Positions 1 to 61,062 of a stretch of DNA of 61,062 bases are shown here, one piece after another. A program made the position numbers and the translations under genes. The notes under the pieces were generated by a model. It did no database searches, had not been told where the DNA came from, and saw nothing but the letters and a program-made list of their open reading frames with translations. Source of the stretch: Alphaproteobacteria bacterium. Lineage in GTDB: Bacteria; Pseudomonadota; Alphaproteobacteria; GCA-2731375. Numbering within the stretch: the stretch's first letter is position 1; the number at the start of each line of letters is the position of its first letter. The DNA lies in assembly GCA_021776235.1 (NCBI GenBank), contig JAJFGG010000077.1, positions 1 to 61,062 on the forward strand. The letters run 5' to 3'.

Positions 1-96
1 GATTTCGAATTACGCAATCCAGGCCGCGACGGCGGCCCGGCGCCAGTGCGCCGCCCTCGCGGAGCGGTGCGCTTTGGCGCACAAGCGTGAGCGACA
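1..96 (-). repeat. Three-hairpin 3'-UTR repeat, copy A (cut by window start)
   Basis: Read on the minus strand, this is a GC-rich repeat that follows the ketopantoate-reductase-like gene. It carries three consecutive small inverted repeats: GTGCGC/GCGCAC, GGCGC/GCGCC and GGCCGC/GCGGCC. It then ends in a GCGTAATTCGAAATC tail. Nearly the same sequence occurs at 31024-31130 and 40274-40380, and a deleted form at 27908-27951. The window begins inside the tail. Confidence 0.8.
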
Positions 97-100
97 ATAG

Positions 101-136
101 CTAGGCCTGATTCGATGAAAATCGAAACTGGTCTAG
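101..136 (-). repeat. 36-bp CTAG-ended hairpin overlapping a stop codon
   Basis: A near-perfect palindrome: CTAG arms at both ends, inner arms TTCGAT (111-116) and ATCGAA (121-126), and a GAAA loop. The TAG stop of the minus-strand gene (133-135) lies inside the outer arm. The element differs at only three positions from 27867-27902, which also starts at a TAG stop. It probably acts as a 3'-end RNA hairpin of the neighbouring gene. Confidence 0.75.
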
Positions 137-1107
137 CGCAACTTGGCCTTGGCCTCCAGCGCCGCGTAATCGATGGGCGGTTCGTGCATTTGCCGGATCA
201 TGTTGGCGTTGCGGGCCTTGATCATCATGGTGAGGGCGTGGTTGTAGGGCGTGGCAATGCCAAGGGCGGCGCCTTCGCGCACCACGGCGCCGTTCAGGCT
301 GTCGATCTCCGTTCGCAGGCCCGCTTCCATATGCTGCAACATGGATGGCTTGTTAAAGGCGCGGCCCAGGATCTTCCTTATGGCGGCCTTGGGATCGGGA
401 TCGGTCAGGGTTATGCCCTTGGCCGCGATCACCGCCAGGGTTTCATCCAGTACCAATTCCTGCATTGCCATGGCGGCGGCATCGGCGCCAATCTCGCCGG
501 AGCGCAATCCGGTGATGGCGCACAGGGGATTGACGGCGCAGTTCAGCATGAACTTGGTCCAGATCACGGCCTGGATATCCTCGGCGATATGGGGATCGAA
601 CTTCGCCTCGGCCAGTAAATCGCGCAGCAGTTCCACCCGGGCGCTGCCGCCGCCGCCAAGTTCACCGACCCAGGTCTTGTTGGCGTTGGTATGGGTGGCA
701 TGTCCCGCCTTGGGCGAGGCGGCGCTGTGATAGCTGATGCCGCCGACTACCCGTTCGGCCCCCAGTACCTGGCACAAAGTTTCCACATTGCCGACGCCGT
801 TTTGAAAGGTGACGGCCCAGCCTTCGGGCTTCAGCACCGCCTTTGCATGCGCCGCCGCCGCCCCGGTGTTGTTGGCGTCCGTATGGATGAAAGCGATATC
901 GGCGGCCGGCAGGCCATCGGCCGAAGTGGCGGCCGGCGCCTTGATGCGATAGTCACCGTCGATGCCGTCATACAGGTAATGGCCATCGTTCAGATCAGCC
1001 ACCGCCTCCGGGCGGATTTCGATGAACTGGACGTCTTTTCCCGCCAGCACCAGACGGCCGCCGTACAGCCCGCCCATGGCGCCCGCGCCGATAATGCAAA
1101 TCTTCAT
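133..1107 (-). CDS. Ketopantoate reductase family oxidoreductase
   Basis: This 324-residue protein fits the ketopantoate reductase (ApbA/PanE) family, which reduces 2-dehydropantoate with NADPH. It opens with a Rossmann GxGxMG motif (G7-A-G-A-M-G12), carries the QNG segment near residue 102, and has the catalytic pattern K185-x3-N189-x3-N193. Length is normal for the family. Family members in catabolic clusters often act on other 2-keto or beta-hydroxy acids, so a role in pantothenate synthesis is not assured. The gene is divergent from the sulfurtransferase gene, with 58 bp between the two starts. AAGGAGAG precedes the ATG. Its stop codon lies inside the CTAG hairpin. Confidence 0.85.
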   Translation of the reverse strand: MKICIIGAGAMGGLYGGRLVLAGKDVQFIEIRPEAVADLNDGHYLYDGIDGDYRIKAPAATSADGLPAADIAFIHTDANNTGAAAAHAKAVLKPEGWAVTFQNGVGNVETLCQVLGAERVVGGISYHSAASPKAGHATHTNANKTWVGELGGGGSARVELLRDLLAEAKFDPHIAEDIQAVIWTKFMLNCAVNPLCAITGLRSGEIGADAAAMAMQELVLDETLAVIAAKGITLTDPDPKAAIRKILGRAFNKPSMLQHMEAGLRTEIDSLNGAVVREGAALGIATPYNHALTMMIKARNANMIRQMHEPPIDYAALEAKAKLR

Positions 1108-1133
1108 GGTCCGCTCTCCTTTTGCGCTATGCT

Positions 1134-1157
1134 AATACTACATTGCGATGATAGGGA
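1134..1157. promoter_or_regulatory. Recurrent intergenic motif between divergent genes
   Basis: The sequence TACTACATTGCGATGATAGG (1136-1155) occurs identically, with one more matching base, at 15622-15642. Related versions are at 38824-38847 and 39875-39899 (reverse orientation). Here it lies between divergent starts and overlaps the ribosome binding site of the plus-strand gene. It could be a promoter or operator shared by these genes; no regulator can be named. Confidence 0.4.
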
Positions 1158-1165
1158 GTCGAGCG

Positions 1166-2044
1166 ATGAGCGGCTATGCGCGACCGGAACTATTGGTGGA
1201 AACGGACTGGCTGGCGGCGCATTTGGATGATCCGAATGTGCGGATCTTCGATTGCACGACCCATTTGATACCTGACCCGGAAAAAGTGTTTCGTGCCGAA
1301 AGCGGCCTGGCGGATTACCAGGCCGGGCATATTCCCGGGGCCGGGTTCTTGGATCTGCAGAATGAACTGTCGGACCCCGCCGGTGCCTTCCGCTTCACCA
1401 CCCCCGGCGCCGATGCCTTCGCCGCCGCCGTCGGCGCCAAGGGTCTGGGCGGTGATTACCGCATCGTGCTCTACAGCGGCGGCACCATGTGGTGGGCAAC
1501 GCGGATCTGGTGGATGCTGTACGCCTTCGGCTTCGAGAATGCCGCTGTCCTGAATGGTGGCATGCAGAAATGGCAGGCCGAGGGACGCCCCATGAGTTCG
1601 GCCGACTGCCAGTACGCCCCTGCCTCTTTCACGGCCCGGGTCCAGCCCGGCCGAATCGTGGCAAAGGATGCGGTGCTGGCCGCCTTGGCGCGCGAGGACG
1701 CCGTGGTGGTCAATGCCCTGACCCGGGCCCAGCACGCCGGCACCTCGAAGACCCATTATGGCCGGCCGGGCCGGATTTCCGGCAGTGTCTGTCTGCCGGG
1801 ACTGGATTTGCTGGACCGGGAGAGCAATACCTTTCTGGATGCCGCGGCCCTGCGCGCGCAATTCGACGCGGCCAGGATCGGCATGGCGCAAAAGGTCCTG
1901 ACCTATTGCGGCGGCGGTATCGCGGCCACGGCGGATGCCTTCGCCCTGGTCCTTCTTGGCCACGAGGATGTGGGCATCTACGACAATTCCCTGTCGGAAT
2001 GGGCCAACGATCACAGCCTGCCCATGGAAGCCGACGGAGATTAG
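1166..2044 (+). CDS. Sulfurtransferase (two-domain rhodanese)
   Basis: This 292-residue protein has the tandem rhodanese layout of thiosulfate/3-mercaptopyruvate sulfurtransferases, which move sulfane sulfur to a thiophilic acceptor through a cysteine persulfide. The N-terminal domain contains the family segments HIPGAGFLDL and LNGGMQKW. The C-terminal domain carries the active cysteine C248 in the loop CGGGIAA. I chose the ATG at 1166 over the in-frame ATG at 1148 because GGGAG lies 7 bp upstream of it. It is followed 22 bp later by an alpha/beta hydrolase gene, probably in one transcript. The acceptor in the cell is unknown. Confidence 0.88.
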   Translation: MSGYARPELLVETDWLAAHLDDPNVRIFDCTTHLIPDPEKVFRAESGLADYQAGHIPGAGFLDLQNELSDPAGAFRFTTPGADAFAAAVGAKGLGGDYRIVLYSGGTMWWATRIWWMLYAFGFENAAVLNGGMQKWQAEGRPMSSADCQYAPASFTARVQPGRIVAKDAVLAALAREDAVVVNALTRAQHAGTSKTHYGRPGRISGSVCLPGLDLLDRESNTFLDAAALRAQFDAARIGMAQKVLTYCGGGIAATADAFALVLLGHEDVGIYDNSLSEWANDHSLPMEADGD

Positions 2045-2066
2045 AGCAAAGGATCATTGATACAAG

Positions 2067-2876
2067 ATGCCCGAACTGGATACCGCTGCGCACCGGCTGC
2101 ACTACGACCTTACCGACCTGACGGCGCCATGGATCGAGGCGCCGGAGACGATCCTGTTCCATCATGGCGTGGGCGCCAATGGGCACTGCTGGCAAGGCTG
2201 GATGCCCGCCTTGCAGGACCGCTATCGCCTTCTGACATTTGATCTGCCCGGCCATGGGCGCTCCCAACCAGGCGACGGCGATATCACCATTGACGCCATG
2301 ATGGACGACGTCATCGCCTTGGCCGATGCCGTGGACGAGAACGGTGATGGCGCGAAATTCCACCTGATCGGTGAATCCGTCGGTGGCACCGTGGCCTTGC
2401 GAACCGCGACCGAACATCCTGACCGCCTGTTGAGCCTGACGGTCAGCAACGGCGCCCATAGGGGCGGCAGCATCCAGAACCTGGATTTCTGGCACGGGGT
2501 GATCGAGGGCGAGGGCATGTCCGCCTGGTCCGACCGCATGATGAGCCATCGCTTCTTCGATGGCGCCCTGCCGGAGCCGGTGTCAACCTGGTACCGCACC
2601 CAACAGGCCAGCGCCGATCCGGACACCGTGCTGGCCTTGCTGAAGACACTCGTCGGCACGGACCTGAGCCCGCAATTGCCGGATCTCATGCTGCCGACCC
2701 TGTTGATGCACCCGGATTCCTCGCCCTTCATCCCGGTGCCCGTCATGGCCGACCTGCACGCGCTGATCCCCAGGGCGCAACTGCGCATTGTTCCCCACGC
2801 CAAGCACGGCATGCCGTTTTCCCACGCGGCCGAATGCAGCGAGACGTTGCGGGCCTTTCTGGACGAGGTATCCTAA
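2067..2876 (+). CDS. Alpha/beta-fold hydrolase
   Basis: A 269-residue alpha/beta hydrolase. It shows the oxyanion segment FHHGVGANG (31-39), the strand FDLPGHGRS (58-66), the nucleophile elbow G-E-S104-V-G, and a C-terminal catalytic histidine in PHAKHGMPF. The fold serves esterases, lactonases and C-C hydrolases. The resemblance to the 3-oxoadipate enol-lactonase subgroup is only general, so the substrate stays open. It lies 22 bp behind the sulfurtransferase gene. Confidence 0.85.
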   Translation: MPELDTAAHRLHYDLTDLTAPWIEAPETILFHHGVGANGHCWQGWMPALQDRYRLLTFDLPGHGRSQPGDGDITIDAMMDDVIALADAVDENGDGAKFHLIGESVGGTVALRTATEHPDRLLSLTVSNGAHRGGSIQNLDFWHGVIEGEGMSAWSDRMMSHRFFDGALPEPVSTWYRTQQASADPDTVLALLKTLVGTDLSPQLPDLMLPTLLMHPDSSPFIPVPVMADLHALIPRAQLRIVPHAKHGMPFSHAAECSETLRAFLDEVS

Positions 2877-2987
2877 GGGGCGGTTTGGCTTCGCTAAATA
2901 TTCTCCTGGCGGGAATCGATTCTTTACCCGCCACTTGCGGCCACGGTGTATTCTGCTGGCCAGACAACCAAAATCAGGAGCACTGCC

Positions 2988-4064
2988 ATGGCGTCCCAAC
3001 AAGCCCGCATCCATGAGGTTGAAGACGATCCGCTGGCCGCCATCGACTACTGTTACGAGCAGGGCTGGACTGACGGTCTGCCGGTCGTCCCGCCGGATGT
3101 CGCGCGGGTCGAGGCGATGTTGCTGTTCGAAGGCCGGCCGCCGGAAACGGTACTGGCGGCGCATCCGGCCACGGGATTTGAGTGCACCGTTCACGCGGCG
3201 GCGGTGAATGCGGTCATGGCGGGTTGCAAGCCGGAATATTTCCCCGTCGTCGTCGCGGCGTTCGAGGCAATGAACGAGCCAGACTTCAACTTTCACGGCT
3301 CGACCGCCAGTACCGGGGGCTCGGCGCCTTTGCTGGTGGTCAGCGGGCCGGTTATCGACGACATCGGCATGAACGCCGATGTGAACCTGTTTGGCCCCGG
3401 CAACCGCGCCAACGCCACCATCGGCCGCGCCGTGCGCCTGATCCTGATGAACGTGTTCCGGATGATTCCGGGTGTCTCCGACAAATCAACCCAGGGCAAC
3501 CCCGGCAAGTTCAGCTTTTGCATCGCCGAGCGGGCGCGGGGCAACCCCTGGCCCCTGCTGGTCGAGGAGCTGGACTATCCCATGGGCGTCAGCAGCGTCA
3601 CCGTGTTCGCGGGCGGCGGCTTTTGCAATGTGGAGAACCACGGCGGCAATACGCCCGAGATGGTGCTTGGCTCCATCGCCGACGCCATGGCCAACTACGG
3701 TTGCATCACCCTGGGGCAATCCGTCGTCGTGCTATCGCCGGAGCATGTGCGCGTCGTCGCCTCGACCGGCTGGAGCAAGCAGCAGGTACGGGAGTTTCTG
3801 TTCAACCGCGCAGCCCGCACGGTCGAGGGCATGCGCTCCGTGGGCAAATACCGCCAGCGCGAATTCGACAAACAGCACGCCGATGGCGCCAGCCCGCTGG
3901 TCGAGGCTGACAAGATGCACCGGGGTCTCAGCCCCGATGATATTCTGGTGGTCATGGGGGGTGGCGACGCCGGCGGCCATTCCTGTTTCATACCATCCTG
4001 GAGCCGGGGCCGCAGTTCGATCATGCAGTCCAAGCCTATTGGCGTCTGCATCGATTGCGACTGA
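2988..4064 (+). CDS. Conserved protein of unknown function, upstream of the UGSC selenoprotein
   Basis: I do not recognise a named family for this 358-residue soluble protein. It begins with an acidic segment containing EQGWTDGLPVVPP, has a glycine- and alanine-rich core with STGGSAPLLVVSGP, and ends in a cysteine pair (C-I-D-C-D). No signal peptide or membrane span is visible. AGGAG followed by CACTGCC precedes the ATG at 2988, which I prefer to the in-frame start at 2946. Only 44 bp separate it from the selenoprotein gene, so the two are probably co-transcribed. Its terminal CxxC suggests, as inference only, a redox partnership. Confidence 0.75.
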   Translation: MASQQARIHEVEDDPLAAIDYCYEQGWTDGLPVVPPDVARVEAMLLFEGRPPETVLAAHPATGFECTVHAAAVNAVMAGCKPEYFPVVVAAFEAMNEPDFNFHGSTASTGGSAPLLVVSGPVIDDIGMNADVNLFGPGNRANATIGRAVRLILMNVFRMIPGVSDKSTQGNPGKFSFCIAERARGNPWPLLVEELDYPMGVSSVTVFAGGGFCNVENHGGNTPEMVLGSIADAMANYGCITLGQSVVVLSPEHVRVVASTGWSKQQVREFLFNRAARTVEGMRSVGKYRQREFDKQHADGASPLVEADKMHRGLSPDDILVVMGGGDAGGHSCFIPSWSRGRSSIMQSKPIGVCIDCD

Positions 4065-4108
4065 TCCGGCTTTGAACCTATGCGCGCAGCAGCAACGGGA
4101 GACCATGC

Positions 4109-4630
4109 ATGCAACTTTATGACCCGACCGTCACAGGACCCGAGCGGAATTATGCCCGCGCGGCGGCACTCGCCAGCCTGGAGGGCAAGACCATTGGCCT
4201 GTTGGAGAACGGTAAGCTGAACGCCGTCAACATGCTGCGGCAGACCGCGGCGCTGTTCGAGCAGCGCCATGGCTGCACCATTCTGCCCCTCTTCTCGAAG
4301 AGCAACGCCAGCGCGCCGGCGCCCGGCGAAACCATCCAGGCAGCCGCGAACGACGTGGACTTCCTGATTACCGGCCTGGGTGATTGAGGCAGTTGCTCGA
4401 CGTGCAGTTTGCATGACGGCATCAGTTTCGAACAGCTTGGCAAGCGCGCGGTTGTCGTGTGCACGGAACCATTCGAGGTTACGGTCAAAAATATTGCCCG
4501 GATGCTGGGCCTGCCCGACTACCCATTCGTCATGGTCGAGCATCCCATCGGCAGCCGTACTATGCCGGAAATAGAGGCGCTGGCGGAAATTGCATATGAC
4601 CAGGCCCTGCCTATCCTGATGGAAGGGTAA
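4109..4630 (+). CDS. UGSC-family selenoprotein (in-frame TGA at 4385-4387 read as selenocysteine)
   Basis: One frame stays open from the ATG at 4109 to the TAA at 4628-4630 except for a single TGA at 4385-4387. Read through, it gives 173 residues with selenocysteine at 93 in the motif G-L-G-D-U-G-S-C, followed by S-T-C. This matches the UGSC (seleno)protein family, whose name comes from this motif; relatives may have CGSC. Both flanks code well: residues 1-92 contain KTIGLLENGKLNA, and the part after the TGA contains VVVCTEPFEVT and ends in ALPILMEG. A hairpin suited to SECIS function starts 13 nt after the TGA. The function is unknown; a thiol/selenol redox role is inferred. Automatic callers will split it into a 92-residue protein and a 73-residue fragment. 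Sec machinery (selA, selB, selC, selD) is not in the window. Confidence 0.87.
4401..4415 (+). promoter_or_regulatory. Candidate bacterial SECIS hairpin
   Basis: Within the coding sequence, CGTGCA (4401-4406) pairs with TGCATG (4410-4415), including one G-T wobble, around a GTT loop. The loop opens with G about 19 nt after the TGA. A G at the start of the apical loop and this spacing fit the general model of bacterial SECIS elements, which recruit SelB. The stem is short, so sequence alone cannot prove it. Confidence 0.6.
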
Positions 4631-4653
4631 TACCACCTTGCGACGGGTAGCGG

Positions 4654-5664
4654 CTACGAGCCCAGATGCGGCACCACTTCCTCTGCGAAGAGGGACATCT
4701 GGTCCAGCAACTCCGCCACCGTGTTAACGGCGAAATACAGGCCGAGCAGGTGCGTGACGCCGGCCGCCTTCAGGGCCAGGCATTTCTCCACCACCTCGGC
4801 CGGGGTGCCAACCAGGTTGGCGTCGACCATCGAGATGCCGGCTTGTTCTTTCAACGTCGAGCGGGTCAGTGAGACCAGATGCTTGTGCATCTGACTGCCA
4901 CTGAAGCGTTCGACCGCGCGGTCGTGGTCATGGTCGACCAGGGCGATATATTGCGGCGCCACCGCGATTTCCGTGAAGTCGCGGCCCTCGGCTTCACACA
5001 GTTCGCGCAAATGGACGATGTCGGCGGCGATGCGCTGCAGCGGCAGGCCCGCCGGCAGCCAACCGTCGCCAAGCGTCGCGGTCCGCCGCAGCTGATTGAC
5101 ATTGTTGCCCCCGAAATAGATAGGCAGCTTTTCCTGCAATGGTTTGGGATACAGCTGGACATCGCGAAAGCGATAGAACGCGCCGTCATAGCTTGCCCGG
5201 TCTTGTGTGAACAACAGGCGCAGGGCGCGCACACCCTCTTCGACGATATCGCCGCGATGGCGCTTGTCGTCGGGCAACAGGGCCTCGAACTCCTCGCGAT
5301 AGGCACCGACACCCACGCCCAGTTCCAGCCGGCCGCCACTCAAATGATCCAGGGTGATCAACTGCTTTGCGGTGACCACGATGTCGCGCCGCATGGGCAG
5401 CACCAGAATTCCGGTGCCGAAACGCAGGCTGCAGGTTTGCGAGGCCAACCAGGCGTAGGTCAGCAGGATTTCCCAGAAACGCGGCGGCCGGCCGAACTCC
5501 GCCTGCACATAGTGCTGTGTGGTCATGTGGTCGTTGCCCCAGATCGAGTGATAGCCCAGGGCCTCCGCATGCTGCGCGATGGCAAGCAGGGCCTGGGTCT
5601 CGGAAAATGGGATCGGATAGGTCAGGCCCTCCATGCCCGTGGGAAATCCGACGCTGACGATCAT
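4654..5664 (-). CDS. Luciferase-like (LLM class) flavin-dependent oxidoreductase
   Basis: A 336-residue member of the bacterial luciferase-like superfamily, TIM-barrel oxidoreductases using FMN or F420. Typical segments are SIWGNDHM near the N-terminus, RFGTGILVLPMRRDIV, LDHLSGGRLELGVGVG and YFGGNN. The ATG at 5664 is preceded by GAGGAG; the upstream extension is not typical of the family. The gene follows another luciferase-like gene with only 16 bp between them, so the two form an operon. Substrate and cofactor cannot be read from sequence. Confidence 0.87.
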   Translation of the reverse strand: MIVSVGFPTGMEGLTYPIPFSETQALLAIAQHAEALGYHSIWGNDHMTTQHYVQAEFGRPPRFWEILLTYAWLASQTCSLRFGTGILVLPMRRDIVVTAKQLITLDHLSGGRLELGVGVGAYREEFEALLPDDKRHRGDIVEEGVRALRLLFTQDRASYDGAFYRFRDVQLYPKPLQEKLPIYFGGNNVNQLRRTATLGDGWLPAGLPLQRIAADIVHLRELCEAEGRDFTEIAVAPQYIALVDHDHDRAVERFSGSQMHKHLVSLTRSTLKEQAGISMVDANLVGTPAEVVEKCLALKAAGVTHLLGLYFAVNTVAELLDQMSLFAEEVVPHLGS

Positions 5665-5680
5665 GGCCGCTGCTCCTCTG

Positions 5681-6694
5681 TCATTTGTCCGGGCGATCGC
5701 CCAGGGCCGCCGCCAGGGTCTCGGCCAACATGGCCTGGCCCCGCATCCCGGCAATCACCACTTCGTCCAGACCCGCCTGGCGGTACTCCCGAAGACGCGC
5801 CCGCACCTGCGCCGGCGTGCCGCTGACACTGTGGCGGGCCACCACTTCATCACTGACCAGAGCGGTGGCGCGGTTCCAATCGCCCTTGGCGACGGCGTCA
5901 TACAATGCACCCTGGTCCAGGTCGCTCCCTGCCATCTCCAGGTTTGCCTGATGATGGGGGCCGCGCAGGACAAAGGCCAACAACCGTTTCAAACGCCCGT
6001 AGGCCCGGCCCTCATCTGCGTCAACCGAGGCAAAGACCAGGCCGATGCGGCGCACCTGGCGGCCTTGCGCGGCCTCGGTCATCCGGGCCAACGACCAGCG
6101 CACGAAGGCCACGGAGGTCGCCGCCGACAGCAACACGCCGTCGGCCTGGCGTCCGGCCAGGCGCAGCATCCCCGGCCCAGTGGCCGCCAATACGATCGGC
6201 ACGTCCTGTGGTCCGGTTTCCAGGGCGCGGCCGCTGACCTGAAAGCGTTCGCCCCGGTGCCGTATGGTTTCGCCGGCCAGCAAAGCCCGTGCGATGCCGA
6301 TGCTTTCATCCAGAGTGGCCAACGGCCGGGGCCGGGCAACGCCGGCGGCGTCCAGATCACCCGGCGCACCAGCGCCCAGGCACAGCACCGTCCGGTTGGG
6401 GAAGTGCTCGTTCAGGGTCGCCGCCGCCATCGCGGCCTGCACGGGATGCACCACATAAGGGCTGATCGCCATCAGGGCGGCGCTGACCCGTTCCGTTGCC
6501 GACAGCGCCATTGCGGCCTGCACCACCGGGTCACGCTGAAACAGGTGATTGGCCAGCCACATGGTATCGGCGCCGGCGGCATCGGCCTGGCGGGCCAGGC
6601 CGGGTAAATCCGCCGCCGCCTCGGCGCCCTCGAACGAGACGCCAAGGCCCGATCCCCTCGCCCCATGCCATGGGGTCAGACCCATGGACGGCAC
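5681..6694 (-). CDS. Luciferase-like (LLM class) flavin-dependent oxidoreductase
   Basis: A 337-residue luciferase-like oxidoreductase, first gene of a two-gene minus-strand operon with the related protein behind it. Family landmarks are DTMWLANHLFQRDP, VLCLGAGAPGD and the C-terminal block VSGTPAQVRARLREY, typical of the F420-linked branch. Sequence similarity to its neighbour is low beyond the shared fold, so they are probably not recent duplicates. A start at an ATG nine bases inside (MGLTPW) is also possible. Confidence 0.85.
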   Translation of the reverse strand: MPSMGLTPWHGARGSGLGVSFEGAEAAADLPGLARQADAAGADTMWLANHLFQRDPVVQAAMALSATERVSAALMAISPYVVHPVQAAMAAATLNEHFPNRTVLCLGAGAPGDLDAAGVARPRPLATLDESIGIARALLAGETIRHRGERFQVSGRALETGPQDVPIVLAATGPGMLRLAGRQADGVLLSAATSVAFVRWSLARMTEAAQGRQVRRIGLVFASVDADEGRAYGRLKRLLAFVLRGPHHQANLEMAGSDLDQGALYDAVAKGDWNRATALVSDEVVARHSVSGTPAQVRARLREYRQAGLDEVVIAGMRGQAMLAETLAAALGDRPDK

Positions 6695-6840
6695 CAGGCC
6701 GCCGGTTGCGCTGATCGGGAACTCCCTATCATCTCCTGTCTGCTCTCATCTCAGTCACGGAGAGTCGGGTGTTCAACGCTGCGGGCAGATTACGCATGCA
6801 CAAAGCATAATGAATTCACCGCTCGAAGGGTAGTCGGCCC

Positions 6841-6863
6841 GGCGACAGAAATTATCTGTCGCC
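6841..6863. promoter_or_regulatory. Perfect 9-bp hairpin in a 304-bp gap
   Basis: GGCGACAGA (6841-6849) and TCTGTCGCC (6855-6863) are perfect inverted arms around AATTA. No T-run follows on either strand, so it is not a standard terminator. It could be an operator or a leader structure for the VOC gene at 6999. Nothing else convincing is visible in the gap 6695-6998. Confidence 0.45.
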
Positions 6864-6998
6864 AAACTTGCCAGGGCCCTCAAAAACATCAATCATCGGC
6901 CCTGAAAACCCCTTAATGAAAAACGCCGTACGACATCCCGACGGAAAACCCGCCCGCTACACTTGCGGCATGAAGCCACCACGAAGGAGACCTCAACC

Positions 6999-7370
6999 AT
7001 GATGGGCTACACCACCCTTGGAACCAACGATCTAGAGAAAGCCGCGGCATTTTACGATGCCCTGTTTGCCGACCTGGGACTTAAGAAAATCACCCCCAAC
7101 GACCGTCTAGTGCTGTGGTCCAGTCAAGCGGGCGCAGCCATGTTGGGTGTGATCAAGCCTTTTGACGGCCAGCCCGCCACGGCCGGCAATGGGACAATGG
7201 TCGCGCTTATGGTGGACGATGCCGAGACCGTGGCGAAACTGCATGCCAAGGCGTTGGCGCTGGGCGGCAGCGACGAAGGCGAAGTCGGTCCGCGCGGCGG
7301 CGGCGCCATGACCTTTGGTTACTTTCGCGACCTGGACGGCAATAAACTGGCGTTTTACGCGATGAATTAG
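6999..7370 (+). CDS. VOC-family (glyoxalase/bleomycin-resistance-like) protein
   Basis: A 123-residue single-domain VOC protein, a fold that binds a divalent metal and serves dioxygenases, isomerases and lyases. It begins MMGYTTLGTNDLEKAAAFYD, the usual first beta-alpha unit, and ends FRDLDGNKLAFYAMN, the typical last strand. The ATG pair at 6999/7002 is preceded by AAGGAG at 6984-6989. The usual first-strand metal histidine is replaced by threonine, so it may bind a ligand rather than catalyse. It stands alone. Confidence 0.85.
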   Translation: MMGYTTLGTNDLEKAAAFYDALFADLGLKKITPNDRLVLWSSQAGAAMLGVIKPFDGQPATAGNGTMVALMVDDAETVAKLHAKALALGGSDEGEVGPRGGGAMTFGYFRDLDGNKLAFYAMN

Positions 7371-7435
7371 TCCCTTGCGGGCCATCAAATGAATCAGAAT
7401 AGCCGCGACCTGCTCTAGTATCCTGGCCCGGAAGC

Positions 7436-8332
7436 TTATTCCCCCGAGGGCCGGCTACGCCTGGCCCATTGGCGGTACATGTCCATCAGGGCGACGATGT
7501 CCTGGCCGCGATAACCCTCGGCCACGGCCAGGGCGTACATCTCGCGGGCCATGGACGCGGTGGGCGTGGGCATTTTCAGGGCCCGGCCCAGATCGACGCC
7601 CAGAGAGAGGTCCTTTTCGCCCAGCTCCATCTTGAAACCAGGGCTGAAATCTTCCTGCAGGGCGTTGGGGAAGCGCTTGGTGAAATGGTGCGAACGGCCG
7701 CCACTGACGGAAATCACCTCGAACAGCTTTTGTGGTTCCACGCCGGCGGCGACGCCCAGGGCAAAGGCTTCCGAGGCAACCAGCACGTTGCCCATGGACA
7801 TCATGTTGTTGACGATCTTCACCACCTTGGCGGTGCCGACCTCTCCGGTGTGCTGCCAGGTCTGCCCCAGCAAGTCGAACAGAGGCCCGGCGCGGTCAAG
7901 GGCCGGCGCCTCGCCGCCCACCAGTAATACAAGCTTGCCCGTACCGGCCTCGTTGGGGCTGCCGCTGACGGGGCAGTCCAGCACGGCCAGCCCTTTCGCT
8001 TGCGCCGCCGTGCCCACCGCTTTCATGGTATCGGGGTCGATGGTGCTCAACTCCACCAGCAGGCTGCCCGCCTCGGCCAGCGCGACAATGCCTTCCGCGC
8101 CCAGCCAGGCTTGGCTTACCGACTTGGGATCCGGCAACGAAGTCAGGACGGTGGTGCGACCGGCCAGGGCCGTGGCCAGGCTGTCGGCCATCTTGACGCC
8201 CTGCTGCGTCAGGTTTCGGCGCACCTCGTCGCTGATATCGTATCCCATCACATCCCATTGGGATTCGCTCAACCGCCTTGCCATGGCTGAACCCATCTGG
8301 CCCATGCCAATTACCGCGATCCGCTCGGTCAT
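7436..8332 (-). CDS. NAD(P)-dependent beta-hydroxyacid dehydrogenase (3-hydroxyisobutyrate dehydrogenase family)
   Basis: A 298-residue beta-hydroxyacid dehydrogenase. Visible landmarks are the dinucleotide motif G9-M-G-Q-M-G14, the substrate loop LDCPVSGSPNEAGTGKL (118-134) and catalytic K172 in KVVKIVNN. The family includes 3-hydroxyisobutyrate, tartronate-semialdehyde and glyoxylate/succinic-semialdehyde reductases, and sequence alone does not choose among them. The gene is 18 bp downstream of the amidohydrolase gene on the same strand, so they likely work in one catabolic route. Confidence 0.87.
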   Translation of the reverse strand: MTERIAVIGMGQMGSAMARRLSESQWDVMGYDISDEVRRNLTQQGVKMADSLATALAGRTTVLTSLPDPKSVSQAWLGAEGIVALAEAGSLLVELSTIDPDTMKAVGTAAQAKGLAVLDCPVSGSPNEAGTGKLVLLVGGEAPALDRAGPLFDLLGQTWQHTGEVGTAKVVKIVNNMMSMGNVLVASEAFALGVAAGVEPQKLFEVISVSGGRSHHFTKRFPNALQEDFSPGFKMELGEKDLSLGVDLGRALKMPTPTASMAREMYALAVAEGYRGQDIVALMDMYRQWARRSRPSGE

Positions 8333-8350
8333 GCTTTCATTCCATTCTTA

Positions 8351-9394
8351 CTAGCCATTGATACGGTAGACCCGCGCCGCCGTGTCGTGGAACAGGGCCG
8401 CCTTTTCCCCCGCCGAACAGCCCGAGGCGATGCGTTTGAAGGTATTCCACAGCACGTTGTAACTGCAGGTCCGCTTGTCGACGGGAAAATTAGATTCGAA
8501 CATGCAGCGTTCGACCCCGAACCGCTCCATGCAATGGTCGTAATAGGCCCGGGTCGCGGCGGCCAGGTCCTCGCTGCTGGGGGGACGGGCCTGTAAATCC
8601 CAATCAAAGCCGTTGACCTTCATATTGATGCCGCCCAGCTTGGCCACCACGTTTGGGCATTGCGCCAGGTCGGCGATATCCAGGCGCCATTGGGCCAGAA
8701 TTTCCTCACGTTTGCCCGCGTAGGGGCCGATCCCGATCGGCCCGCCAAAATGGTTCAGGATCATCGTCGTGTCGGGAAAGGCGCGGGCCAGATCGGTCAT
8801 CTCGGGGATCTGGGTATGGTAGCACCAGGCCTCGAAACTGAGGTTCAGGGGCGCCAACTGGGCAAAGCCCTCGCGAAATGCGGCCTCTCCCAACATGCCC
8901 CTGGTCGGTCTGGTGTGGGAGTTGCGGATTTCGTCGCTTTCATCCCAGGAGGCGGCGTGGCGAATGCCCCGGAAACGCCCGCCGCCGGCGGCGATATGGG
9001 CCTCCAGCACATCTTTCACACCGGCGCCCAAATTCAGATTGGCCAGGCCGACGATACCGGCGGCAACCCGTGCGTTGCCGTACTGGCCCGAGGCGCTCAT
9101 GGCCGCGATACCGTTGACGAACTCCGTCTCGCCCACGGGCCGCATAGGGGCAGGGCCATGAGCGCGGTACATGGAACCGCATTCGATGAAGACCGTGGAC
9201 ACCACGTTATGGCCGGAGCTGATATCCGCCAGCCATTCGTTCAACAGATAGCGGCCTTCGACCTGTTCCGTGCGGAACTTCGCCGCCGGGTCGATGTTGG
9301 CATCCCATAAATGATGATGGGGATCGCAGATCGGCAAATCCGGTTCCAGGGTTTTCTCCGTGGTTAGTGCCAGCCAGTCGTCCGTATACGCCAT
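8351..9394 (-). CDS. Amidohydrolase-2 family metal-dependent hydrolase
   Basis: A 347-residue TIM-barrel hydrolase of the amidohydrolase-related group that also includes ACMSD-like decarboxylases and lactonases. The first-strand signature is DPHHHLWD (24-31). Later landmarks are LNHFGGPIG and ESNFPVDKR near the C-terminus, the latter with the expected acidic residue. It is first in an operon with a beta-hydroxyacid dehydrogenase and divergent from a dienelactone-hydrolase-like gene 97 bp away. Lactone or amide hydrolysis is the likely chemistry. Confidence 0.87.
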   Translation of the reverse strand: MAYTDDWLALTTEKTLEPDLPICDPHHHLWDANIDPAAKFRTEQVEGRYLLNEWLADISSGHNVVSTVFIECGSMYRAHGPAPMRPVGETEFVNGIAAMSASGQYGNARVAAGIVGLANLNLGAGVKDVLEAHIAAGGGRFRGIRHAASWDESDEIRNSHTRPTRGMLGEAAFREGFAQLAPLNLSFEAWCYHTQIPEMTDLARAFPDTTMILNHFGGPIGIGPYAGKREEILAQWRLDIADLAQCPNVVAKLGGINMKVNGFDWDLQARPPSSEDLAAATRAYYDHCMERFGVERCMFESNFPVDKRTCSYNVLWNTFKRIASGCSAGEKAALFHDTAARVYRING

Positions 9395-9491
9395 GCTCCC
9401 GCCCTCCCGCGTTTGTCATCAGGTCTAGTATGCCATCGAAAGTCCGTTTTGCCATATACTGACGGCGGCATACAGACAGGGAGCCCCTCCG

Positions 9492-10226
9492 ATGATTGAA
9501 GAGACGCTGGATATTCAGACCGAAGACGGTGCGATGGAGACCTTTGTCTGCCATCCCGAACGGGGCGGGCCGTATCCGGCGGTTCTTTTGCTGATGGATG
9601 CGCCCGGCATCCGCGAGGAACTGCGGGACATGGCCCGGCGTCTGGGGACGGTCGGCTATTACGTCCTGCTGCCCAATCTGTATTACCGTGCCGGCCGGGA
9701 CACCATGTATGGGCCGGCGGTGCTGGAGGAAGGCAGTGACGAGCATACGGCGATGCGGGCCGTACGCACCAAGATGACCATTCCCCCGGTGATGGAGGAT
9801 GTCGCCGCCATGCTGGCCCATGTTGACGGCCAGGACATGGCCAAGGATGGCCCGGTAGGCTGCCACGGCTATTGCATGAGCGGCCCCTATGCCCTGGCGG
9901 CCGCGGCCCGCTATCCCGACCGGGTCAAGGCCGCCGCCTCGTTCTACGGCACCTGGCTGGTCAACGACGCGGCGGAAAGCCCGCATCTGACCTTTGGCCA
10001 AGTCACGGGCGAGGTCTATATTTCCTGTGCCGAACACGATGCCCTGGCGCCTCTGGATATGGTTGCGGAGATGCGCCGGCTGTTCGAGGCGGCGGGATCG
10101 CCGGGCGAGATCGAACTGCAACCGGACGTCCACCACGGCTTCGCCTTTCCGGAACGGAAGGTCTATGACAAAGCCGCCGCCGAGCGCCATTGGGAGCGCC
10201 TGTTCGCGCTGTATGCAAAACTATAG
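9492..10226 (+). CDS. Dienelactone hydrolase family protein
   Basis: A 244-residue alpha/beta hydrolase of the dienelactone hydrolase type, which uses a cysteine nucleophile: here C128 in G-Y-C-M-S-G. The acid lies in CAEHDALAPLD and the histidine in DVHHGFAFPER. Family enzymes open lactones and dienelactones from aromatic or cyclic compounds. A Baeyer-Villiger-type monooxygenase gene begins 97 bp downstream on the same strand, so ring oxygenation to a lactone followed by hydrolysis is a sensible inferred pair. Confidence 0.88.
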   Translation: MIEETLDIQTEDGAMETFVCHPERGGPYPAVLLLMDAPGIREELRDMARRLGTVGYYVLLPNLYYRAGRDTMYGPAVLEEGSDEHTAMRAVRTKMTIPPVMEDVAAMLAHVDGQDMAKDGPVGCHGYCMSGPYALAAAARYPDRVKAAASFYGTWLVNDAAESPHLTFGQVTGEVYISCAEHDALAPLDMVAEMRRLFEAAGSPGEIELQPDVHHGFAFPERKVYDKAAAERHWERLFALYAKL

Positions 10227-10322
10227 ATGGGGCCACAGGCGGGGCCTGGTGCCGGGTCACCTTGACGCGGCGCTCCCGGGCGCTATTTATCCGTTAATTG
10301 TTAGAATAAACATGAGTTGAAA

Positions 10323-11966
10323 ATGTCTGATATGAATGCGGGCGCGTTGAAATTTGCCCATAAATCCGATGCCAATCCCAGTTGTGATTTTGATCTTGTA
10401 ATCGTCGGCGCCGGCTTCGCCGGCATGTACATGCTGCACCGGGCGCGGGGCCTGGGCCTGAAGACCAAGGTCTTCGAGGCCGGTAGCGGCGTCGGCGGCA
10501 CCTGGTATTGGAACCGTTACCCCGGCGCCCGTTGCGATGTGGAAAGCATGCAGTATTCCTATCAGTTTTCGGAAGAGTTGCAGCAGGAATGGGAATGGAG
10601 CGAACGCTATTCCCCGCAGCCGGAGATCCTAAGCTACGCCAACCATGTCGCGGACCGCTTCGAGTTGCGGCGCGATATCCAGTTCGATACCTCCGTCAGA
10701 TCAGCGGTTTTCGACGAGACGGCGGGCTGCTGGAAACTTGAAACCTCCGACGGCGAGCACTGTACGGCGCGGTTTTGCGTCATGGCCACGGGCTGCCTGT
10801 CGACACCCAATCTGCCTGATTTCCCGGGCCTGGATAGTTATCAGGGCGAGACCTACCACACCGGCCATTGGCCCCATGAAGGCGTGGATTTCAGCGGTAA
10901 GCGCGTAGGTATTATCGGTACCGGCTCGTCCGCCATTCAATCCATCCCGGTCATTGCCGAACAGGCGGAGCATCTGACGGTATTTCAGCGGACGCCGAAC
11001 TATACGATACCGGCCCATAATGCGCCCATGGACCCCGCCTATGCGGCCAGCGTCAAGGCGGACTACGCCGGTCTGCGGGCCCGGGCCAAGACCAAGCCGC
11101 CGGGCATTGACATCGACTTCAATATGGCAAGCGCCCTATCGGCAAGTGCGGGGGAAAGGCAAAAGCAGTACGAGGCGAAATGGGCCCATGGCGGCATCCC
11201 TTTCATGGGCGCCTTTGGCGATCTGATGCTTGATGACGAGGCCAACGATACGGCGGCTGAATTCGTCCGCGGCAAGATCCGCGATATCGTAAACGACCCG
11301 GAGATCGCGGACCGGCTTTCGCCCCATAACGTCATCGGCTGCAAGCGCCTGTGCGTCGATACCGACTATTACGCCACCTATAACCGCCCTGACGTCACCC
11401 TGGTTGATATAGCGGACGATCCCATCGAATGCCTAACGCCCTCAGGCCTGAAGGCAAAGGGCGAAAAGCATGAATTCGACGCCATCGTGTTCGCCACGGG
11501 CTTTGACGCCATGACCGGCACCTTGTTGCGCATTGATATCCGCGGCCTGGGCGGCATATCGTTGAAGGACAAATGGGCCGAGGGGCCGAAATCCTATCTG
11601 GGTCTGTCCATTGCAGGCTTTCCCAATATGTTCACTGTCACGGGGCCGGGCAGCCCGTCCGTGCTGACCAACATGCTGCCGTCAATCGAACAGCACGTGG
11701 ACTGGATCGCGGATTGTCTGGATTACATGGGCCAAAACGGCCACGAACGGATCGATCCAAGCCCGCAGGCCGAGGCGGATTGGGTCGCCCATGTGGAGAC
11801 CTCGGCGGGTTTGTCTCTGCGCTCCACCTGCAGTTCCTGGTACGTCGGCGCCAATATTCCCGGCAAGCCGCGGGTCTTCATGCCCTATTTGGCCGGCCTG
11901 CCCTTGTACATTGAAAAATGCGAGGAGATCGTGGCCAACGGCTACCGGGGCTTTGCCCTGCGTTAG
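10323..11966 (+). CDS. Flavin-containing monooxygenase, Baeyer-Villiger type
   Basis: A 547-residue FAD/NADPH monooxygenase. The FAD motif is VGAGFAGMYML near residue 24, followed by the group-typical GVGGTWYWNRYPGARCD. The Baeyer-Villiger fingerprint YQGETYHTGHWP is present (first residue Y rather than F), with the NADPH motif GIIGTGSSA just behind. Such enzymes convert ketones, often cyclic, to esters or lactones. I chose the ATG at 10323 over the TTG six bases upstream. It overlaps the end of the convergent VOC gene by 4 bp. The homologue at 31172-32812 is a paralogue. Confidence 0.9.
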   Translation: MSDMNAGALKFAHKSDANPSCDFDLVIVGAGFAGMYMLHRARGLGLKTKVFEAGSGVGGTWYWNRYPGARCDVESMQYSYQFSEELQQEWEWSERYSPQPEILSYANHVADRFELRRDIQFDTSVRSAVFDETAGCWKLETSDGEHCTARFCVMATGCLSTPNLPDFPGLDSYQGETYHTGHWPHEGVDFSGKRVGIIGTGSSAIQSIPVIAEQAEHLTVFQRTPNYTIPAHNAPMDPAYAASVKADYAGLRARAKTKPPGIDIDFNMASALSASAGERQKQYEAKWAHGGIPFMGAFGDLMLDDEANDTAAEFVRGKIRDIVNDPEIADRLSPHNVIGCKRLCVDTDYYATYNRPDVTLVDIADDPIECLTPSGLKAKGEKHEFDAIVFATGFDAMTGTLLRIDIRGLGGISLKDKWAEGPKSYLGLSIAGFPNMFTVTGPGSPSVLTNMLPSIEQHVDWIADCLDYMGQNGHERIDPSPQAEADWVAHVETSAGLSLRSTCSSWYVGANIPGKPRVFMPYLAGLPLYIEKCEEIVANGYRGFALR

Positions 11967-12379
11967 CGCTTTATGGCCTCGACCATGACACCGTTGGCGT
12001 CCTTGGGGTGAACCAGCCAGCGGGGTGAGGCGCCGGCTTCCGTCGGGTCGCGCATCAGCACGGTCATGCCGCGGTCACTCAAGGCCCGGCCGCTGCCTTC
12101 GACGTCATCGACCTCCAGACAGATGTGATAAAAGCCCTCGCCAACCTTGGCCAGACGCCGGGACAAGGCGTTTTCCATGTTCGATTTGTCCAGCGGTTCC
12201 ATGATCTCGATGACCATTTCATCCCAACTTCCGCCCACGGATATGAACACACTGCGGATGCCTTCGACCTCGATTCTGCGATCCTCGAACTTCTTGAAAC
12301 CGAACGCTTCGGTCCAATGGGTGACGGCCTTGTCCGCATAGTGCACCAGAATGCCGATATGGCTGATTCTGTTCGTCAT
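11963..12379 (-). CDS. VOC-family protein, methylmalonyl-CoA-epimerase-like
   Basis: A 138-residue VOC protein. The start NRISHIGILVHYADKAV resembles methylmalonyl-CoA epimerase and its relatives, with the metal histidine H7. The later segment GFYHICLEVDDVE supplies a second candidate ligand and the end NGVMVEAIKR the terminal glutamate. Divergence from the 17930-18340 protein suggests a different substrate. The last codon overlaps the convergent monooxygenase gene. AAGGAGG-like bases lie upstream of its ATG. Confidence 0.8.
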   Translation of the reverse strand: MTNRISHIGILVHYADKAVTHWTEAFGFKKFEDRRIEVEGIRSVFISVGGSWDEMVIEIMEPLDKSNMENALSRRLAKVGEGFYHICLEVDDVEGSGRALSDRGMTVLMRDPTEAGASPRWLVHPKDANGVMVEAIKR

Positions 12380-12644
12380 GGCTTTCCTCCTTGGTTATCG
12401 GCGCGGCGGGCCTTGCGCGCAGCCGCCGGTGTTTGGATGGCCGGGGGAATTGTTTCACCATAAAGGGCAAACAGACAGCGCGAATTTACCGACGGGGCGC
12501 CGGTGCTTCAATCTGACGCGGTTTGCCATTGCCACGGCGCCGCGTAAATTGGCACTATAAAATAGTGCGAAATGGCTCTTTTATTCCTGCCAATTTTTGC
12601 TAAACGTCAGGCTCCGAGCCATTTTGCGATAAGGAGTATTACCC

Positions 12645-14684
12645 ATGGCCCAGCAAATGCCCAGTGTTTGCCCCCTGGATTGCCCCGATACCTGTTCCCT
12701 GACCGTCACCGTGGAAGACGGCCGGATTAGCAAAGTGCGCGGCTCCAACGTTAATCCACTGACCCAGGGCGCCATTTGCGGCAAGGTCTCGAAGCTTTAT
12801 CCGGAATTCGTCCATGGCGCCAACCGTCTGACCCAGCCCCTCAAGCGGGTCGGCGCCAAGGGCGAGGGCCGTTTCGAGGCAATTACCTGGGACGAGGCTC
12901 TGGATCTGATCCATGACCGATTTCAAGACGCCATCGCGAAATACGGCCGGCAAACCATTCTGCCCTTGAATTATGCCGGTCCGCACGGCCTGTTGGCCAT
13001 GGGCTCCATGGATCTGCGGTTCTTCCATCAAATGGGCGCCTCGATCCTCTCGCGCCGGCCTTTGTGCGGCGGTATCAAGACCGAGGCCTGGCTGGGCACC
13101 TTCGGCACGATCTCGGGCGCGCAAATGACCGACGTTGAAAGCGCCCAGTTGATCGTGGTCTGGGGCAACAACGTCAGCTTTTCCAATTTGCATCTGGCAC
13201 CCGTCATCCAGCGGATCCGGGATCGCGGCGGCAAGGTGGTGGTGGTGGATCCCAAGCGGATCAAGGTTGCCGAACAGGCGGATCTGCATCTCGCACCCCG
13301 TCCGGGCACCGACGTGGTGTTGGCCTTTGCCCTGGCGGCGGAGTTGGAGAGGCGCGGCGCCTTTGACGCCGAGTTCATCGCGGACAAGGTCGAGGGGGCC
13401 GAGGAATTCATGGCCGAGGCGCGGCCCTATGATATTGAGCGGGCCGCTGACATCACCGGTGTCCCGGCAGACGACATCCGCGCCCTGGCCGCCCTTTATC
13501 ACGAAGCGGAACCGGCGGTGATCGCCACGGGCAACGGCCTGGAGCGCAACCGCAACGGCGGCGCGGGCCTGCGCGCCATTTTTGCCCTGCCGGCCCTGAC
13601 CGGCAAGTTCCGCCATCCCGCCGGCGGCCTGGTGGGCGGTTCCGGCAATCTGTTTCCCAAGACCATGAAACGGCTGCAGCGTCCCGATTTGATTCCCAAG
13701 GGAACGCGCACCTTGAACATCATCGACGTGGGCAGGCATCTGGCCGATGACGATATTGACCCGCCGATCCGTGGTCTGGTGATCTACAATCATAATCCAC
13801 TGGTGGTGCATCCCGATCAGAACACCATGCGCCGGGGCCTGGCCCGCGAGGATATCTTCACCGTGGTGGTGGATATCGCCATGACGGATTCGGCGGCCTA
13901 CGCCGACGTGGTCCTGCCGGCGGCCAGCCATTTCGAGCATGACGAAATATTCTGCGCCTATGGCCAGCAATATTTGCAGCGGGCCGAACCGGTCATCGAA
14001 CCGGTCGGCGAGGCCCTGCCCAATACGGAAATTTTCCGCCGTCTGGCCCGGCGTTTCGGTTTCAATGACCCAATCTTCCAGGCCAGCGATGCGGAACTGA
14101 TAGACGATGCCATCGACGGCGACGATCCCCGCCTTGCCGGCGTGCGGCCCAGCGAACTGCCGACCAACGCGGCGCTGGCCATGGCCGCCCCTGGTCCGCG
14201 GATCGGCTTTGAACGCAAACCGACCACGAAGAGTGGCCGTATAGAGCTGAAATCAGCCTATCTGGATGAAAAGTTCGCTGCCCCGCTGCCCGGCTTCCAA
14301 GTCCTGGCGGAAGACGAAAACGCCCAGGCCAGATATCCATTCGCCCTGTTGACGCCATCGTCGAATTGGCGGACCAATTCCATGTTCGGCGGTCTGGCCA
14401 AATCCGACCCCACCCCGGCGTTGGAAATGCATCCAGACGACGCCGCCCAGGGTGGTCTAGCGGACGGACAACAGGTGCGCGTCTTCAATGGCCTTGGCGA
14501 AGTTTTTCTGCCCCTGAAGATCACCGACAGCGTGGCCAGAGGCGTGCTGCTGTCATACAAGGGCGCCTGGATGCGGACCACCACCAACGGCCAGACCGTC
14601 TCGGCCCTGGCCCCCACAACAAAGGCCGATCTGTCCGAAGGCGCCTGTTACAACGACACCCGCGTGCAGGTGGCCGCGGCCTAG
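12645..14684 (+). CDS. Molybdopterin-dependent oxidoreductase (formate dehydrogenase/BisC superfamily)
   Basis: A 679-residue molybdoenzyme. The N-terminus holds a 4Fe-4S site with C9-x3-C13-x3-C17-x27-C45 (CPLDCPDTC, then AICGK). The pterin domains follow (GRPLCGGIKTEAWLG-like region, VVVDPKRIKV) and a C-terminal molydopterin-dinucleotide domain with PSSNWRTNSMF. No twin-arginine signal is visible, so it is probably cytoplasmic. It lacks adjacent electron-transfer subunits and has no in-frame TGA. AAGGAG precedes the ATG. The substrate is undetermined. Confidence 0.88.
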   Translation: MAQQMPSVCPLDCPDTCSLTVTVEDGRISKVRGSNVNPLTQGAICGKVSKLYPEFVHGANRLTQPLKRVGAKGEGRFEAITWDEALDLIHDRFQDAIAKYGRQTILPLNYAGPHGLLAMGSMDLRFFHQMGASILSRRPLCGGIKTEAWLGTFGTISGAQMTDVESAQLIVVWGNNVSFSNLHLAPVIQRIRDRGGKVVVVDPKRIKVAEQADLHLAPRPGTDVVLAFALAAELERRGAFDAEFIADKVEGAEEFMAEARPYDIERAADITGVPADDIRALAALYHEAEPAVIATGNGLERNRNGGAGLRAIFALPALTGKFRHPAGGLVGGSGNLFPKTMKRLQRPDLIPKGTRTLNIIDVGRHLADDDIDPPIRGLVIYNHNPLVVHPDQNTMRRGLAREDIFTVVVDIAMTDSAAYADVVLPAASHFEHDEIFCAYGQQYLQRAEPVIEPVGEALPNTEIFRRLARRFGFNDPIFQASDAELIDDAIDGDDPRLAGVRPSELPTNAALAMAAPGPRIGFERKPTTKSGRIELKSAYLDEKFAAPLPGFQVLAEDENAQARYPFALLTPSSNWRTNSMFGGLAKSDPTPALEMHPDDAAQGGLADGQQVRVFNGLGEVFLPLKITDSVARGVLLSYKGAWMRTTTNGQTVSALAPTTKADLSEGACYNDTRVQVAAA

Positions 14685-14706
14685 GCGGTATTCGAGATCA
14701 AGACAG

Positions 14707-15582
14707 TCAAATAGGGACGGTCGGGCCGTCGCCGGCCAGGGTGGTGCGCCGCATATCGCGCGGCTCCTCGGCTGGAAACGGCCGCGCCCGGTGCATGACT
14801 TGCCGATTGTCCCAGATCACCAGGTCACCAAGCCGCCATTCGTGGGCGTAGACAAAATGGCGTTGCGTGGCGTGTTCGTTCAGATCACGCAGGAATATGT
14901 TGGCCTCGGGCACCGGCCAGCCGTCGATGCCGCCCGCATGGGACGACAGGTAAAGCGACCTTCGCCCCGTCACCGGATGGGTCCGGACCAGCACCTGGCG
15001 CACCGGTTCGAACCTCTCCCGCTCCTCGTCGGTAAAATCGGTAAAGCCGATCTTGCCGCGGGAATGGATCTGCGAATGTTCGCAGATCAGCCCCTCGGCC
15101 TGGGCCTTGGTCTCATCGTCCAGGGCATCATAGGCGGCCCGCATATCGGCGAATTCGGTATTGCCGCCCTTGGAAGGAATAGAGTGCGCGTTCAGCAACG
15201 AATATTTTGCCGGGGTCGGCTTGAAGGAGCTGTCGGAGTGCCACAATTGGTTGCCGATGGCGAACAGGCGGCTCCGGTCATCCCGCGCCAGAGGCTTGTT
15301 CTGCCGGTCCAGGTTGGAGACGTCGGCGAAAGTCGTGGGCAGGCGATTCTTCCCAGGATCTCTCAAACTGGTGCCAATGGCGTGTTCGATTGCACCCAGA
15401 CATTCAGTGAACGCCAGCTGCTGGTCGTCTGCCAACGCCTGTTCCCGAAACACCAACACGGCGTATTCGTCCATCCCGGCGTGGATTGATGCCGCATCCT
15501 GCCGAGACAGAGGTTGCGACAAATCGATGCCAACGGCCTCGCCTGCGAAGCACGGGCCGATCTGCCTGATCGTCATGGCCAT
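14707..15582 (-). CDS. TauD/TfdA-family Fe(II)/2-oxoglutarate dioxygenase
   Basis: A 291-residue non-haem iron dioxygenase that couples 2-oxoglutarate decarboxylation to substrate hydroxylation. The iron triad is H115-x-D117 (LWHSDSSF) and distal H264 (VMHRARPF). The 2-oxoglutarate arginine is R278 or R279 in MRRTTLAGD. Length fits TauD/TfdA enzymes, which act on sulfonates, aryloxyacetates or similar compounds. The gene is convergent with the molybdoenzyme gene. The shared 21-base motif lies 40 bp upstream of its start. Confidence 0.9.
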   Translation of the reverse strand: MAMTIRQIGPCFAGEAVGIDLSQPLSRQDAASIHAGMDEYAVLVFREQALADDQQLAFTECLGAIEHAIGTSLRDPGKNRLPTTFADVSNLDRQNKPLARDDRSRLFAIGNQLWHSDSSFKPTPAKYSLLNAHSIPSKGGNTEFADMRAAYDALDDETKAQAEGLICEHSQIHSRGKIGFTDFTDEERERFEPVRQVLVRTHPVTGRRSLYLSSHAGGIDGWPVPEANIFLRDLNEHATQRHFVYAHEWRLGDLVIWDNRQVMHRARPFPAEEPRDMRRTTLAGDGPTVPI

Positions 15583-15621
15583 TCCAACACGCTCCCGGAT
15601 GATTGTCGGAATGGCAACCTT

Positions 15622-15642
15622 ATACTACATTGCGATGATAGG
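15622..15642. promoter_or_regulatory. Recurrent intergenic motif upstream of the TauD-like gene
   Basis: These 21 bases match 1135-1155 exactly. Read on the minus strand, the motif is followed by TAGTATAAGG, which could be a -10 region, about 35 bp before the dioxygenase start. The same arrangement is seen in front of the UxaA-like gene at 38784. Confidence 0.45.
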
Positions 15643-15720
15643 CTTCAGTCCATATCGAAGATGGCCTTTGAATTTACTTGAGAGCTCTTCCAGGCCGCGG
15701 TTTCCGCTGACCGCCAACGG

Positions 15721-17553
15721 TCAGGCGGCACGAACCTCGGCAAGAAACTTGTCGACCTCGCCGCTGAGTGCCGCCACCTGGCGCGAAAGATCCTTCGAGC
15801 TGTCCAGCATGGCGCCGGCGGCCTGACCGGTCTTGTCGGCGGCCTCGTTGACGCCGGCAATATTGGCATTGACCTGTTCCGTGCCTGATGCCGCCTCCCG
15901 GGCATTGCGGCTGATCTCGCCAGTAGCGGCCCCCTGCTCTTCGACCGCCGCGGCAATTGAACTGGCAATTTCGCTAATCTCGGAAATCGTCTTGGCAATA
16001 CCACCAACCGCCTGTACCGCTTCACCCGTGGCGCTCTGGATGTCATTGACCTGCCCGGCAATCTCTTCTGTCGCATTGGCTGTCTGGTTGGCCAGGTTTT
16101 TGACTTCGGACGCAACCACGGCGAAACCCTTGCCGGCCTCGCCGGCCCGGGCCGCCTCGATCGTCGCGTTCAAGGCCAATAGGTTGGTCTGGCCAGCAAT
16201 ATCGTTGATGAGATTGACCACCTCACCGATTTTCTGCGAAGCCTCGGCCAGGCCCTCTATCTGATTTGTTGCCTGATCGGCATTGCCCACGGCACTACGC
16301 GAAATATCAGACGAGTTGGTAACCTGTCGCGAGATTTCGGAGATCGAGCTTGAAAGCTCCTCCGAGGACGAGGTGACCGTCTGAACATTGGCGCTGGCCT
16401 GGTCCGAAGCGGCGGCGACGTTGCCAGACTGCTGCGCCGTCTGTTCCGCCATCGCCGACAGGGTGGTTGCGGAAACCTCCATCTCGCTTGCTTGCGAGGC
16501 GATGTTGTCGACGATGCTTTTGACGCTGGTCTCCAACATGTCCGCCATCTGCAACAGGGCCTGGCGACGCTCTTCCGCGGCCTGTTTTTCGAGTTTCTCG
16601 CTCTCGGCCTTAAGGCGCTTGTTTTCGATGGCTTGGGCCCGGAATGTCAAGAAGGCCATGCATACCTGGCCTATTTCGTCATTGCTGCGCGGTTTTACAT
16701 CTGTCTCGGTATCACCATCCGCCAAGGCGTTGAGAGCGGCGACAACCTCGACCATCGGCCGCACGATGAACGAACGTACGACCCAGAAGGTCAGAAGCAA
16801 ACCGCCAACAATAGCAACGACGGTCAGAATCGAGGTCAGTTTCAAGGCCTGCTTCTCGTGCGCCTCGGCACGGAGCAGAGCCGCTGACGTGAAAGCCTCG
16901 ATCTCCTCCAGCAGAGCCACCAGATCGTTATCCAGTTGCGCCTCTCCGGCTTCGGCTTCGTTTGCCAATTCGAGGGCCGGCCCGAACTTATGCGCGGCGA
17001 AGGCCTCGAATGCCTTGAATGCAGGCACTTCATAGGCATCATGGGCCGCCTCTATTACCTCGAGCTGATGCAGCACCTTTTCGAACTCAACCTTCTCCGC
17101 CTCGCTATGGGCGGCAACTATGGCCTCCGCGGCAAGAGTCTCGGCCGCCTTGAATTCGTCCCCGACTTTTTTGCTCAGTTCCTTGAATTGGGTGACGGCA
17201 TGCAGGAAGGGCTCGCGCTCAGCCTCATTGCGCTCCATCATCGCGGCGTGGCGAACGGCGCGCTCGAACGCGATCGCCTGCTCCAGTTGGTGCACCGTGA
17301 TCTTGGTGATGATCCCGGTCAGAGGCATATCCTGTTCGGCGATGGCTTCGATCTCGCCGCCGATATTGTTGAGCTGGTAAAGGCCGTTACCCGCGATCAG
17401 CACCAGTAGCAGCAGGCAGACCGATACCACCCCTGTCAACTTCTGACCGACCGACAGGCTCCAACCCCGGCTTTTGCCGTTGCGATCCGCATCAATCCGG
17501 GCGCTATCATCGGCGCCCTGTAAATGCGTATCCGTGTTGTCCAGTTCATTCAT
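15721..17553 (-). CDS. Methyl-accepting chemotaxis protein
   Basis: A 610-residue transmembrane chemoreceptor. The cytoplasmic N-terminal stretch (1-35) is followed by a first membrane span (about 36-58), a helical four-helix-bundle-like sensor region with many charged heptads (60-240), a second span near 243-266 and a HAMP linker. The signalling coiled coil has the conserved hairpin tip around INDIAGQTNLLALNATIEAARAG. It feeds the CheA/CheW phosphorelay. No chemotaxis kinase genes are nearby, so it is an orphan receptor. The C-terminus lacks a CheR-binding pentapeptide. Confidence 0.93.
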   Translation of the reverse strand: MNELDNTDTHLQGADDSARIDADRNGKSRGWSLSVGQKLTGVVSVCLLLLVLIAGNGLYQLNNIGGEIEAIAEQDMPLTGIITKITVHQLEQAIAFERAVRHAAMMERNEAEREPFLHAVTQFKELSKKVGDEFKAAETLAAEAIVAAHSEAEKVEFEKVLHQLEVIEAAHDAYEVPAFKAFEAFAAHKFGPALELANEAEAGEAQLDNDLVALLEEIEAFTSAALLRAEAHEKQALKLTSILTVVAIVGGLLLTFWVVRSFIVRPMVEVVAALNALADGDTETDVKPRSNDEIGQVCMAFLTFRAQAIENKRLKAESEKLEKQAAEERRQALLQMADMLETSVKSIVDNIASQASEMEVSATTLSAMAEQTAQQSGNVAAASDQASANVQTVTSSSEELSSSISEISRQVTNSSDISRSAVGNADQATNQIEGLAEASQKIGEVVNLINDIAGQTNLLALNATIEAARAGEAGKGFAVVASEVKNLANQTANATEEIAGQVNDIQSATGEAVQAVGGIAKTISEISEIASSIAAAVEEQGAATGEISRNAREAASGTEQVNANIAGVNEAADKTGQAAGAMLDSSKDLSRQVAALSGEVDKFLAEVRAA

Positions 17554-17929
17554 TGCTCAATGCCCCCAATTTTGGTCGCCTCGAGTCTCGCGAGGCCAAA
17601 TTTCTGCACGACATCGCCGTAGCGACGAGGTTTCCGGAAGGCCCCAGAGTCCCGACGTCTTTGCCGTTTTCCATGTGCAAGGATCAGTTTCAGCCTGGGC
17701 GCGACCCATAAGTCTACTAGCAAGTGACAATCTAGAAAATTTGTAAAAATTTGGTTACTGCGGTCAACATTGGTTCATCATGGACTGCATGCCGACCAGG
17801 GGAGATTTTAGTGACGGCATTTGCAGCAAAGTGATGAGACCGCCCCATAACCCTGGTTGGTGATGCGCCTCATAACTTGGCTGCCGGCAAAGCCGGCGGA
17901 TGGGAGCCGTCCATCAGCTGGCTCGCCGG
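17554..17929. other. 376-bp intergenic region
   Basis: This gap upstream of the chemoreceptor gene has an AT-rich core near 17720-17755 that could hold its promoter. It also has a GCCGGC-AAA-GCCGGC repeat at 17883-17897. No convincing ORF or terminator is visible. Confidence 0.5.
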
Positions 17930-18340
17930 TTAGCCGTGCCCGGCCGGCAGTTCGGCCAGCTCGATCAGAATGTCGCCGGTCGACGCCGGGTCGAGGAAGG
18001 CAATGCGGCTGCCGCCATGGCCGCCCTTTGGTGTCTCGTCCAGCAACTTCACGCCTTTCCCGCGCAACTCCGCCAACGCAGCGTCGATATCCTCAACCTC
18101 GAAGCAAAGGTGGAACAGGCTTTGCCCCCGTTCGGCGATCCATTCGGCCACGGGCGAGGGCGAGCCGGCCGCCTGCAGCAGTTCCAGGTAGGTTTCGCCA
18201 ACCGGATACATGGCCAGCTTGGTATTGCCTATGGTTTCTTCGTAGTCCAGCTCGAGGCCCAGGGTATGCTCCAGCATGGCCATGGATTCCGCCATGTCGC
18301 GTACCGCAATGGCGACATGCTCTACCCGTTTGATCTTCAT
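17930..18340 (-). CDS. Methylmalonyl-CoA epimerase-like VOC protein
   Basis: A 136-residue VOC protein close in layout to methylmalonyl-CoA epimerase, which interconverts the two methylmalonyl-CoA epimers in propionate metabolism. Landmarks are IKRVEHVAIAVRDM with metal ligand H8, ETYLELLQ, LFHLCFEVEDID and the final ILIELAEL. Metal-binding H/E positions all appear present. No mutase gene lies nearby, so the epimerase call rests on similarity alone. It is downstream of a luciferase-like gene on the same strand, with a 46-bp gap. Confidence 0.8.
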   Translation of the reverse strand: MKIKRVEHVAIAVRDMAESMAMLEHTLGLELDYEETIGNTKLAMYPVGETYLELLQAAGSPSPVAEWIAERGQSLFHLCFEVEDIDAALAELRGKGVKLLDETPKGGHGGSRIAFLDPASTGDILIELAELPAGHG

Positions 18341-18386
18341 TCGCGTTATCTCCCTCCCGTTAGAGCATGCGCCCGGCCTTGGGCGG

Positions 18387-19451
18387 TCACCACGACTTAA
18401 GCACCGGCAATACCTCTTTGGCGAACAAATTCAGGCCCCGCTTTGCGACCTCATAGGGCGTACCGCCGAAACGGAAGGCGATATTGAGTTCGAAGTCGCC
18501 GACAACCTTGCGCCGCTCCTCCAGGCCCCGCAGAATCTTGTCCGGCGTGCCCCAGCTGGCCGCCTGCATGAAGCCGGTCACCGCGCCCTCGACGCCGCTT
18601 TGCCGCACGATTTCAGCCTTTTGCTGATAGGAGTCATAGCCCTTCACTGTCTTGAAGTGCTCACCCAGGAACTCATAATGATAGAAATTGCTCTCGACGA
18701 ACTTGCCCTGGTACTGACGCGCTTCAACCTCGGTTTCGGCGAGGTCGGTGCCGCATACGCAGAATTCCGTGAGCATGATGCGCGGCGGCTCGCTGCCATG
18801 ATACTTGCGGTGCAATTCCCGTCCGTGCTCGATTACCGGCGCCCGCATCTCCCACGGCCTATCGGCGAACATCACAATGTGAGCGCCGAGTTTGGCCGCG
18901 GACTCAACGGAGTCCTCGCTGGAGGCCACGGCGTAGATGCGCCCGTCAAAGGAATTCTGCGGCCGCGGGCGGATTTCTGTACGCGGCTGCTTATAATACT
19001 GGCCATCACCCTCGATAAAACCGGTCTTGAGGGCGTTGATGATCATCGGCGCCGCTTCGTCGAAGCGCCCGCGAGATTCATCCATGCTAAGGCGAAAGGC
19101 CTCGAACTCGCGCCGCGCAAGGCCCCGCCCCATGCCGAGGCGAAGCCGGCCCTTGCTCAACATGTCGAGCACGGCCGCATTCTCAGCCACCCGCAGAGGA
19201 TCGTGCCAGGGCAGGATGACGGCCGCCGTACCCACATCAATGTCAGGGCAGATCGCCGTCAGATAGGTCATGAGGTTGATGTTGTCGGGCACGAAAGAGT
19301 AGTCGTTGAAATGGTGTTCCGCCGACCAGAGGCAATCAAATCCTGAATCGGCGGCAATCCTGGCCAGGCCGATCTCCTCGTCCCAGACGCGCGCGTCCGG
19401 GCAGTCGTCCCAGCCGTAACTGGCGAACACCATCATCATACCGACATCCAT
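18387..19451 (-). CDS. Luciferase-like (LLM class) flavin-dependent oxidoreductase
   Basis: A 354-residue luciferase-like monooxygenase. It shows CLWSAEHHFNDYS (family EHH signature), AAVILPWHDPLRVAE, GRLRLGMGRGLARREFEAF and a C-terminal NLFAKEVLP. The EHHF-type signature favours the FMN-dependent alkanal/alkane branch over the F420 branch. The start has several ATGs (M1, M5-M7); the first is preceded by GGGGAGA. It is probably co-transcribed with the following epimerase-like gene. Confidence 0.87.
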   Translation of the reverse strand: MDVGMMMVFASYGWDDCPDARVWDEEIGLARIAADSGFDCLWSAEHHFNDYSFVPDNINLMTYLTAICPDIDVGTAAVILPWHDPLRVAENAAVLDMLSKGRLRLGMGRGLARREFEAFRLSMDESRGRFDEAAPMIINALKTGFIEGDGQYYKQPRTEIRPRPQNSFDGRIYAVASSEDSVESAAKLGAHIVMFADRPWEMRAPVIEHGRELHRKYHGSEPPRIMLTEFCVCGTDLAETEVEARQYQGKFVESNFYHYEFLGEHFKTVKGYDSYQQKAEIVRQSGVEGAVTGFMQAASWGTPDKILRGLEERRKVVGDFELNIAFRFGGTPYEVAKRGLNLFAKEVLPVLKSW

Positions 19452-19684
19452 CGCGCATCTCCCCTGTTCGTTCGCTGTTTTGTTTGTGCAATTCCGTTGG
19501 TTTGCCTATTGCCGCATCGGGAGGCAAAATTTGATGCTCCGGTCTCCACAAATTTCAGGAAATGCAGGCCAATGCCCCCACAGTATGACTCGACGGTCCC
19601 GCCAACATCAAGCGGGCAGCCCAACCGGGTGGGCCGGTTGCTGCCGACACTTCGTGCCACTGGAATTACATGCTATCGTCCGCG

Positions 19685-20107
19685 ATGCGCCGTTCGGGAA
19701 AGGTGTCCGGCTTGGAGAATTCACTGCTGTCCGGTGGTTGCGCCTGTGGCGCGGTTCGCTACGAGTTGGCGGGGGTGCCTGGGTTTTCGTTCCTCTGCCA
19801 ATGTCGACGTTGTCAACGCGCCACCGGCAGCGGACATGCACCCGCCTTCAAAGTAGAGCAGGAAGACCTGTCCCTGACCGGAACCTTGACGTCCTACGAA
19901 GTAACCGCGGACAGCGGCCATTCCGTCAGTCACGAATTCTGCCCGGTCTGCGGGTCGCCGGTTCGTAGTGTGACGACACAGTTTCCAGAGACGTGCAGTC
20001 TGTACGCGGCATCGCTGGACGATCCGTCGGTATTCAAGCCGACCTGTGTCATATTTCAATCATCGGCACAGCCCTGGGACCATGTGGATCCCCAACTGAT
20101 CAAATGA
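19685..20107 (+). CDS. GFA/CENP-V-fold zinc protein
   Basis: A roughly 130-140-residue protein of the glutathione-dependent formaldehyde-activating (GFA) family. Its zinc cysteines are in CACG, CQCRRC and CPVCGSP, the full family pattern. The family name reflects spontaneous adduct binding, and many members have unknown function. The start is uncertain: an ATG at 19685, an ATG at 19670, or a TTG at 19712 with GGAAAGG upstream. The TTG start fits the family's usual N-terminus best. Confidence 0.8.
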   Translation: MRRSGKVSGLENSLLSGGCACGAVRYELAGVPGFSFLCQCRRCQRATGSGHAPAFKVEQEDLSLTGTLTSYEVTADSGHSVSHEFCPVCGSPVRSVTTQFPETCSLYAASLDDPSVFKPTCVIFQSSAQPWDHVDPQLIK

Positions 20108-20169
20108 CCGCGTCGGGCCGGGAATTTCCGATGTCCCTCGTCGCAAACCTCTTTTCGGCCCAGGATGTC

Positions 20170-21372
20170 CTAAGAAGATGAACCGTCGACGCTAACGCCT
20201 GCGGCCAAAATCTCCGATATCTGCGCCTCTGAGTAACCGGCTTCGCGCAAAATTTCCACGCTGTGCTCGCCCAGCCTGGCCGGCAGCCGGCGGATATCAG
20301 GCGGCGTTTCGGAGAATTTCATGGGCGGTGACGTCAGTTTGATGGGGCCTTCGCTGGGGTGGTCAAAAGTTTGAAAAAAGCCGACCGCCTGCATGTGTTC
20401 GTCAGCGGACAAATCGTCGAGCCCTGTGGCCCTGCCGTGGGGAATATCGGCGGCTTCCAGTGCCGCCAGCAGGTCCACGATCTTCCAATCCTTCACCAGG
20501 TGCGCAACCAATTCGTAAAGCTCGCCGATTTTTTCGCTTCTGGTCTTCGGATCTACGACGCGGGGATCATCCAGCATATCTTCCCGGTTCATGAAGGAGA
20601 AAAACGCCCGCCATTGTTTTGTATTGTAGGGCAAAGCACAGACATAGCCGTCCAATGTGGCGTAGGGCCGGCGATATTCGACCATGGACCGCTCGTAACC
20701 GGCCGGGCCAAGCGGTGGCTCGAATGTCTGACCGGAATGATGCTCAACCAGGTTAAAGCCGACCATGGCTTCGAACATCGGCACTTCCACCAGTTGCCCC
20801 CGGCCGTTTTGCTGGCGGCTGAACAGCGCGGCCAGGGTCGAATGAGCCGCCACCTGTGAGCAGATCTTGTCACACACAGATGCGTTGACAAATGCCGGCG
20901 GTCCCTCACGGCCGCCCTGCATAGCCGCCATCCCGGACACGCCCTGTATAACATCGTCATAGGCGGGGCGTTTGGCATAAGGCCCCGATTGGCCAAATCC
21001 CACCAAGGCGACATAGATAATCTGCGGGTTGACCGCCCGGCAATCGTCATAACCAAGCCCCAGCCGGTCCATCGCGGCAGGGCGAATGGAACAGACGACC
21101 ACATCCGTTTCCGCCACCAGTTTCAGGAACACCTCGCGGCCCTGCTGGGTCTTCAGGTCGAGAACAATATTGCGCTTGTTCCTGTTCGCCATCAGATAGA
21201 AGTGACCCATTCCCTCGTTGCGGAACGGATAAATGCCCCGGGTAATATCGCCTTCACCCGATTCCACCTTGATCACCTCGGCGCCGTAGTCGCCGAGAAT
21301 TTGGCAGGCGTAAGGGCCATAGCCAACAGAGGTCACATCCAGTATCCGGACACCTTCAAGGGGCCCCGCCAT
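20170..21372 (-). CDS. CaiB/BaiF-family (class III) CoA-transferase
   Basis: A 400-residue family III CoA-transferase, which exchanges CoA between two acids through an aspartyl-CoA intermediate. It opens PLEGVRILDVTSVGYGP and carries AEVIKVE (31-37). The catalytic aspartate is probably D139 in RPAYDDVIQG. Length is normal. No neighbouring gene defines the acid. The family includes formyl-, carnitine-, mesaconyl- and succinyl-CoA transferases. Confidence 0.9.
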   Translation of the reverse strand: MAGPLEGVRILDVTSVGYGPYACQILGDYGAEVIKVESGEGDITRGIYPFRNEGMGHFYLMANRNKRNIVLDLKTQQGREVFLKLVAETDVVVCSIRPAAMDRLGLGYDDCRAVNPQIIYVALVGFGQSGPYAKRPAYDDVIQGVSGMAAMQGGREGPPAFVNASVCDKICSQVAAHSTLAALFSRQQNGRGQLVEVPMFEAMVGFNLVEHHSGQTFEPPLGPAGYERSMVEYRRPYATLDGYVCALPYNTKQWRAFFSFMNREDMLDDPRVVDPKTRSEKIGELYELVAHLVKDWKIVDLLAALEAADIPHGRATGLDDLSADEHMQAVGFFQTFDHPSEGPIKLTSPPMKFSETPPDIRRLPARLGEHSVEILREAGYSEAQISEILAAGVSVDGSSS

Positions 21373-21523
21373 ATATCTACTCCGTCTGGAAAAAATGCGA
21401 ACCGGTAGCAGTTCGCCAACAATGTGGAGGCATTTACTAACCTATTCATACCTCCATAGCCAAGCCTCATGCCGCCGGAAAACGGCGCCGCCCGCGGTCG
21501 GCCGCGAAACGCACGGCGTGGAT

Positions 21524-23770
21524 TCAAGGTTCATCTGGCGCCGGCTTTGGCGGTCCCTGTTGTTCGACGCTTAGCTGCGCCGCGCTGGCCGCGGCCTCTT
21601 CTTCCTCTTTGCTCAGCGCTCTATCGCTGAGGACCTCAACCTTGACATTGCGTTCGGCAAAATGGATGCCGTTCTTTTCCATCTCGTCGCGGATTTGTTG
21701 ATAGGCGTCGCGCCGGATGGTCCATTGTTCGCCGGGAACAGCCTTGAATTTAACCCCCAGCACCATATTGAATTCCTCCATGCGGCGGACGCCCTGGGAT
21801 TTCAACGGTTCAAGAATGTGTTGGCCGTAAGCCTCGTTTGCCTGCAAGTTGGCGCCGACCTTCTTAATGATTTTCTTGAAGAGTTTGACATCCGTATCAA
21901 AAGGCACCCGAAACTCGAGCTTCATAATCACCCAATCCCGGCTGTAGTTGGTCAGCGCCGCCAGTTCCCCATAGGGAATGGTATGCAAGGCGCCGCGATG
22001 GTGACGCACGCGCAAGGAGCGAATGGAGACGGCTTCGACGGTGCCGCGCAAGGCGCCCATTTCGATGTACTCGCCCACCCGGAAGGCATCATCGATGAGA
22101 AAGAAGACGCCCGAGAAGATATCCTTCACGAGCGCTTGCGCGCCAAAGCCAAGCGCTATGCCAACGACACCGGCGCCGGCCAGGATCGGCCCAATATTGA
22201 CACCCAGGGATGAGAGCACGATCAAGGCGACCATAATACAAATGGTAACCAGCAAAACTTTCTGGATCATCGGCAGCAAGGTCGCCATGCGGGCTTCGGC
22301 CCCGGGGGCGCGGCCCGGTTCGACAACCGGAAAACTCGCCAATTTTCGCTCAATCGCCGCCTTGGCCCAGGTCCAGATCAAATCGGCAATGAGCAGGGCA
22401 AATACGACGTCGATGATCACCCCAAACACTTTTCCCGCGAAGCTGTTTGAAGTCGATTGCAGCATCGATGTGACGTCCCACACCATGCCGAGGCCAAGGG
22501 CGACGATGATCACCAGAAGGAAGCGGATCAGCCGGTCTGCAATTGGCCGGTACAGTTCATAGCGATTGGCCGGGCCCGGCGATGGCGCGGCGCCCTGCCC
22601 TGCCGCCTCTTCCTGAAGTTCGGGCGGTGCCGCTTCAACCTGGTCGAATATGTGATTGACCATGACATGGGCCAGCCGAATGGCCGGAAACAGCAGAAAC
22701 AACGCCACCAAAGTCCGCATCAGCGCGGCCATGCCAAGCAGCCACAAGACCAATGCGCCAAGCAGCAACACGCTGGTCAGTACAAGCTTAAAGTTGCCGG
22801 GCACCGGCAAGCCCGTGGCATCGCCGGCCCGCAAGGCCAGATTCTTGCGTTGCTGGGCGCTACGCCATATCGCGGCAATCAGAACAGCGACGAATACAAT
22901 TCGGGCGAGGGTTTCCGCTGCCAGCAACGATGGCGCGTCGACACCCATATGTTCGATGACGACGGTGAAAAGCAAACCCAGCAGGCCGATCCCGCTGACG
23001 GCCAGAACCCAGAAGTAGATATTCTTCGCCGTTGCCTGATCCAGCGGAATTAGTCGCAAATCGTCCACTTTGGGGGCCAGAAAAAAGACCACGACCATGA
23101 CGATGAACCGCATGATGATTATGCCGGCCAGCAATGACAGGACGATCTGATTGATAAAGTCAGACCAATCAAAACTGACGAACAGACCAATGCTGCCAAA
23201 GGCGAATACGGCGATGCTGCCGAACAGCATGAGAGCGCGCAGCCCGGCGGCCTTCAGGACGCTGCCGTAGGTTTCAGGTTTCGACAGTTCGATCCGCTGC
23301 AGCGTCGCGGAGAGATAATTCCAGTACAGCCACTCCAGCCCGAAACCGCCGAACAGAAAGACAATCACGTAAATGGCCGATCTGAGAAAGTCGCTGCTGG
23401 CGACGTTGTCGGCCCATGCCCGGGACAAGGCGCGGGGCAGCCGAGGAGCGCTTTTTAGGGCGTCTGCGATTGCCTCAATTCTAATTTCAATGAGCGCCAA
23501 CTTGTCCCGAACCCGTTCTTGCAGTCGGGCGACCGTATAGCTGGCGTCCGCCTGCTGGTCGGTCAACTCCGGCAAGCGCTGTTGCAGCCGTTCGGCCAAC
23601 CCAGGTTTGCTCAACAGCCGGATCAGGTCCTCAAGGTCCTGGTCCGAAGGGCCGCCTGCCGCAGCGCTTTCGTCTGCTGTACCGGTTGGGTTGAGGACCG
23701 TCTGTGCCTGCAGGGGGAGGGCATGGGCCGCCAGCCACAACCCGACAATCATGGACAGGATGATTTTCAT
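21524..23770 (-). CDS. Large MscS-family mechanosensitive channel
   Basis: A 748-residue inner-membrane protein. A signal peptide ends near ALPLQAQ (about residue 23), then comes a periplasmic helical segment and about nine or ten membrane spans. The MscS pore and beta domain follow: GPILAGAGVVGIALGFGAQ, then VKDIFSGVFFLIDDAFRVGEYI. The C-terminal cage ends in an acidic, proline-rich tail. Extended N-terminal spans put it nearer the YbdG/MscK-like group than minimal MscS. Its ATG overlaps the stop of the preceding ferredoxin gene by four bases, implying translational coupling. Confidence 0.92.
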   Translation of the reverse strand: MKIILSMIVGLWLAAHALPLQAQTVLNPTGTADESAAAGGPSDQDLEDLIRLLSKPGLAERLQQRLPELTDQQADASYTVARLQERVRDKLALIEIRIEAIADALKSAPRLPRALSRAWADNVASSDFLRSAIYVIVFLFGGFGLEWLYWNYLSATLQRIELSKPETYGSVLKAAGLRALMLFGSIAVFAFGSIGLFVSFDWSDFINQIVLSLLAGIIIMRFIVMVVVFFLAPKVDDLRLIPLDQATAKNIYFWVLAVSGIGLLGLLFTVVIEHMGVDAPSLLAAETLARIVFVAVLIAAIWRSAQQRKNLALRAGDATGLPVPGNFKLVLTSVLLLGALVLWLLGMAALMRTLVALFLLFPAIRLAHVMVNHIFDQVEAAPPELQEEAAGQGAAPSPGPANRYELYRPIADRLIRFLLVIIVALGLGMVWDVTSMLQSTSNSFAGKVFGVIIDVVFALLIADLIWTWAKAAIERKLASFPVVEPGRAPGAEARMATLLPMIQKVLLVTICIMVALIVLSSLGVNIGPILAGAGVVGIALGFGAQALVKDIFSGVFFLIDDAFRVGEYIEMGALRGTVEAVSIRSLRVRHHRGALHTIPYGELAALTNYSRDWVIMKLEFRVPFDTDVKLFKKIIKKVGANLQANEAYGQHILEPLKSQGVRRMEEFNMVLGVKFKAVPGEQWTIRRDAYQQIRDEMEKNGIHFAERNVKVEVLSDRALSKEEEEAAASAAQLSVEQQGPPKPAPDEP

Positions 23771-24876
23771 TTCGCGGCTCCGGACAGGGCGCCGCCGTCG
23801 TCAGGGCCCAACCCACCTGTTCCGGCCCGGTGCAGATCCTTCGGCTGGACATAAGCCGGCAACAGCTGTTCAATCTCGATGGCGCCGCTCCTTGGAACGA
23901 CCTGGCAAGCCAGACGGACATCCGGACCGTCAGCCACCCTATCCAGGGTTTTGCGTTCGACCTCCCCAATTTCGGGCAACAAATCCCCACCGTCCAGTAC
24001 GCGGACACGGCAAGTCCCGCAGCGGCCTTTGCCGCCGCAAAGGCTGGCGTGCGGAATGCCGTTCATTCTGCTGACTTCAAGCAATGTCAGTCCCGTGGCG
24101 GTCTGCAACTTTTTGCCGTCGGCATAAGTGACAGCCAGGGACGAACGGCCCTTCCTGACGCGATAATAACGGGCCAACAGAACGGCGACGAGAACGGTGA
24201 AATATGACCACAAGGCGATCTGCTGGAGGTTCAGCAGGGTTTCGATGATGCCATCGTTGGGGACCAGTTTGCTCCGGGCGAGGGCCGCGAATTCAGACGT
24301 CTTGTTGAGTTCGATGACCTGCTTGCCAGCCTCGACCATGCCGAGCAGGGCAAGCAGCGGAATGGCGACGACAAGCGGATAGACAAATCCGGCAACGCGT
24401 GACCACCACGATTGGATCCGCAGCCAAATCACCAGACCCATACAGCCGTGTATCCAGGCGATGACGGTCACCAGGACCTGTTTCAGGCCCAGCCCCGGGT
24501 CCCAAACCCAGAATAAAGTCAGTATGGAGAAATAGGTTTGACGCGTATCCGTCAACATCGGACCGATGACGGTGCCCAAAAGATGGCCAAACAGCAGGGG
24601 GAAAATAAACAGCCCCAGGATGAGCTGGACCGTATCGGTCATGTTCATTTTAAGGGTGTTGCGTCTATATAGTGCCGTCAAACCAAACATCAGATGGACA
24701 ACCATCGAGCCGACCAGCAGCGCGATCCCCACATTGGTTGCCCAAAACCACAGGAATAGTCCGCGCGAATCGTCCAGAGCCTGCAGAGACAGCAACCCAA
24801 ACGACAGGTTCAACAGGTGACAGGTCAGGAAAGTAAACAAGATGATGCCTGTGATCAGGCGAACTCTTTTTGTCAT
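23767..24876 (-). CDS. Membrane-anchored 2Fe-2S ferredoxin-domain protein
   Basis: A 369-residue protein with about six membrane spans in residues 1-245, rich in histidines within helices (for example H20 and H62). A plant-type ferredoxin domain follows, with ligands in CGGKGRCGTC and a last cysteine in RLACQ. The span-plus-ferredoxin layout resembles the N-terminal half of some rhizobial-type adenylate cyclases, but no cyclase domain follows here. It may pass electrons from a membrane haem or quinone; this is inference. It overlaps the MscS-like gene by ATGA. Confidence 0.82.
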   Translation of the reverse strand: MTKRVRLITGIILFTFLTCHLLNLSFGLLSLQALDDSRGLFLWFWATNVGIALLVGSMVVHLMFGLTALYRRNTLKMNMTDTVQLILGLFIFPLLFGHLLGTVIGPMLTDTRQTYFSILTLFWVWDPGLGLKQVLVTVIAWIHGCMGLVIWLRIQSWWSRVAGFVYPLVVAIPLLALLGMVEAGKQVIELNKTSEFAALARSKLVPNDGIIETLLNLQQIALWSYFTVLVAVLLARYYRVRKGRSSLAVTYADGKKLQTATGLTLLEVSRMNGIPHASLCGGKGRCGTCRVRVLDGGDLLPEIGEVERKTLDRVADGPDVRLACQVVPRSGAIEIEQLLPAYVQPKDLHRAGTGGLGPDDGGALSGAAK

Positions 24877-24953
24877 GCGACCCTCTCAGTCCTGGTGCTG
24901 TTTTACCGGCCCGGAGCACATTTGAAGAAAATGCGCTCAGCCTCTTTAAGATA

Positions 24954-25012
24954 GAGCAATTGAACCAATTACTTAGGTCGCGCAAGCGACCACAATAAAT
25001 TGAAAATTGCTC
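24954..25012. other. 59-bp nested inverted repeat in a 306-bp gap
   Basis: Outer arms GAGCAATT (24954-24961) and AATTGCTC (25005-25012) enclose inner arms CAATT/AATTG and a tip hairpin GGTCGC-GCAA-GCGACC (24976-24991). The tip loop is of GNRA type. No T-run follows. It may be a leader of the ferredoxin/MscS operon, an operator, or a mobile hairpin. The rest of 24877-25182 shows nothing clear. Confidence 0.5.
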
Positions 25013-25182
25013 CAGTATCTGGCTTGAGTAATTTTCCCCAAATCGGCAGCGGCCAATTACCAACCCAACTGCAATCTGATCGTCTGATTTTGGAGAGTCA
25101 ATCGGCATTGATAATTGCCCTCTATTGGCGGTCCCCATTGCCCCCGTCCCGCTTTTGCAGCCCTGGCTATTTGAAAACTGTT

Positions 25183-26331
25183 CTAATCAAACAGCGCCAG
25201 GTCGATTGCGTCGCCCATCTTGCAATATCCAAGATCGCTTGGATGCAGTCCGTCGCCGCAATCGTAGATCGGCAGCATCTGGGTCGGACGCGCGGGATCG
25301 CGCAAGGCCTGGTCAAAGTCGACGACACCGTCCAATACGTCGTTTTCACGAATCCAGTTGTTGACCGTAACGCGATGCCCCTCGCGCACCGGGTTCCAGG
25401 CGCCGGGCAGAAAGGTTTCGTTTCCGAAGGGTGTCAGGGTGGCGCCAAACAGCTTGATGCCGGCGGCCTGTGCCCGCAAGGCCATCTGATGCAGGCCGGC
25501 GATCATCTGCTCGGCGGTCGCCTCCTGCTCGGGTTTGGCGATACGGTTGCGTAGGTCATTGGTGCCCAGCATGACAATAACGTGCGTCACGCCAGGCTGC
25601 GCCAGCACGTCGCGATCGAACCGGCGCAAGCCGCTGTCGCCGCGCAGATCGTGTAATATCCGGTTGCCGCCGAGACCCTGGTTCATCACGCCGAGCGGCC
25701 GGCCATCCCGCCTTGCCGTCAGCCGCCGGGCAAGCTGATCGGGCCAGCGGTCATAGGCGTCGTGGGTCGAGATATTGGCGTCGGTCAGGGAATCGCCGAA
25801 CGCGACCACGCCGCCGGTCTGCTTTGACGCCAGTAGGTCGATGCCGCTGACGAAGTACCATTCGTCGGTGATCGTGCCGACCGGCATGGTGGTTTCGCCG
25901 GTAAAATCGCCCGGCGGAGAGATGTAATTCGTCTGCCGCGCATAGCGTCCGGTAATCCCAAAATCGATCGGGATCGCGCCTGGCAGATGGACCGAAACCG
26001 CCAGATCAGCCAGCGCTTCCACTTCGAGATGGACCGAGTCGCTGACCGCCAGAGCCCCCGCCGCCACCGTTATCGACGGGGAGCCGCCAAAGGTCAGCTT
26101 GCGCGCCGAGCCCGGCACGATGGCCGAACCCTTGTCCCGGATCCCGACACAGGCGGCGCCGATAACAAGATTGCCGCTGCCATGGGCATTCGACAGCCGG
26201 ACTCTTAGGTTATCGCCGCCGATACTGATGCGCGGGTTCATCCGCAACGTCTGATTGTCGAAAGCGACGCCGGCCAGGCTGGGCGCCGGCGAGGCCGCCC
26301 AGGTACCGACCCAATGCCCGTTTTTATCCAT
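25183..26331 (-). CDS. SGNH/GDSL-family hydrolase
   Basis: A 382-residue esterase-type protein. The catalytic core sits in the C-terminal two thirds: block I FGDSLTDANIS (nucleophile serine), block III MLGTNDLRN and block V DGLHPSDLGY with the Asp-x-x-His pair. The N-terminal 170 residues form a beta-rich domain often found ahead of this core in polysaccharide or lipid esterases. No signal peptide is visible; the start is MDKNGHWVGTWAASP. It is probably an esterase of unknown substrate. Confidence 0.9.
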   Translation of the reverse strand: MDKNGHWVGTWAASPAPSLAGVAFDNQTLRMNPRISIGGDNLRVRLSNAHGSGNLVIGAACVGIRDKGSAIVPGSARKLTFGGSPSITVAAGALAVSDSVHLEVEALADLAVSVHLPGAIPIDFGITGRYARQTNYISPPGDFTGETTMPVGTITDEWYFVSGIDLLASKQTGGVVAFGDSLTDANISTHDAYDRWPDQLARRLTARRDGRPLGVMNQGLGGNRILHDLRGDSGLRRFDRDVLAQPGVTHVIVMLGTNDLRNRIAKPEQEATAEQMIAGLHQMALRAQAAGIKLFGATLTPFGNETFLPGAWNPVREGHRVTVNNWIRENDVLDGVVDFDQALRDPARPTQMLPIYDCGDGLHPSDLGYCKMGDAIDLALFD

Positions 26332-26421
26332 AGGCTGCCTCCTCCCAGCGTAACGCGCCTATGTTTGCCGACGAACGGCTGCCAAGCGGCGCCGATCGAT
26401 TTTGCGCGGCCCGCTCCGGTG

Positions 26422-26775
26422 TCATGGATCCGAAATGCGGGGTTTGCCGCCGACCGGCAGATTGTCGTAAACGCCGACGCCTTGGATGATCAGGAACTTG
26501 AACGGGCCATCATTCAGGCCATGGACATAATGCGCGGTCATTGGCGGGACTTCGCAGCGTTCGCCCGCTCCCAGCACATATTCGGCGCGCGGCGCCCGCG
26601 TCTCGACCACCATCGGCCCTTCGAGACAGACAAACGAGTCGGTGATCTCGCTATGATAATGCCAGGGGATGCACTCGGTTTCAGCCAGGGTTAGGACCGT
26701 CGCGCGCATGTCCTCGCCTTCCATAACCGTCTCGCGGCCCGCGATCTTGGCGGGGTCATAGGGACGTACTTCCAT
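26422..26775 (-). CDS. Cupin-domain protein
   Basis: A 117-residue single-cupin protein. The metal-binding motifs are visible: C-I-P-W-H-Y-H-S-E in motif 1 and C-E-V-P-P-M-T-A-H-Y-V-H in motif 2. I chose the ATG at 26775 because GGAGG lies 5 bp before it; an in-frame ATG at 26787 lacks such a site. It could be an oxygenase, an isomerase or a sensor. It stands alone, downstream of a divergent epimerase gene. Confidence 0.85.
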   Translation of the reverse strand: MEVRPYDPAKIAGRETVMEGEDMRATVLTLAETECIPWHYHSEITDSFVCLEGPMVVETRAPRAEYVLGAGERCEVPPMTAHYVHGLNDGPFKFLIIQGVGVYDNLPVGGKPRISDP

Positions 26776-26952
26776 ATCGGCCTCCATTTTCTCGCGCTCA
26801 TCTTTCCCGGCGGGCGGATCGGCCGGGCCAGTGGATAGTATCCGACATCGGCGCGGCTCTTACATGGTAAAATTCGCCGTAGAATCGTTTTATGCCAATG
26901 CGCCCTGGCATGCGGCGGCCGCGATTGATAACAACACGAAAGGAGAGCCGAC

Positions 26953-27870
26953 TTGAGCCTAGAGAAGGTCATCGTGACCGGCGGCAGCGGGCGCCTCGGC
27001 GCCCACGTGACCCAGGCGCTGCAGGCAAACCATGACGTCACGGTGCTGGATATCAAGCCGCCCAGCCAGGCAGTTCCTTTCATTGCCACCGATATCCTCG
27101 ATCTGGCGGGACTGACCAGAGCTTTTACCGGGCAGGATGCGGTGATCCACCTGGCCGGCTATGACGATGGTGATGCGCCGAACGAACAGGCCTATATGGC
27201 CACCAATGTTCAAGGCGCCTGGAACGTCTTTCAGGCCGCGGAGGATGCCGGCGTACGTCACCTGGTGGTGGCCAGCAGTGTCGCGGCGCTTGGCCTGGAC
27301 TATCGTCGCGGGCCCGATTATCTGCCCATCGACGAGGCCCATCCCCTGCGCGCAACCGGAACCTATGGTCACGGCAAACAGCTAATCGAGACCATGGCGC
27401 GTCATTACGTGGTCCGCGGCGCGCTGCGCATCGTCTGCCTCCGCCCCACGCTGATCGTTCGCCCGGAAAAGGAAGCCGAGATTCTCGCCCAGCTTGCCCT
27501 GCCGGACCCCGACGCCGAGGCGCCGGCGAATGCCGCCTCCGATGGCGTGAACCTGGGTGACGTCAGGCCTTACGGCGCGCTCTCGGCGACACGGACCTAT
27601 GTGCGGTCGCGCGATGCAGCACGGGGTTTTGCCGCGGCCCTGGACTACCGGGCCCGCCCGTTCGATATTTTCAATCTGGCGGCAAGGGATGGCATCGGGC
27701 GCAGCAAGACCCTGGAGCGTATGACGGCGATCTATGAAACCCCGCCAGAGCTGCGCGAGGCAAAACTTTACCAGGACGATCCCTACGCCAGCGCCCTGGA
27801 TATCCGCCACGCCCGCAATGACCTGGGCTGGCAGCCGCGCGGCGACTGGCGTGATGTCGTGGCCGGCTAG
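26953..27870 (+). CDS. NAD-dependent epimerase/dehydratase family protein
   Basis: A 305-residue extended-type short-chain dehydrogenase. The cofactor motif is TGGSGRLG (9-16). The catalytic tyrosine is probably in GTYGHGKQ, with the Y-x3-K spacing, and the substrate domain follows. It resembles uronate dehydrogenase and UDP-sugar epimerase relatives. Translation starts at a TTG with AGGAGAG about 6 bp upstream; no ATG fits. Its TAG stop (27868-27870) forms part of a CTAG-ended hairpin. Confidence 0.87.
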   Translation: MSLEKVIVTGGSGRLGAHVTQALQANHDVTVLDIKPPSQAVPFIATDILDLAGLTRAFTGQDAVIHLAGYDDGDAPNEQAYMATNVQGAWNVFQAAEDAGVRHLVVASSVAALGLDYRRGPDYLPIDEAHPLRATGTYGHGKQLIETMARHYVVRGALRIVCLRPTLIVRPEKEAEILAQLALPDPDAEAPANAASDGVNLGDVRPYGALSATRTYVRSRDAARGFAAALDYRARPFDIFNLAARDGIGRSKTLERMTAIYETPPELREAKLYQDDPYASALDIRHARNDLGWQPRGDWRDVVAG

Positions 27871-27902
27871 ACCAGTTTCGATATTCATCGAAGCAGGTCT
27901 AG
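27867..27902 (+). repeat. 36-bp CTAG-ended hairpin starting at a stop codon
   Basis: CTAGACC (27867-27873) pairs with GGTCTAG (27896-27902), and TTCGAT with ATCGAA inside. It is 33/36 identical to the minus-strand reading of 101-136. It begins at the epimerase gene's TAG stop. Confidence 0.78.
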
Positions 27903-27907
27903 AGCGT

Positions 27908-27951
27908 GTCGCCGTCACGGCCTGGATTGCGTATTTCGAAATCGAATTCGA
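27908..27951 (+). repeat. Three-hairpin 3'-UTR repeat, copy D (internally deleted)
   Basis: The start GTCGC joins directly to CGGCCTGGATTGCGTA and the tail TTCGAAATCGAATTCG, which match the ends of copies A, B and C. The middle hairpins are missing. It follows the CTAG hairpin as in copy A. Confidence 0.65.
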
Positions 27952-27989
27952 TCTCGTGAAATTTTTCGCCTCAGCGCCGCGAGCGCCAC

Positions 27990-28913
27990 TCAAGGGCGAA
28001 AAGCGGGCATGATGGTCGAGGCGATCATCTCCAGGTTCGTATCGATGTAGTCGTCGGGGCAGGCTGCCGGCACCATGATCAGGCTGGCGCCGGCGTCGAC
28101 ATATTCGCGCAGGCGCGCCTGGCATCGCTCTGGGTCGCCGGCCAGGGCAAATTTGTGCACCAGTTTGCTGAAATCCTGGGAATACTGCGTGCTCAGGCGA
28201 TCGGAAGCGAACTTCACCGCACGATCGTTGTCTTCATGGACGGCGGTAAAGATGAACATGCCGAAGGAGAAATCCGTCATATCGCGGCCCAGATCCTCGC
28301 CATAGGCACGGATCTTGGCGATGCTCTCGGCGAATTGTTCCGGTGTGTACATATAGGGCAGCCAGCCGTCGGCGTATTTTGCGGCCCGGCGCATCGCGGC
28401 GTCCGAGCGTCCGGATACCCATATGGGCGGACGGGGTTTCTGGATCGGCAGCGGTTTCAGACTGAAGTTTCGCAGTTTGGTATAACGGCCGTCATAGCTC
28501 ACGTCCGTGGCCGTCCAGGTGCGGGTTACCACTTCCAGCGCATCATCGGTGCGCGAGCCGCGCTGTTTGACCGGCACGCCGCAGGCCTCGAACTCGTTGG
28601 CGAATTCTCCACCGACGCCAACCCCCATCATGTAGCGCCCGCCGGATGCGACGTCCAGCGCGGCCCCCATCTTGGCGAGCAATGCCGCGGGATAAAGCGG
28701 CACCAAAGTAATCGTACTCATCAAACGAATTCGCGACGTCGCGCCGGCCGCCACCGAAAGCGACACGAAGCCATTGGCGGTATCGCCATAAAAGCTGACA
28801 TGCTCGCCGCAACCGAGGATATCAAAGCCAAGATCCTCGATCTGCCTGGACAATTTCCCGACTTCATAGGGCGAACGTAGCGACGTGCCAAATTCAATCC
28901 TGCGCTCGGACAT
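27990..28913 (-). CDS. Luciferase-like oxidoreductase, probable F420-dependent branch
   Basis: A 307-residue luciferase-like protein. The segments FDILGCGEHVSFYG, IRLMSTITLVPLYPA, LDVASGGRYMMGVGVGGEFANEF and PPIWVSGRSDAAMRRAAKYADGW match the F420-dependent group of the family. An F420 requirement is not demonstrated, and no F420 biosynthesis gene is in the window. The gene is single and convergent with the epimerase gene. Confidence 0.86.
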   Translation of the reverse strand: MSERRIEFGTSLRSPYEVGKLSRQIEDLGFDILGCGEHVSFYGDTANGFVSLSVAAGATSRIRLMSTITLVPLYPAALLAKMGAALDVASGGRYMMGVGVGGEFANEFEACGVPVKQRGSRTDDALEVVTRTWTATDVSYDGRYTKLRNFSLKPLPIQKPRPPIWVSGRSDAAMRRAAKYADGWLPYMYTPEQFAESIAKIRAYGEDLGRDMTDFSFGMFIFTAVHEDNDRAVKFASDRLSTQYSQDFSKLVHKFALAGDPERCQARLREYVDAGASLIMVPAACPDDYIDTNLEMIASTIMPAFRP

Positions 28914-29159
28914 TTAGGACCTCCCCATTGAACATCAACCGTCAGCGGTGCCGGCGGCCAACGCCAGGGCACGGACAACCTGAGGGGATCTTAGCATCGA
29001 ATGGAGATCTGGTCACAGGCGCCATAAATGATGCTCACGCAGCAACAATAACGGGCTTTCCGGATTGGCCGCGGCTAAAACGATCACTAACCTCTTGCAC
29101 AATCATCGCGTATGCAGAAAATGTGGGGATGCATTGGCATTCGAAGAGCGGAGGTCGCG
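28914..29159. other. 246-bp intergenic region between divergent genes
   Basis: The gap separates the minus-strand luciferase-like gene from the plus-strand Asp-box gene. GGAGG at 29150-29154 is the ribosome binding site of the latter. I see no strong promoter, hairpin or ORF. Confidence 0.4.
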
Positions 29160-30152
29160 ATGAAGATTTTGGCCGGCACCAGCAAGGGCGTTTATGCGAT
29201 CAAGGGGGACGAGGCGCGGCAGGTGCTCGAAAGCCGCGGCGTCCGCGATCTTGTCACATTTGATGGCCGCGTGTTCGCGGGCACCGGGGCTGGTGTCTTC
29301 GTCTCCGATGATGCGGGAGCGTCCTGGTCCCTGGCCGGCCTGGAAGATCATGAGGTCTGGCAGATCCGCAGCGCCGGCAACAATGTTCTTTACGCGGGCA
29401 CACAGCCCGCTGGGTTGTTTCGCAGTAACGACGCGGGCGCAACATGGCACGAGGTGGAGGCGTTTGCCGAAGCACCCGAAGCTGCGGAGTGGTGCGTGCC
29501 GGTCCAGCCCCGGCTTCCGGGCCGGGCGCGGGCGCTGGTGATCGACCGCGATGACCCGCGGCGCATATGGGTGGGCGTGGAGGTCGGCGGCATCATGCGC
29601 ACCGAGGACGGGGGCGAGACATGGCAACTGGGCCTGCCGGGTGAGAATCCTGATTTACACATGATGTGCGCACAGCCGGGCGAACCGGAAGTGCTTTATG
29701 CCTCGACCGGCTATGGCCGATTGGACGGCGTCGCGGAAATGGTCGAAGGCAATGCCGGTGTCTTTCGCTCGGACGATGGCGGCGCAAGTTGGCGATATGC
29801 CTGGCAGGGCATCACGCCGCGTTACTCGCGGCCCATGTGCATCGATCCACGGGCGCCGCACGGGCTGACGGTGGCCAGCGCGCCGACGGCATTTTCGAGC
29901 TTCAAGGATGAAGGCGGCGCCCAGGCGATGCTTTTCCGTTCGGAGGACGGTGGCACATCGTGGCGCTCTTTATGCGATCCGGCGCACTCGCCCTCAAGCG
30001 CAAACATTCATGGCCTTACGCCCGATCTGGAACACCCCGGCGGCGTGGTGATCGGCACCGATACCGGCGAAGTCTGGCGTGTCAGCGACAATGCCGAATG
30101 GACCCCGCTGGGCGCCGGTCTGCCGGCCGTGCTGTCAGCCGTTGCCCTGTGA
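29160..30152 (+). CDS. Asp-box (BNR) repeat beta-propeller protein
   Basis: A 330-residue protein built from repeats, each with an Asp-box loop of pattern S/T-x-D-x-G-x-S/T-W. I see at least five: SDDAGASW, SNDAGATW, TEDGGETW, SDDGGASW and SEDGGTSW. This predicts a sialidase-like beta-propeller fold without evident sialidase catalytic residues. No signal peptide is visible. GGAGG lies 5 bp before the ATG at 29160, so the longer frame from 29112 is unlikely. The function is unknown; a structural or binding role is plausible. Confidence 0.82.
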   Translation: MKILAGTSKGVYAIKGDEARQVLESRGVRDLVTFDGRVFAGTGAGVFVSDDAGASWSLAGLEDHEVWQIRSAGNNVLYAGTQPAGLFRSNDAGATWHEVEAFAEAPEAAEWCVPVQPRLPGRARALVIDRDDPRRIWVGVEVGGIMRTEDGGETWQLGLPGENPDLHMMCAQPGEPEVLYASTGYGRLDGVAEMVEGNAGVFRSDDGGASWRYAWQGITPRYSRPMCIDPRAPHGLTVASAPTAFSSFKDEGGAQAMLFRSEDGGTSWRSLCDPAHSPSSANIHGLTPDLEHPGGVVIGTDTGEVWRVSDNAEWTPLGAGLPAVLSAVAL

Positions 30153-30206
30153 GCCTGAACACATTCAGCCAAATTAGGCTCAGCTTTATTGACCAAAGGA
30201 ATCCCC

Positions 30207-31016
30207 GTGAACGGATATAGCGAAACCTTCAGAGGCGACGTCTCCCCCTGGGAGGTCGATGCGACCGAGCATTTCACGGTCGCCTGTTATTATGAGAAGT
30301 TCGAGGCCGCGACGTGGCGCTTTCTGCGCCAGGCCGGTGTTGACCCGGCAGCGGCGCGAACCACCGAAGCGCTGACACACTACAAGGCCGAACTGCGTGA
30401 CCGCGACGTCTATAAGGTCGAGACGGCGCTGATCGGCAGTGGCGAGACCCCAACCATTGCCCATAAACTATTCAACGCCGAGACTGGAGCGCTTTGCACG
30501 AGCATGCAGCAAACTCTGGCAGGCGTATCCCTGGCAGGTCAAACGGTGGCCTGGGATGGTGATGCACACGAGGATCGGTCCATACCGGGCGACGATGCCA
30601 ACTGGGTTCCGGCGCTGCGCGATGTCGCCCGCCCAAACGAGGCCGACTGGGTCGGTAATCTGTCCCTGTCCGGCTATATACATCGGTTTTCGACCGCCAA
30701 CAGTTTCATCATGTCGGCCTTTGGCATGAGCCCGGAGTACATGACGAAGAACAGGGTTGGACTTTCAACCTTCGAGTTCCAGATGGTCTTTCATGACCAG
30801 GCCAGGCCCGGCGACATGATTGATATTGAAAGCTGTCTGGCCCAGCTTGGCGGCTCGTCACTACGTTTCTATCACCGTATGCGCAATGCGGAGACCGGTG
30901 CCGATATCGCCGGCCTCAGCCAGTTCGGCGTCCAACTTGACCTTGATGCACGGCGGCCACGGCGCGTCGCCGACGACTTGCGGGAACGCGCCGAGACGCT
31001 GCTCGCGGCCGGCTAA
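30207..31016 (+). CDS. Thioesterase-like double hotdog protein
   Basis: A 269-residue protein with two hotdog-like halves. The first holds VDATEHFTVACYYEKFEAATW, the second NSFIMSAFGMSPEYM and FHDQARPGDMIDIES. The fold belongs to acyl-CoA/acyl-ACP thioesterases. I prefer the GTG at 30207 (AAAGGA 6 bp before) over the TTG at 30189. It follows the Asp-box gene by 54 bp. A repeat copy starts 8 bp after the stop. Confidence 0.7.
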   Translation: MNGYSETFRGDVSPWEVDATEHFTVACYYEKFEAATWRFLRQAGVDPAAARTTEALTHYKAELRDRDVYKVETALIGSGETPTIAHKLFNAETGALCTSMQQTLAGVSLAGQTVAWDGDAHEDRSIPGDDANWVPALRDVARPNEADWVGNLSLSGYIHRFSTANSFIMSAFGMSPEYMTKNRVGLSTFEFQMVFHDQARPGDMIDIESCLAQLGGSSLRFYHRMRNAETGADIAGLSQFGVQLDLDARRPRRVADDLRERAETLLAAG

Positions 31017-31023
31017 AGCATTT

Positions 31024-31130
31024 GTCGCTCACGCTCGTGCGCCAAAGCGCACCGCTCCGCGAGGGCGGCGCATTAGCGCCGGGCCGCCGTCGCGGCCTGC
31101 ATCGCGTAATTCGAAATCGAATTCGCTCCG
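31024..31130 (+). repeat. Three-hairpin 3'-UTR repeat, copy B
   Basis: It begins 8 bp behind the thioesterase stop. The inverted pairs are GTGCGC-CAAA-GCGCAC, GGCGC-ATTA-GCGCC and GGCCGC-CGTC-GCGGCC, followed by the tail GCGTAATTCGAAATCGAATT. It is nearly identical to copies A and C. It lies between convergent genes and may end both transcripts. Confidence 0.85.
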
Positions 31131-31171
31131 ACCGGAGAAATGGAACTGCGTAACGGGATTTAGCGGCGTAA

Positions 31172-32812
31172 CTATGCGAGGGCTAGTTCCGGATAACCCT
31201 TGGCCGCGACCATGTCGCACCATTCGCGATATTCGGGCGCGGTGCCGCTGTAGCGGACCAGGGTTCGGGTTTGCTTGCCCTCCACATTCATGTTGACGCC
31301 GGTCATCCACGAATCGATTTCATTGGACAACAGGCCCTGGGCTTTCTGCCTGACAAAACCGGTCCATTCTTCAACCGCCTCGGGCCGGGCCGCTGCGACG
31401 GTCAGGTCCCGCCCGCTCATGTGGCCGATCAGATCCCGCACCCATTCCACATTGTATTCGATGCTGCGGGGGTTGTTGCCCAGGGCGGCGTGCGGTCCCA
31501 TTACCATGAACATATTGGGAAAGCCCTCGACCATGACGCCGACAAAGGTGGTCGGCCCGCTTTTCCATTCCTCGGTCAGCTTGCGCCCGTCCGTGCCCGA
31601 GATATCGATACGGTCGAAACTGCCGGTGACGGCGTCGAAACCGGTGGCATAGATGATAATGTCGAACTCATAGTCAGCCCCGCTGGTCCTGACGCCGGTC
31701 CGAGTGATGCGCTCGACCGGGGTCTCCAGCATGCTGACCAGCGTCACGTTCGGGCGGTTGTAGACTTCGTAATAGTGGGTTTCCTGGGGCACCCGGCGGG
31801 TGCCGAAGCCGTGATCCCTGGGGATCAGCAGTTCGGCGATATCCGGGTCATGGACCCGGCCGCGGATCTTGTCGGCGACAAAGTCGGACAGCAGTTTGTT
31901 GGCTTTCGGGTCCGTCAGAATGTCGCGAAAATTTCCCTGCCAGATGCCGAAACCGGGCCCGGCGTAAAGTTCCTCCCAGAAGGCATTGCGCTCGGCCACC
32001 GTCACTTCGAAGGTGCCGCGCGGGTCGACCGTATGCACGAAGCAGGCGGCGGTCTCGCGGCAGCGCTGGAACAGCTCCGGATAGCCGGCCCGAATTCTGG
32101 CCATCTCTTCCTTGTCGATGGGGCGGTTGTGCAGCGGCGTACACCAGTTGGGCCGGCGCTGGAAAACCGTCAGCTGCCCGGCCGTCTTGGCCACTTCCTG
32201 AATGGCCTGAACACCGCTTGCGCCCGTGCCGATGACGGCGACCCGTTTGCCCGCGAAACTGATGTTTTCTTTTGGCCACAATCCGGTATGAAAAGACCGG
32301 CCCTGAAAATCTTCGACACCTGCAAACCTGGGCATGGTCGGCGCCGACAGCGGCCCCAGCGCGGTGATCATGAAGCGCGAACTGTGCCGGCTACCGTCTT
32401 CCAGAACGATGTTCCAGCAACGGTTCTCCCCGTCATATGCGGCGGAACGAACGCGGCTCGAGAACTGAATATCACGGCGCAGGTCGAACTTGTCGGCAAC
32501 GAAATTCAGGTAGCGCTCGATCTCGGGCTGCGACGAAAAATGTTCACTCCAGTCCCATTCATCAAGCAGCTCCTGGGAGAACGAGTAACCGTAGGAATAG
32601 CTCTCTGAATCGAAGCGGGCGCCGGGATAACGGTTCCAATACCAGGTGCCGCCGACGCCGGTGCCGGCTTCGAACACGCGCACACGCAAGCCCAGTTCGC
32701 GCAAACGGTAAATCAGGTACAGCCCCGACATGCCTGCCCCGATCACAATAACATCGTGGTCGAGACCCGGCGCCTCGGGGGTCGGATGGTTTGTTTCGGA
32801 AGATAGGGTCAT
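31172..32812 (-). CDS. Flavin-containing monooxygenase, Baeyer-Villiger type
   Basis: A 546-residue FAD/NADPH monooxygenase. The FAD motif is VIGAGMSGLYLIYR near residue 23, then GVGGTWYWNRYPGARFD. The Baeyer-Villiger fingerprint is complete, FQGRSFHTGLWP, with the NADPH motif AVIGTGASG behind it. It is clearly paralogous to the protein at 10323-11966 (shared TWYWNRYPGAR and SQPEIE/SPQPEIL blocks), but here the first fingerprint residue is the canonical F. The natural ketone substrate is unknown. Confidence 0.92.
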   Translation of the reverse strand: MTLSSETNHPTPEAPGLDHDVIVIGAGMSGLYLIYRLRELGLRVRVFEAGTGVGGTWYWNRYPGARFDSESYSYGYSFSQELLDEWDWSEHFSSQPEIERYLNFVADKFDLRRDIQFSSRVRSAAYDGENRCWNIVLEDGSRHSSRFMITALGPLSAPTMPRFAGVEDFQGRSFHTGLWPKENISFAGKRVAVIGTGASGVQAIQEVAKTAGQLTVFQRRPNWCTPLHNRPIDKEEMARIRAGYPELFQRCRETAACFVHTVDPRGTFEVTVAERNAFWEELYAGPGFGIWQGNFRDILTDPKANKLLSDFVADKIRGRVHDPDIAELLIPRDHGFGTRRVPQETHYYEVYNRPNVTLVSMLETPVERITRTGVRTSGADYEFDIIIYATGFDAVTGSFDRIDISGTDGRKLTEEWKSGPTTFVGVMVEGFPNMFMVMGPHAALGNNPRSIEYNVEWVRDLIGHMSGRDLTVAAARPEAVEEWTGFVRQKAQGLLSNEIDSWMTGVNMNVEGKQTRTLVRYSGTAPEYREWCDMVAAKGYPELALA

Positions 32813-32977
32813 TTGATGCTGTCGTTCGCTCTATTCGTATCAGGAAAACGGCTGTTGTTTTCAATAGACATTATCTCATACATCCCAGGCGTGACAAAAG
32901 AGGGTGCTCTTTGATGAAATCCCAGAATACCAGAGCGGTATCGAGACTTCATGCTCAATTCGATGTAATGGACACGC

Positions 32978-33922
32978 TTAGCCAAGCACCGGCAGGACCT
33001 GTTTCAGGGTCTTGACGGCAAGAGGCAGGCGGCCGATGGTTTCCCCGTCGGCGTCCACCAGGGCCTCGGGCGAACCGGTGACTGTGAAGTCGCGGCCGCG
33101 GGAAAAGTCGACTTTTGGATGTTCGATGTGATGCCCCTCGAACAGCCAGCTTGGTTTCTGCAAAATGATGTCGCGGCGCGCCATATCCCTGAAAAACAGA
33201 AAATCTGCGATGCCGTCCGTATGATCGGCGCCGGGCGCCAGCCGCATGCCGCCGCCCAACATTTCCGTGTTGCAGATCATCCCGGAGTAATGCAGCACGT
33301 CTTTCGTCATTTTGCCATCGATGGTCAGGTCACAGGCGCGGTTGGGATAGGTCAGGGTAACCAGAAGGGTGTTGGCGTAATAGCTGAAGCGGCCGCCGAG
33401 TTTTTTCAGGAAACGGGAATTATTGGTGCGATAGACGATTTCCGCCGCCCCGCCCCAGGATACGGCCAGGACGCCGTAATGGCGCTGTCCGCCCCCCATC
33501 AGGCCGGCGCAGTCCGCCTGTAAAAGATCGAAGCGTTGTTCCCGCCCCGCTGCAATACCGCTGACGGCGCCGTCCAGGTCCCCATGCACGCCGATGGCGC
33601 GGGCCAGTTCGTTCGCCGTACCCGCCGGGATCACCGATAGGCGGACATCGCTATTGGCCGGCGCACCGTCGCCCATGATGCCATTCAGCATGCCATTCAT
33701 GGTGCCATCGCCGCCCACGGCGACGAAATGGCTGTAGCCGTCGGCCAGGGCCTGCCTTGCCAGGGCGGTCTCCTCCCCCGGGCCGGCCGTGAAGGCGACG
33801 TCAAATTCACCCAAGGCGGTGCGCAGACGGCTTTCGACACCCGGCCAGATGCGCCCGGAATTGCCCTGGCCGGCAGCCGGGTTGACGATTACTTTTGGCG
33901 CTTTTCGGACTTTTGCTACCAC
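32978..33922 (-). CDS. Diacylglycerol/sphingosine-kinase-like lipid kinase
   Basis: A 314-residue protein of the diacylglycerol kinase catalytic-domain family (YegS/LCB5-like), which phosphorylates lipid hydroxyls with ATP. The nucleotide motif is VGGDGTMNGMLNG (G70-D72-G73-T74). The N-terminal KVIVNPAAGQGNSG and the later VIPAGTANELARAIG are also typical. It is cytoplasmic, probably acting at the membrane. It is followed 16 bp upstream in transcription order by an isomerase gene on the same strand. Confidence 0.88.
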   Translation of the reverse strand: MVAKVRKAPKVIVNPAAGQGNSGRIWPGVESRLRTALGEFDVAFTAGPGEETALARQALADGYSHFVAVGGDGTMNGMLNGIMGDGAPANSDVRLSVIPAGTANELARAIGVHGDLDGAVSGIAAGREQRFDLLQADCAGLMGGGQRHYGVLAVSWGGAAEIVYRTNNSRFLKKLGGRFSYYANTLLVTLTYPNRACDLTIDGKMTKDVLHYSGMICNTEMLGGGMRLAPGADHTDGIADFLFFRDMARRDIILQKPSWLFEGHHIEHPKVDFSRGRDFTVTGSPEALVDADGETIGRLPLAVKTLKQVLPVLG

Positions 33923-33938
33923 GTCAGGAGCGACGGTA

Positions 33939-34535
33939 TCAGTCGGTCAAGGCGCGGGCCAGAAAACGGATTCGGTCCTGCCCCCAGTAGGGCACGCCAT
34001 CATGGATGAACCAGGGCATGCCAAAGACCTGATTGGCAATGGCCGTATCCGTATTGGCCTGATACTCCGCCGTCACGGCGTCATCGCCAATCTTGGCCGC
34101 CAGACCGTCGCCGTCGAAACCGGCCTGATTGGCCGCGGCCACCAGTGTCCCTTGATCGGATATATCCTGCTCCCCCTCCCAAACGCAGGCCAGGAAGACG
34201 TTGGACAGGGCAATGGCGTCCTGCCCGCCCTGGCGGGCGGCAATGACCATCTGGGCCGCCTTGCCGTCATCGACGGGGAAAAATTTCGGTTGCAGGTTCA
34301 TGGGGATCGACCAATGGTTCTTCCAGCGCTGCAATTCGACCAGGCGATAGGCCAGACGCGCCGGATGACGCTTGGCCACCGGCAGGCCGCCGGTGGCCGC
34401 CATGACCTGGGCCCCCATGATCGGCTTGATATGAAAATTGGCGCCGGTCTTTGCGATTATGTCGGGCAGTCGGCGGCCGCCCATGTAGGTATAGGGCGAA
34501 GCCAGGGATGCATAATAATCGACGTTCTTGCTCAT
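33939..34535 (-). CDS. 2-Hydroxychromene-2-carboxylate isomerase/DsbA-like family protein
   Basis: A 198-residue thioredoxin-fold protein of the DsbA-like clan. It starts VDYYASLASPYTYMGG, where the serine of SPYTY replaces the DsbA cysteine, as in 2-hydroxychromene-2-carboxylate isomerases of naphthalene breakdown. The cis-proline region is VFGMPWFI, followed by PYWGQDRIRFLARAL. It is glutathione-dependent in known members. It sits 32 bp behind an ArsR-type regulator gene on the same strand. Confidence 0.87.
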   Translation of the reverse strand: MSKNVDYYASLASPYTYMGGRRLPDIIAKTGANFHIKPIMGAQVMAATGGLPVAKRHPARLAYRLVELQRWKNHWSIPMNLQPKFFPVDDGKAAQMVIAARQGGQDAIALSNVFLACVWEGEQDISDQGTLVAAANQAGFDGDGLAAKIGDDAVTAEYQANTDTAIANQVFGMPWFIHDGVPYWGQDRIRFLARALTD

Positions 34536-34567
34536 GACAGTCTCCGGGAAAATTCCAGTTGTTATGC

Positions 34568-35257
34568 TTATGACGCCTCGTTCGGGAAGTCACTGAAAAA
34601 CCGCGCCGCACCGTTGTCCGAAAACGCGACAACCCGCGAGGCACTCTGCCGTTCCGCCCAGCCGAGGGCGAAGAAGCGGTCAAGAAAGGCTGTGCCCAAC
34701 GCGCCGGCCAGATGGGTACGCCGGGCACTCCAATCAAGGCATGCCTTGCACAGCGGGCGGCGGGACTTCGCCAACGGTTCGAGATCAATGCCAAGGCCGG
34801 TGACGAAGGCACGGCCCGCATCGGTCAGTTCAAGGTTTTCAGCCTCGGCCGCGAGGTATTGTCGCGCCAGCAGGCTATCGAACATGTGAACGCCAAGAGT
34901 GCCGGCAAGATGATTGTAGCAAACACGCGCCTTTCGAAGGTCGGGATCCTTCGGACCGGTTCGGGTCCGCGTGTGTCCGCGCTTCGCGGCCAGCCCCTCC
35001 ATCGCCACGAGAACGTCCGCCACATCGTCGTCGGCAAGCGAATAGTAACGGTGTCTTCCCTGCTTTTGCTGCTGCGTCAACCCGGCACCGGCCAATTTCC
35101 CAAGATGGAAACTTGCCGTCTGTACGGTGACGCCGGCCTCGACCGCAAGCTCGCTAGGGGTAAGCGCTTTGCCGCTTAAAAGTGCGGTTAACATCCGAGC
35201 GCGCGCCGGATCGCCAATCAGCGACCCCAACGCGGCAATATCTGGGCCTACATTCAT
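34568..35257 (-). CDS. ArsR-family winged-helix transcriptional regulator
   Basis: A 229-residue regulator. The N-terminal winged helix-turn-helix spans about 10-85 (LIGDPARARMLTALLSGKALTPSELA, then TASFHLGKL and GRHRYYSLAD). The long C-terminal half contains CYNHLAGTLGVHMFD and LCKACLDWSARRTHLAG, a CKAC cysteine pair that may bind metal or sense thiols. It is longer than minimal ArsR (about 100 residues). It is divergent from an ABM-domain gene and upstream of the isomerase gene, so it may control both. Confidence 0.88.
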   Translation of the reverse strand: MNVGPDIAALGSLIGDPARARMLTALLSGKALTPSELAVEAGVTVQTASFHLGKLAGAGLTQQQKQGRHRYYSLADDDVADVLVAMEGLAAKRGHTRTRTGPKDPDLRKARVCYNHLAGTLGVHMFDSLLARQYLAAEAENLELTDAGRAFVTGLGIDLEPLAKSRRPLCKACLDWSARRTHLAGALGTAFLDRFFALGWAERQSASRVVAFSDNGAARFFSDFPNEAS

Positions 35258-35327
35258 ACTTCGATATTAATCTAAGCATAAATGCATTGCAACTTGTGCT
35301 GCTGCCGGATGGGGTTATGGTGAAGCC
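35258..35327. promoter_or_regulatory. Divergent promoter region with palindrome
   Basis: The 70-bp gap between the ArsR-type and ABM-domain starts is AT-rich and contains AATGCATT (35281-35288), an exact palindrome, next to TATTAATCTAAGCATA. It is a plausible operator for the regulator. The assignment is inferred from position. Confidence 0.4.
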
Positions 35328-35675
35328 ATGATTGCCGTAATCTTCGAGGTTGAACCCCACCCCGAGCACAAGCAGCAATATCTGGATATTGCCGCTAGCT
35401 TGCGTCCGCAACTGGAACAGATCGACGGATTTATCTCGATCGAACGGTTTCAAAGCCTCGGCAACGAAAACAAGATACTTTCCATATCGTTTTTTCGCGA
35501 CGAGGCGGCCATCGCACAGTGGCGAAACCTGCAATCCCATCGCGAGGCGCAATCGAAAGGGCGTTCCGAGCTGTTCAGGAACTATCGCATTCGCATAGCC
35601 GGCGTCATGCGCGACTATGGCCTGTCCGACCGTGATCAGGCGCCGGCCGACAGCCTATCGAGCCACGGCGACTAG
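35328..35675 (+). CDS. Antibiotic biosynthesis monooxygenase (ABM) domain protein
   Basis: A 115-residue dimeric ferredoxin-like fold protein. It starts MIAVIFEVEPHPEHKQQYLDI and contains LEQIDGFISIERF and FFRDEAAIAQWRNLQSHREAQ, matching ABM-type proteins. These include cofactor-free monooxygenases and haem-degrading enzymes; no haem-ligand signature can be assigned. It faces the ArsR-type gene across a short operator-like gap. Confidence 0.86.
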   Translation: MIAVIFEVEPHPEHKQQYLDIAASLRPQLEQIDGFISIERFQSLGNENKILSISFFRDEAAIAQWRNLQSHREAQSKGRSELFRNYRIRIAGVMRDYGLSDRDQAPADSLSSHGD

Positions 35676-35677
35676 TG

Positions 35678-35782
35678 TTACCGGGATTTTCCTTCCATCA
35701 TGGAGACATAGGCAAGCGCGCCCATGAAACCGATGAAGACCGCGGCCACGGCGATCAAGTACAAGAATTCACTATTTTCCAT
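35678..35782 (-). CDS. 34-residue single-span membrane protein
   Basis: A short frame encodes 34 residues: MENSEF, then the hydrophobic segment LYLIAVAAVFIGFMGALAYV and a charged tail MMEGKSR. GAGG lies 8 bp before the ATG, inside the right arm of a hairpin (35788-35805). It resembles the small bioenergetic or regulatory membrane peptides of bacteria, but I do not recognise a family. The longer upstream reading (35962) has no membrane or start-site support. Confidence 0.55.
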   Translation of the reverse strand: MENSEFLYLIAVAAVFIGFMGALAYVSMMEGKSR

Positions 35783-35787
35783 TCGAT

Positions 35788-35805
35788 AACCTCGCGATTT
35801 AGCGA
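35788..35805 (-). promoter_or_regulatory. Hairpin covering the ribosome binding site of the 34-residue ORF
   Basis: CCTCGC and GCGAGG are perfect arms around a six-base loop. On the minus strand, GCGAGG contains the ribosome-binding GAGG, so pairing would hide it. It may regulate translation, or be a small 3' hairpin for the preceding HAD-type gene, which ends at 35857. Confidence 0.45.
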
Positions 35806-35856
35806 GGATGATTGTAGGGGCCCGGCAATCGCATGCTTTGATCTGAATCAATCGAT

Positions 35857-36474
35857 CTAATCCAGGGATAGCCCAAGGGACCGCAAGGCGGGCACCAAAG
35901 CATCGATACCGGAAAAATGATGGGTCCGCAGGCCGGCGCTTCGGGCCGAGGTGATGTAGCATTCGGAATCGTCGATGAACAAGGTCTCTCCGGCCCGGCC
36001 ATCCAGTATCTCCAGCAGCTTATGGAATATCTCCGGCTCGTCCTTGGAAGAGGCGAGCTGGCAGGAAAAAAACACCCGTTCGCCGAACAGTTCGACGGCC
36101 TGGGGAAAAACCGCGTCCAGGCCCTGCCGCAGCACCGGGCCATTGTTACTGAGCAGCGCCACCGGCACCTGGTCCCGCAACTGTTCGACCAGGGTCAACA
36201 CGGCCCGGTCCGGCGTGATGGACCGCTGCCGGGCCCACAGCCAATCCTGGCGTGATACGGCGACGCCCAGACGGTCATTGAACTGCTGCATATACTCCTC
36301 GGCCGTAAAGTCCCCGCGGTCGCCCCTATCGTCAAAGCCGGAGCGGAATATCGCCGCATCGATGTCCGCCGCCTGCAGCCCCGTAATTTTGGCCAAGCAG
36401 GCCAACCGGCAGGCAAAATCGTAGCGGCACAGGACATCGTCCATATCGAAGATGATCAGTTCGATTGGCGGCAT
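35857..36474 (-). CDS. HAD-superfamily hydrolase
   Basis: A 205-residue haloacid-dehalogenase-type phosphatase. The nucleophile motif is FDMDDVL (D9, D11), motif II LLSNNGPVL (serine) and motif IV LFIDDSECYI. It is probably a small-molecule phosphatase. The ATG at 36474 lies 2 bp after the SDR gene's stop, and the longer frame upstream looks non-coding. It is the last of three genes with the UxaA-like and SDR genes. Confidence 0.87.
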   Translation of the reverse strand: MPPIELIIFDMDDVLCRYDFACRLACLAKITGLQAADIDAAIFRSGFDDRGDRGDFTAEEYMQQFNDRLGVAVSRQDWLWARQRSITPDRAVLTLVEQLRDQVPVALLSNNGPVLRQGLDAVFPQAVELFGERVFFSCQLASSKDEPEIFHKLLEILDGRAGETLFIDDSECYITSARSAGLRTHHFSGIDALVPALRSLGLSLD

Positions 36475-36476
36475 TG

Positions 36477-37235
36477 CTAGAGCGCTGCCGTCATACCGCC
36501 GTCGACGGTCAGCGCGGCGCCGTTGACATAGCCGCCCGCATCCGAGGCCAGGAAGACCGCCGCGCCGGCCAACTCCGCCGGGTCGCCCCAACGGCCCAGG
36601 GGCGTCCGGCCCTTTACCATGGCGTCGAAATCCGCGTCGGCAATCAGCGGTGCATTGAATTCTGTCGCGAAATAGCCAGGGTTAATGGCATTGACCGTGA
36701 CCCCGTGGGGCCCCAGTTCAACGGCCAGGGTCCGGGTCAGGCCGATCAGGCCATGTTTGGAGGAAACATAGGCGGGAATGGTGGCCCGGCCGATCTGCCC
36801 CATGATGGACGAGATATTGATGATCCGGCCCCAGCCGCGCCGCACCATGCCCGGCGCCAGCTGTTGCGCCAACAAGAACGGCGCGGTCAGGTTGACGTCA
36901 AGCACATCGCGCCATTTCTCTTCGGCGAATTCGGCCAGGGGCGCACGGTGAATGATGCCCGCGTTGTTGACCAGAATGTCAATGCCCCGGGCCGCATCAT
37001 CCAGGCTGGCAAGGGCCGCCGCGCGCCCTGGCCCATCGGCGGCATCGAACGGCAGCGCGCCCGCATCATGGCCGGCCGCCGACAATGTCCCGGCCACGGC
37101 CCGGCATTCGTCCGCGGTGCGGGAATTGATCAGGACGCGGGCGCCCTGTTCAGCCATGGCCCGGGCGATGGCCAGGCCAAGGCCGCGGGTGGAACCGGTG
37201 ACCAGGGCCCGCCGGCCATCAAGGCGAAAGTCCAT
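36477..37235 (-). CDS. Short-chain dehydrogenase/reductase
   Basis: A 252-residue classical SDR. The cofactor loop is TGSTRGLG (15-22), with NNAG near 90, catalytic serine in INISSIMG and Y-x3-K in AYVSSKHG; the end is typical. It resembles gluconate 5-dehydrogenase/2-keto-deoxy-gluconate-type members. Its place between an altronate-dehydratase-like and a HAD gene suggests sugar-acid oxidation, as inference. It starts 22 bp after the UxaA-like gene. Confidence 0.9.
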   Translation of the reverse strand: MDFRLDGRRALVTGSTRGLGLAIARAMAEQGARVLINSRTADECRAVAGTLSAAGHDAGALPFDAADGPGRAAALASLDDAARGIDILVNNAGIIHRAPLAEFAEEKWRDVLDVNLTAPFLLAQQLAPGMVRRGWGRIINISSIMGQIGRATIPAYVSSKHGLIGLTRTLAVELGPHGVTVNAINPGYFATEFNAPLIADADFDAMVKGRTPLGRWGDPAELAGAAVFLASDAGGYVNGAALTVDGGMTAAL

Positions 37236-37257
37236 TGCTGCTCCTGATGCCGCGCCG

Positions 37258-38784
37258 CTATAAAATCGCGCCGACGGTCCAGGGCACGAACTCATCGTCG
37301 CCAATGCCCAGAAGTTCCGATTTTGCCTGGCTGCCCGAGGCGGTGGCCAGAATAAGATCAAATATCTCCTGGCCCATCTGGGGAATTGTCGCCTCGGCAT
37401 CGACAATGCGGCCGCAGTTGATATCCATATCGCCGACCATGCGGTCATACATGGTGGTGTTGGTGGCCAATTTCAGGCAGGGCACCGGCTTGCAGCCAAA
37501 GACCGAACCGCGGCCCGTGGTGAAGCAGGAAATATTGGCGCCCCCCGCGACCATGCCCGTGATCGAGGCCGGGTCGTAGCCCGGCGTATTCATGAAGACA
37601 AAGCCTTTCTTGGTGATCTTTTCGGCATAGGGATAAACATCAACCAGGTTGGTGGTGCCGCCCTTGGCCGCCGCGCCCAGGGATTTTTCCAGGATCGTGG
37701 TCAGGCCGCCGGCCTTGTTTCCCGGCGATGGATTGTTGTTCATCTCGGCCCCCAGGGCCTTGGTGTAGTCGCCCCACCAATGGATGTGTTCGATCAGCTT
37801 TTCGCCCACTTCCCGGCTAACGGCGCGACGGGTCAGGAGATGCTCGGCGCCAAAAATCTCGGGCGTTTCCGCCAGGCAGGCGGTGCCGCCGTGGCGGACC
37901 AGGATATCCGCCGCCGCGCCCAGGGCCGGATTGGCCGAAATGCCCGAATAGGCATCGGAACCGCCGCATTCCATGCCCAGGATCAGTTCACTGGCCGGCA
38001 GGGTTACCCGCTCCACCCGGTTGGCGTCCGCCAGCATCTCGCGGATCAGGCCAATACCCCGTTCCACGGTCGCCGCGGTGCCGCCCGTATCCTGGATCGT
38101 GAAGGCATGCAGCTTGTCTGATGGGTTCAGCTTTTCGGCCTCCATCATGGCGCCGATCTGGTTCGCCTCGCAGCCCAGACCCAGCAGCAAATTGGCCGCG
38201 AAGTTCGGGTGCTTGGCATAGCCCGATATGGTTCGTTGAATGTAATTCAGGCCGATCCCGGCGCAACCGCCACAGCCATAGTCATGGGTCAACGCCACGA
38301 CGCCATCGACATTCGGGAAATCGGCCAGGGCATCGCCGCGGAAGGCATCGGCGATCATCCGGGCCGCCGTGGCGGAACAATTCACCGATGTCAGGACGCC
38401 GATAAAATTGCGGGTGGCGATGCGGCCATCGGGCCGGCGGATGCCCTGGAAAGTGGCGCGTTCATGCTCGGGTATGAAATCCACCGGCGTTACATCGGCA
38501 CCGTACATATAGTCCCGGTCGAAATCCCTGACCACGACGTTATGGGTATGGACATGATCGCCGGGACTGATATCGCTGCTGGCGAAACCGATGATCTGAT
38601 CGTATTTGCGCACCGGCTCGTCCTTGGCGATGGCCTGGGTGGCAATTTTGTGTCCCGCCGGGACCATAACCATGGCAGCAACCGTTTCACCGGCGATGTT
38701 GCTGCCCTGGGCGATGTCGTCCCGGGCCACAACCACATTGTCGTTTTGGTGCAGACGAATTGTGCTCGGCTGGGTCCTGGTCAT
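37258..38784 (-). CDS. UxaA-family (altronate/galactarate dehydratase-like) hydro-lyase
   Basis: A 508-residue, full-length UxaA-type protein. The N-terminal SAF domain (1-95) is followed by the catalytic part with PDGRIATRNFIGVLTSVNCSA, THDYGCGGCAG, LGLGCEANQIG and MECGGSDAYSGISANPA. Family enzymes remove water from altronate, galactarate or other sugar acids and use iron. First of the operon UxaA-SDR-HAD. The recurrent motif (38824-38847) lies 40 bp before its start. Confidence 0.92.
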   Translation of the reverse strand: MTRTQPSTIRLHQNDNVVVARDDIAQGSNIAGETVAAMVMVPAGHKIATQAIAKDEPVRKYDQIIGFASSDISPGDHVHTHNVVVRDFDRDYMYGADVTPVDFIPEHERATFQGIRRPDGRIATRNFIGVLTSVNCSATAARMIADAFRGDALADFPNVDGVVALTHDYGCGGCAGIGLNYIQRTISGYAKHPNFAANLLLGLGCEANQIGAMMEAEKLNPSDKLHAFTIQDTGGTAATVERGIGLIREMLADANRVERVTLPASELILGMECGGSDAYSGISANPALGAAADILVRHGGTACLAETPEIFGAEHLLTRRAVSREVGEKLIEHIHWWGDYTKALGAEMNNNPSPGNKAGGLTTILEKSLGAAAKGGTTNLVDVYPYAEKITKKGFVFMNTPGYDPASITGMVAGGANISCFTTGRGSVFGCKPVPCLKLATNTTMYDRMVGDMDINCGRIVDAEATIPQMGQEIFDLILATASGSQAKSELLGIGDDEFVPWTVGAIL

Positions 38785-38823
38785 TGAAAATCTCCCCCGT
38801 TTGACGCCATATGATCGGCACCT

Positions 38824-38847
38824 TATAGCACCTTGCGCTGATAGGGA
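38824..38847. promoter_or_regulatory. Recurrent intergenic motif, variant copy
   Basis: TATAGCACCTTGCGCTGATA and the following GGGA resemble the 1136-1155 motif. It lies between the divergent UxaA-like and carboxylesterase-like genes, near TATAAGG on the minus strand. Confidence 0.4.
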
Positions 38848-38878
38848 CCCAGGGCATTATCATCAGAGAGGGCGGACC

Positions 38879-39823
38879 ATGACGCTGGACCCACAAGTCG
38901 AATACGTGCTGCAACTGGTTGAGCAATCCCCCTATCCGGAACTGCACACCGTATCGGCGGCCGAGGCCCGGGAGATATTCGAGACCACCGCGCCGGCCCT
39001 GAATGTGCGGCCCGAGGACGTCTTCCGCACGGAAGACCGCTGGATCGATGGCGTCGAGGGCGACATTCCCATTCGCATATACACACCGCACCAACCGGCG
39101 GCGGGGGAATTGCTGCCCGTGCTGGTGTTTTATCACGGCGGCGGCTTCGTCATCGGCAGTTTGGATAGCTATGACAATCTGTGCCGGGCCCTGGCCAACA
39201 GGGCGGATTGCATCGTGGTTTCGGTGGATTACCGCCTGGCGCCCGAGCACAGGTTTCCCGCCGCCGTTGACGATGGCCTGGAGGCCTATCAATGGATCAG
39301 CGATCACGCCAGGGAACTGGACGGGGATCCCCGCCGCATGGCCATCGCAGGCGATAGCGCGGGGGGCAATATCACCGCCGTCACCGCCATTGGCATCCGC
39401 AACGAAGGCGACATCGCCCCCCTGTTGCAGGTTCTGATCTACCCGGTGGCGGGCGGCGCACCTGAAACCGCCTCGCACTACGAGTTTGCCGAAGGCTTAT
39501 TGCTGACCCGGGCCAATATCCTGTGGTTCTACGACCAGTACCTGGAGCAGCCGGAGGATGCCGCCGACCCACGCTTTGCCCCGCTGCTGGCCGCTGATCT
39601 ATCCGGCCTGCCGCCTGCCCTGGTTATTGTCGCCGGCCATGACCCCCTGCGTGACGAGGGCATCGCCTATGCGGAAGGCCTGGCGCGCGCGGGCGTTGGG
39701 GTGGAGTTGAGCAATTATGAAGGCATGGTGCATGGTTTTGTCTCGCTCGCGGCTGCTGTCGATCAGGGCAAAAATGCCATCGATCAGGTGGCGGAGGCCC
39801 TGCGCACAGCCTTTAAGGGCTGA
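38879..39823 (+). CDS. HSL-type alpha/beta hydrolase (esterase/lipase)
   Basis: A 314-residue hydrolase of the hormone-sensitive-lipase group. The oxyanion motif is YHGGGFVIG, and the nucleophile serine lies in GDSAGGN. The acid is in VAGHDPLRDEG and the histidine in YEGMVHGFVS. GGCGGACC lies just before the ATG at 38879; the upstream frame is non-coding. It likely cleaves short acyl esters. It is divergent from the UxaA-like operon. Confidence 0.92.
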   Translation: MTLDPQVEYVLQLVEQSPYPELHTVSAAEAREIFETTAPALNVRPEDVFRTEDRWIDGVEGDIPIRIYTPHQPAAGELLPVLVFYHGGGFVIGSLDSYDNLCRALANRADCIVVSVDYRLAPEHRFPAAVDDGLEAYQWISDHARELDGDPRRMAIAGDSAGGNITAVTAIGIRNEGDIAPLLQVLIYPVAGGAPETASHYEFAEGLLLTRANILWFYDQYLEQPEDAADPRFAPLLAADLSGLPPALVIVAGHDPLRDEGIAYAEGLARAGVGVELSNYEGMVHGFVSLAAAVDQGKNAIDQVAEALRTAFKG

Positions 39824-39874
39824 TCTTGTCGAGAGCTGGGCCGGATTAACCTTTCGTGAACGATCGCCACCTAT

Positions 39875-39899
39875 CCTATCAACGCAAGGTGGAATTAAC
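39875..39899 (+). promoter_or_regulatory. Recurrent intergenic motif upstream of PilZ-like gene
   Basis: CCTATCAACGCAAGGTGGAA followed by TTAAC matches the reverse orientation of the 1136-1155 motif (CTATCA-n-CGCAA). It lies 17 bp before the ATG, so here it reads toward the gene. Confidence 0.42.
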
Positions 39900-39915
39900 G
39901 CAAACAGAGGGTGCC

Positions 39916-40266
39916 ATGCCAACAACCAGCTATAAAACTGCCGGGGCCTACGAGTTTCGTCGTGATCGCCGGTCGTCTTTATTGCGTCTGACGCTGGAGG
40001 CAGACGGCGTTGAATACCAGAGCTATGACTGGGGCCTGGGTGGCATCCGCATCGACGGCATCATTCCCCGGCGGAAGCTGGAGGACATTCTAAAGATCGT
40101 GGTATCCGGCGAGCGCAAGGGCCGGCATCTGAGCATCGAGACAATGGCAACGATTGTTCGGCTTGATCCTATCGAGGACGAAACGGCCCTGCGATTCAAT
40201 GATCTAAGCATGGAAAATCTGGATGTGCTGGAAGCCTTGATCACGGGCCGCCGGATCAGCAAATAG
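39916..40266 (+). CDS. PilZ-like small protein
   Basis: A 116-residue protein whose first half, RRDRRSSLLRLTLEADG and DWGLGGIRIDG, resembles a PilZ c-di-GMP-binding domain (an arginine cluster followed by a D/N-x-S-x-x-G-like loop). The canonical serine is replaced in D-W-G-L-G-G, so binding is uncertain. I start it at the ATG at 39916. The gene is single; a repeat copy begins 8 bp after its stop. Confidence 0.55.
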   Translation: MPTTSYKTAGAYEFRRDRRSSLLRLTLEADGVEYQSYDWGLGGIRIDGIIPRRKLEDILKIVVSGERKGRHLSIETMATIVRLDPIEDETALRFNDLSMENLDVLEALITGRRISK

Positions 40267-40273
40267 ATCATTT

Positions 40274-40380
40274 TCACTCACGCTCGTGCGCCAAGGCGCA
40301 TCGCTCCGCGAGGGCGGCGCAGGGGCGCCGGGCCGCCGTCGCGGCCTGGATTGCGTAACTTGAGATCAAATTCGGTCCGG
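40274..40380 (+). repeat. Three-hairpin 3'-UTR repeat, copy C
   Basis: TGCGCC-AA-GGCGCA, GGCGC-AGG-GGCGCC and GGCCGC-CGTC-GCGGCC follow one another, then a GCGTAACTTGAGATC tail. The bases changed from copy B keep the first stem paired. It lies between the convergent PilZ-like and arsenate-reductase genes. Confidence 0.85.
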
Positions 40381-40404
40381 TGGTCTTGCAATTCGGAAAT
40401 CAGC

Positions 40405-40752
40405 CTAAAGTATATCCAAAACAGTCTCGGGCGGGCGGCCCACTGCGGCCTTGCCATTCGCCAGTACGATCGGCCGTTCGATCAGAATCGGATTGGCCAC
40501 CATTGCATCGATCAGTTGTCCGTCATCCAGGCCCCTATCAGCCAGTCCGTTGGCGGCGTAAGCGTCTTCCTTTTGCCGCATCAATTCGCGTGGCGCCAGA
40601 TCCAGCAAGGCCAGTATTGCCCGCAATGCCGCCGCATCCGGTGGGTTCTGCAAATACTCGACAATGGCCGGTTCGATCCCTCGGTCACGCAGCAGCTGCA
40701 AAGTCTGACGGGATTTGGAACAACGGGGATTGTGATAGATGGTAACGGTCAT
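40405..40752 (-). CDS. arsC: Arsenate reductase (glutaredoxin type)
   Basis: A 115-residue ArsC, which reduces arsenate to arsenite with glutathione/glutaredoxin. The active cysteine is in IYHNPRCSKSRQTL (C11). The arginine patch appears as LIERPIV and GRPPETVLDIL. It lies alone, with no arsenite-efflux gene nearby; the ArsR-type gene at 34568 is 5 kb away and pairs with other genes. Confidence 0.93.
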   Translation of the reverse strand: MTVTIYHNPRCSKSRQTLQLLRDRGIEPAIVEYLQNPPDAAALRAILALLDLAPRELMRQKEDAYAANGLADRGLDDGQLIDAMVANPILIERPIVLANGKAAVGRPPETVLDIL

Positions 40753-40895
40753 GAACGCCCCAATTTGCTGTGCGGTAAGTGATGTGCGTTGGGAAATCTA
40801 GCAAAGCAACCCTTCAATTAACACAGCAATCGCGCTAAACCGGGCAACACTATCCGTCGCGGGAACATTGCCCGCCATGTCTTTGGGAGTTGCGC

Positions 40896-41306
40896 ATGAG
40901 TGCCGAGATTCCGGCCGGGTTTGAAGCCGCCGCCGAAAGCGAATCCTTCGAAAGTTTCGTTGGCCCGCTTTATGAGAAGTGGGACGGCGAGGAATATATC
41001 TGCGGCTTTCGCGCCGCCCCGCACCACGGCAACCGCCGCGGCGTTGTCCACGGCGGCATGCTGTTTACCTTCGCCGATCATACCCTGGGCAACATGGTGT
41101 GGGCGCGGAACGAGAACAAACCCTGCGCCACGGTCACGCTGAATGTGGATTATCTGGCCGCGGCCAGAAGCGGCGACTGGATCGAATGCACCGGCAGCAT
41201 CACCCGTGAGACCCGGTCCCTGATCTTCATCAAGGGCCAGTTGACCATAGACGGCCAGATCATCATGACCGCATCCGGCGTCTGGAAAAAACTGGGCGCG
41301 GATTAA
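40896..41306 (+). CDS. PaaI-type hotdog thioesterase
   Basis: A 136-residue thioesterase of the PaaI/YbgC-like hotdog group. The hallmark is RGVVHGGMLFTFADHTLG, with the HGG turn and catalytic acid/asparagine region. It contains DYLAAARSGDWIECTG and a standard C-terminus. It hydrolyses acyl-CoA, probably aromatic or medium chain. GGGAG precedes the ATG at 40896. It is convergent with the crotonase gene. Confidence 0.88.
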   Translation: MSAEIPAGFEAAAESESFESFVGPLYEKWDGEEYICGFRAAPHHGNRRGVVHGGMLFTFADHTLGNMVWARNENKPCATVTLNVDYLAAARSGDWIECTGSITRETRSLIFIKGQLTIDGQIIMTASGVWKKLGAD

Positions 41307-41319
41307 TCCCGAAAATTCG

Positions 41320-42153
41320 CTAAGCCAGTTTCCGGGTTGGATCCAGGTCATCATAGGCGGCGTCGCGTTTTTCCTGTTTGGCCATGAAAGCCTCGCCCAT
41401 ATCGGTGCGGGACAGCATGGCGGCGTTCCAGGTGGCAATATAGTTCAAGCCGTCGGCGATGCTGTGATCGCGGGCGTAGTTCAGCATCTCCTTGTTGCCG
41501 ACAGTCGCGATCGGGCTTTTCGAGGCGATCTCGGCCGCGATCGCCATGACGCCAGCCAGCAGCGCCTCGTGATCCGCGAAGACCTGATTGACCAGGCCCC
41601 AGTCCCGCGCCTCCGCCGCCATCATGCGCCGGCCCGTATAGGTCAACTCGCGGACGATGCCATGGGGCAGCATGTGGGGCAGCCGTTGCAGGGTTCCCAC
41701 ATCGGCGGTCATGCCGATATTGGTTTCCTGGATCGAGAAAAAGGCATCCTCGGCGCAATAGCGCATGTCGCAGGCGCTGATCAGGTCCATACCGCCGCCG
41801 ATGCAGGCGCCCTGAACCGCCACCAGCACAGGCAGGCGGCAGCGGTCGACCACCGACATGGATTCCTGCATGTGCAGCACCGTACGCCGCAGGGCCTCGG
41901 CCTGGCGCGAGGGCTCGCCGCCCGAAGCCATCAGGCCGACGGCGAAATCATTCAGATCCAGGCCCGAGGTGAAATGTTTGCCCTGGGCCGAAAAGACCAC
42001 GACCCGGGCGCTTGGATCCTGCTCGATGGCGCTGAAAACCGCCACCATTTCGGGCCAAAAGGCGCGGTTCATGGTGTTGAATTCCGCGCCCCTGATAAAC
42101 TGCACATGGGCGATACCCTGCGCGACATCCAAGCTTAGCGTTTCGTAGGCCAT
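41320..42153 (-). CDS. Enoyl-CoA hydratase/isomerase (crotonase) family protein
   Basis: A 277-residue crotonase. The oxyanion-hole segments are GKHFTSGLDLNDF and VQGACIGGGMDLISACDMRYC, and the catalytic glutamate region is FFSIQETNIGMTADVG. Family members act on enoyl-CoA and related thioesters. GGAGG lies upstream of the ATG at 42153. The divergent MaoC-type gene starts 142 bp away, and the two may share acyl-CoA chemistry. Confidence 0.92.
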   Translation of the reverse strand: MAYETLSLDVAQGIAHVQFIRGAEFNTMNRAFWPEMVAVFSAIEQDPSARVVVFSAQGKHFTSGLDLNDFAVGLMASGGEPSRQAEALRRTVLHMQESMSVVDRCRLPVLVAVQGACIGGGMDLISACDMRYCAEDAFFSIQETNIGMTADVGTLQRLPHMLPHGIVRELTYTGRRMMAAEARDWGLVNQVFADHEALLAGVMAIAAEIASKSPIATVGNKEMLNYARDHSIADGLNYIATWNAAMLSRTDMGEAFMAKQEKRDAAYDDLDPTRKLA

Positions 42154-42294
42154 GGGATCCTCCGTAAATTCTGGCAGACGTTCAGGTTTGCGCATACAGA
42201 TATGCGCACACGGCATTGCCCTGTGATATCATGGCCCGATCGGTCGCAACAGCGGGCTTTTCCGGCAGCCGCAAATAACTTCAGGGAGATAAAA

Positions 42295-43149
42295 ATGGCG
42301 GTCACACAAGACAGCCTGCTGGCGCTGCAATCGTTGGGCCAGGAATATACCTATACGGACAACGACAGCATGCTCTATGCCCTGGGCATCGGCATGGGCG
42401 CCGACCAGATGAACCGGGATGAACTGGCCTTTTGCTATGAGGACAGCCTGAAAGTGATGCCATCCCAGGCGACGGTGATCGCCTTTGATGACAGCCTGTT
42501 CCTGGATTGCGGCCTTGATCCGGTGAAGATCGTCCACGGCGAGCAGCGCCTGACCCTGCATCGGCCCCTGCCCGCCGCGGCCACAATCTCTTCCGACGCC
42601 CGGGTCACGGCGGCCTATGACAAGGGCGAGGGGCGCGGCGCCCTGGTCCTGATGGAAACCGTACTGACCGACAAGGCCGGCGGCGATAAACTTTGCACCA
42701 TGGAATCGGTGATCTTCGCGCGCGGCGACGGCGGTTATGGCGGCCCGCAGGGCGCCCCGGAGCCGTTGCCAAAATCACCCATGACGCTGGCCGATCATGT
42801 GGTCGAATTTCAGACCCTGCCCCGTCAGGCGCTGCTCTACCGCCTGTCCGGGGACCGCAATCCCCTGCACAGCGACCCCGATTTCGCCGCCGCCGCCGGC
42901 TTCGAGAAACCAATCCTGCACGGCCTCTGCACCTATGGCCACGCCTGCCATGCGGTGGTGCGCGCCTGTTGCGATTACCAGCCGGAGCGGCTGCTTAGCT
43001 TCGCGGCCCGTTTTTCCGCCCCGGTGATACCCGGCGATCTGTTGCAGACCCATATCTGGGTCGACGAGGACGAGATCTATTTCACCACCTCGGTGCCGGA
43101 ACGGCAGCAGATCGTGCTGTCCAACGGCTACGCCACCATTGCCCCATAG
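42295..43149 (+). CDS. MaoC-like (R)-specific enoyl-CoA hydratase-type protein
   Basis: A 284-residue double-hotdog protein. The C-terminal half holds the hydratase-2 motif YRLSGDRNPLHSDPDFA, with the Asp/His pair, and FEKPILHGLCTYG. The N-terminal half resembles the catalytic-dead first hotdog of eukaryotic MFE-2-like hydratase 2. It hydrates trans-2-enoyl-CoA to (R)-3-hydroxyacyl-CoA. AGGGAGA precedes the ATG at 42295. It probably starts the rightward run that ends in recQ. Confidence 0.9.
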   Translation: MAVTQDSLLALQSLGQEYTYTDNDSMLYALGIGMGADQMNRDELAFCYEDSLKVMPSQATVIAFDDSLFLDCGLDPVKIVHGEQRLTLHRPLPAAATISSDARVTAAYDKGEGRGALVLMETVLTDKAGGDKLCTMESVIFARGDGGYGGPQGAPEPLPKSPMTLADHVVEFQTLPRQALLYRLSGDRNPLHSDPDFAAAAGFEKPILHGLCTYGHACHAVVRACCDYQPERLLSFAARFSAPVIPGDLLQTHIWVDEDEIYFTTSVPERQQIVLSNGYATIAP

Positions 43150-43215
43150 CGCGCCATCAGGCCCGCGCCCGCATGCCGGCGCCGCATGCCCTTGTAAATT
43201 TCCGGAGACCCCGTA

Positions 43216-43608
43216 ATGAGCCGACAAAACATCTCGTCCGGCGGACCATTGGAGGCCAAAGTCGGCTATTCCCGTGCTGTTCGCGTGGGCCGTTCCGTGC
43301 ACGTATCGGGCACCACAGCCTTTGGACCGGACGGCAAGATAATTTCCGACGACGCCTATGAACAGGCCCGGCAAATTTTTAGGATCATCATCGCCGCCCT
43401 GGCCGAAGCCGGGGCCAGGCCGGAAGACGTGGTACGCACGGTCATGTACGCCACCGACATCGCGGATACCGAGGCCATCGGCAAGGCTCATGGTGAAGTC
43501 TTTGCCGATATACGCCCGGCCTCGACCCTGGTTCAGGTGGTCGCCCTGGTCGCGCCGGAGATGAAGGTCGAAATCGAAGCCTACGCGGAATTGCCCGAGG
43601 ACGCCTGA
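43216..43608 (+). CDS. RidA-family enamine/imine deaminase
   Basis: A 130-residue RidA-type protein, which clears reactive 2-aminoacrylate-type enamines. Typical segments are [17 protein letters not shown], the central [16 protein letters not shown], and RPASTLVQV with the substrate-binding arginine. It lies 4 bp before a threonine/serine dehydratase gene, whose enamine product is RidA's known substrate. The pairing is therefore meaningful rather than random. Confidence 0.93.
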
Positions 43609-43612
43609 GGCT

Positions 43613-44560
43613 ATGTCAACTGTTACGATCGACGACGTCCGTGCCGCCGCCAGGCGGATCAAGGATCTGGTCCGCCGGACGCCGCTGCTGCCCGCGACAT
43701 TGGCCCATGACGGGTTGCCGGGAAATCCCAGCCTGAACCTGAAACTGGAAAGCCTGCAGGTCTCGGGCTCGTTCAAGGCGCGGGGCGCCATGAGCAAGCT
43801 GACGACCCTGGACGATGCGGCCAAGGCACGCGGCCTGATCACCGCCTCGGGCGGCAATCATGGCCTGGGCGTGGCCTATGCGGGACACGCGGCCGGCGTC
43901 GGGGTAACGATCTACCTGCCCGGCAACACGCCGCCCGCCAAGGCCGACAATCTGCGCCGCTGGGGCGCGGAGGTTCATATCCATGGCGATGTCTGGGACG
44001 ATGCCAACCGCGAGGCGCTGTCGGTCGCGGCCCGGACGGGGCAAACCTATATCCACCCCTTCGCCGACCCGGCGGTCATCGCCGGGCAGGGCACGGTCAG
44101 CCTGGAAGTGCTGGCGGACGCGCCGGACACGGATGTTCTGCTGGTCTCCATCGGCGGCGGCGGTCTGATCGCCGGCGCCGCCCTGGCGGCCAAGGCGTTG
44201 AAGCCCGGGATCCTGGTAATCGGCATCGAACCGGTGGGCGCCCCGACCCTGTATGAAAGCGTCGCGGCCGGGAAACTGGTGGAACTGGCCAGCATCGAGA
44301 CCCAGGCCAACACTCTGGCGCCACGGCGCAGCGAAGAGCTTAACCTGGCCCTGATCAGCCAGAACGTGGATGCGATCATTCTGGTAACCGATCAGCAAAT
44401 GCGCCAGGCTGCCCGCTGGCTGTGGCAGGAATTCGGCCTGGGCGTGGAACTGTCGGCGGCGGCGGCCATCGCGGCCCTGCAATCGGGCGCTTATGCACCG
44501 CCCCAGGACGCGGTCTGTACCGCCCTGATCTGCGGGGCGGGCAGTGACGGCGCGAACTGA
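43613..44560 (+). CDS. Threonine/serine dehydratase-like PLP enzyme
   Basis: A 315-residue fold-type II PLP enzyme. The PLP lysine is K55 in SGSFKARGAM, followed by SGGNHG (79-84) and the phosphate-binding GGGGLIAG. It lacks a C-terminal ACT domain, as in catabolic dehydratases and serine racemase relatives. It forms 2-oxobutyrate from threonine or pyruvate from serine, via an enamine that the preceding RidA protein would hydrolyse. Confidence 0.9.
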   Translation: MSTVTIDDVRAAARRIKDLVRRTPLLPATLAHDGLPGNPSLNLKLESLQVSGSFKARGAMSKLTTLDDAAKARGLITASGGNHGLGVAYAGHAAGVGVTIYLPGNTPPAKADNLRRWGAEVHIHGDVWDDANREALSVAARTGQTYIHPFADPAVIAGQGTVSLEVLADAPDTDVLLVSIGGGGLIAGAALAAKALKPGILVIGIEPVGAPTLYESVAAGKLVELASIETQANTLAPRRSEELNLALISQNVDAIILVTDQQMRQAARWLWQEFGLGVELSAAAAIAALQSGAYAPPQDAVCTALICGAGSDGAN

Positions 44561-44561
44561 T

Positions 44562-46433
44562 ATGGAAATGCCGGTTTCGAAACCTGATTTCGCAGACGAA
44601 AAACATCGCATCCTGGCGCAGGTATTCGGTTTCGAAGGCTTTCGCCCAGGCCAGGTGGAGGTCATTGATGCCCTGATGCTGGGCGAGAGCGTCCTGGCGG
44701 TCATGCCGACGGGGGCGGGAAAGTCCCTGTGCTTTCAGGTGCCGGCCCTGGCCCTGGGCGGTTTGACCATCGTCGTCTCGCCGCTGTTGGCGCTGATGCA
44801 GGACCAGGTCTCGGCCCTGCAACTGGCCGGGGTGCGGGCCGAGACCATCAATTCCGCCCGTGACCGGGCCGAAAACGTCGCGGTCTGGCGCCGGGTCGCC
44901 GCCGGCGAGGTCTCGCTGTTGTATCTATCGCCCGAACGCCTGATGACAGAGCGCATGCTGGACGCCCTGGCCCGCCTGCCGGTCCGCCTGATCGCCGTCG
45001 ACGAGGCCCACTGCATCTCGCAATGGGGGCCGGCTTTTCGCCCGGAATATAGCGATCTGGTCCGCCTGCGCGGCCTGTTCCCGGACGCCGCCATGGTCGC
45101 CCTGACCGCCACGGCGGACGCCATAACCCGCCGCGATATCGCGGCCAAGCTGTTTGGCGAGAAGGCCCGGATTTTCGTGCAGGGCTTTGACCGCCCGAAC
45201 ATCCATCTGGCCGTGACCTTCAAGGCGGAATGGAAGCAGCAGATGCTGGCCTTCCTGGCCCGGCACGCCGGTGAAAGCGGCATCGTCTATTGCCTGTCGC
45301 GGAAAAAGACCGAGGAAACGGCGGCCCTGCTGCTGGACCATGGGGTGGCGGCCCTGCCCTATCACGCGGGCATGGAAAAATGGCAGCGCGACGGCAATCA
45401 GGACAGCTTCATGCGGGAAGAGGGTGTCGTCATGGTGGCCACCATCGCCTTTGGCATGGGCATCGATAAACCCGATGTGCGCTTTGTCCTGCACACGGAT
45501 CTGCCGGGCAGCATGGAGGCCTACTATCAGGAGTTCGGCCGCGCCGGCCGGGACGGGGCGCCGGCCCAGGCCCTGATGCTGTACGGATTGGGCGATATCC
45601 GCATGCGCCGCCAGTTCATTGAACAGGAAGGGGGCGGTGAAGAGCGCCGCCGCCAGGAACACAAACGCCTGGATGCCCTGCTGGCCTATTGCGAGGCGCC
45701 CCAGTGCCGCCGCCAGCCCCTGCTGGCCTATTTCGGCGAAGAGGCGGAACCCTGCGGCAACTGCGATCTATGCCTGGATACGACGCCCGCCGTAGAGGGC
45801 ACGGATCTGGCGCAACTGGCGCTCGCCGCCATCCGAGATACCGGGCAGCGCTTTGGCGCGGCCCATATCGTCGATGTCCTGTGCGGCGCCAATAACGAAA
45901 AGGTGCGCAAGTTTGGCCATGAGCGCCTGGACAGTCACGGCGCCGGCAAGGCGCGGCGCAAACCCGAATGGCAGTCCATCCTGCGGCAACTGCTGGCGGG
46001 GGGCTACCTGCAACTGGATATGGAAGGCTTTGGCGGCATGGCCCTGGACGCCCGCGGCCAGGCCCTGTTGCGGGGCGAGGAGGATTTCTTCTATCGCCCC
46101 GACGCCACCCCCCAACCCCGCGGCGGCGGCGGGCAGCAACGCGCCGCTACCCGGGCCGGCGCCCACGGCGGCACGGCCGCCCGCGCCGACGCGCCGGATT
46201 TATCAGAGCGGGACCAGGACCTGCTGGGCGCGTTGAAGGCCCTGCGCTCGCGCCTGTCCAAGGCGCGCGGCGTCCCGGCCTATGTGGTGTTCTCGGACCG
46301 CTCCCTGGCGGATATGGCCCTGCAGCGGCCCACATCGGTGGACGAGTTCGCCGCCGTTCATGGTGTTGGCCAGGCCAAACTGAAAAAATTCGCCAACACC
46401 TTCCTGGCCGCGATCGCCGAACACGGGCAATAG
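44562..46433 (+). CDS. recQ: ATP-dependent DNA helicase RecQ
   Basis: A 623-residue RecQ helicase. The helicase core includes the Walker A motif PTGAGKSLCFQ, the DEAHCISQWG box (DEAH), and QEFGRAGRDG (motif VI). The zinc-binding RQC part holds YCEAPQCRR and CGNCDLCLD. A low-complexity linker rich in Gly/Arg/Ala is followed by an HRDC domain near the C-terminus (PAYVVFSDRSL, HGVGQAKLKKF). It acts in recombination repair. The gene starts 2 bp after the dehydratase stop. Confidence 0.96.
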   Translation: MEMPVSKPDFADEKHRILAQVFGFEGFRPGQVEVIDALMLGESVLAVMPTGAGKSLCFQVPALALGGLTIVVSPLLALMQDQVSALQLAGVRAETINSARDRAENVAVWRRVAAGEVSLLYLSPERLMTERMLDALARLPVRLIAVDEAHCISQWGPAFRPEYSDLVRLRGLFPDAAMVALTATADAITRRDIAAKLFGEKARIFVQGFDRPNIHLAVTFKAEWKQQMLAFLARHAGESGIVYCLSRKKTEETAALLLDHGVAALPYHAGMEKWQRDGNQDSFMREEGVVMVATIAFGMGIDKPDVRFVLHTDLPGSMEAYYQEFGRAGRDGAPAQALMLYGLGDIRMRRQFIEQEGGGEERRRQEHKRLDALLAYCEAPQCRRQPLLAYFGEEAEPCGNCDLCLDTTPAVEGTDLAQLALAAIRDTGQRFGAAHIVDVLCGANNEKVRKFGHERLDSHGAGKARRKPEWQSILRQLLAGGYLQLDMEGFGGMALDARGQALLRGEEDFFYRPDATPQPRGGGGQQRAATRAGAHGGTAARADAPDLSERDQDLLGALKALRSRLSKARGVPAYVVFSDRSLADMALQRPTSVDEFAAVHGVGQAKLKKFANTFLAAIAEHGQ

Positions 46434-46568
46434 ACCGGCCCGGTCGACGAAATCGCCCAATCCACGAAGCCGGCGCTTGCGTGGCAATAAATTTTTGCTG
46501 GACCGCGGTTTCATAGGAGTCGCAATATCGCGGTGATAACCGTAATCCAATGACCGGAGGCAAACGCC

Positions 46569-48026
46569 ATGGCACTCACGGCGAGGGAATTGCGCGATCT
46601 GTCGGCTGGACAAATCGCTGAGCAGGTTAAGGCGCGGGAGATATCCGCCAGGGAAGTCGTCGAGGCGGCGCTTGCACGGATGGATGCCTTCGAACCCCAT
46701 ATTCACGCCTATTGCACACCGGGGCACGACCTGGCCCGGGCCAGCGCCAGCGCGTTGGACAAACGCATCGCCAAAGGCGAAACACCCGGCCCACTGGCCG
46801 GCGTCCCCATTGGCATCAAGGACCTGGTGGCGACCAAGGATCTCACCACGGCCATGGGCTCGGCGATCTATCGGGACTTTCGCCCCGAGGAGGACGACAT
46901 CGTCGTCGAACGCCTGAAGGCGGACGACGCACTCATTATCGGTAAAACCAATGTGCCTGAATTCGGTTACAGCGGGGCGGGCCACAACCCGGTTTTCGAA
47001 ACCAGCCGCAACCCCTGGAACCTGGCACTGACGCCGGGCGGTTCGAGCTCCGGATCCGCCGCATCGGTCGCCTGCGGTGTGACGCCGTTTGCCATCGGCA
47101 CGGACGGCGGCGGATCGGTACGCATTCCGGCGGCGCTGTGCGGTCTTTACGGCATGAAGGCGTCCATGGGGCGGGTGCCCCTGTATCCCGGTTGCCGCGA
47201 TGAACGCTACCCGGGCATATCGAGCTGGGAAAGCCTGGAACATATCGGGCCGATCAGCCGCAGCGTCAGTGATGCGGCATTGATGCTGGCGACGATTGCC
47301 GGGCCGGACATGCGCGACCGCCACTCGCTGCCGAAGGCTGATTTCGATTGGCGCGGCGCTCTGGAAGGGGATTTGCACGGACTTCGGGTGGCCTATAGCG
47401 AAGATTGGGGTTATGCCGCCGTCGAACCGGCCGTCCGCGAAGTTTGCCGCAACGCGGTCAAGACCTTCGAGCAGGATTTTGGCTGCATCGTCGAAGAAGC
47501 CTCGCCGGGCTGGGAGGACCCATTGCTGGCCTTTTGGAGTTTGGTGGCAGCGGACTCCGATCTGTCCGGGATGCGGGCCTGGCTGCCGGCGCACGCCCAC
47601 GAAATGTCGCCGCATCTGGTCGACTTTCTGATGCGGCCCTGGACGGCCCAGGACCTCACCGATGCCAACATGGCCCGGCAGGCGCTCTGCAATAAAATGG
47701 CCCGGTTCATGAGCCGGTATGACCTGCTTTTGACGCCGACAATCGCCGTGGCGGGCTTTCCTGTCCACATGCAGGGCCCGGAAGTGATTGACGGCCGCAT
47801 GGTCAGTTCCGCCCACTGGCTGCCATTTACCTTTCCCATGAACATGACCGGTCAACCGGCGGCAAGCGTCCCCGCCGGCTTCACCGCCGACGGTCTGCCG
47901 GTGGGCCTGCAGATTGTCGGACGTCACCTTGACGACCCCCTCGTGCTGCGGGCCTCCCGTTGTTTCGAACAGGCCCGACCATGGTCGGATGCCTGGCCGG
48001 ATTTGGTGCGGGATGAGGGTTTATAG
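46569..48026 (+). CDS. Amidase signature family protein
   Basis: A 485-residue amidase-signature hydrolase. The catalytic triad is readable as K84 (GVPIGIKDLV), cis-Ser S159 (TPGGSSSGSAA) and nucleophile S183 (GTDGGGSVRIPA). Members hydrolyse amides or act as GatA; this single gene without gatB/gatC is more likely a catabolic amidase. GGAGG precedes the ATG. It is the last clearly chromosomal gene before the phage-type region. Confidence 0.92.
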   Translation: MALTARELRDLSAGQIAEQVKAREISAREVVEAALARMDAFEPHIHAYCTPGHDLARASASALDKRIAKGETPGPLAGVPIGIKDLVATKDLTTAMGSAIYRDFRPEEDDIVVERLKADDALIIGKTNVPEFGYSGAGHNPVFETSRNPWNLALTPGGSSSGSAASVACGVTPFAIGTDGGGSVRIPAALCGLYGMKASMGRVPLYPGCRDERYPGISSWESLEHIGPISRSVSDAALMLATIAGPDMRDRHSLPKADFDWRGALEGDLHGLRVAYSEDWGYAAVEPAVREVCRNAVKTFEQDFGCIVEEASPGWEDPLLAFWSLVAADSDLSGMRAWLPAHAHEMSPHLVDFLMRPWTAQDLTDANMARQALCNKMARFMSRYDLLLTPTIAVAGFPVHMQGPEVIDGRMVSSAHWLPFTFPMNMTGQPAASVPAGFTADGLPVGLQIVGRHLDDPLVLRASRCFEQARPWSDAWPDLVRDEGL

Positions 48027-48109
48027 GCCCCCGCCGATTGCAATCCACGGCAGGTATGCATTTCAGGAACAACCTGAATCAATTCACAGGGTGTCACGGT
48101 GAATGCGGC

Positions 48110-48138
48110 TTGCAATTTAAGTTTGTATAGGATATATT
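48110..48138 (+). promoter_or_regulatory. Sigma-70-like promoter with operator-like inverted repeat
   Basis: TTGCAA (48110-48115), a 17-bp spacer and TATATT (48133-48138). GTATAG (48125-48130) and CTATAC (48141-48146) form an inverted repeat over the -10 region, as a repressor site would. The second copy is at 51166-51194. Confidence 0.6.
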
Positions 48139-48144
48139 CGCTAT

Positions 48145-48212
48145 ACTGAATTTTCCGTTGCCGCCACGTGAACCAAGCTGATTATCAAGCGCCCGATTGC
48201 GGCGCTTTTTTT
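48145..48212 (+). ncRNA. Putative short RNA, copy 1 (promoter to terminator)
   Basis: A transcript starting about 7 bp behind the -10 would run about 68 nt to the terminator (48187-48212). No start codon with a ribosome site is visible inside. The copy at 51201-51279 has the same layout with a different interior. Transcription is inferred. Confidence 0.4.
48187..48212 (+). terminator. Intrinsic terminator
   Basis: AAGCGCC (48187-48193) pairs with GGCGCTT (48201-48207), loop CGATTGC, followed by a run of T to 48212. Confidence 0.75.
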
Positions 48213-48555
48213 GTGCCCCGGCGCGGGATCGAAGCCATGACGGGGCGTTGCGGATTGGCCTAATACCTTTGCCATATTGAGTTTCAGGCGGGTGCCCGTA
48301 CCGACTGCCATGCGTTCCTTGCAATGGCACGCAGCCAACTCAGAACGAAGAATTCCATTGCCACGACGTACGTTTGCCGTAGTTCAGCGCGCGAACTTTT
48401 TCGCGATGGTTGCATTACTTATTCTATAGGAGATCTGAACGCCGCATCACCCCTATCCGTTTCCGCCATGTCCACTGGACATAGGCCGCAAAGGGCCGGA
48501 CGCTGTGAAACGTAGCGATCTGTCCACGCCTGCCACGATGAAAGGAAAATCTCCT

Positions 48556-49569
48556 ATGCCGCCAGGCCGAACGTCGCGCCAGACTTGGGCGCAACAAAGA
48601 ATCGACGAAGTTTACGCCGACAACGGCCATCCCTATTTCGCCCGCGACGACCGGCGCAAGGGCCGCTTGAACGCCGCCATGTATAAGTTGCATCAGGAGA
48701 CGACGCCAGCCGCCCCGCGCTTGCCGGGGCAACAGGTAAGCAGTGCTGCAAATCTGTTGGGCGGCGATGCCTTCGCCACTGCCGAGGAGGCCGCCAGCTA
48801 CCTCTCCCAAGCCGCTGGCAAAGGCGCGGCCCCGAAGCTGCCAGGCACAGATCCGGGGCGGGTTGCCGAGGGGCGATTGCCAAATTCAATGGGTTCCCGA
48901 GACATCGGAGAAGGACGCAGCGGGCAGGGAAAACCAGATAATACAGGTAGCTACGCCAGCGGCCCGGTCAACGGTATTGGCAGAAGTCGTGCCCATAATG
49001 GCGGGGATGGATCTCCATTTTCCGGCCCTCCAAATGAAATTGAAGAATCAATGACTACGACTACTATAGATATAATTGATGTAACTTTAGCAAATAAAAA
49101 GTTGCAATACGATCCATTTGGGTCTAAAGAATACAATGTTGCGTTGCGTAATCCTCCCGATGCGCATAGGGCCGTTTCGTTGGCTAAGGCGGCTAGAAAA
49201 ACCATTGAGCGCCTCATCAAAGCCGGCAGATTACCTAGTGGCCGTCCTCACAACAATGCCGCGGATGCTTTTCGGCATGCCTTCTGGAGCTATCAAATGG
49301 CAAATCAGTTGAAAGCTCAAGGCGCCGCCAAGGAAATTGGCGACGCCCACGAACGGAACAATCCACTGCTGGCCGGTGAACGGTACATGGATTTATACAA
49401 CAATGCGGTGGGGCGACAGTTGGCCGCCGACCCGGCGAATGCCGGACGATCTGATGAACAGGTCATTATGAAGGCCTTGCGTGACGGCAAACTGCGTATC
49501 ACGCCATTTAACGTGCCCACCGATAACCACGGCGAGATTTCCAAGTCATATGGCGGGAGTGGGCGCTAG
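48556..49569 (+). CDS. Chimeric cargo protein: scaffold-like N-terminus plus DUF6973-like domain
   Basis: A 337-residue protein. Residues 15-28 (RIDEVYADNGHPYF) resemble the C-terminal segment of the phage scaffold-like protein at 58868-59650 (RITAIYGDPEHPYH). A low-complexity linker follows (about 65-165). The C-terminal part contains the DUF6973-like signature NNAADAFRHAFWSYQM and MDLYNNAVGRQ. The DNA turns AT-rich at about 49040-49140, unlike the GC-rich N-terminal part, so the C-terminal domain came from elsewhere. The stop codon overlaps the left end of the 265-bp element, so the native C-terminus may be lost. AAAGGA 9 bp before supports the ATG at 48556. The function is unknown; a virion-packaged effector is inferred. 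Confidence 0.65.
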   Translation: MPPGRTSRQTWAQQRIDEVYADNGHPYFARDDRRKGRLNAAMYKLHQETTPAAPRLPGQQVSSAANLLGGDAFATAEEAASYLSQAAGKGAAPKLPGTDPGRVAEGRLPNSMGSRDIGEGRSGQGKPDNTGSYASGPVNGIGRSRAHNGGDGSPFSGPPNEIEESMTTTTIDIIDVTLANKKLQYDPFGSKEYNVALRNPPDAHRAVSLAKAARKTIERLIKAGRLPSGRPHNNAADAFRHAFWSYQMANQLKAQGAAKEIGDAHERNNPLLAGERYMDLYNNAVGRQLAADPANAGRSDEQVIMKALRDGKLRITPFNVPTDNHGEISKSYGGSGR

Positions 49570-49601
49570 TGTCCAGGGTCAGAAGTACGTCATGTTTAGG
49601 A

Positions 49602-49695
49602 TCGTTTCACAAGGCCCCCAGGTAGGAGGCGTTCCGCCGGCGATGCGGGACATCGTCAAGGGACGCCGACGCCATCCGGAGGCCTTGTGAAACGA
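49602..49695. repeat. Inner hairpin 1 of the MITE-like element
   Basis: TCGTTTCACAAGGCC and GGCCTTGTGAAACGA are exact inverted arms. Between them lie smaller pairs such as GATG-CGGGA-CATC and GGCGT/ACGCC. Confidence 0.85.
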
Positions 49696-49704
49696 CCGCT
49701 TCGG

Positions 49705-49798
49705 CGGCCATACAAGCCCCTCGGACGTCGTCGGGCGGTCCTTGTGATGCCCCACATCACGGCGGACCACCCTCCAAGCCGAGGGGCTTGTATGGCCG
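49705..49798. repeat. Inner hairpin 2 of the MITE-like element
   Basis: The 20-bp arms CGGCCATACAAGCCCCTCGG and its complement are perfect. The inside folds further through GGTCC/GGACC and GTGATG/CATCAC. Confidence 0.85.
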
Positions 49799-49849
49799 TC
49801 CTAAATACGACGTACTTCTGACCCTGGACACTGGCATTGGACATTTGCC

Positions 49850-50395
49850 ATGGATGCGGAAAAACAAACCAGGCGGCGAGGCAGAGCCAAATTCGTTCTG
49901 ATTTGGCTGCTTGTGCCGCCGTTGCTCCTTGCCGCCGCTGTACTGTTGCTGACAGGAGGGCTGATGTCCCGGGACTGCCGGATCGCGCGGGTCGTTCTGG
50001 GCGGCGATCTGCCGGACACCATGCCGGTAACCCTGGTCGCGCGGCACAGCGTCGGCTTGGTTGCGGAATCGCAAGGTGACAGCGCGGGTGAAAAAGTATT
50101 GTGGCGTGGGACGCTCCGCTACGGACCAATTCTAATTCCTTTCGCAATTCCGGGCGACGGCCATTTCCAGGCCCGCATTGAGGATCCGGCCGGCGCGGCA
50201 AGAGTGGAAGAATTCGGCTATGTCGCGCCGTCGGGCGCCACTCATTATATTTTCATCGGCCGGGACGAGATCATCCACAGCGAAGCGCACTTCAGCGCCC
50301 TGCGCGACCCAACGGGCAACATTTCAGGGATCCGCAAACTGTTTGTTGGCGGCTATCACTATTTTGCGGATGTGCTGTCATGCCTGGGAGAATGA
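49850..50395 (+). CDS. Membrane-anchored protein of unknown function, paralogue 1
   Basis: A 181-residue protein with a basic N-terminus, one membrane span (about 15-38) and a presumably periplasmic domain. It shares most of its length with the next gene, including RDCRIARVVLGGDLPD, VTLVARHS and ILIPFAIPG. I do not recognise the family. As a tandem duplicate in a phage cargo island it could be an envelope or exclusion factor; this is inference from position. It begins 17 bp after the MITE-like element. Confidence 0.65.
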   Translation: MDAEKQTRRRGRAKFVLIWLLVPPLLLAAAVLLLTGGLMSRDCRIARVVLGGDLPDTMPVTLVARHSVGLVAESQGDSAGEKVLWRGTLRYGPILIPFAIPGDGHFQARIEDPAGAARVEEFGYVAPSGATHYIFIGRDEIIHSEAHFSALRDPTGNISGIRKLFVGGYHYFADVLSCLGE

Positions 50396-50519
50396 CTATC
50401 GGGCCATTCCGTCGGCGGTCACTAGAGCGTGTCCCGGCCAAGCGATGGCGCGAGGCACGGCGGGCCTTGCGGCGCGCCTGAGAAAACCATTGGTATGCCG
50501 TAAAGGACGGCCGTTATCC

Positions 50520-51083
50520 ATGCCTGAAATGAAAACGAGCAACTGGCGAAATGCAGGCAAGTGGGTGCTGCGCTGGATCGTCATACCGCCGTTGATTTTC
50601 ATTGCCGCCGGGCTGCTATTAATTGCTGTCCTGATCGCAAGGGACTGCCGGGTCGCGCGCGTTGTTCTAGCCGGCAATCTGCCAGACTCCATGCCGGTAA
50701 CACTGTTGGCGCGGCATAGCGGCGGCGTCGTTGCGGAAGGGAAAACTATATTGTGGCGCGGTCCGCTCGGCGAGGGGCCAATATTGATCCCCTTCGCCAT
50801 TCCCAATACCGGCCATTTCGAAGTGAAGGTGCAGGATCCGGCCGGTTCCATTAGATCGAAGGAATTCGGCTATATCTCGGCCATGGGCGACACCCACTAC
50901 ATTTTCATCGGACGCAAAAACATCATCCATGGCGACGCGCAGGTCGATATGCTGCGTGACCTGAACGGCGAAATATCGACAGTTCGCCAATACCTTGGGC
51001 TGATTTCAACCTTGTTGCCGGATCTGCTGTCCTGCGCGGACCGGCATCTTTGGGACGCGTTTGCCGGCCGGTCGATCCGTTAG
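50520..51083 (+). CDS. Membrane-anchored protein of unknown function, paralogue 2
   Basis: A 187-residue paralogue of the preceding protein. One span near residues 18-38 is followed by RDCRVARVVLAGNLPDSMPV and the same GPILIPFAIP and FGYIS blocks. The C-terminus is extended and ends in RSIR. The start may be the ATG at 50520 or 50529. AAAGGA lies upstream. Divergence between the two suggests an old duplication. Confidence 0.65.
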   Translation: MPEMKTSNWRNAGKWVLRWIVIPPLIFIAAGLLLIAVLIARDCRVARVVLAGNLPDSMPVTLLARHSGGVVAEGKTILWRGPLGEGPILIPFAIPNTGHFEVKVQDPAGSIRSKEFGYISAMGDTHYIFIGRKNIIHGDAQVDMLRDLNGEISTVRQYLGLISTLLPDLLSCADRHLWDAFAGRSIR

Positions 51084-51165
51084 GCGCTGGAGCCCAGCCC
51101 TCGCCGCCACCGCCACCTGAGGCAAAGCGCTAGCCGCTGCCATGTATGATTTTACAAGAATCCGC

Positions 51166-51194
51166 TTGCAATTTAAATTTGCATAGGGTATATT
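51166..51194 (+). promoter_or_regulatory. Sigma-70-like promoter, second copy
   Basis: TTGCAA (51166-51171), 17 bp, TATATT (51189-51194), with 80% or more of its bases shared with 48110-48138. GTAT and ATAC again flank the -10 side. Confidence 0.6.
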
Positions 51195-51200
51195 ACGCAT

Positions 51201-51279
51201 ACTGAAATTGATGCGGGTTCGGCGGCATCAATATGAAGAAACGGGATTGCAAGGCGTCGGACTTCGGCGCCTTTTTTTG
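51201..51279 (+). ncRNA. Putative short RNA, copy 2
   Basis: A predicted transcript of about 76 nt. It has an internal hairpin with perfect 8-bp arms ATTGATGC (51207-51214) and GCATCAAT (51225-51232), then the terminator. The upstream promoter and the following 200 bp resemble copy 1, but the interior has diverged. Confidence 0.42.
51251..51279 (+). terminator. Intrinsic terminator
   Basis: AAGGCG (51251-51256) pairs with CGCCTT (51268-51273), followed by a T-run to 51278. Confidence 0.75.
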
Positions 51280-51390
51280 TGCCTGACTGTAGAACCCCGA
51301 GCAGGCCGCGCTGTTGCCGTTTGGCGCATTTCCTTTGATCCATTGGCTATTAGGCCGGCGACTGCGCCGGGCCCGAATTTTCTTCATACT

Positions 51391-51410
51391 GGCGGGGAGT
51401 CGAACCCGAG
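51391..51410 (-). other. tRNA/tmRNA T-arm-like sequence
   Basis: On the minus strand, CTCGGGTTCGACTCCCCGCC has the TTCGA-type loop and part of the stem of a tRNA or tmRNA T arm. One stem pair mismatches, there is no CCA and no matching 5' acceptor strand nearby. It may be the remnant of an integration site; it may also be chance. Confidence 0.25.
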
Positions 51411-51547
51411 CGCTGCGCTGTTTTTCCGCGCAATGGCACTGCCTAGGTCAGATGTATGAACTTTATCGCCATGGTTGAAATACTCAAATTCAGCGGGATC
51501 CGGTTACCGCTATTTCCGAACGCCTCCCAGCAGGGAACCCCAACAGC

Positions 51548-52069
51548 ATGAGCGAACCGAACCACAAACAACTGCGCTTTGTCGATGAGTATCTGGTCGA
51601 CCTGAACGCCACCCAGGCCGCCATTCGGGCCGGCTATAGCCCCCGCTCGGCCCGGTCCGGCGGCCCGCTGCTGCTGAAAAATCCCGCTGTCGCCCGGGCC
51701 CTGGCCGAACGCCAGTCGCGCATCGCCAACCACCTGTTCGTGACCGCCGAACGGGTGGTGCTGGAATACGCCCGCCTGGCCTTTGCCGACATGCGCGACT
51801 ATATGCATTTCGCCCGGAACGGCGATGTGCTGCTGGACTGGTCCGCCATGCCCGAGGACGCCACCAAGGCCATTCTCGAGGTCACCCAGGATGTCTATAC
51901 CGAGGGCCGGGGCGGCGCCCAGCGCGAAGTCAAGCGCACCAAGTTCAAGCTGCATGACAAACGCGGCGCCCTGGACGCCCTGGCCAAGCATCTGGGCCTG
52001 TTCCGGGAACGCGGCGGCGATGAGGCCGAGACCATCGTCACATCGGTGATCGACTTTGCCGGCGATTGA
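51548..52069 (+). CDS. terS: Phage terminase small subunit
   Basis: A 173-residue DNA-binding terminase component of the Terminase_2 type. The N-terminal HTH segment is RFVDEYLVDLNATQAAIRAGYS, followed by the central and C-terminal helices (KLHDKRGALDALAKHLGLF). It selects phage DNA and hands it to the large subunit. The two genes overlap by 14 bp. The long minus-strand frame over it is a shadow. Confidence 0.92.
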   Translation: MSEPNHKQLRFVDEYLVDLNATQAAIRAGYSPRSARSGGPLLLKNPAVARALAERQSRIANHLFVTAERVVLEYARLAFADMRDYMHFARNGDVLLDWSAMPEDATKAILEVTQDVYTEGRGGAQREVKRTKFKLHDKRGALDALAKHLGLFRERGGDEAETIVTSVIDFAGD

Positions 52070-53492
52070 ATACCGCTATCGCCCGGCCGGGGCCACCCTG
52101 GCCCGCTTTCATTGCCAGGACGACTTTGTCCGCATTCTGCTGGGGCCCCTGGGTTCGGCCAAAAGCACGGCCTGTTGCGCCGAGATCTGGCGCCGGATCA
52201 GCCAGCAGGCCGCGGATGGCGACGGTGTCCGCCGCAGCCGATGGCTGGTGGTGCGCAACACCTACCCGGAACTGATTACCACCACCATTGCCACCTGGCG
52301 GGAGATGTTCGGCGGCCGTTTCGGCAGCTTTACCTGGGGCCATCCGCCGCGCCACCGCATTGATGTCGCCCTGGACGATGGCAGCCGGGTGCGGGCCGAG
52401 GTGATCTTCATGGCCATGGACAACGCCGATGCGGCCAAGAAACTGCTGTCCCTGGAAATCACCGGGCTGTGGCTGAACGAATTGAAGGAGCTGCCGAAAG
52501 CGGTCCTGGACATGGGCACGGGCCGGGTCGGCCGTTACCCGGCCCGGCGCCTGGGCGGCCCCAGCTGGTTCGGCATCATCTGCGACAGCAACATGCCGGA
52601 CGAGGATCATTGGCTGTACCGGCTGGCCGAAACCGACCATCCGGACGGCTGGGCCTTCTTTCGCCAACCGGGCGGCGTTCGGAAGTGCGGCGACCGATGG
52701 GAGGTGAACCAGGAGGCGGAGAACAAGCGAAATTTGCCACCCGATTATTACCGCAACCAGTTGGCGGGAAAATCCGAGGACTGGATCAAGGTCTATCTGG
52801 CGGCGGAATACGGCTTCGCCTTCGACGGCCGGGCCGTGTTCCCGGAGTTTATGGACAGCCTGCACGTAAAAGCCTTCGATCTATCGCCAGGAGACGGGGC
52901 GTTCGGGGTTGATTTTGGCCTGACGCCGGCGGCGGTGTTCGGGCAGAAAGACAAACTGGGGCGCTGGCTGATCTTTGATGAACTGGTAACCGAGGACATG
53001 GGCGCGGTGCGCTTTGCCGAACGGCTGGGCGAACACATGCGGGGGCCCTATGGCGATCTGGCATTTCAGGGCTGGGGCGATCCGGCCGGCGAACAGCGCA
53101 GCCAGGTGGACGAGCGCACGCCATTCGAGGTGATGCAGGCCCGGGATATCCCCATCAGGCCGGCCCCTACGAATGACGCCGTGATCCGCCGGGAAGCGGC
53201 GGCGGGCCTGCTCACCAGGTTGGTTGATGGCGTGCCGGCCTTGCTGATCCATCCCCGTTGTCGGCGGCTTAGGAAAGCGCTGGCGGGTGGTTATTGCTAT
53301 CGCCGGGTCCAAGCCACGGGCGAAGAGCGCTACCGCGATGTACCGGACAAGAGCATGCACTCTCATGTTGCAGAGGCATTGGAATATCTACTGGTCGGGT
53401 CCGGCGCCGGCCGCACGGTGGTGCGCAAGCCCCGACGTGAAGGCCAGACCTTCGCAAAGACAGCCGATATGTCCAGCTCATTGGATTTCTGA
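52056..53492 (+). CDS. terL: Phage terminase large subunit
   Basis: A 478-residue packaging ATPase/nuclease. The P-loop is GPLGSAKST (S-A-K-S-T, an atypical spelling of Walker A). The Walker B-like region is ITGLWLNELKEL. The RNase-H-type nuclease opens with GVDFGLTPAAVFGQ. It starts at a TTG overlapping terS, since no ATG or GTG fits before residue 130. It packages DNA into the prohead through the portal at 56939. Confidence 0.92.
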   Translation: MPAIEYRYRPAGATLARFHCQDDFVRILLGPLGSAKSTACCAEIWRRISQQAADGDGVRRSRWLVVRNTYPELITTTIATWREMFGGRFGSFTWGHPPRHRIDVALDDGSRVRAEVIFMAMDNADAAKKLLSLEITGLWLNELKELPKAVLDMGTGRVGRYPARRLGGPSWFGIICDSNMPDEDHWLYRLAETDHPDGWAFFRQPGGVRKCGDRWEVNQEAENKRNLPPDYYRNQLAGKSEDWIKVYLAAEYGFAFDGRAVFPEFMDSLHVKAFDLSPGDGAFGVDFGLTPAAVFGQKDKLGRWLIFDELVTEDMGAVRFAERLGEHMRGPYGDLAFQGWGDPAGEQRSQVDERTPFEVMQARDIPIRPAPTNDAVIRREAAAGLLTRLVDGVPALLIHPRCRRLRKALAGGYCYRRVQATGEERYRDVPDKSMHSHVAEALEYLLVGSGAGRTVVRKPRREGQTFAKTADMSSSLDF

Positions 53493-53503
53493 AAGGATGC
53501 AAG

Positions 53504-53797
53504 ATGTCAAAACCGGCCATCAGCAAGGCCTTCTCGATCGCGGCAGGGGACAGCTATTCGGCCTGGGTGGAACTGGGCAGGGGCGAGGCGATGTTGGTTC
53601 TGGATGCCGGCGCCTGGGTGGCCAGCGTTACCCTGCAGGCCTCCATCGACGGCGGCGCCACGGCCATCGACATCGACACCCGGGCCACGGCCAAGGGTTA
53701 TGGCTTTACCGTGCCAGGGAGCGGGTATTGGTACCGCGCCGGGGTCAAGTCGGGCGATTACACTTCGGGGCCCGTGACCGGCACCATCGCGCAATGA
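53504..53797 (+). CDS. Small phage protein of unknown function
   Basis: A 97-residue soluble protein of mostly predicted beta strands (GEAMLVLDAGAWVASVTLQASID) between terL and the tail protein. It overlaps the next gene by ATGA. I do not recognise it. Its location fits a minor virion or head-tail accessory protein. Confidence 0.7.
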   Translation: MSKPAISKAFSIAAGDSYSAWVELGRGEAMLVLDAGAWVASVTLQASIDGGATAIDIDTRATAKGYGFTVPGSGYWYRAGVKSGDYTSGPVTGTIAQ

Positions 53798-55077
53798 GCC
53801 GCCTATACGGCATCGCCCGTTTTGGCTTGGACTTGCCGGAACCGGCCCTGTGGCTGGACCTGGTGGGCGGGCAGGTGAATAAACAGATCGCCTGGGGCCG
53901 CGTTAGCAACGATGAAGTGGTTGGGCCGGCCGGCAAGCTGGCAACGCTTGGCCATGACCGGGCGCCGTACGAACATGATCCGCGCAGTTTGCGCTGCCGC
54001 GGTGTGCGAATATGGCAACTGGATACCAACCTGGCCAAGTTTTCGGAGGACCGCAGTAATGGGGCCGGATACCTGACAGGCGGCCGGACGACCATCGGCG
54101 CGGCGGACGGGGCGGACCCGCGCGGCAACGCCGGCATGCAGCAGGTGCTCGAAACGACGGACAACGGCAGCCACCCAAACCAGACGGTAAATTATACGAC
54201 GGTGGCGGGGCTGGATTATACCGGCGCTTTGTGGTTGGCCAAGTTGGGGCGGCGGTATGTCACGCTGGCGCATGTGAGAAGCAGTGGCGTTATAGAGGGC
54301 TGGGCAACCTTCGACCTGGATAACGGCACCGTCCATGCCGAGGAAGCGGGTTCGACCGGCATCATAGAGAATTGGGGCGGCGGCATTTATCGCGCGGGCG
54401 TTGTCTATCCGGTGACAACCACCTCGCAGAATATCGGAATCTGGCTGAATGAAGACGGTGCCGATGGCGTAACGGGCACCTACATCGGCGATGTGAGCAA
54501 GGGCGTGTATGCCTGGGGCAGCACATTCACCCAGGGCAACTATTTGCCGCCGTACATCCCAACCACGTCCTCACAGGTCACCCGAAACGCCTTAACCGCG
54601 ACCATGGGGCCGGTGACCGTGGGCGGTGTGGCGGTGCCGTTCGAGGGCTACAGCCAGGGGGTTGGCAGCATCTTTTTCAGCGCGGAATTGCCGGCTGCGC
54701 ACGCAAACGCGGACAGGTACCTGTTTCAACTGGATGATGGCACGGCCAATAACCGTCTGTCGCTGCTGCTGCAGGGCAGCGTTGCGGATGAAATAAAGCT
54801 GTACGTGCTCAACGGCGGCGCGGTCGTGGCGGCGCCCACCGGGCCGGCTCCCGCGGCTGGTTCCGTGGTCAACCTTGCCGTGGCGTACAAAAGCAATAGC
54901 GTCCGGTTTGCCGTCAATGGCACGGAATATACGCCGGACACGTCCGTGGCCATACCAAACTTTACCCGGCTGCTGTTGGGGCAGGCGGGCGGCGGCGATC
55001 AGTTGAACGGCTACGTGCGTGAGTTCGGCTATTGGCCGCAATATCTGCCTGACGCAATCAAAAGCATCACGGCCTGA
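53794..55077 (+). CDS. Tail/fibre-like phage protein with C-terminal LamG-type domain
   Basis: A 427-residue protein. The N-terminal half begins MSRLYGIARFGLDLPEPALW and has many aromatic and Gly/Thr/Asn residues. The C-terminal 190 residues look like a concanavalin/LamG jelly roll (RYLFQLDDGTANNRLSLLLQ, VNLAVAYKSNSVRFAVNGTEY, LLLGQAGGGDQLNGYVREFGYWP), a fold that binds host glycans. It is probably a receptor-binding or decoration protein. Its stop is next to a minus-strand gene. Confidence 0.75.
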   Translation: MSRLYGIARFGLDLPEPALWLDLVGGQVNKQIAWGRVSNDEVVGPAGKLATLGHDRAPYEHDPRSLRCRGVRIWQLDTNLAKFSEDRSNGAGYLTGGRTTIGAADGADPRGNAGMQQVLETTDNGSHPNQTVNYTTVAGLDYTGALWLAKLGRRYVTLAHVRSSGVIEGWATFDLDNGTVHAEEAGSTGIIENWGGGIYRAGVVYPVTTTSQNIGIWLNEDGADGVTGTYIGDVSKGVYAWGSTFTQGNYLPPYIPTTSSQVTRNALTATMGPVTVGGVAVPFEGYSQGVGSIFFSAELPAAHANADRYLFQLDDGTANNRLSLLLQGSVADEIKLYVLNGGAVVAAPTGPAPAAGSVVNLAVAYKSNSVRFAVNGTEYTPDTSVAIPNFTRLLLGQAGGGDQLNGYVREFGYWPQYLPDAIKSITA

Positions 55078-55782
55078 TCATTGCCCCATGTACTCGGCCC
55101 AGCGCTCACGGATCAGCCGCCGGACGATGGGCATGGCGGTTTCCTTGGTCATGCCGGGCTGCAGGGCGGGATCGTAGAGGATGGCCAGCATAAGGCGGTC
55201 GGCGGGCTGCATTTCGAACACACGCCGGTCGCTTTCGCAGATCAATGACGGGCGATAGTGGCAGGCATCGCCTATTAGGCCCATGGTTTGAAACATTTCC
55301 TCGGGGATGCAGTCGCGACGGTCTGCCTCGGGTATATCCGTGGCAATGCCGATAACGGCACCAGCAACAACCCCGGCGTCGTCGCTATAGACAATCGCAA
55401 AACAAAGGCCGCTTCGGATCATCTGGTCCGAATATGACGGTTTGTTGGGAAGCGAATTGATTGCTTCTGCGAACTGGCCGCGCGGCATCATCCACATTGT
55501 AACATTGATGGTTTTTGTTGAGGAGCCAAGCACGGTTATTCCGGAGGTCCGCTGGATATCCAGGCGTGTGGAGTTCATTTGGTCCTTATGGTCCGCGAAA
55601 ACTTCCAAGTCATTTGATGATAGCTGGAAGCGCAGGTCATCAACCCAGCGCACTAAGATCGGACTGCCCTGACCGTGATCATTGCCGTAGGCGGAATCTT
55701 CGAACTGCCGGGCGACGAGTTCCGGCGTTGGCTTTGTGACGCACCCAGCCAACAGCACGGCTATTAGGATTAGATACCTCAT
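55078..55782 (-). CDS. DUF2927-type lipoprotein inside the phage module
   Basis: A 234-residue protein with a lipoprotein signal (MRYLILIAVLLAGC, lipobox cysteine C14). The mature part, with IPEADRRDCIPEEMFQ, LIGDACHYRPSLICESD and LAILYDPALQPGM, matches DUF2927, a family common in alphaproteobacterial chromosomes. It is the only minus-strand gene among virion genes, so it is probably an extra gene expressed from the lysogen. Superinfection exclusion is a possible, unproven role. Confidence 0.8.
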   Translation of the reverse strand: MRYLILIAVLLAGCVTKPTPELVARQFEDSAYGNDHGQGSPILVRWVDDLRFQLSSNDLEVFADHKDQMNSTRLDIQRTSGITVLGSSTKTINVTMWMMPRGQFAEAINSLPNKPSYSDQMIRSGLCFAIVYSDDAGVVAGAVIGIATDIPEADRRDCIPEEMFQTMGLIGDACHYRPSLICESDRRVFEMQPADRLMLAILYDPALQPGMTKETAMPIVRRLIRERWAEYMGQ

Positions 55783-55803
55783 AAATCCAATGTAGGAGCA
55801 CCA

Positions 55804-56271
55804 ATGCCGACAACCAAGGATATTTTGATTTGCGCGCCTACACGGGAAGAATGCGAACGGCTGGCACCGCTGCTGGTGACGATCGCACAGCAAGGCACAT
55901 TCGCGGCACTCGACGTGGATTACGCCAAGGGCGTGGCGAATTTAAAGCGGTGGTTGGAACTGCCTAACCAGTTCGTTGTGGGCGCCTGGATAGACGGTGA
56001 TCCGGTGGGCGCAATGATCGGGTTCGTGTCCCAACAATGGTACTCCCAGGATTGGACGGCCCATGATCGGCTGTTGTTCGTCCACCCTGAATACAGGGGC
56101 CACGGCATCGGCAGGGCGCTGGCGGAAGCATTTGACGCCTGGCGTTTAGAGCGAGGGGCTAAGCTGGCCTTCATCAACATTGCAGCGGGTGTCAACCCGG
56201 ATGCGGCGGGCCGCACGGCCGCTGCGGCGGGATTTACCCATGTTGGCCCAGTTTACGTGAAAGGAACATAG
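55804..56271 (+). CDS. GNAT-family N-acetyltransferase
   Basis: A 155-residue GNAT protein. The acetyl-CoA loop is visible as VHPEYRGHGIGRALAEAFD (motif R/Q-x-x-G-x-G/A), with the last strand THVGPVYVKGT. It is divergent from the DUF2927 gene, with 21 bp between starts, and sits 1 bp before the next virion gene. In a phage it might modify a virion or host component; the substrate is unknown. Confidence 0.88.
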   Translation: MPTTKDILICAPTREECERLAPLLVTIAQQGTFAALDVDYAKGVANLKRWLELPNQFVVGAWIDGDPVGAMIGFVSQQWYSQDWTAHDRLLFVHPEYRGHGIGRALAEAFDAWRLERGAKLAFINIAAGVNPDAAGRTAAAAGFTHVGPVYVKGT

Positions 56272-56272
56272 C

Positions 56273-56938
56273 ATGTGCGGAGCAGGTGACGGTGACGGCG
56301 GGGGTGGCGCTGATGGTGGTTCAGACGGCTCAGACGCCGATGCGGATGCGGCTGGAAATGCGGCTGCTGCTGCCGCCGCTGCTGACGCACAGGCGGAAGC
56401 GAACGACTCCGTTTCGACTGATGACGGCGTTAGCGGCGGGTTTGATCTGAATTCGCTTAATCCCCTCAATAACCCGGCCCTTTCGCTTGCCACCAATCTC
56501 CACCCCGCGCTTAGCCTGATTGGCCTGATAGGCATGGGCATGAATGCCGCCGGCGCGGTGCACGACGATGATGGCGTTTCCGATCCCAGTTCGGACGCGA
56601 ACGATGTCAGCACAGGGGTTGGCAGCGGCGCGGGAATAGGAGACGCCGCGGCCCTGTTCGCGAACGCGGCCAGTGCACGGCCTGTGCCGGTTACGCCGCC
56701 GGCGCCGCCGGAGATCGATGTAACGCCGCCCCGGCCCGTGGTGCCGCCAGCACGGCCGCCCAGCGCGCGAGAGCGCCAGGCGGGGGCGGACGCGGCGGCG
56801 AGGGAGCGGCGCAAACGGGCGCCGTTCGGCTTCAGGCAGACCAAGCTGACCGGGCCCCTGGGCCTGCAGGGCGGCGCGCCGGTGTTTCGCCCCAGCGCCA
56901 TCCCGGGCCTGCAGCTGGGCACGCGGTTGGGGGACTAG
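56273..56938 (+). CDS. Low-complexity virion-associated protein
   Basis: A 221-residue protein. The N-terminal region is very rich in G, D and A (residues 3-60), with a central hydrophobic patch, then a proline-rich stretch of PPAPPE type and a basic C-terminus. It lies directly before the portal gene, with no gap. Similar acidic, low-complexity proteins are often found next to portals in podoviruses. I do not recognise the family. Confidence 0.6.
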   Translation: MCGAGDGDGGGGADGGSDGSDADADAAGNAAAAAAAADAQAEANDSVSTDDGVSGGFDLNSLNPLNNPALSLATNLHPALSLIGLIGMGMNAAGAVHDDDGVSDPSSDANDVSTGVGSGAGIGDAAALFANAASARPVPVTPPAPPEIDVTPPRPVVPPARPPSARERQAGADAAARERRKRAPFGFRQTKLTGPLGLQGGAPVFRPSAIPGLQLGTRLGD

Positions 56939-58585
56939 ATGGCGGAGAAAAAAGAGTTAAGCCGGACCCAGTCCGCGGTGGAGATCATTCGGCGCCATGA
57001 CAGCCTGGACGGCGACCGGGGAACCTGGAAAGCCCACTGGCAGGACATCGCGGATTACATCATCCCGCGCAAGGCCACGGTCAACCGCAGGCCCAGCCCC
57101 GGCAACAAGCGCACCGAGAAGCAGTTCGACGGCACGGCAGGGGATGCGGTGGACGAACTGGTCACGACCCTGTTCAACAACATGACCAATCCGGCCCAGC
57201 AATGGTTCGGGCTGCGGCCCATTGGCATGGGGACTGCCGAAGACGAGCAGATCCAGGTGCGGCAATGGCTGGACCGGTCGGTCGAGAAAATGGCGGCGGC
57301 CCTGGGGCAATCGAACTTCTATCAGCAGATCCTGGAAGCCCTGACCGATATCGTCAGCATGGGCACGGCTGGGGTGTTCTCGGAGGAACAGCCCCTGGCC
57401 AGGCCCGGCCAGACGGCTGGTTTCTGGGGTTTCGTGTTCCGCACCCTGCCGATCAAGGAATACGTCATCGACGTGGACAACCAGGGCCTGGTGGACAGCG
57501 TCTACCGCAAGTTCGAGCTGACGGCCCGGCAGGCGGTGCAGCGCTGGGGCGACGATGCGGGCAAATCGGTCAACGAGGCCTTTGAGGACGAGAAAAAGCG
57601 CCACCATATGTTCGAGTTCATCCATTGCATGGCGCCCAGGGACGACAGGGACTGGGCCAACCGGCTGGCCACCGCGATGCCCGTGGCCTCGACCTATGTG
57701 GCGGTCAAGGACAAGCACATTATCGCCGAGAGCGGCTACCGCGAACTGCCCGTGCACGTGGCCCGGTGGTCGCTTTCATCGGGCGAGATCTGGGGCCGCG
57801 GCCCGGCCATGAAGGCGCTGCCCTTCGTCAAGGTGCTGAACGCCATGGTACGTTATGGCCTGGAGGCCCTGCCCCGGGCCCTGTACCCGCCCATGCTGGT
57901 CAAGGAAGGCACGGTGATCGGCGGCACCCTGCGCCTGAGCGCGGGGGCGGTCAATCATTTCGACGGCGCGCTGGACGAGCGGCCCAGCGAACTGTTGACC
58001 CAGGCGCGGTTCGATATCGAGCACGCCAAGGAAGAGATCTACCGCGGCCGCATCGAACAGGCCTTTGGCGTCGATCAGATGCGCCTGCGGAACGACCGGC
58101 AGATGACGGCGGAAGAGGTGATCGAACGGCGTCACCGGCGCTTCCAGGCCATGGCGCCCATGACCGGCCGGATCGAGCGGGAGTTGCTGAAACCGCTGGT
58201 GGAGCGCTGCTGGATGATGATGCTAGGGGCCGGCGCCTTCGGCGAGCCGCCCGGGGAATTGGGCCAGGCAGAGAGCCTGGAAGTGACCTTCGAAGGGCCC
58301 CTGGCCCGGGCCCAGCAACGCCACGGCATCGAGGCCGGCATGGATACCTTCCGCACCCTGGGGCCGCTGGGCGAGATTTATCCAGGCATCAAGGACCACT
58401 TCGACGCCGACGGTTACGCCCGCGATGTGGCCCGGACCCTGGGCAGCGCCCGCTATCTGCTCAGCGGGGAGGCTGTGAAGAAAACCCGGGCCGGGCGGGC
58501 CAAGGCGCAGGCGGCGAAACAACAGCTGCAGGCCGGCCTGGCGGTGGCCGATACGGCGTCGAAGTTTCCCGAAAGCGCGCCATGA
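56939..58585 (+). CDS. Phage portal (head-tail connector), T7/BPP-1-like
   Basis: A 548-residue protein of the podoviral head-to-tail connecting family. Typical segments are WQDIADYIIPRKA, FDGTAGDAVDELVTTLFNNMTNPAQQWFGL, TLPIKEYVIDVDNQGLVDSVYRKF and MTAEEVIERRHRR. It forms the dodecameric portal through which terminase pumps DNA. A short coiled, basic C-terminal tail ends at ESAP. Its stop overlaps the next gene's ATG. Confidence 0.93.
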   Translation: MAEKKELSRTQSAVEIIRRHDSLDGDRGTWKAHWQDIADYIIPRKATVNRRPSPGNKRTEKQFDGTAGDAVDELVTTLFNNMTNPAQQWFGLRPIGMGTAEDEQIQVRQWLDRSVEKMAAALGQSNFYQQILEALTDIVSMGTAGVFSEEQPLARPGQTAGFWGFVFRTLPIKEYVIDVDNQGLVDSVYRKFELTARQAVQRWGDDAGKSVNEAFEDEKKRHHMFEFIHCMAPRDDRDWANRLATAMPVASTYVAVKDKHIIAESGYRELPVHVARWSLSSGEIWGRGPAMKALPFVKVLNAMVRYGLEALPRALYPPMLVKEGTVIGGTLRLSAGAVNHFDGALDERPSELLTQARFDIEHAKEEIYRGRIEQAFGVDQMRLRNDRQMTAEEVIERRHRRFQAMAPMTGRIERELLKPLVERCWMMMLGAGAFGEPPGELGQAESLEVTFEGPLARAQQRHGIEAGMDTFRTLGPLGEIYPGIKDHFDADGYARDVARTLGSARYLLSGEAVKKTRAGRAKAQAAKQQLQAGLAVADTASKFPESAP

Positions 58586-58881
58586 CGGACCCTGCCTTCA
58601 CCACGCCCGAGGAGATCCAGGCCGACCGCGAGATGGAAGACCAGGCGGTGCAGCGCCAAATGGCGCAACTGGCCCGTGACTACGGCGAACGCTTTGGCGG
58701 CGCGGCCGGGGCACGGGTGCTGAACGACCTGATCAACCATTTCGCCGGGGTGACCTACACCCGCGGCGAGCCGGAGCACACGGCCTATCGGGAGGGCCAG
58801 CGATCGGTTATCGAACACATTGCCCGCTGCATCGGCCGGGCCGGACAGACTGAGAAGGATAGCGAATATGAGCGACAATGA
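58582..58881 (+). CDS. Bbp19-like phage protein
   Basis: A 99-residue protein overlapping the portal stop by ATGA. The segment RVLNDLINHFAGVTYTRGEPEHTAYREGQRSVIEHI matches the pattern of Bbp19-like proteins of BPP-1-type podoviruses (small virion proteins next to the portal). I recall this family by its TAYREGQR-type motif, so the naming is moderate. It overlaps the next gene by 14 bp. Confidence 0.75.
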   Translation: MTDPAFTTPEEIQADREMEDQAVQRQMAQLARDYGERFGGAAGARVLNDLINHFAGVTYTRGEPEHTAYREGQRSVIEHIARCIGRAGQTEKDSEYERQ

Positions 58882-59650
58882 CGCCACCTGGCATGCCACG
58901 CTGGGCCTGAACGAAGCCGACAGCGCCTATATGACCGAAAAGGGCGCCGCCACGGCCGGCGACTTCATCGAATCCTACCGCACCCTGGAGCGCTATCAGG
59001 GCAATTCCATCGCCCTGCCCGGGGATGACGCCACGGCGGAGGACTGGGGCCGGATCCACAACCGCCTGGGCCGGCCCGAGACGGCGGATGCTTATGACTT
59101 CGGCGATCTGAGCCAGGTCGACGACAGGGGCAAGGCGGAGATCGACTGGTTCCGCAATACCTCCCACGAACTGGGGCTGTCACAGAAACAGGCAGGCGGG
59201 CTGCTGGGCCGGTTTTCCGAGTATGGCGCCAGGCGGGAAGAGTCCGAGACAGCCGCCGGCAAACAGGCGGCACTGGACGCCATGGCCGCGCTGCATGCGG
59301 AATGGGGCGCGGAGAAAGACAAGAACACGGCCCTGGCGGACCGGGCCATCAGGGCCCTGGGGCTGGGTGAGAACGATATCGCGGCACTGACCGCCACGCC
59401 GGCAGGCCAGGTGGCCCTGAACCGGGCCATGGCCCGGATCGCGCCGAAACTGGGCGAGGACGTACAGATCGGCAAGGGCCGGGGCGGTGATTTGGCCCTG
59501 TCCAGGGCCGATGCCCAGGCCAGGATCACGGCCATCTATGGCGACCCGGAGCATCCCTATCACACGGCCGGCCACCCGGGCCACCGGGCGGCGGTGGAGA
59601 CCATGGCGGAATACTTCCAGGCGGCCAATCCAGACGAGGCGGCGGCCTGA
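58868..59650 (+). CDS. Scaffold-like capsid assembly protein
   Basis: A 260-residue hydrophilic, alpha-helical protein between the portal and capsid genes, the usual place of a scaffold. The C-terminal segment from residue 219 (RITAIYGDPEHPYHTAGHPG) follows the Y-x-D-x-x-HPY/HP-x-H pattern I associate with podoviral scaffold C-termini, which contact the capsid. The same pattern appears at the N-terminus of the cargo protein at 48556. Its start overlaps the Bbp19-like gene. Confidence 0.7.
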   Translation: MSDNDATWHATLGLNEADSAYMTEKGAATAGDFIESYRTLERYQGNSIALPGDDATAEDWGRIHNRLGRPETADAYDFGDLSQVDDRGKAEIDWFRNTSHELGLSQKQAGGLLGRFSEYGARREESETAAGKQAALDAMAALHAEWGAEKDKNTALADRAIRALGLGENDIAALTATPAGQVALNRAMARIAPKLGEDVQIGKGRGGDLALSRADAQARITAIYGDPEHPYHTAGHPGHRAAVETMAEYFQAANPDEAAA

Positions 59651-59808
59651 TGGCCCGGGCGGAGCTGTTCCGGCAGTGTGTCCGCATGGCCTGGGATAGC
59701 GGCCATGCCTTCCATCATGGCAATCTGGAAAAGTCCCTGGAAATGGCGGAGCGTATCTACCAGCTCGCCATGGCCAAGGCCGCGAAGGCGCCGAAAGGCA
59801 AAAGGTAA
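59650..59808 (+). CDS. 52-residue phage ORF
   Basis: A short frame starts at the ATG sharing bases with the scaffold stop (TGATG) and encodes MARAELFRQCVRMAWDSGHA and a basic C-terminus rich in A and K. Overlap and codon use fit real coding; the function is unknown. It could be a small DNA- or capsid-binding factor. Confidence 0.5.
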   Translation: MARAELFRQCVRMAWDSGHAFHHGNLEKSLEMAERIYQLAMAKAAKAPKGKR

Positions 59809-59992
59809 CAACCGCCGGGCAAGCCTCCATTTGGAGGTCCGGCACAGCATGGGCGTGCGACGCCCCGGTCAAGCCGCCGTCACGGCCAGGTAGGTCCGCC
59901 GATCCTGGAACATTTCCGGGTGATTGGGGCGGGTAAGCCTCCGTTCAATCGAAACCGCCCCGATGATGGGGCATTTTTTATGGAGGACACCC
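59809..59992 (+). other. 184-bp leader between 52-residue ORF and capsid gene
   Basis: It contains a CCTCCA/TGGAGG hairpin (59824-59837) and the terminator-like hairpin at 59957-59979, then GGAGG at 59982-59986. No promoter is certain, but a new one for the capsid gene likely lies here. Confidence 0.5.
59957..59979 (+). terminator. Terminator-like hairpin just before the capsid start
   Basis: GCCCC-GATGAT-GGGGC (59957-59972) followed by A and TTTTTT. It lies 14 bp before the capsid ATG, so it may stop upstream transcription or attenuate it. Confidence 0.6.
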
Positions 59993-60856
59993 ATGTCCAG
60001 CCAAATCACGACGGCGTTCGTACAGCAGTACCGCGCCAACGTCATGCACCTGTCGCAGCAAAAGGGCTCGCGCCTGCGCAACACGGTTAGCACCGAAACC
60101 GTCGCCGGGGAAAGCGGCTATTTCGACCGCATCGGGGCCAGCGCGGCCGTGGTGCGCACCACCCGGCACGGCGATACGCCTTTGATGAACACACCGCACA
60201 GCCGGCGCAAGCTGGACCTGGCCGATTACGAATGGGCCGATCTGTGCGACAAGCAGGACAAGGTCCGTATGCTGATCGACCCGCAGTCGGAATACGCCAT
60301 GGTGGGGGCCAACGCCATGGGCCGGTCCATGGACGATGTGGTGATCACGGCCGCCAACGGCACGGCCAAGACCGGCAAGGACGGCTCCGGCTCGGCCGCG
60401 TTTCCCGCCGCGCAGCAGATTGCCGCCGGCGGCGGCGGCCTGACCCTGGCCAAGCTGATCGCCACGGCGGAGCTGTTCAACAGCAACGAGGTCGACCCCG
60501 ACGACAACAAGACCATGGTGATCGGGCCCAAGCAGGTTACCGATCTGTTGAACCTGAGCCAGATCCAGTCGGTGGATACCAACCGCCTGCGGGCCCTGGT
60601 TGACGGTTCGGTGGTCCGCTACATGGGCTTTGACTTCATCATGTCGAACCGCCTGAACGTGGACGGTTCGTCGGACCGCCTGTGCCTGGCCTATACCAAA
60701 TCGGCCGTCACCCTGGGCATCGGCGAGGACGTGGTGACCAAGATCACCGAGCGCGACGACAAGTCCTATTCCACCCAGGTCTACCTGCGCATGTCCCTGG
60801 GCGCCGTCCGCATGGAAGAGGCTCAGGTGGTCGAGATCGCCTGCGTGGAGGGATAG
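59993..60856 (+). CDS. Phage major capsid protein, BPP-1-like
   Basis: A 287-residue protein. It starts MSSQITTAFVQQYRANVMHL and has RIGASAAVVRTTRHGDTPL, DYEWADLCDKQDKVRML, DPQSEYAMVGANAMGRSMD and the closing MSLGAVRMEEAQVVEI, all typical of BPP-1-like podoviral capsid proteins. GGAGG lies 6 bp before the ATG. It follows portal and scaffold in the expected order. A three-hairpin repeat begins 5 bp after its stop. Confidence 0.9.
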   Translation: MSSQITTAFVQQYRANVMHLSQQKGSRLRNTVSTETVAGESGYFDRIGASAAVVRTTRHGDTPLMNTPHSRRKLDLADYEWADLCDKQDKVRMLIDPQSEYAMVGANAMGRSMDDVVITAANGTAKTGKDGSGSAAFPAAQQIAAGGGGLTLAKLIATAELFNSNEVDPDDNKTMVIGPKQVTDLLNLSQIQSVDTNRLRALVDGSVVRYMGFDFIMSNRLNVDGSSDRLCLAYTKSAVTLGIGEDVVTKITERDDKSYSTQVYLRMSLGAVRMEEAQVVEIACVEG

Positions 60857-60860
60857 CCGT

Positions 60861-61062
60861 TTTCGTTCACGCAGTGCGCCTTCGGCGCACGCTCCACTGG
60901 GGCGGCGCAGGGGCGCCGGGCCGCAATTCGCGGCCGTTGGCTCTGTTTCGTTCACGCCGGCGCGCCCCTGGCGCGCTGGCTCCACGGGGGCGGCGCAGTA
61001 GCGCCGGGCCGCAATTCGCGGCCGTTGGCTCTTTTCGTTCACGCAATGCGCCCCTGGCGCAT
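60861..61062 (+). repeat. Tandem three-hairpin repeats, copies E1-E3 (cut by window end)
   Basis: Two full units (60861-60945 and 60946-61032) and the start of a third (61033) follow the capsid stop with a period of about 86 bp. Each has the stem order of the dispersed family: TGCGCC/GGCGCA or GCGCGCC/GGCGCGC, then GGCGC/GCGCC, then GGCCGC/GCGGCC. The paired changes in the first stem keep pairing. The window ends within unit 3. Confidence 0.85.

Follow-up and report, generated by a model that had tools for sequence, protein, structure and literature searches.

A UGSC-family selenoprotein gene and its partner gene: a candidate two-part oxidoreductase module in an alphaproteobacterial draft genome

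The window, by which we mean the whole stretch of 61,062 nt analyzed here from an alphaproteobacterial draft genome, carries on its forward strand a gene of the UGSC family (4109..4630) in which the UGA at 4385..4387 is very probably decoded as selenocysteine (Sec93), as judged from sequence comparison. UGSC is already known as a selenoprotein family, and the gene adds one more member to it. Together with an unnamed gene just upstream (2988..4064, + strand), hereafter the partner, it very probably forms a functional pair. Our overall reading, to which we give a probability of roughly 0.55, is that the UGSC protein would supply Sec, as a subunit or domain, to a two-part oxidoreductase completed by the partner and recycled by a dithiol.

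The UGA codon, its frame and the downstream hairpin

The frame starts at ATG 4109, 6 nt after a Shine-Dalgarno-like GGGAGA (4097..4102, + strand) recognized from the sequence, and runs to the TAA at 4628-4630 with the TGA at 4385-4387 as its sole in-frame stop. A mechanical ORF from this ATG stops at 4387 and yields 92 aa; readthrough yields 173 residues with Sec at residue 93 in the motif U-G-S-C-S-T-C. The same single stop, with one frame on both flanks and U-G-S-C followed by S-T-C, had been described in the original prediction and was found again on re-reading, and the expected splitting of the gene by standard annotation is just what the mechanical ORF does. Stop-to-stop mechanical calling would cut all six UGSC genes of the draft genome in this way. 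The Cys96 codon (4394..4396, + strand) is invariant in 42 aligned UGSC sequences, and Cys96 is likely the resolving Cys of the U-G-S-C motif, as far as the sequence can tell. This invariance was taken from the 42-sequence alignment and not from the 79-gene set described below, because the latter was selected by a motif that contains Cys96.

The protein matched Pfam PF24696 over nearly its full length (residues 3-170 on profile positions 2-170 of 172), with 156.1 bits against a cut-off of 25 and an E of 1.3e-45. Scored with Cys written in place of Sec, it reached 120.3 bits with NCBIfam NF041046, below the equivalog cut-off of 125, and the gene was therefore filed under PF24696 and not under the NF041046 equivalog. 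All 42 aligned UGSC members matched both models. Like the family (PF24696; NF041046), the window protein has the U-G-S-C motif, the UGA codon, the Sec/Cys exchange among its relatives and the near full-length match, and nothing essential differs.

The draft genome (6.36 Mb, 174 contigs, 98% complete) contains six UGSC genes, each with UGA at the equivalent site, of which the five further ones lie on contigs C132, C60, C126, C21, and C98. A search of the taxonomic order covered 15 genomes, all of one family, and returned 93 PF24696 rows. Exactly one TGA was present in 92 of them, and the sole row without a TGA was a 32-codon fragment at a contig start. The codon at the Sec site was also read in 81 UGSC genes, drawn from the best 80 of 572 loci plus the genome's own six copies: it was TGA in 78 and Cys in three (L079, L110 from Mycobacterium gordonae, and L121), the last being homologues of the kind that the original prediction had proposed to look for. 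A 79-gene set left out four fragments that lack the motif (in L041, L120, L111, and L079); the Cys forms L110 and L079 failed the motif filter and are outside the 79-gene set and inside the 81-gene set. For the hairpin, 77 genes were used, omitting L121 (Cys) and the second copy of L075, which is cut at a contig end.

Substitutions relative to the window were then counted by codon position in 20 orthologues, namely those members of L042-L068 that were at least 45% identical on both sides of the TGA. Upstream of the TGA, the counts at positions 1, 2, and 3 were 353, 283, and 570; downstream they were 315, 197, and 774, indicating that the downstream frame behaves as coding. A chance open frame beyond the TGA was ruled out by these counts, the PF24696 match and the 92 of 93 rows.

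A bSECIS hairpin, CGUGCA-GUU-UGCAUG, was assigned by folding and conservation at 4401..4415 (+ strand). Its six pairs begin 13 nt after the TGA and enclose the loop GUU (4407-4409), with GU in the apical position, exactly where a stem with a G-starting loop had been claimed before; in the minimum free energy fold, a lower stem extends to 4430. The 48 nt from the TGA folded at -17.1 kcal/mol (z -2.1), and 4 of 200 shuffles were as good. As a single-sequence fold the hairpin is only modest, and the weight is carried by comparison. Across the 77 genes, the six stem pairs were standard in 97.4% of cells, compared with at most 68% when the 3' arm was slid by 1-6 positions either way. Over the 34 distinct stems, pairing held in 95.6% of cells. 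Column shuffles averaged 83.2% and peaked at 88.2%; none of 2000 reached the observed value, the shuffles taking no account of relatedness or coding constraint. Pair 20-26 was CG in 66 genes and GC in 11, and pair 18-28 was TA in 65, GT in seven, AT in three, and GC and GG in one each. The loop G was kept in 76 of 77 genes, as was the loop U. The loop codon was AGT in 69 and TGT in six of the 77, whereas elsewhere in the same open frames AGC (235) outnumbered AGT (66). The Cys form L121 folds differently in the hairpin region. The window gene has two features of bacterial selenoproteins, an in-frame UGA and a downstream SECIS hairpin with loop G/U, and the proposal of one 173-residue UGSC selenoprotein is supported by the PF24696 match, the conserved UGA and the conserved hairpin.

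Selenium machinery and other readings of the UGA

Profile searches of the draft genome revealed selA (583 bits), selB (414 bits), and selD (382 bits), all above curated cut-offs. selA and selB adjoin on C166, and the selD on C46 carries its own in-frame TGA. There are two selD genes: that on C46 (G000:C46:22266-23192, L031) with the in-frame TGA, and a second on C25 (C25:131418-132335, L032) without a TGA, which lies within a 760-aa open frame and is perhaps a fusion.

A search of the 174-contig draft with Rfam RF01852 yielded no tRNA-Sec; the first look scored 150 of 914 candidates. Eight of nine RF01852 matches were rejected as ordinary tRNAs by ARAGORN (Ser, Ser, Ser, Tyr, Ser, Cys, Phe, and Asp). 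None was found around selAB, selD or the UGSC modules. When the 3.1-kb tRNA-Sec locus of a congener was compared with the draft, the flanking parts alone matched, and ARAGORN gave no tRNA-Sec at two places of the draft tied to that comparison. The expectation that selA, selB, selC, and selD would be present in the same genome was thus borne out for three of these genes and not for selC. Within the family, a tRNA-Sec was found in 13 of the 15 genomes, the two without it being the draft genome itself and G012, and ARAGORN called a tRNA-SeC with anticodon TCA in all four loci tested. Because the 13 include all 10 congeners, an assembly gap likely accounts for the missing gene. In G006:C209 and G011:C171 (L127, L123, L141, and L142), the tRNA-Sec lies ~80-95 nt upstream of a match to the partner-UGSC pair on the same strand, as if tRNA-Sec and selenoprotein module were one unit.

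The missing tRNA-Sec and the mechanical ORF that terminates at 4387 would both fit a UGA that is a true stop followed by a relic of a frame, be it a pseudogene, a sequencing error or simple termination. Such a stop should not be shared by 92 of the 93 rows from the 15 genomes and by 78 of 81 compared genes, nor be followed by a hairpin retained with compensatory changes and by a frame with the codon-position counts given above; in practice, this explanation is refuted and we regard it as extremely improbable. Equally improbable is a reassignment of UGA to Trp or Cys instead of Sec. Such a code, too, would leave the frame open, but the partner gene itself terminates in TGA and the draft genome has selA, selB, and selD, two facts that refute the reassignment in practice. 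The conserved hairpin after the TGA also speaks against it, and so does the exchange with Cys codons seen in three of 81 genes. Decoding of the UGA as Sec is therefore retained in what follows.

The partner gene and the dithiol additions

The partner gene (2988..4064, + strand) lies on the same strand as the UGSC gene, 44 nt upstream, and encodes 358 aa (model pLDDT 91.8). The window partner had no family match in Pfam or NCBIfam, so that its description as unnamed in the original prediction stands; 43 partner relatives gave only scattered weak matches to these databases, in one to three members each (best E 0.012). The alignments took 42 UGSC and 43 partner sequences, L086 being excluded from the latter for a stop in its stretch. 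In the partner alignment, 18 columns are invariant, among them D29, N74, C80, N142, R147, and E181, and, from sequence, the polar ones among them are reminiscent of an enzyme site. No credible match was found among PDB sequences. The top Foldseek match was a class I fumarate hydratase chain (E 3.3e-4, rmsd 16, VIA Z 5.2), which is too poor to trust, and matches to a Toblerone-fold protein and CyuA were weaker; a known enzyme was therefore rejected as the identity of the partner.

The draft genome has eight partner copies, at least one beside each UGSC gene. In the 15 genomes, a partner lay on the same strand at a distance of 29-214 nt for 90 of the 93 UGSC rows, 48 of them with the partner upstream and 42 with it downstream, and the three without one were G001:C73, G008:C263, and G012:C165. 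Conversely, 112 of 117 partner rows had a UGSC gene within 1.5 kb. A query of named genomes with the partner, from which the best 80 of 572 related places were retained, found a UGSC gene within up to 4 kb on either side at 72 of the 80, on the same strand as the partner at 71 of these 72, and none within that distance at the other eight. In C126 and C98, UGSC and partner form one open frame. Tandem partner copies beside one UGSC gene occur in L040 (C21) and L041 (C98), and in C98 the first copy is the one fused to UGSC.

Across 29 loci (the window and L042-L069), relatives of the other ORFs, those overlapping UGSC aside, were found in at most 18 other loci, compared with 85 for the partner, and no conserved third gene that would name a substrate emerged. 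Since no other ORF is widely shared and the adjacency is near-obligate, we take the module to be the pair of partner and UGSC genes. From the common strand, the 44-nt spacing and the near-obligate adjacency elsewhere, we infer that the two genes are co-transcribed. Around the pair, the window also contains an LLM-class F420-type oxidoreductase (4654-5754, - strand) with relatives in seven of the other loci compared, and an alpha/beta hydrolase (2067-2876, + strand) and a rhodanese/3-mercaptopyruvate sulfurtransferase-like gene (1148-2044, + strand) with relatives in none of them.

In the passages covered of the published record, UGSC is among the abundant selenoprotein families of a 2008 ocean survey, with 255 Sec and 21 Cys forms (PMC2398784), is one of the commonest bacterial selenoproteins of aquatic metagenomes (PMC2398784, PMC9402790), and appears in reviews of 2022 and 2026 (PMC9312934, PMC13188914). 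UGSC-motif selenoproteins also occur in genomes whose tRNA-Sec anticodon is CUA (PMC5330540). The ocean survey further describes a UGSC domain fused to a Cys-bearing conserved domain, 'Unknown_1' (PMC2398784). This resembles the present case in that UGSC is fused to a conserved Cys domain; it is reported there as a fusion, whereas here the partner is mostly a separate gene beside nearly every UGSC gene. Unknown_1 is probably the present partner. No function for UGSC is given in the passages covered of PMC2398784, PMC13188914, PMC9312934, PMC5330540, PMC5029168, PMC9402790, and PMC7539508, and no title on UGSC function was among the literature matches listed. Set against those passages, the published descriptions gain the link to the partner, the dithiol additions and the similarity to selenoprotein B. 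The partner, the natural fusions, the dithiol tail found in some family members and the possible selenoprotein B link offer handles for biochemistry.

The dithiol additions lie on or near the partners. The window partner ends in IGVCIDCD, and its C-terminal CxxC tail (C354-I-D-C357) is encoded at 4047..4058 (+ strand), at the end of the gene. Among the partner copies from the best 80 of 572 places, a GVC[ILV]DC tail was found in 14 of the 28 closest (the window and L042-L068). In all 95 copies the CxxC tail likewise numbers 14, every one among those 28, so that it is missing from the other 14 closest partners and from all remaining copies. Five partners (L080, L107, L110, L111, and L095) have another kind of Cys pair at their ends (CVDGTCEL, for example), which may be an independent dithiol tail. 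The partner on C132 has an N-terminal domain that matched a thioredoxin (6kil_A, E 4.1e-5), and its match to Pfam TraF was below the cut-off. The start of the C60 partner resembles that of the C132 partner and has CPTC, and no Pfam match was obtained for it. On C98, the gene after the partner pair matched thioredoxin reductase (E 6.8e-49) and has CAFC. The set recalls a thioredoxin/thioredoxin reductase relay, with a thioredoxin-like domain fused to a sister partner and a thioredoxin reductase-like gene beside another module, whereas the window module itself has only the C-terminal CxxC tail of its partner. The tail, the thioredoxin-like domain and the thioredoxin reductase-like gene suggest that a dithiol may re-reduce a Sec93-Cys96 bond.

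Fold, resemblance to selenoprotein B and proposed mechanism

The AF2 model of the window UGSC protein (pLDDT 93.6, pTM 0.87) has alternating strands and helices, with Sec93 immediately before the helix 94-108, and we read the modeled fold as Rossmann-like. Its best structural neighbors by VIA were a designed protein (Z 10.9) and 8s7v_H of the methyl-coenzyme M reductase activation complex (Z 10.4, rmsd 3.1, 132 aligned), followed by many common alpha/beta chains near Z 8. No thioredoxin was among the 50 matches listed by Foldseek or VIA for this model.

Sequence profiles of part of the family point to selenoprotein B. At E ≤ 0.01, 15 of the 42 UGSC proteins matched TIGR01917 (glycine reductase selenoprotein B; best 2.2e-6) and the other 27 did not; nine matched GrdF (best 9.3e-7), seven TIGR01918, six GrdH, and two PrdB. 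The window protein had no selenoprotein B-type match at E 0.01. Besides the selenoprotein B types and the UGSC models, only three families were matched by the 42 proteins, by one member each. The longest span placed UGSC 49-155 (107 residues) on positions 301-402 of the GrdF profile (L096). In a rescan by bit score of 10 of the 42 proteins, three matched Grd-type families and one PrdB, with best scores of 23-28 against cut-offs from 65.45 (TIGR01918) to 800, far below membership in GrdB or PrdB. Alignment by hhalign of the 42 UGSC proteins with 20 PrdB-like selenoproteins from the draft and sister genomes gave, per single comparison, E 8.4e-5 and 1.7e-4 (probability 60 and 49). The two Sec residues aligned in register in both directions, and two control comparisons gave E 0.28 and 0.31.

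GrdB and PrdB work with further subunits, including a pyruvoyl partner subunit (PrdA/GrdE), and the usual hosts of glycine and proline reductases are amino-acid-fermenting clostridia. UGSC resembles selenoprotein B (GrdB, GrdF, GrdH, and PrdB) in the weak profile similarity of the Sec domain, the Sec in register and the UxxC motif. It differs in that the match is confined to the region around 292-407 of the 431 positions of the GrdB profile, and the 43 partners had no PrdA/GrdE-type family match in Pfam or NCBIfam. Instead of such clostridia, the hosts at the best 80 of 572 places were for the most part Alpha- and Gammaproteobacteria, Chloroflexi, Rokubacteria, and other groups. A remote kinship of UGSC and selenoprotein B, judged on these alignments, is likely but not proven.

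Under our overall reading, the partner would bind the substrate and supply invariant residues such as D29, C80, N142, R147, and E181. Sec93, at a helix start in an alpha/beta (Rossmann-like) domain, would make a nucleophilic attack in the manner proposed for selenoprotein B of glycine/proline reductase, and would end as a selenenylsulfide with Cys96. A dithiol would then re-reduce this bond: perhaps the CIDC tail of the partner in the window module, and elsewhere the N-terminal thioredoxin-like domain (in a sister module) or the thioredoxin-reductase-like neighbor (in another). For dithiol recycling of this kind we see even odds, lowered from a somewhat better chance because the tail turned out to be present in just 14 of the 28 closest partners. 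Substrate reduction resembling that of selenoprotein B, in place of plain disulfide or peroxide chemistry, is possible but falls short of an even chance.

The UGSC protein could instead be a plain thioredoxin-type thiol/selenol-disulfide oxidoreductase or a peroxidase, with the partner as its protein client or scaffold. The UxxC motif and the thiol redox parts nearby agree with this, and two publications call UGSC proteins Trx-like (PMC2398784, PMC13188914). Against it stand the Rossmann-like order of strands and helices in the model, best structural neighbors that are alpha/beta chains (Z 8-11), the profiles of some UGSC members that point to selenoprotein B, and the invariant polar residues of the partner that resemble an enzyme site. 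On balance, we consider the thioredoxin-type explanation less likely than the two-part oxidoreductase.

In a further, tentative reading, the UGSC and partner proteins might represent a new class of selenium-dependent two-subunit reductase, in which an evolutionarily cut-down selenoprotein B would be joined to a new substrate-binding subunit. Recycling would fall to a dithiol tail, to a fused thioredoxin-like domain or to a thioredoxin reductase. Such a class would be spread over Alpha- and Gammaproteobacteria, Chloroflexi, Rokubacteria, and Acidobacteria, with a Cys form in Mycobacterium. If this is true, the substrate to be reduced may be a small molecule, and the reaction may lie outside amino-acid fermentation.

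The search for selenoprotein B relatives also touched other genes of the draft genome. Nine of its rows matched the Pfam GRDB profile (PF07355, at E 1), none of which is a UGSC gene, and the arrangement around the TGA was read at C50. Together with this gene (L154, G000:C50), the PrdB-like genes of L147-L166 halt at a TGA that is followed in frame by P-x-C-(T/H/C) in 20 of 20 loci. These genes are probably a second selenoprotein group that is cut short by plain gene calling.
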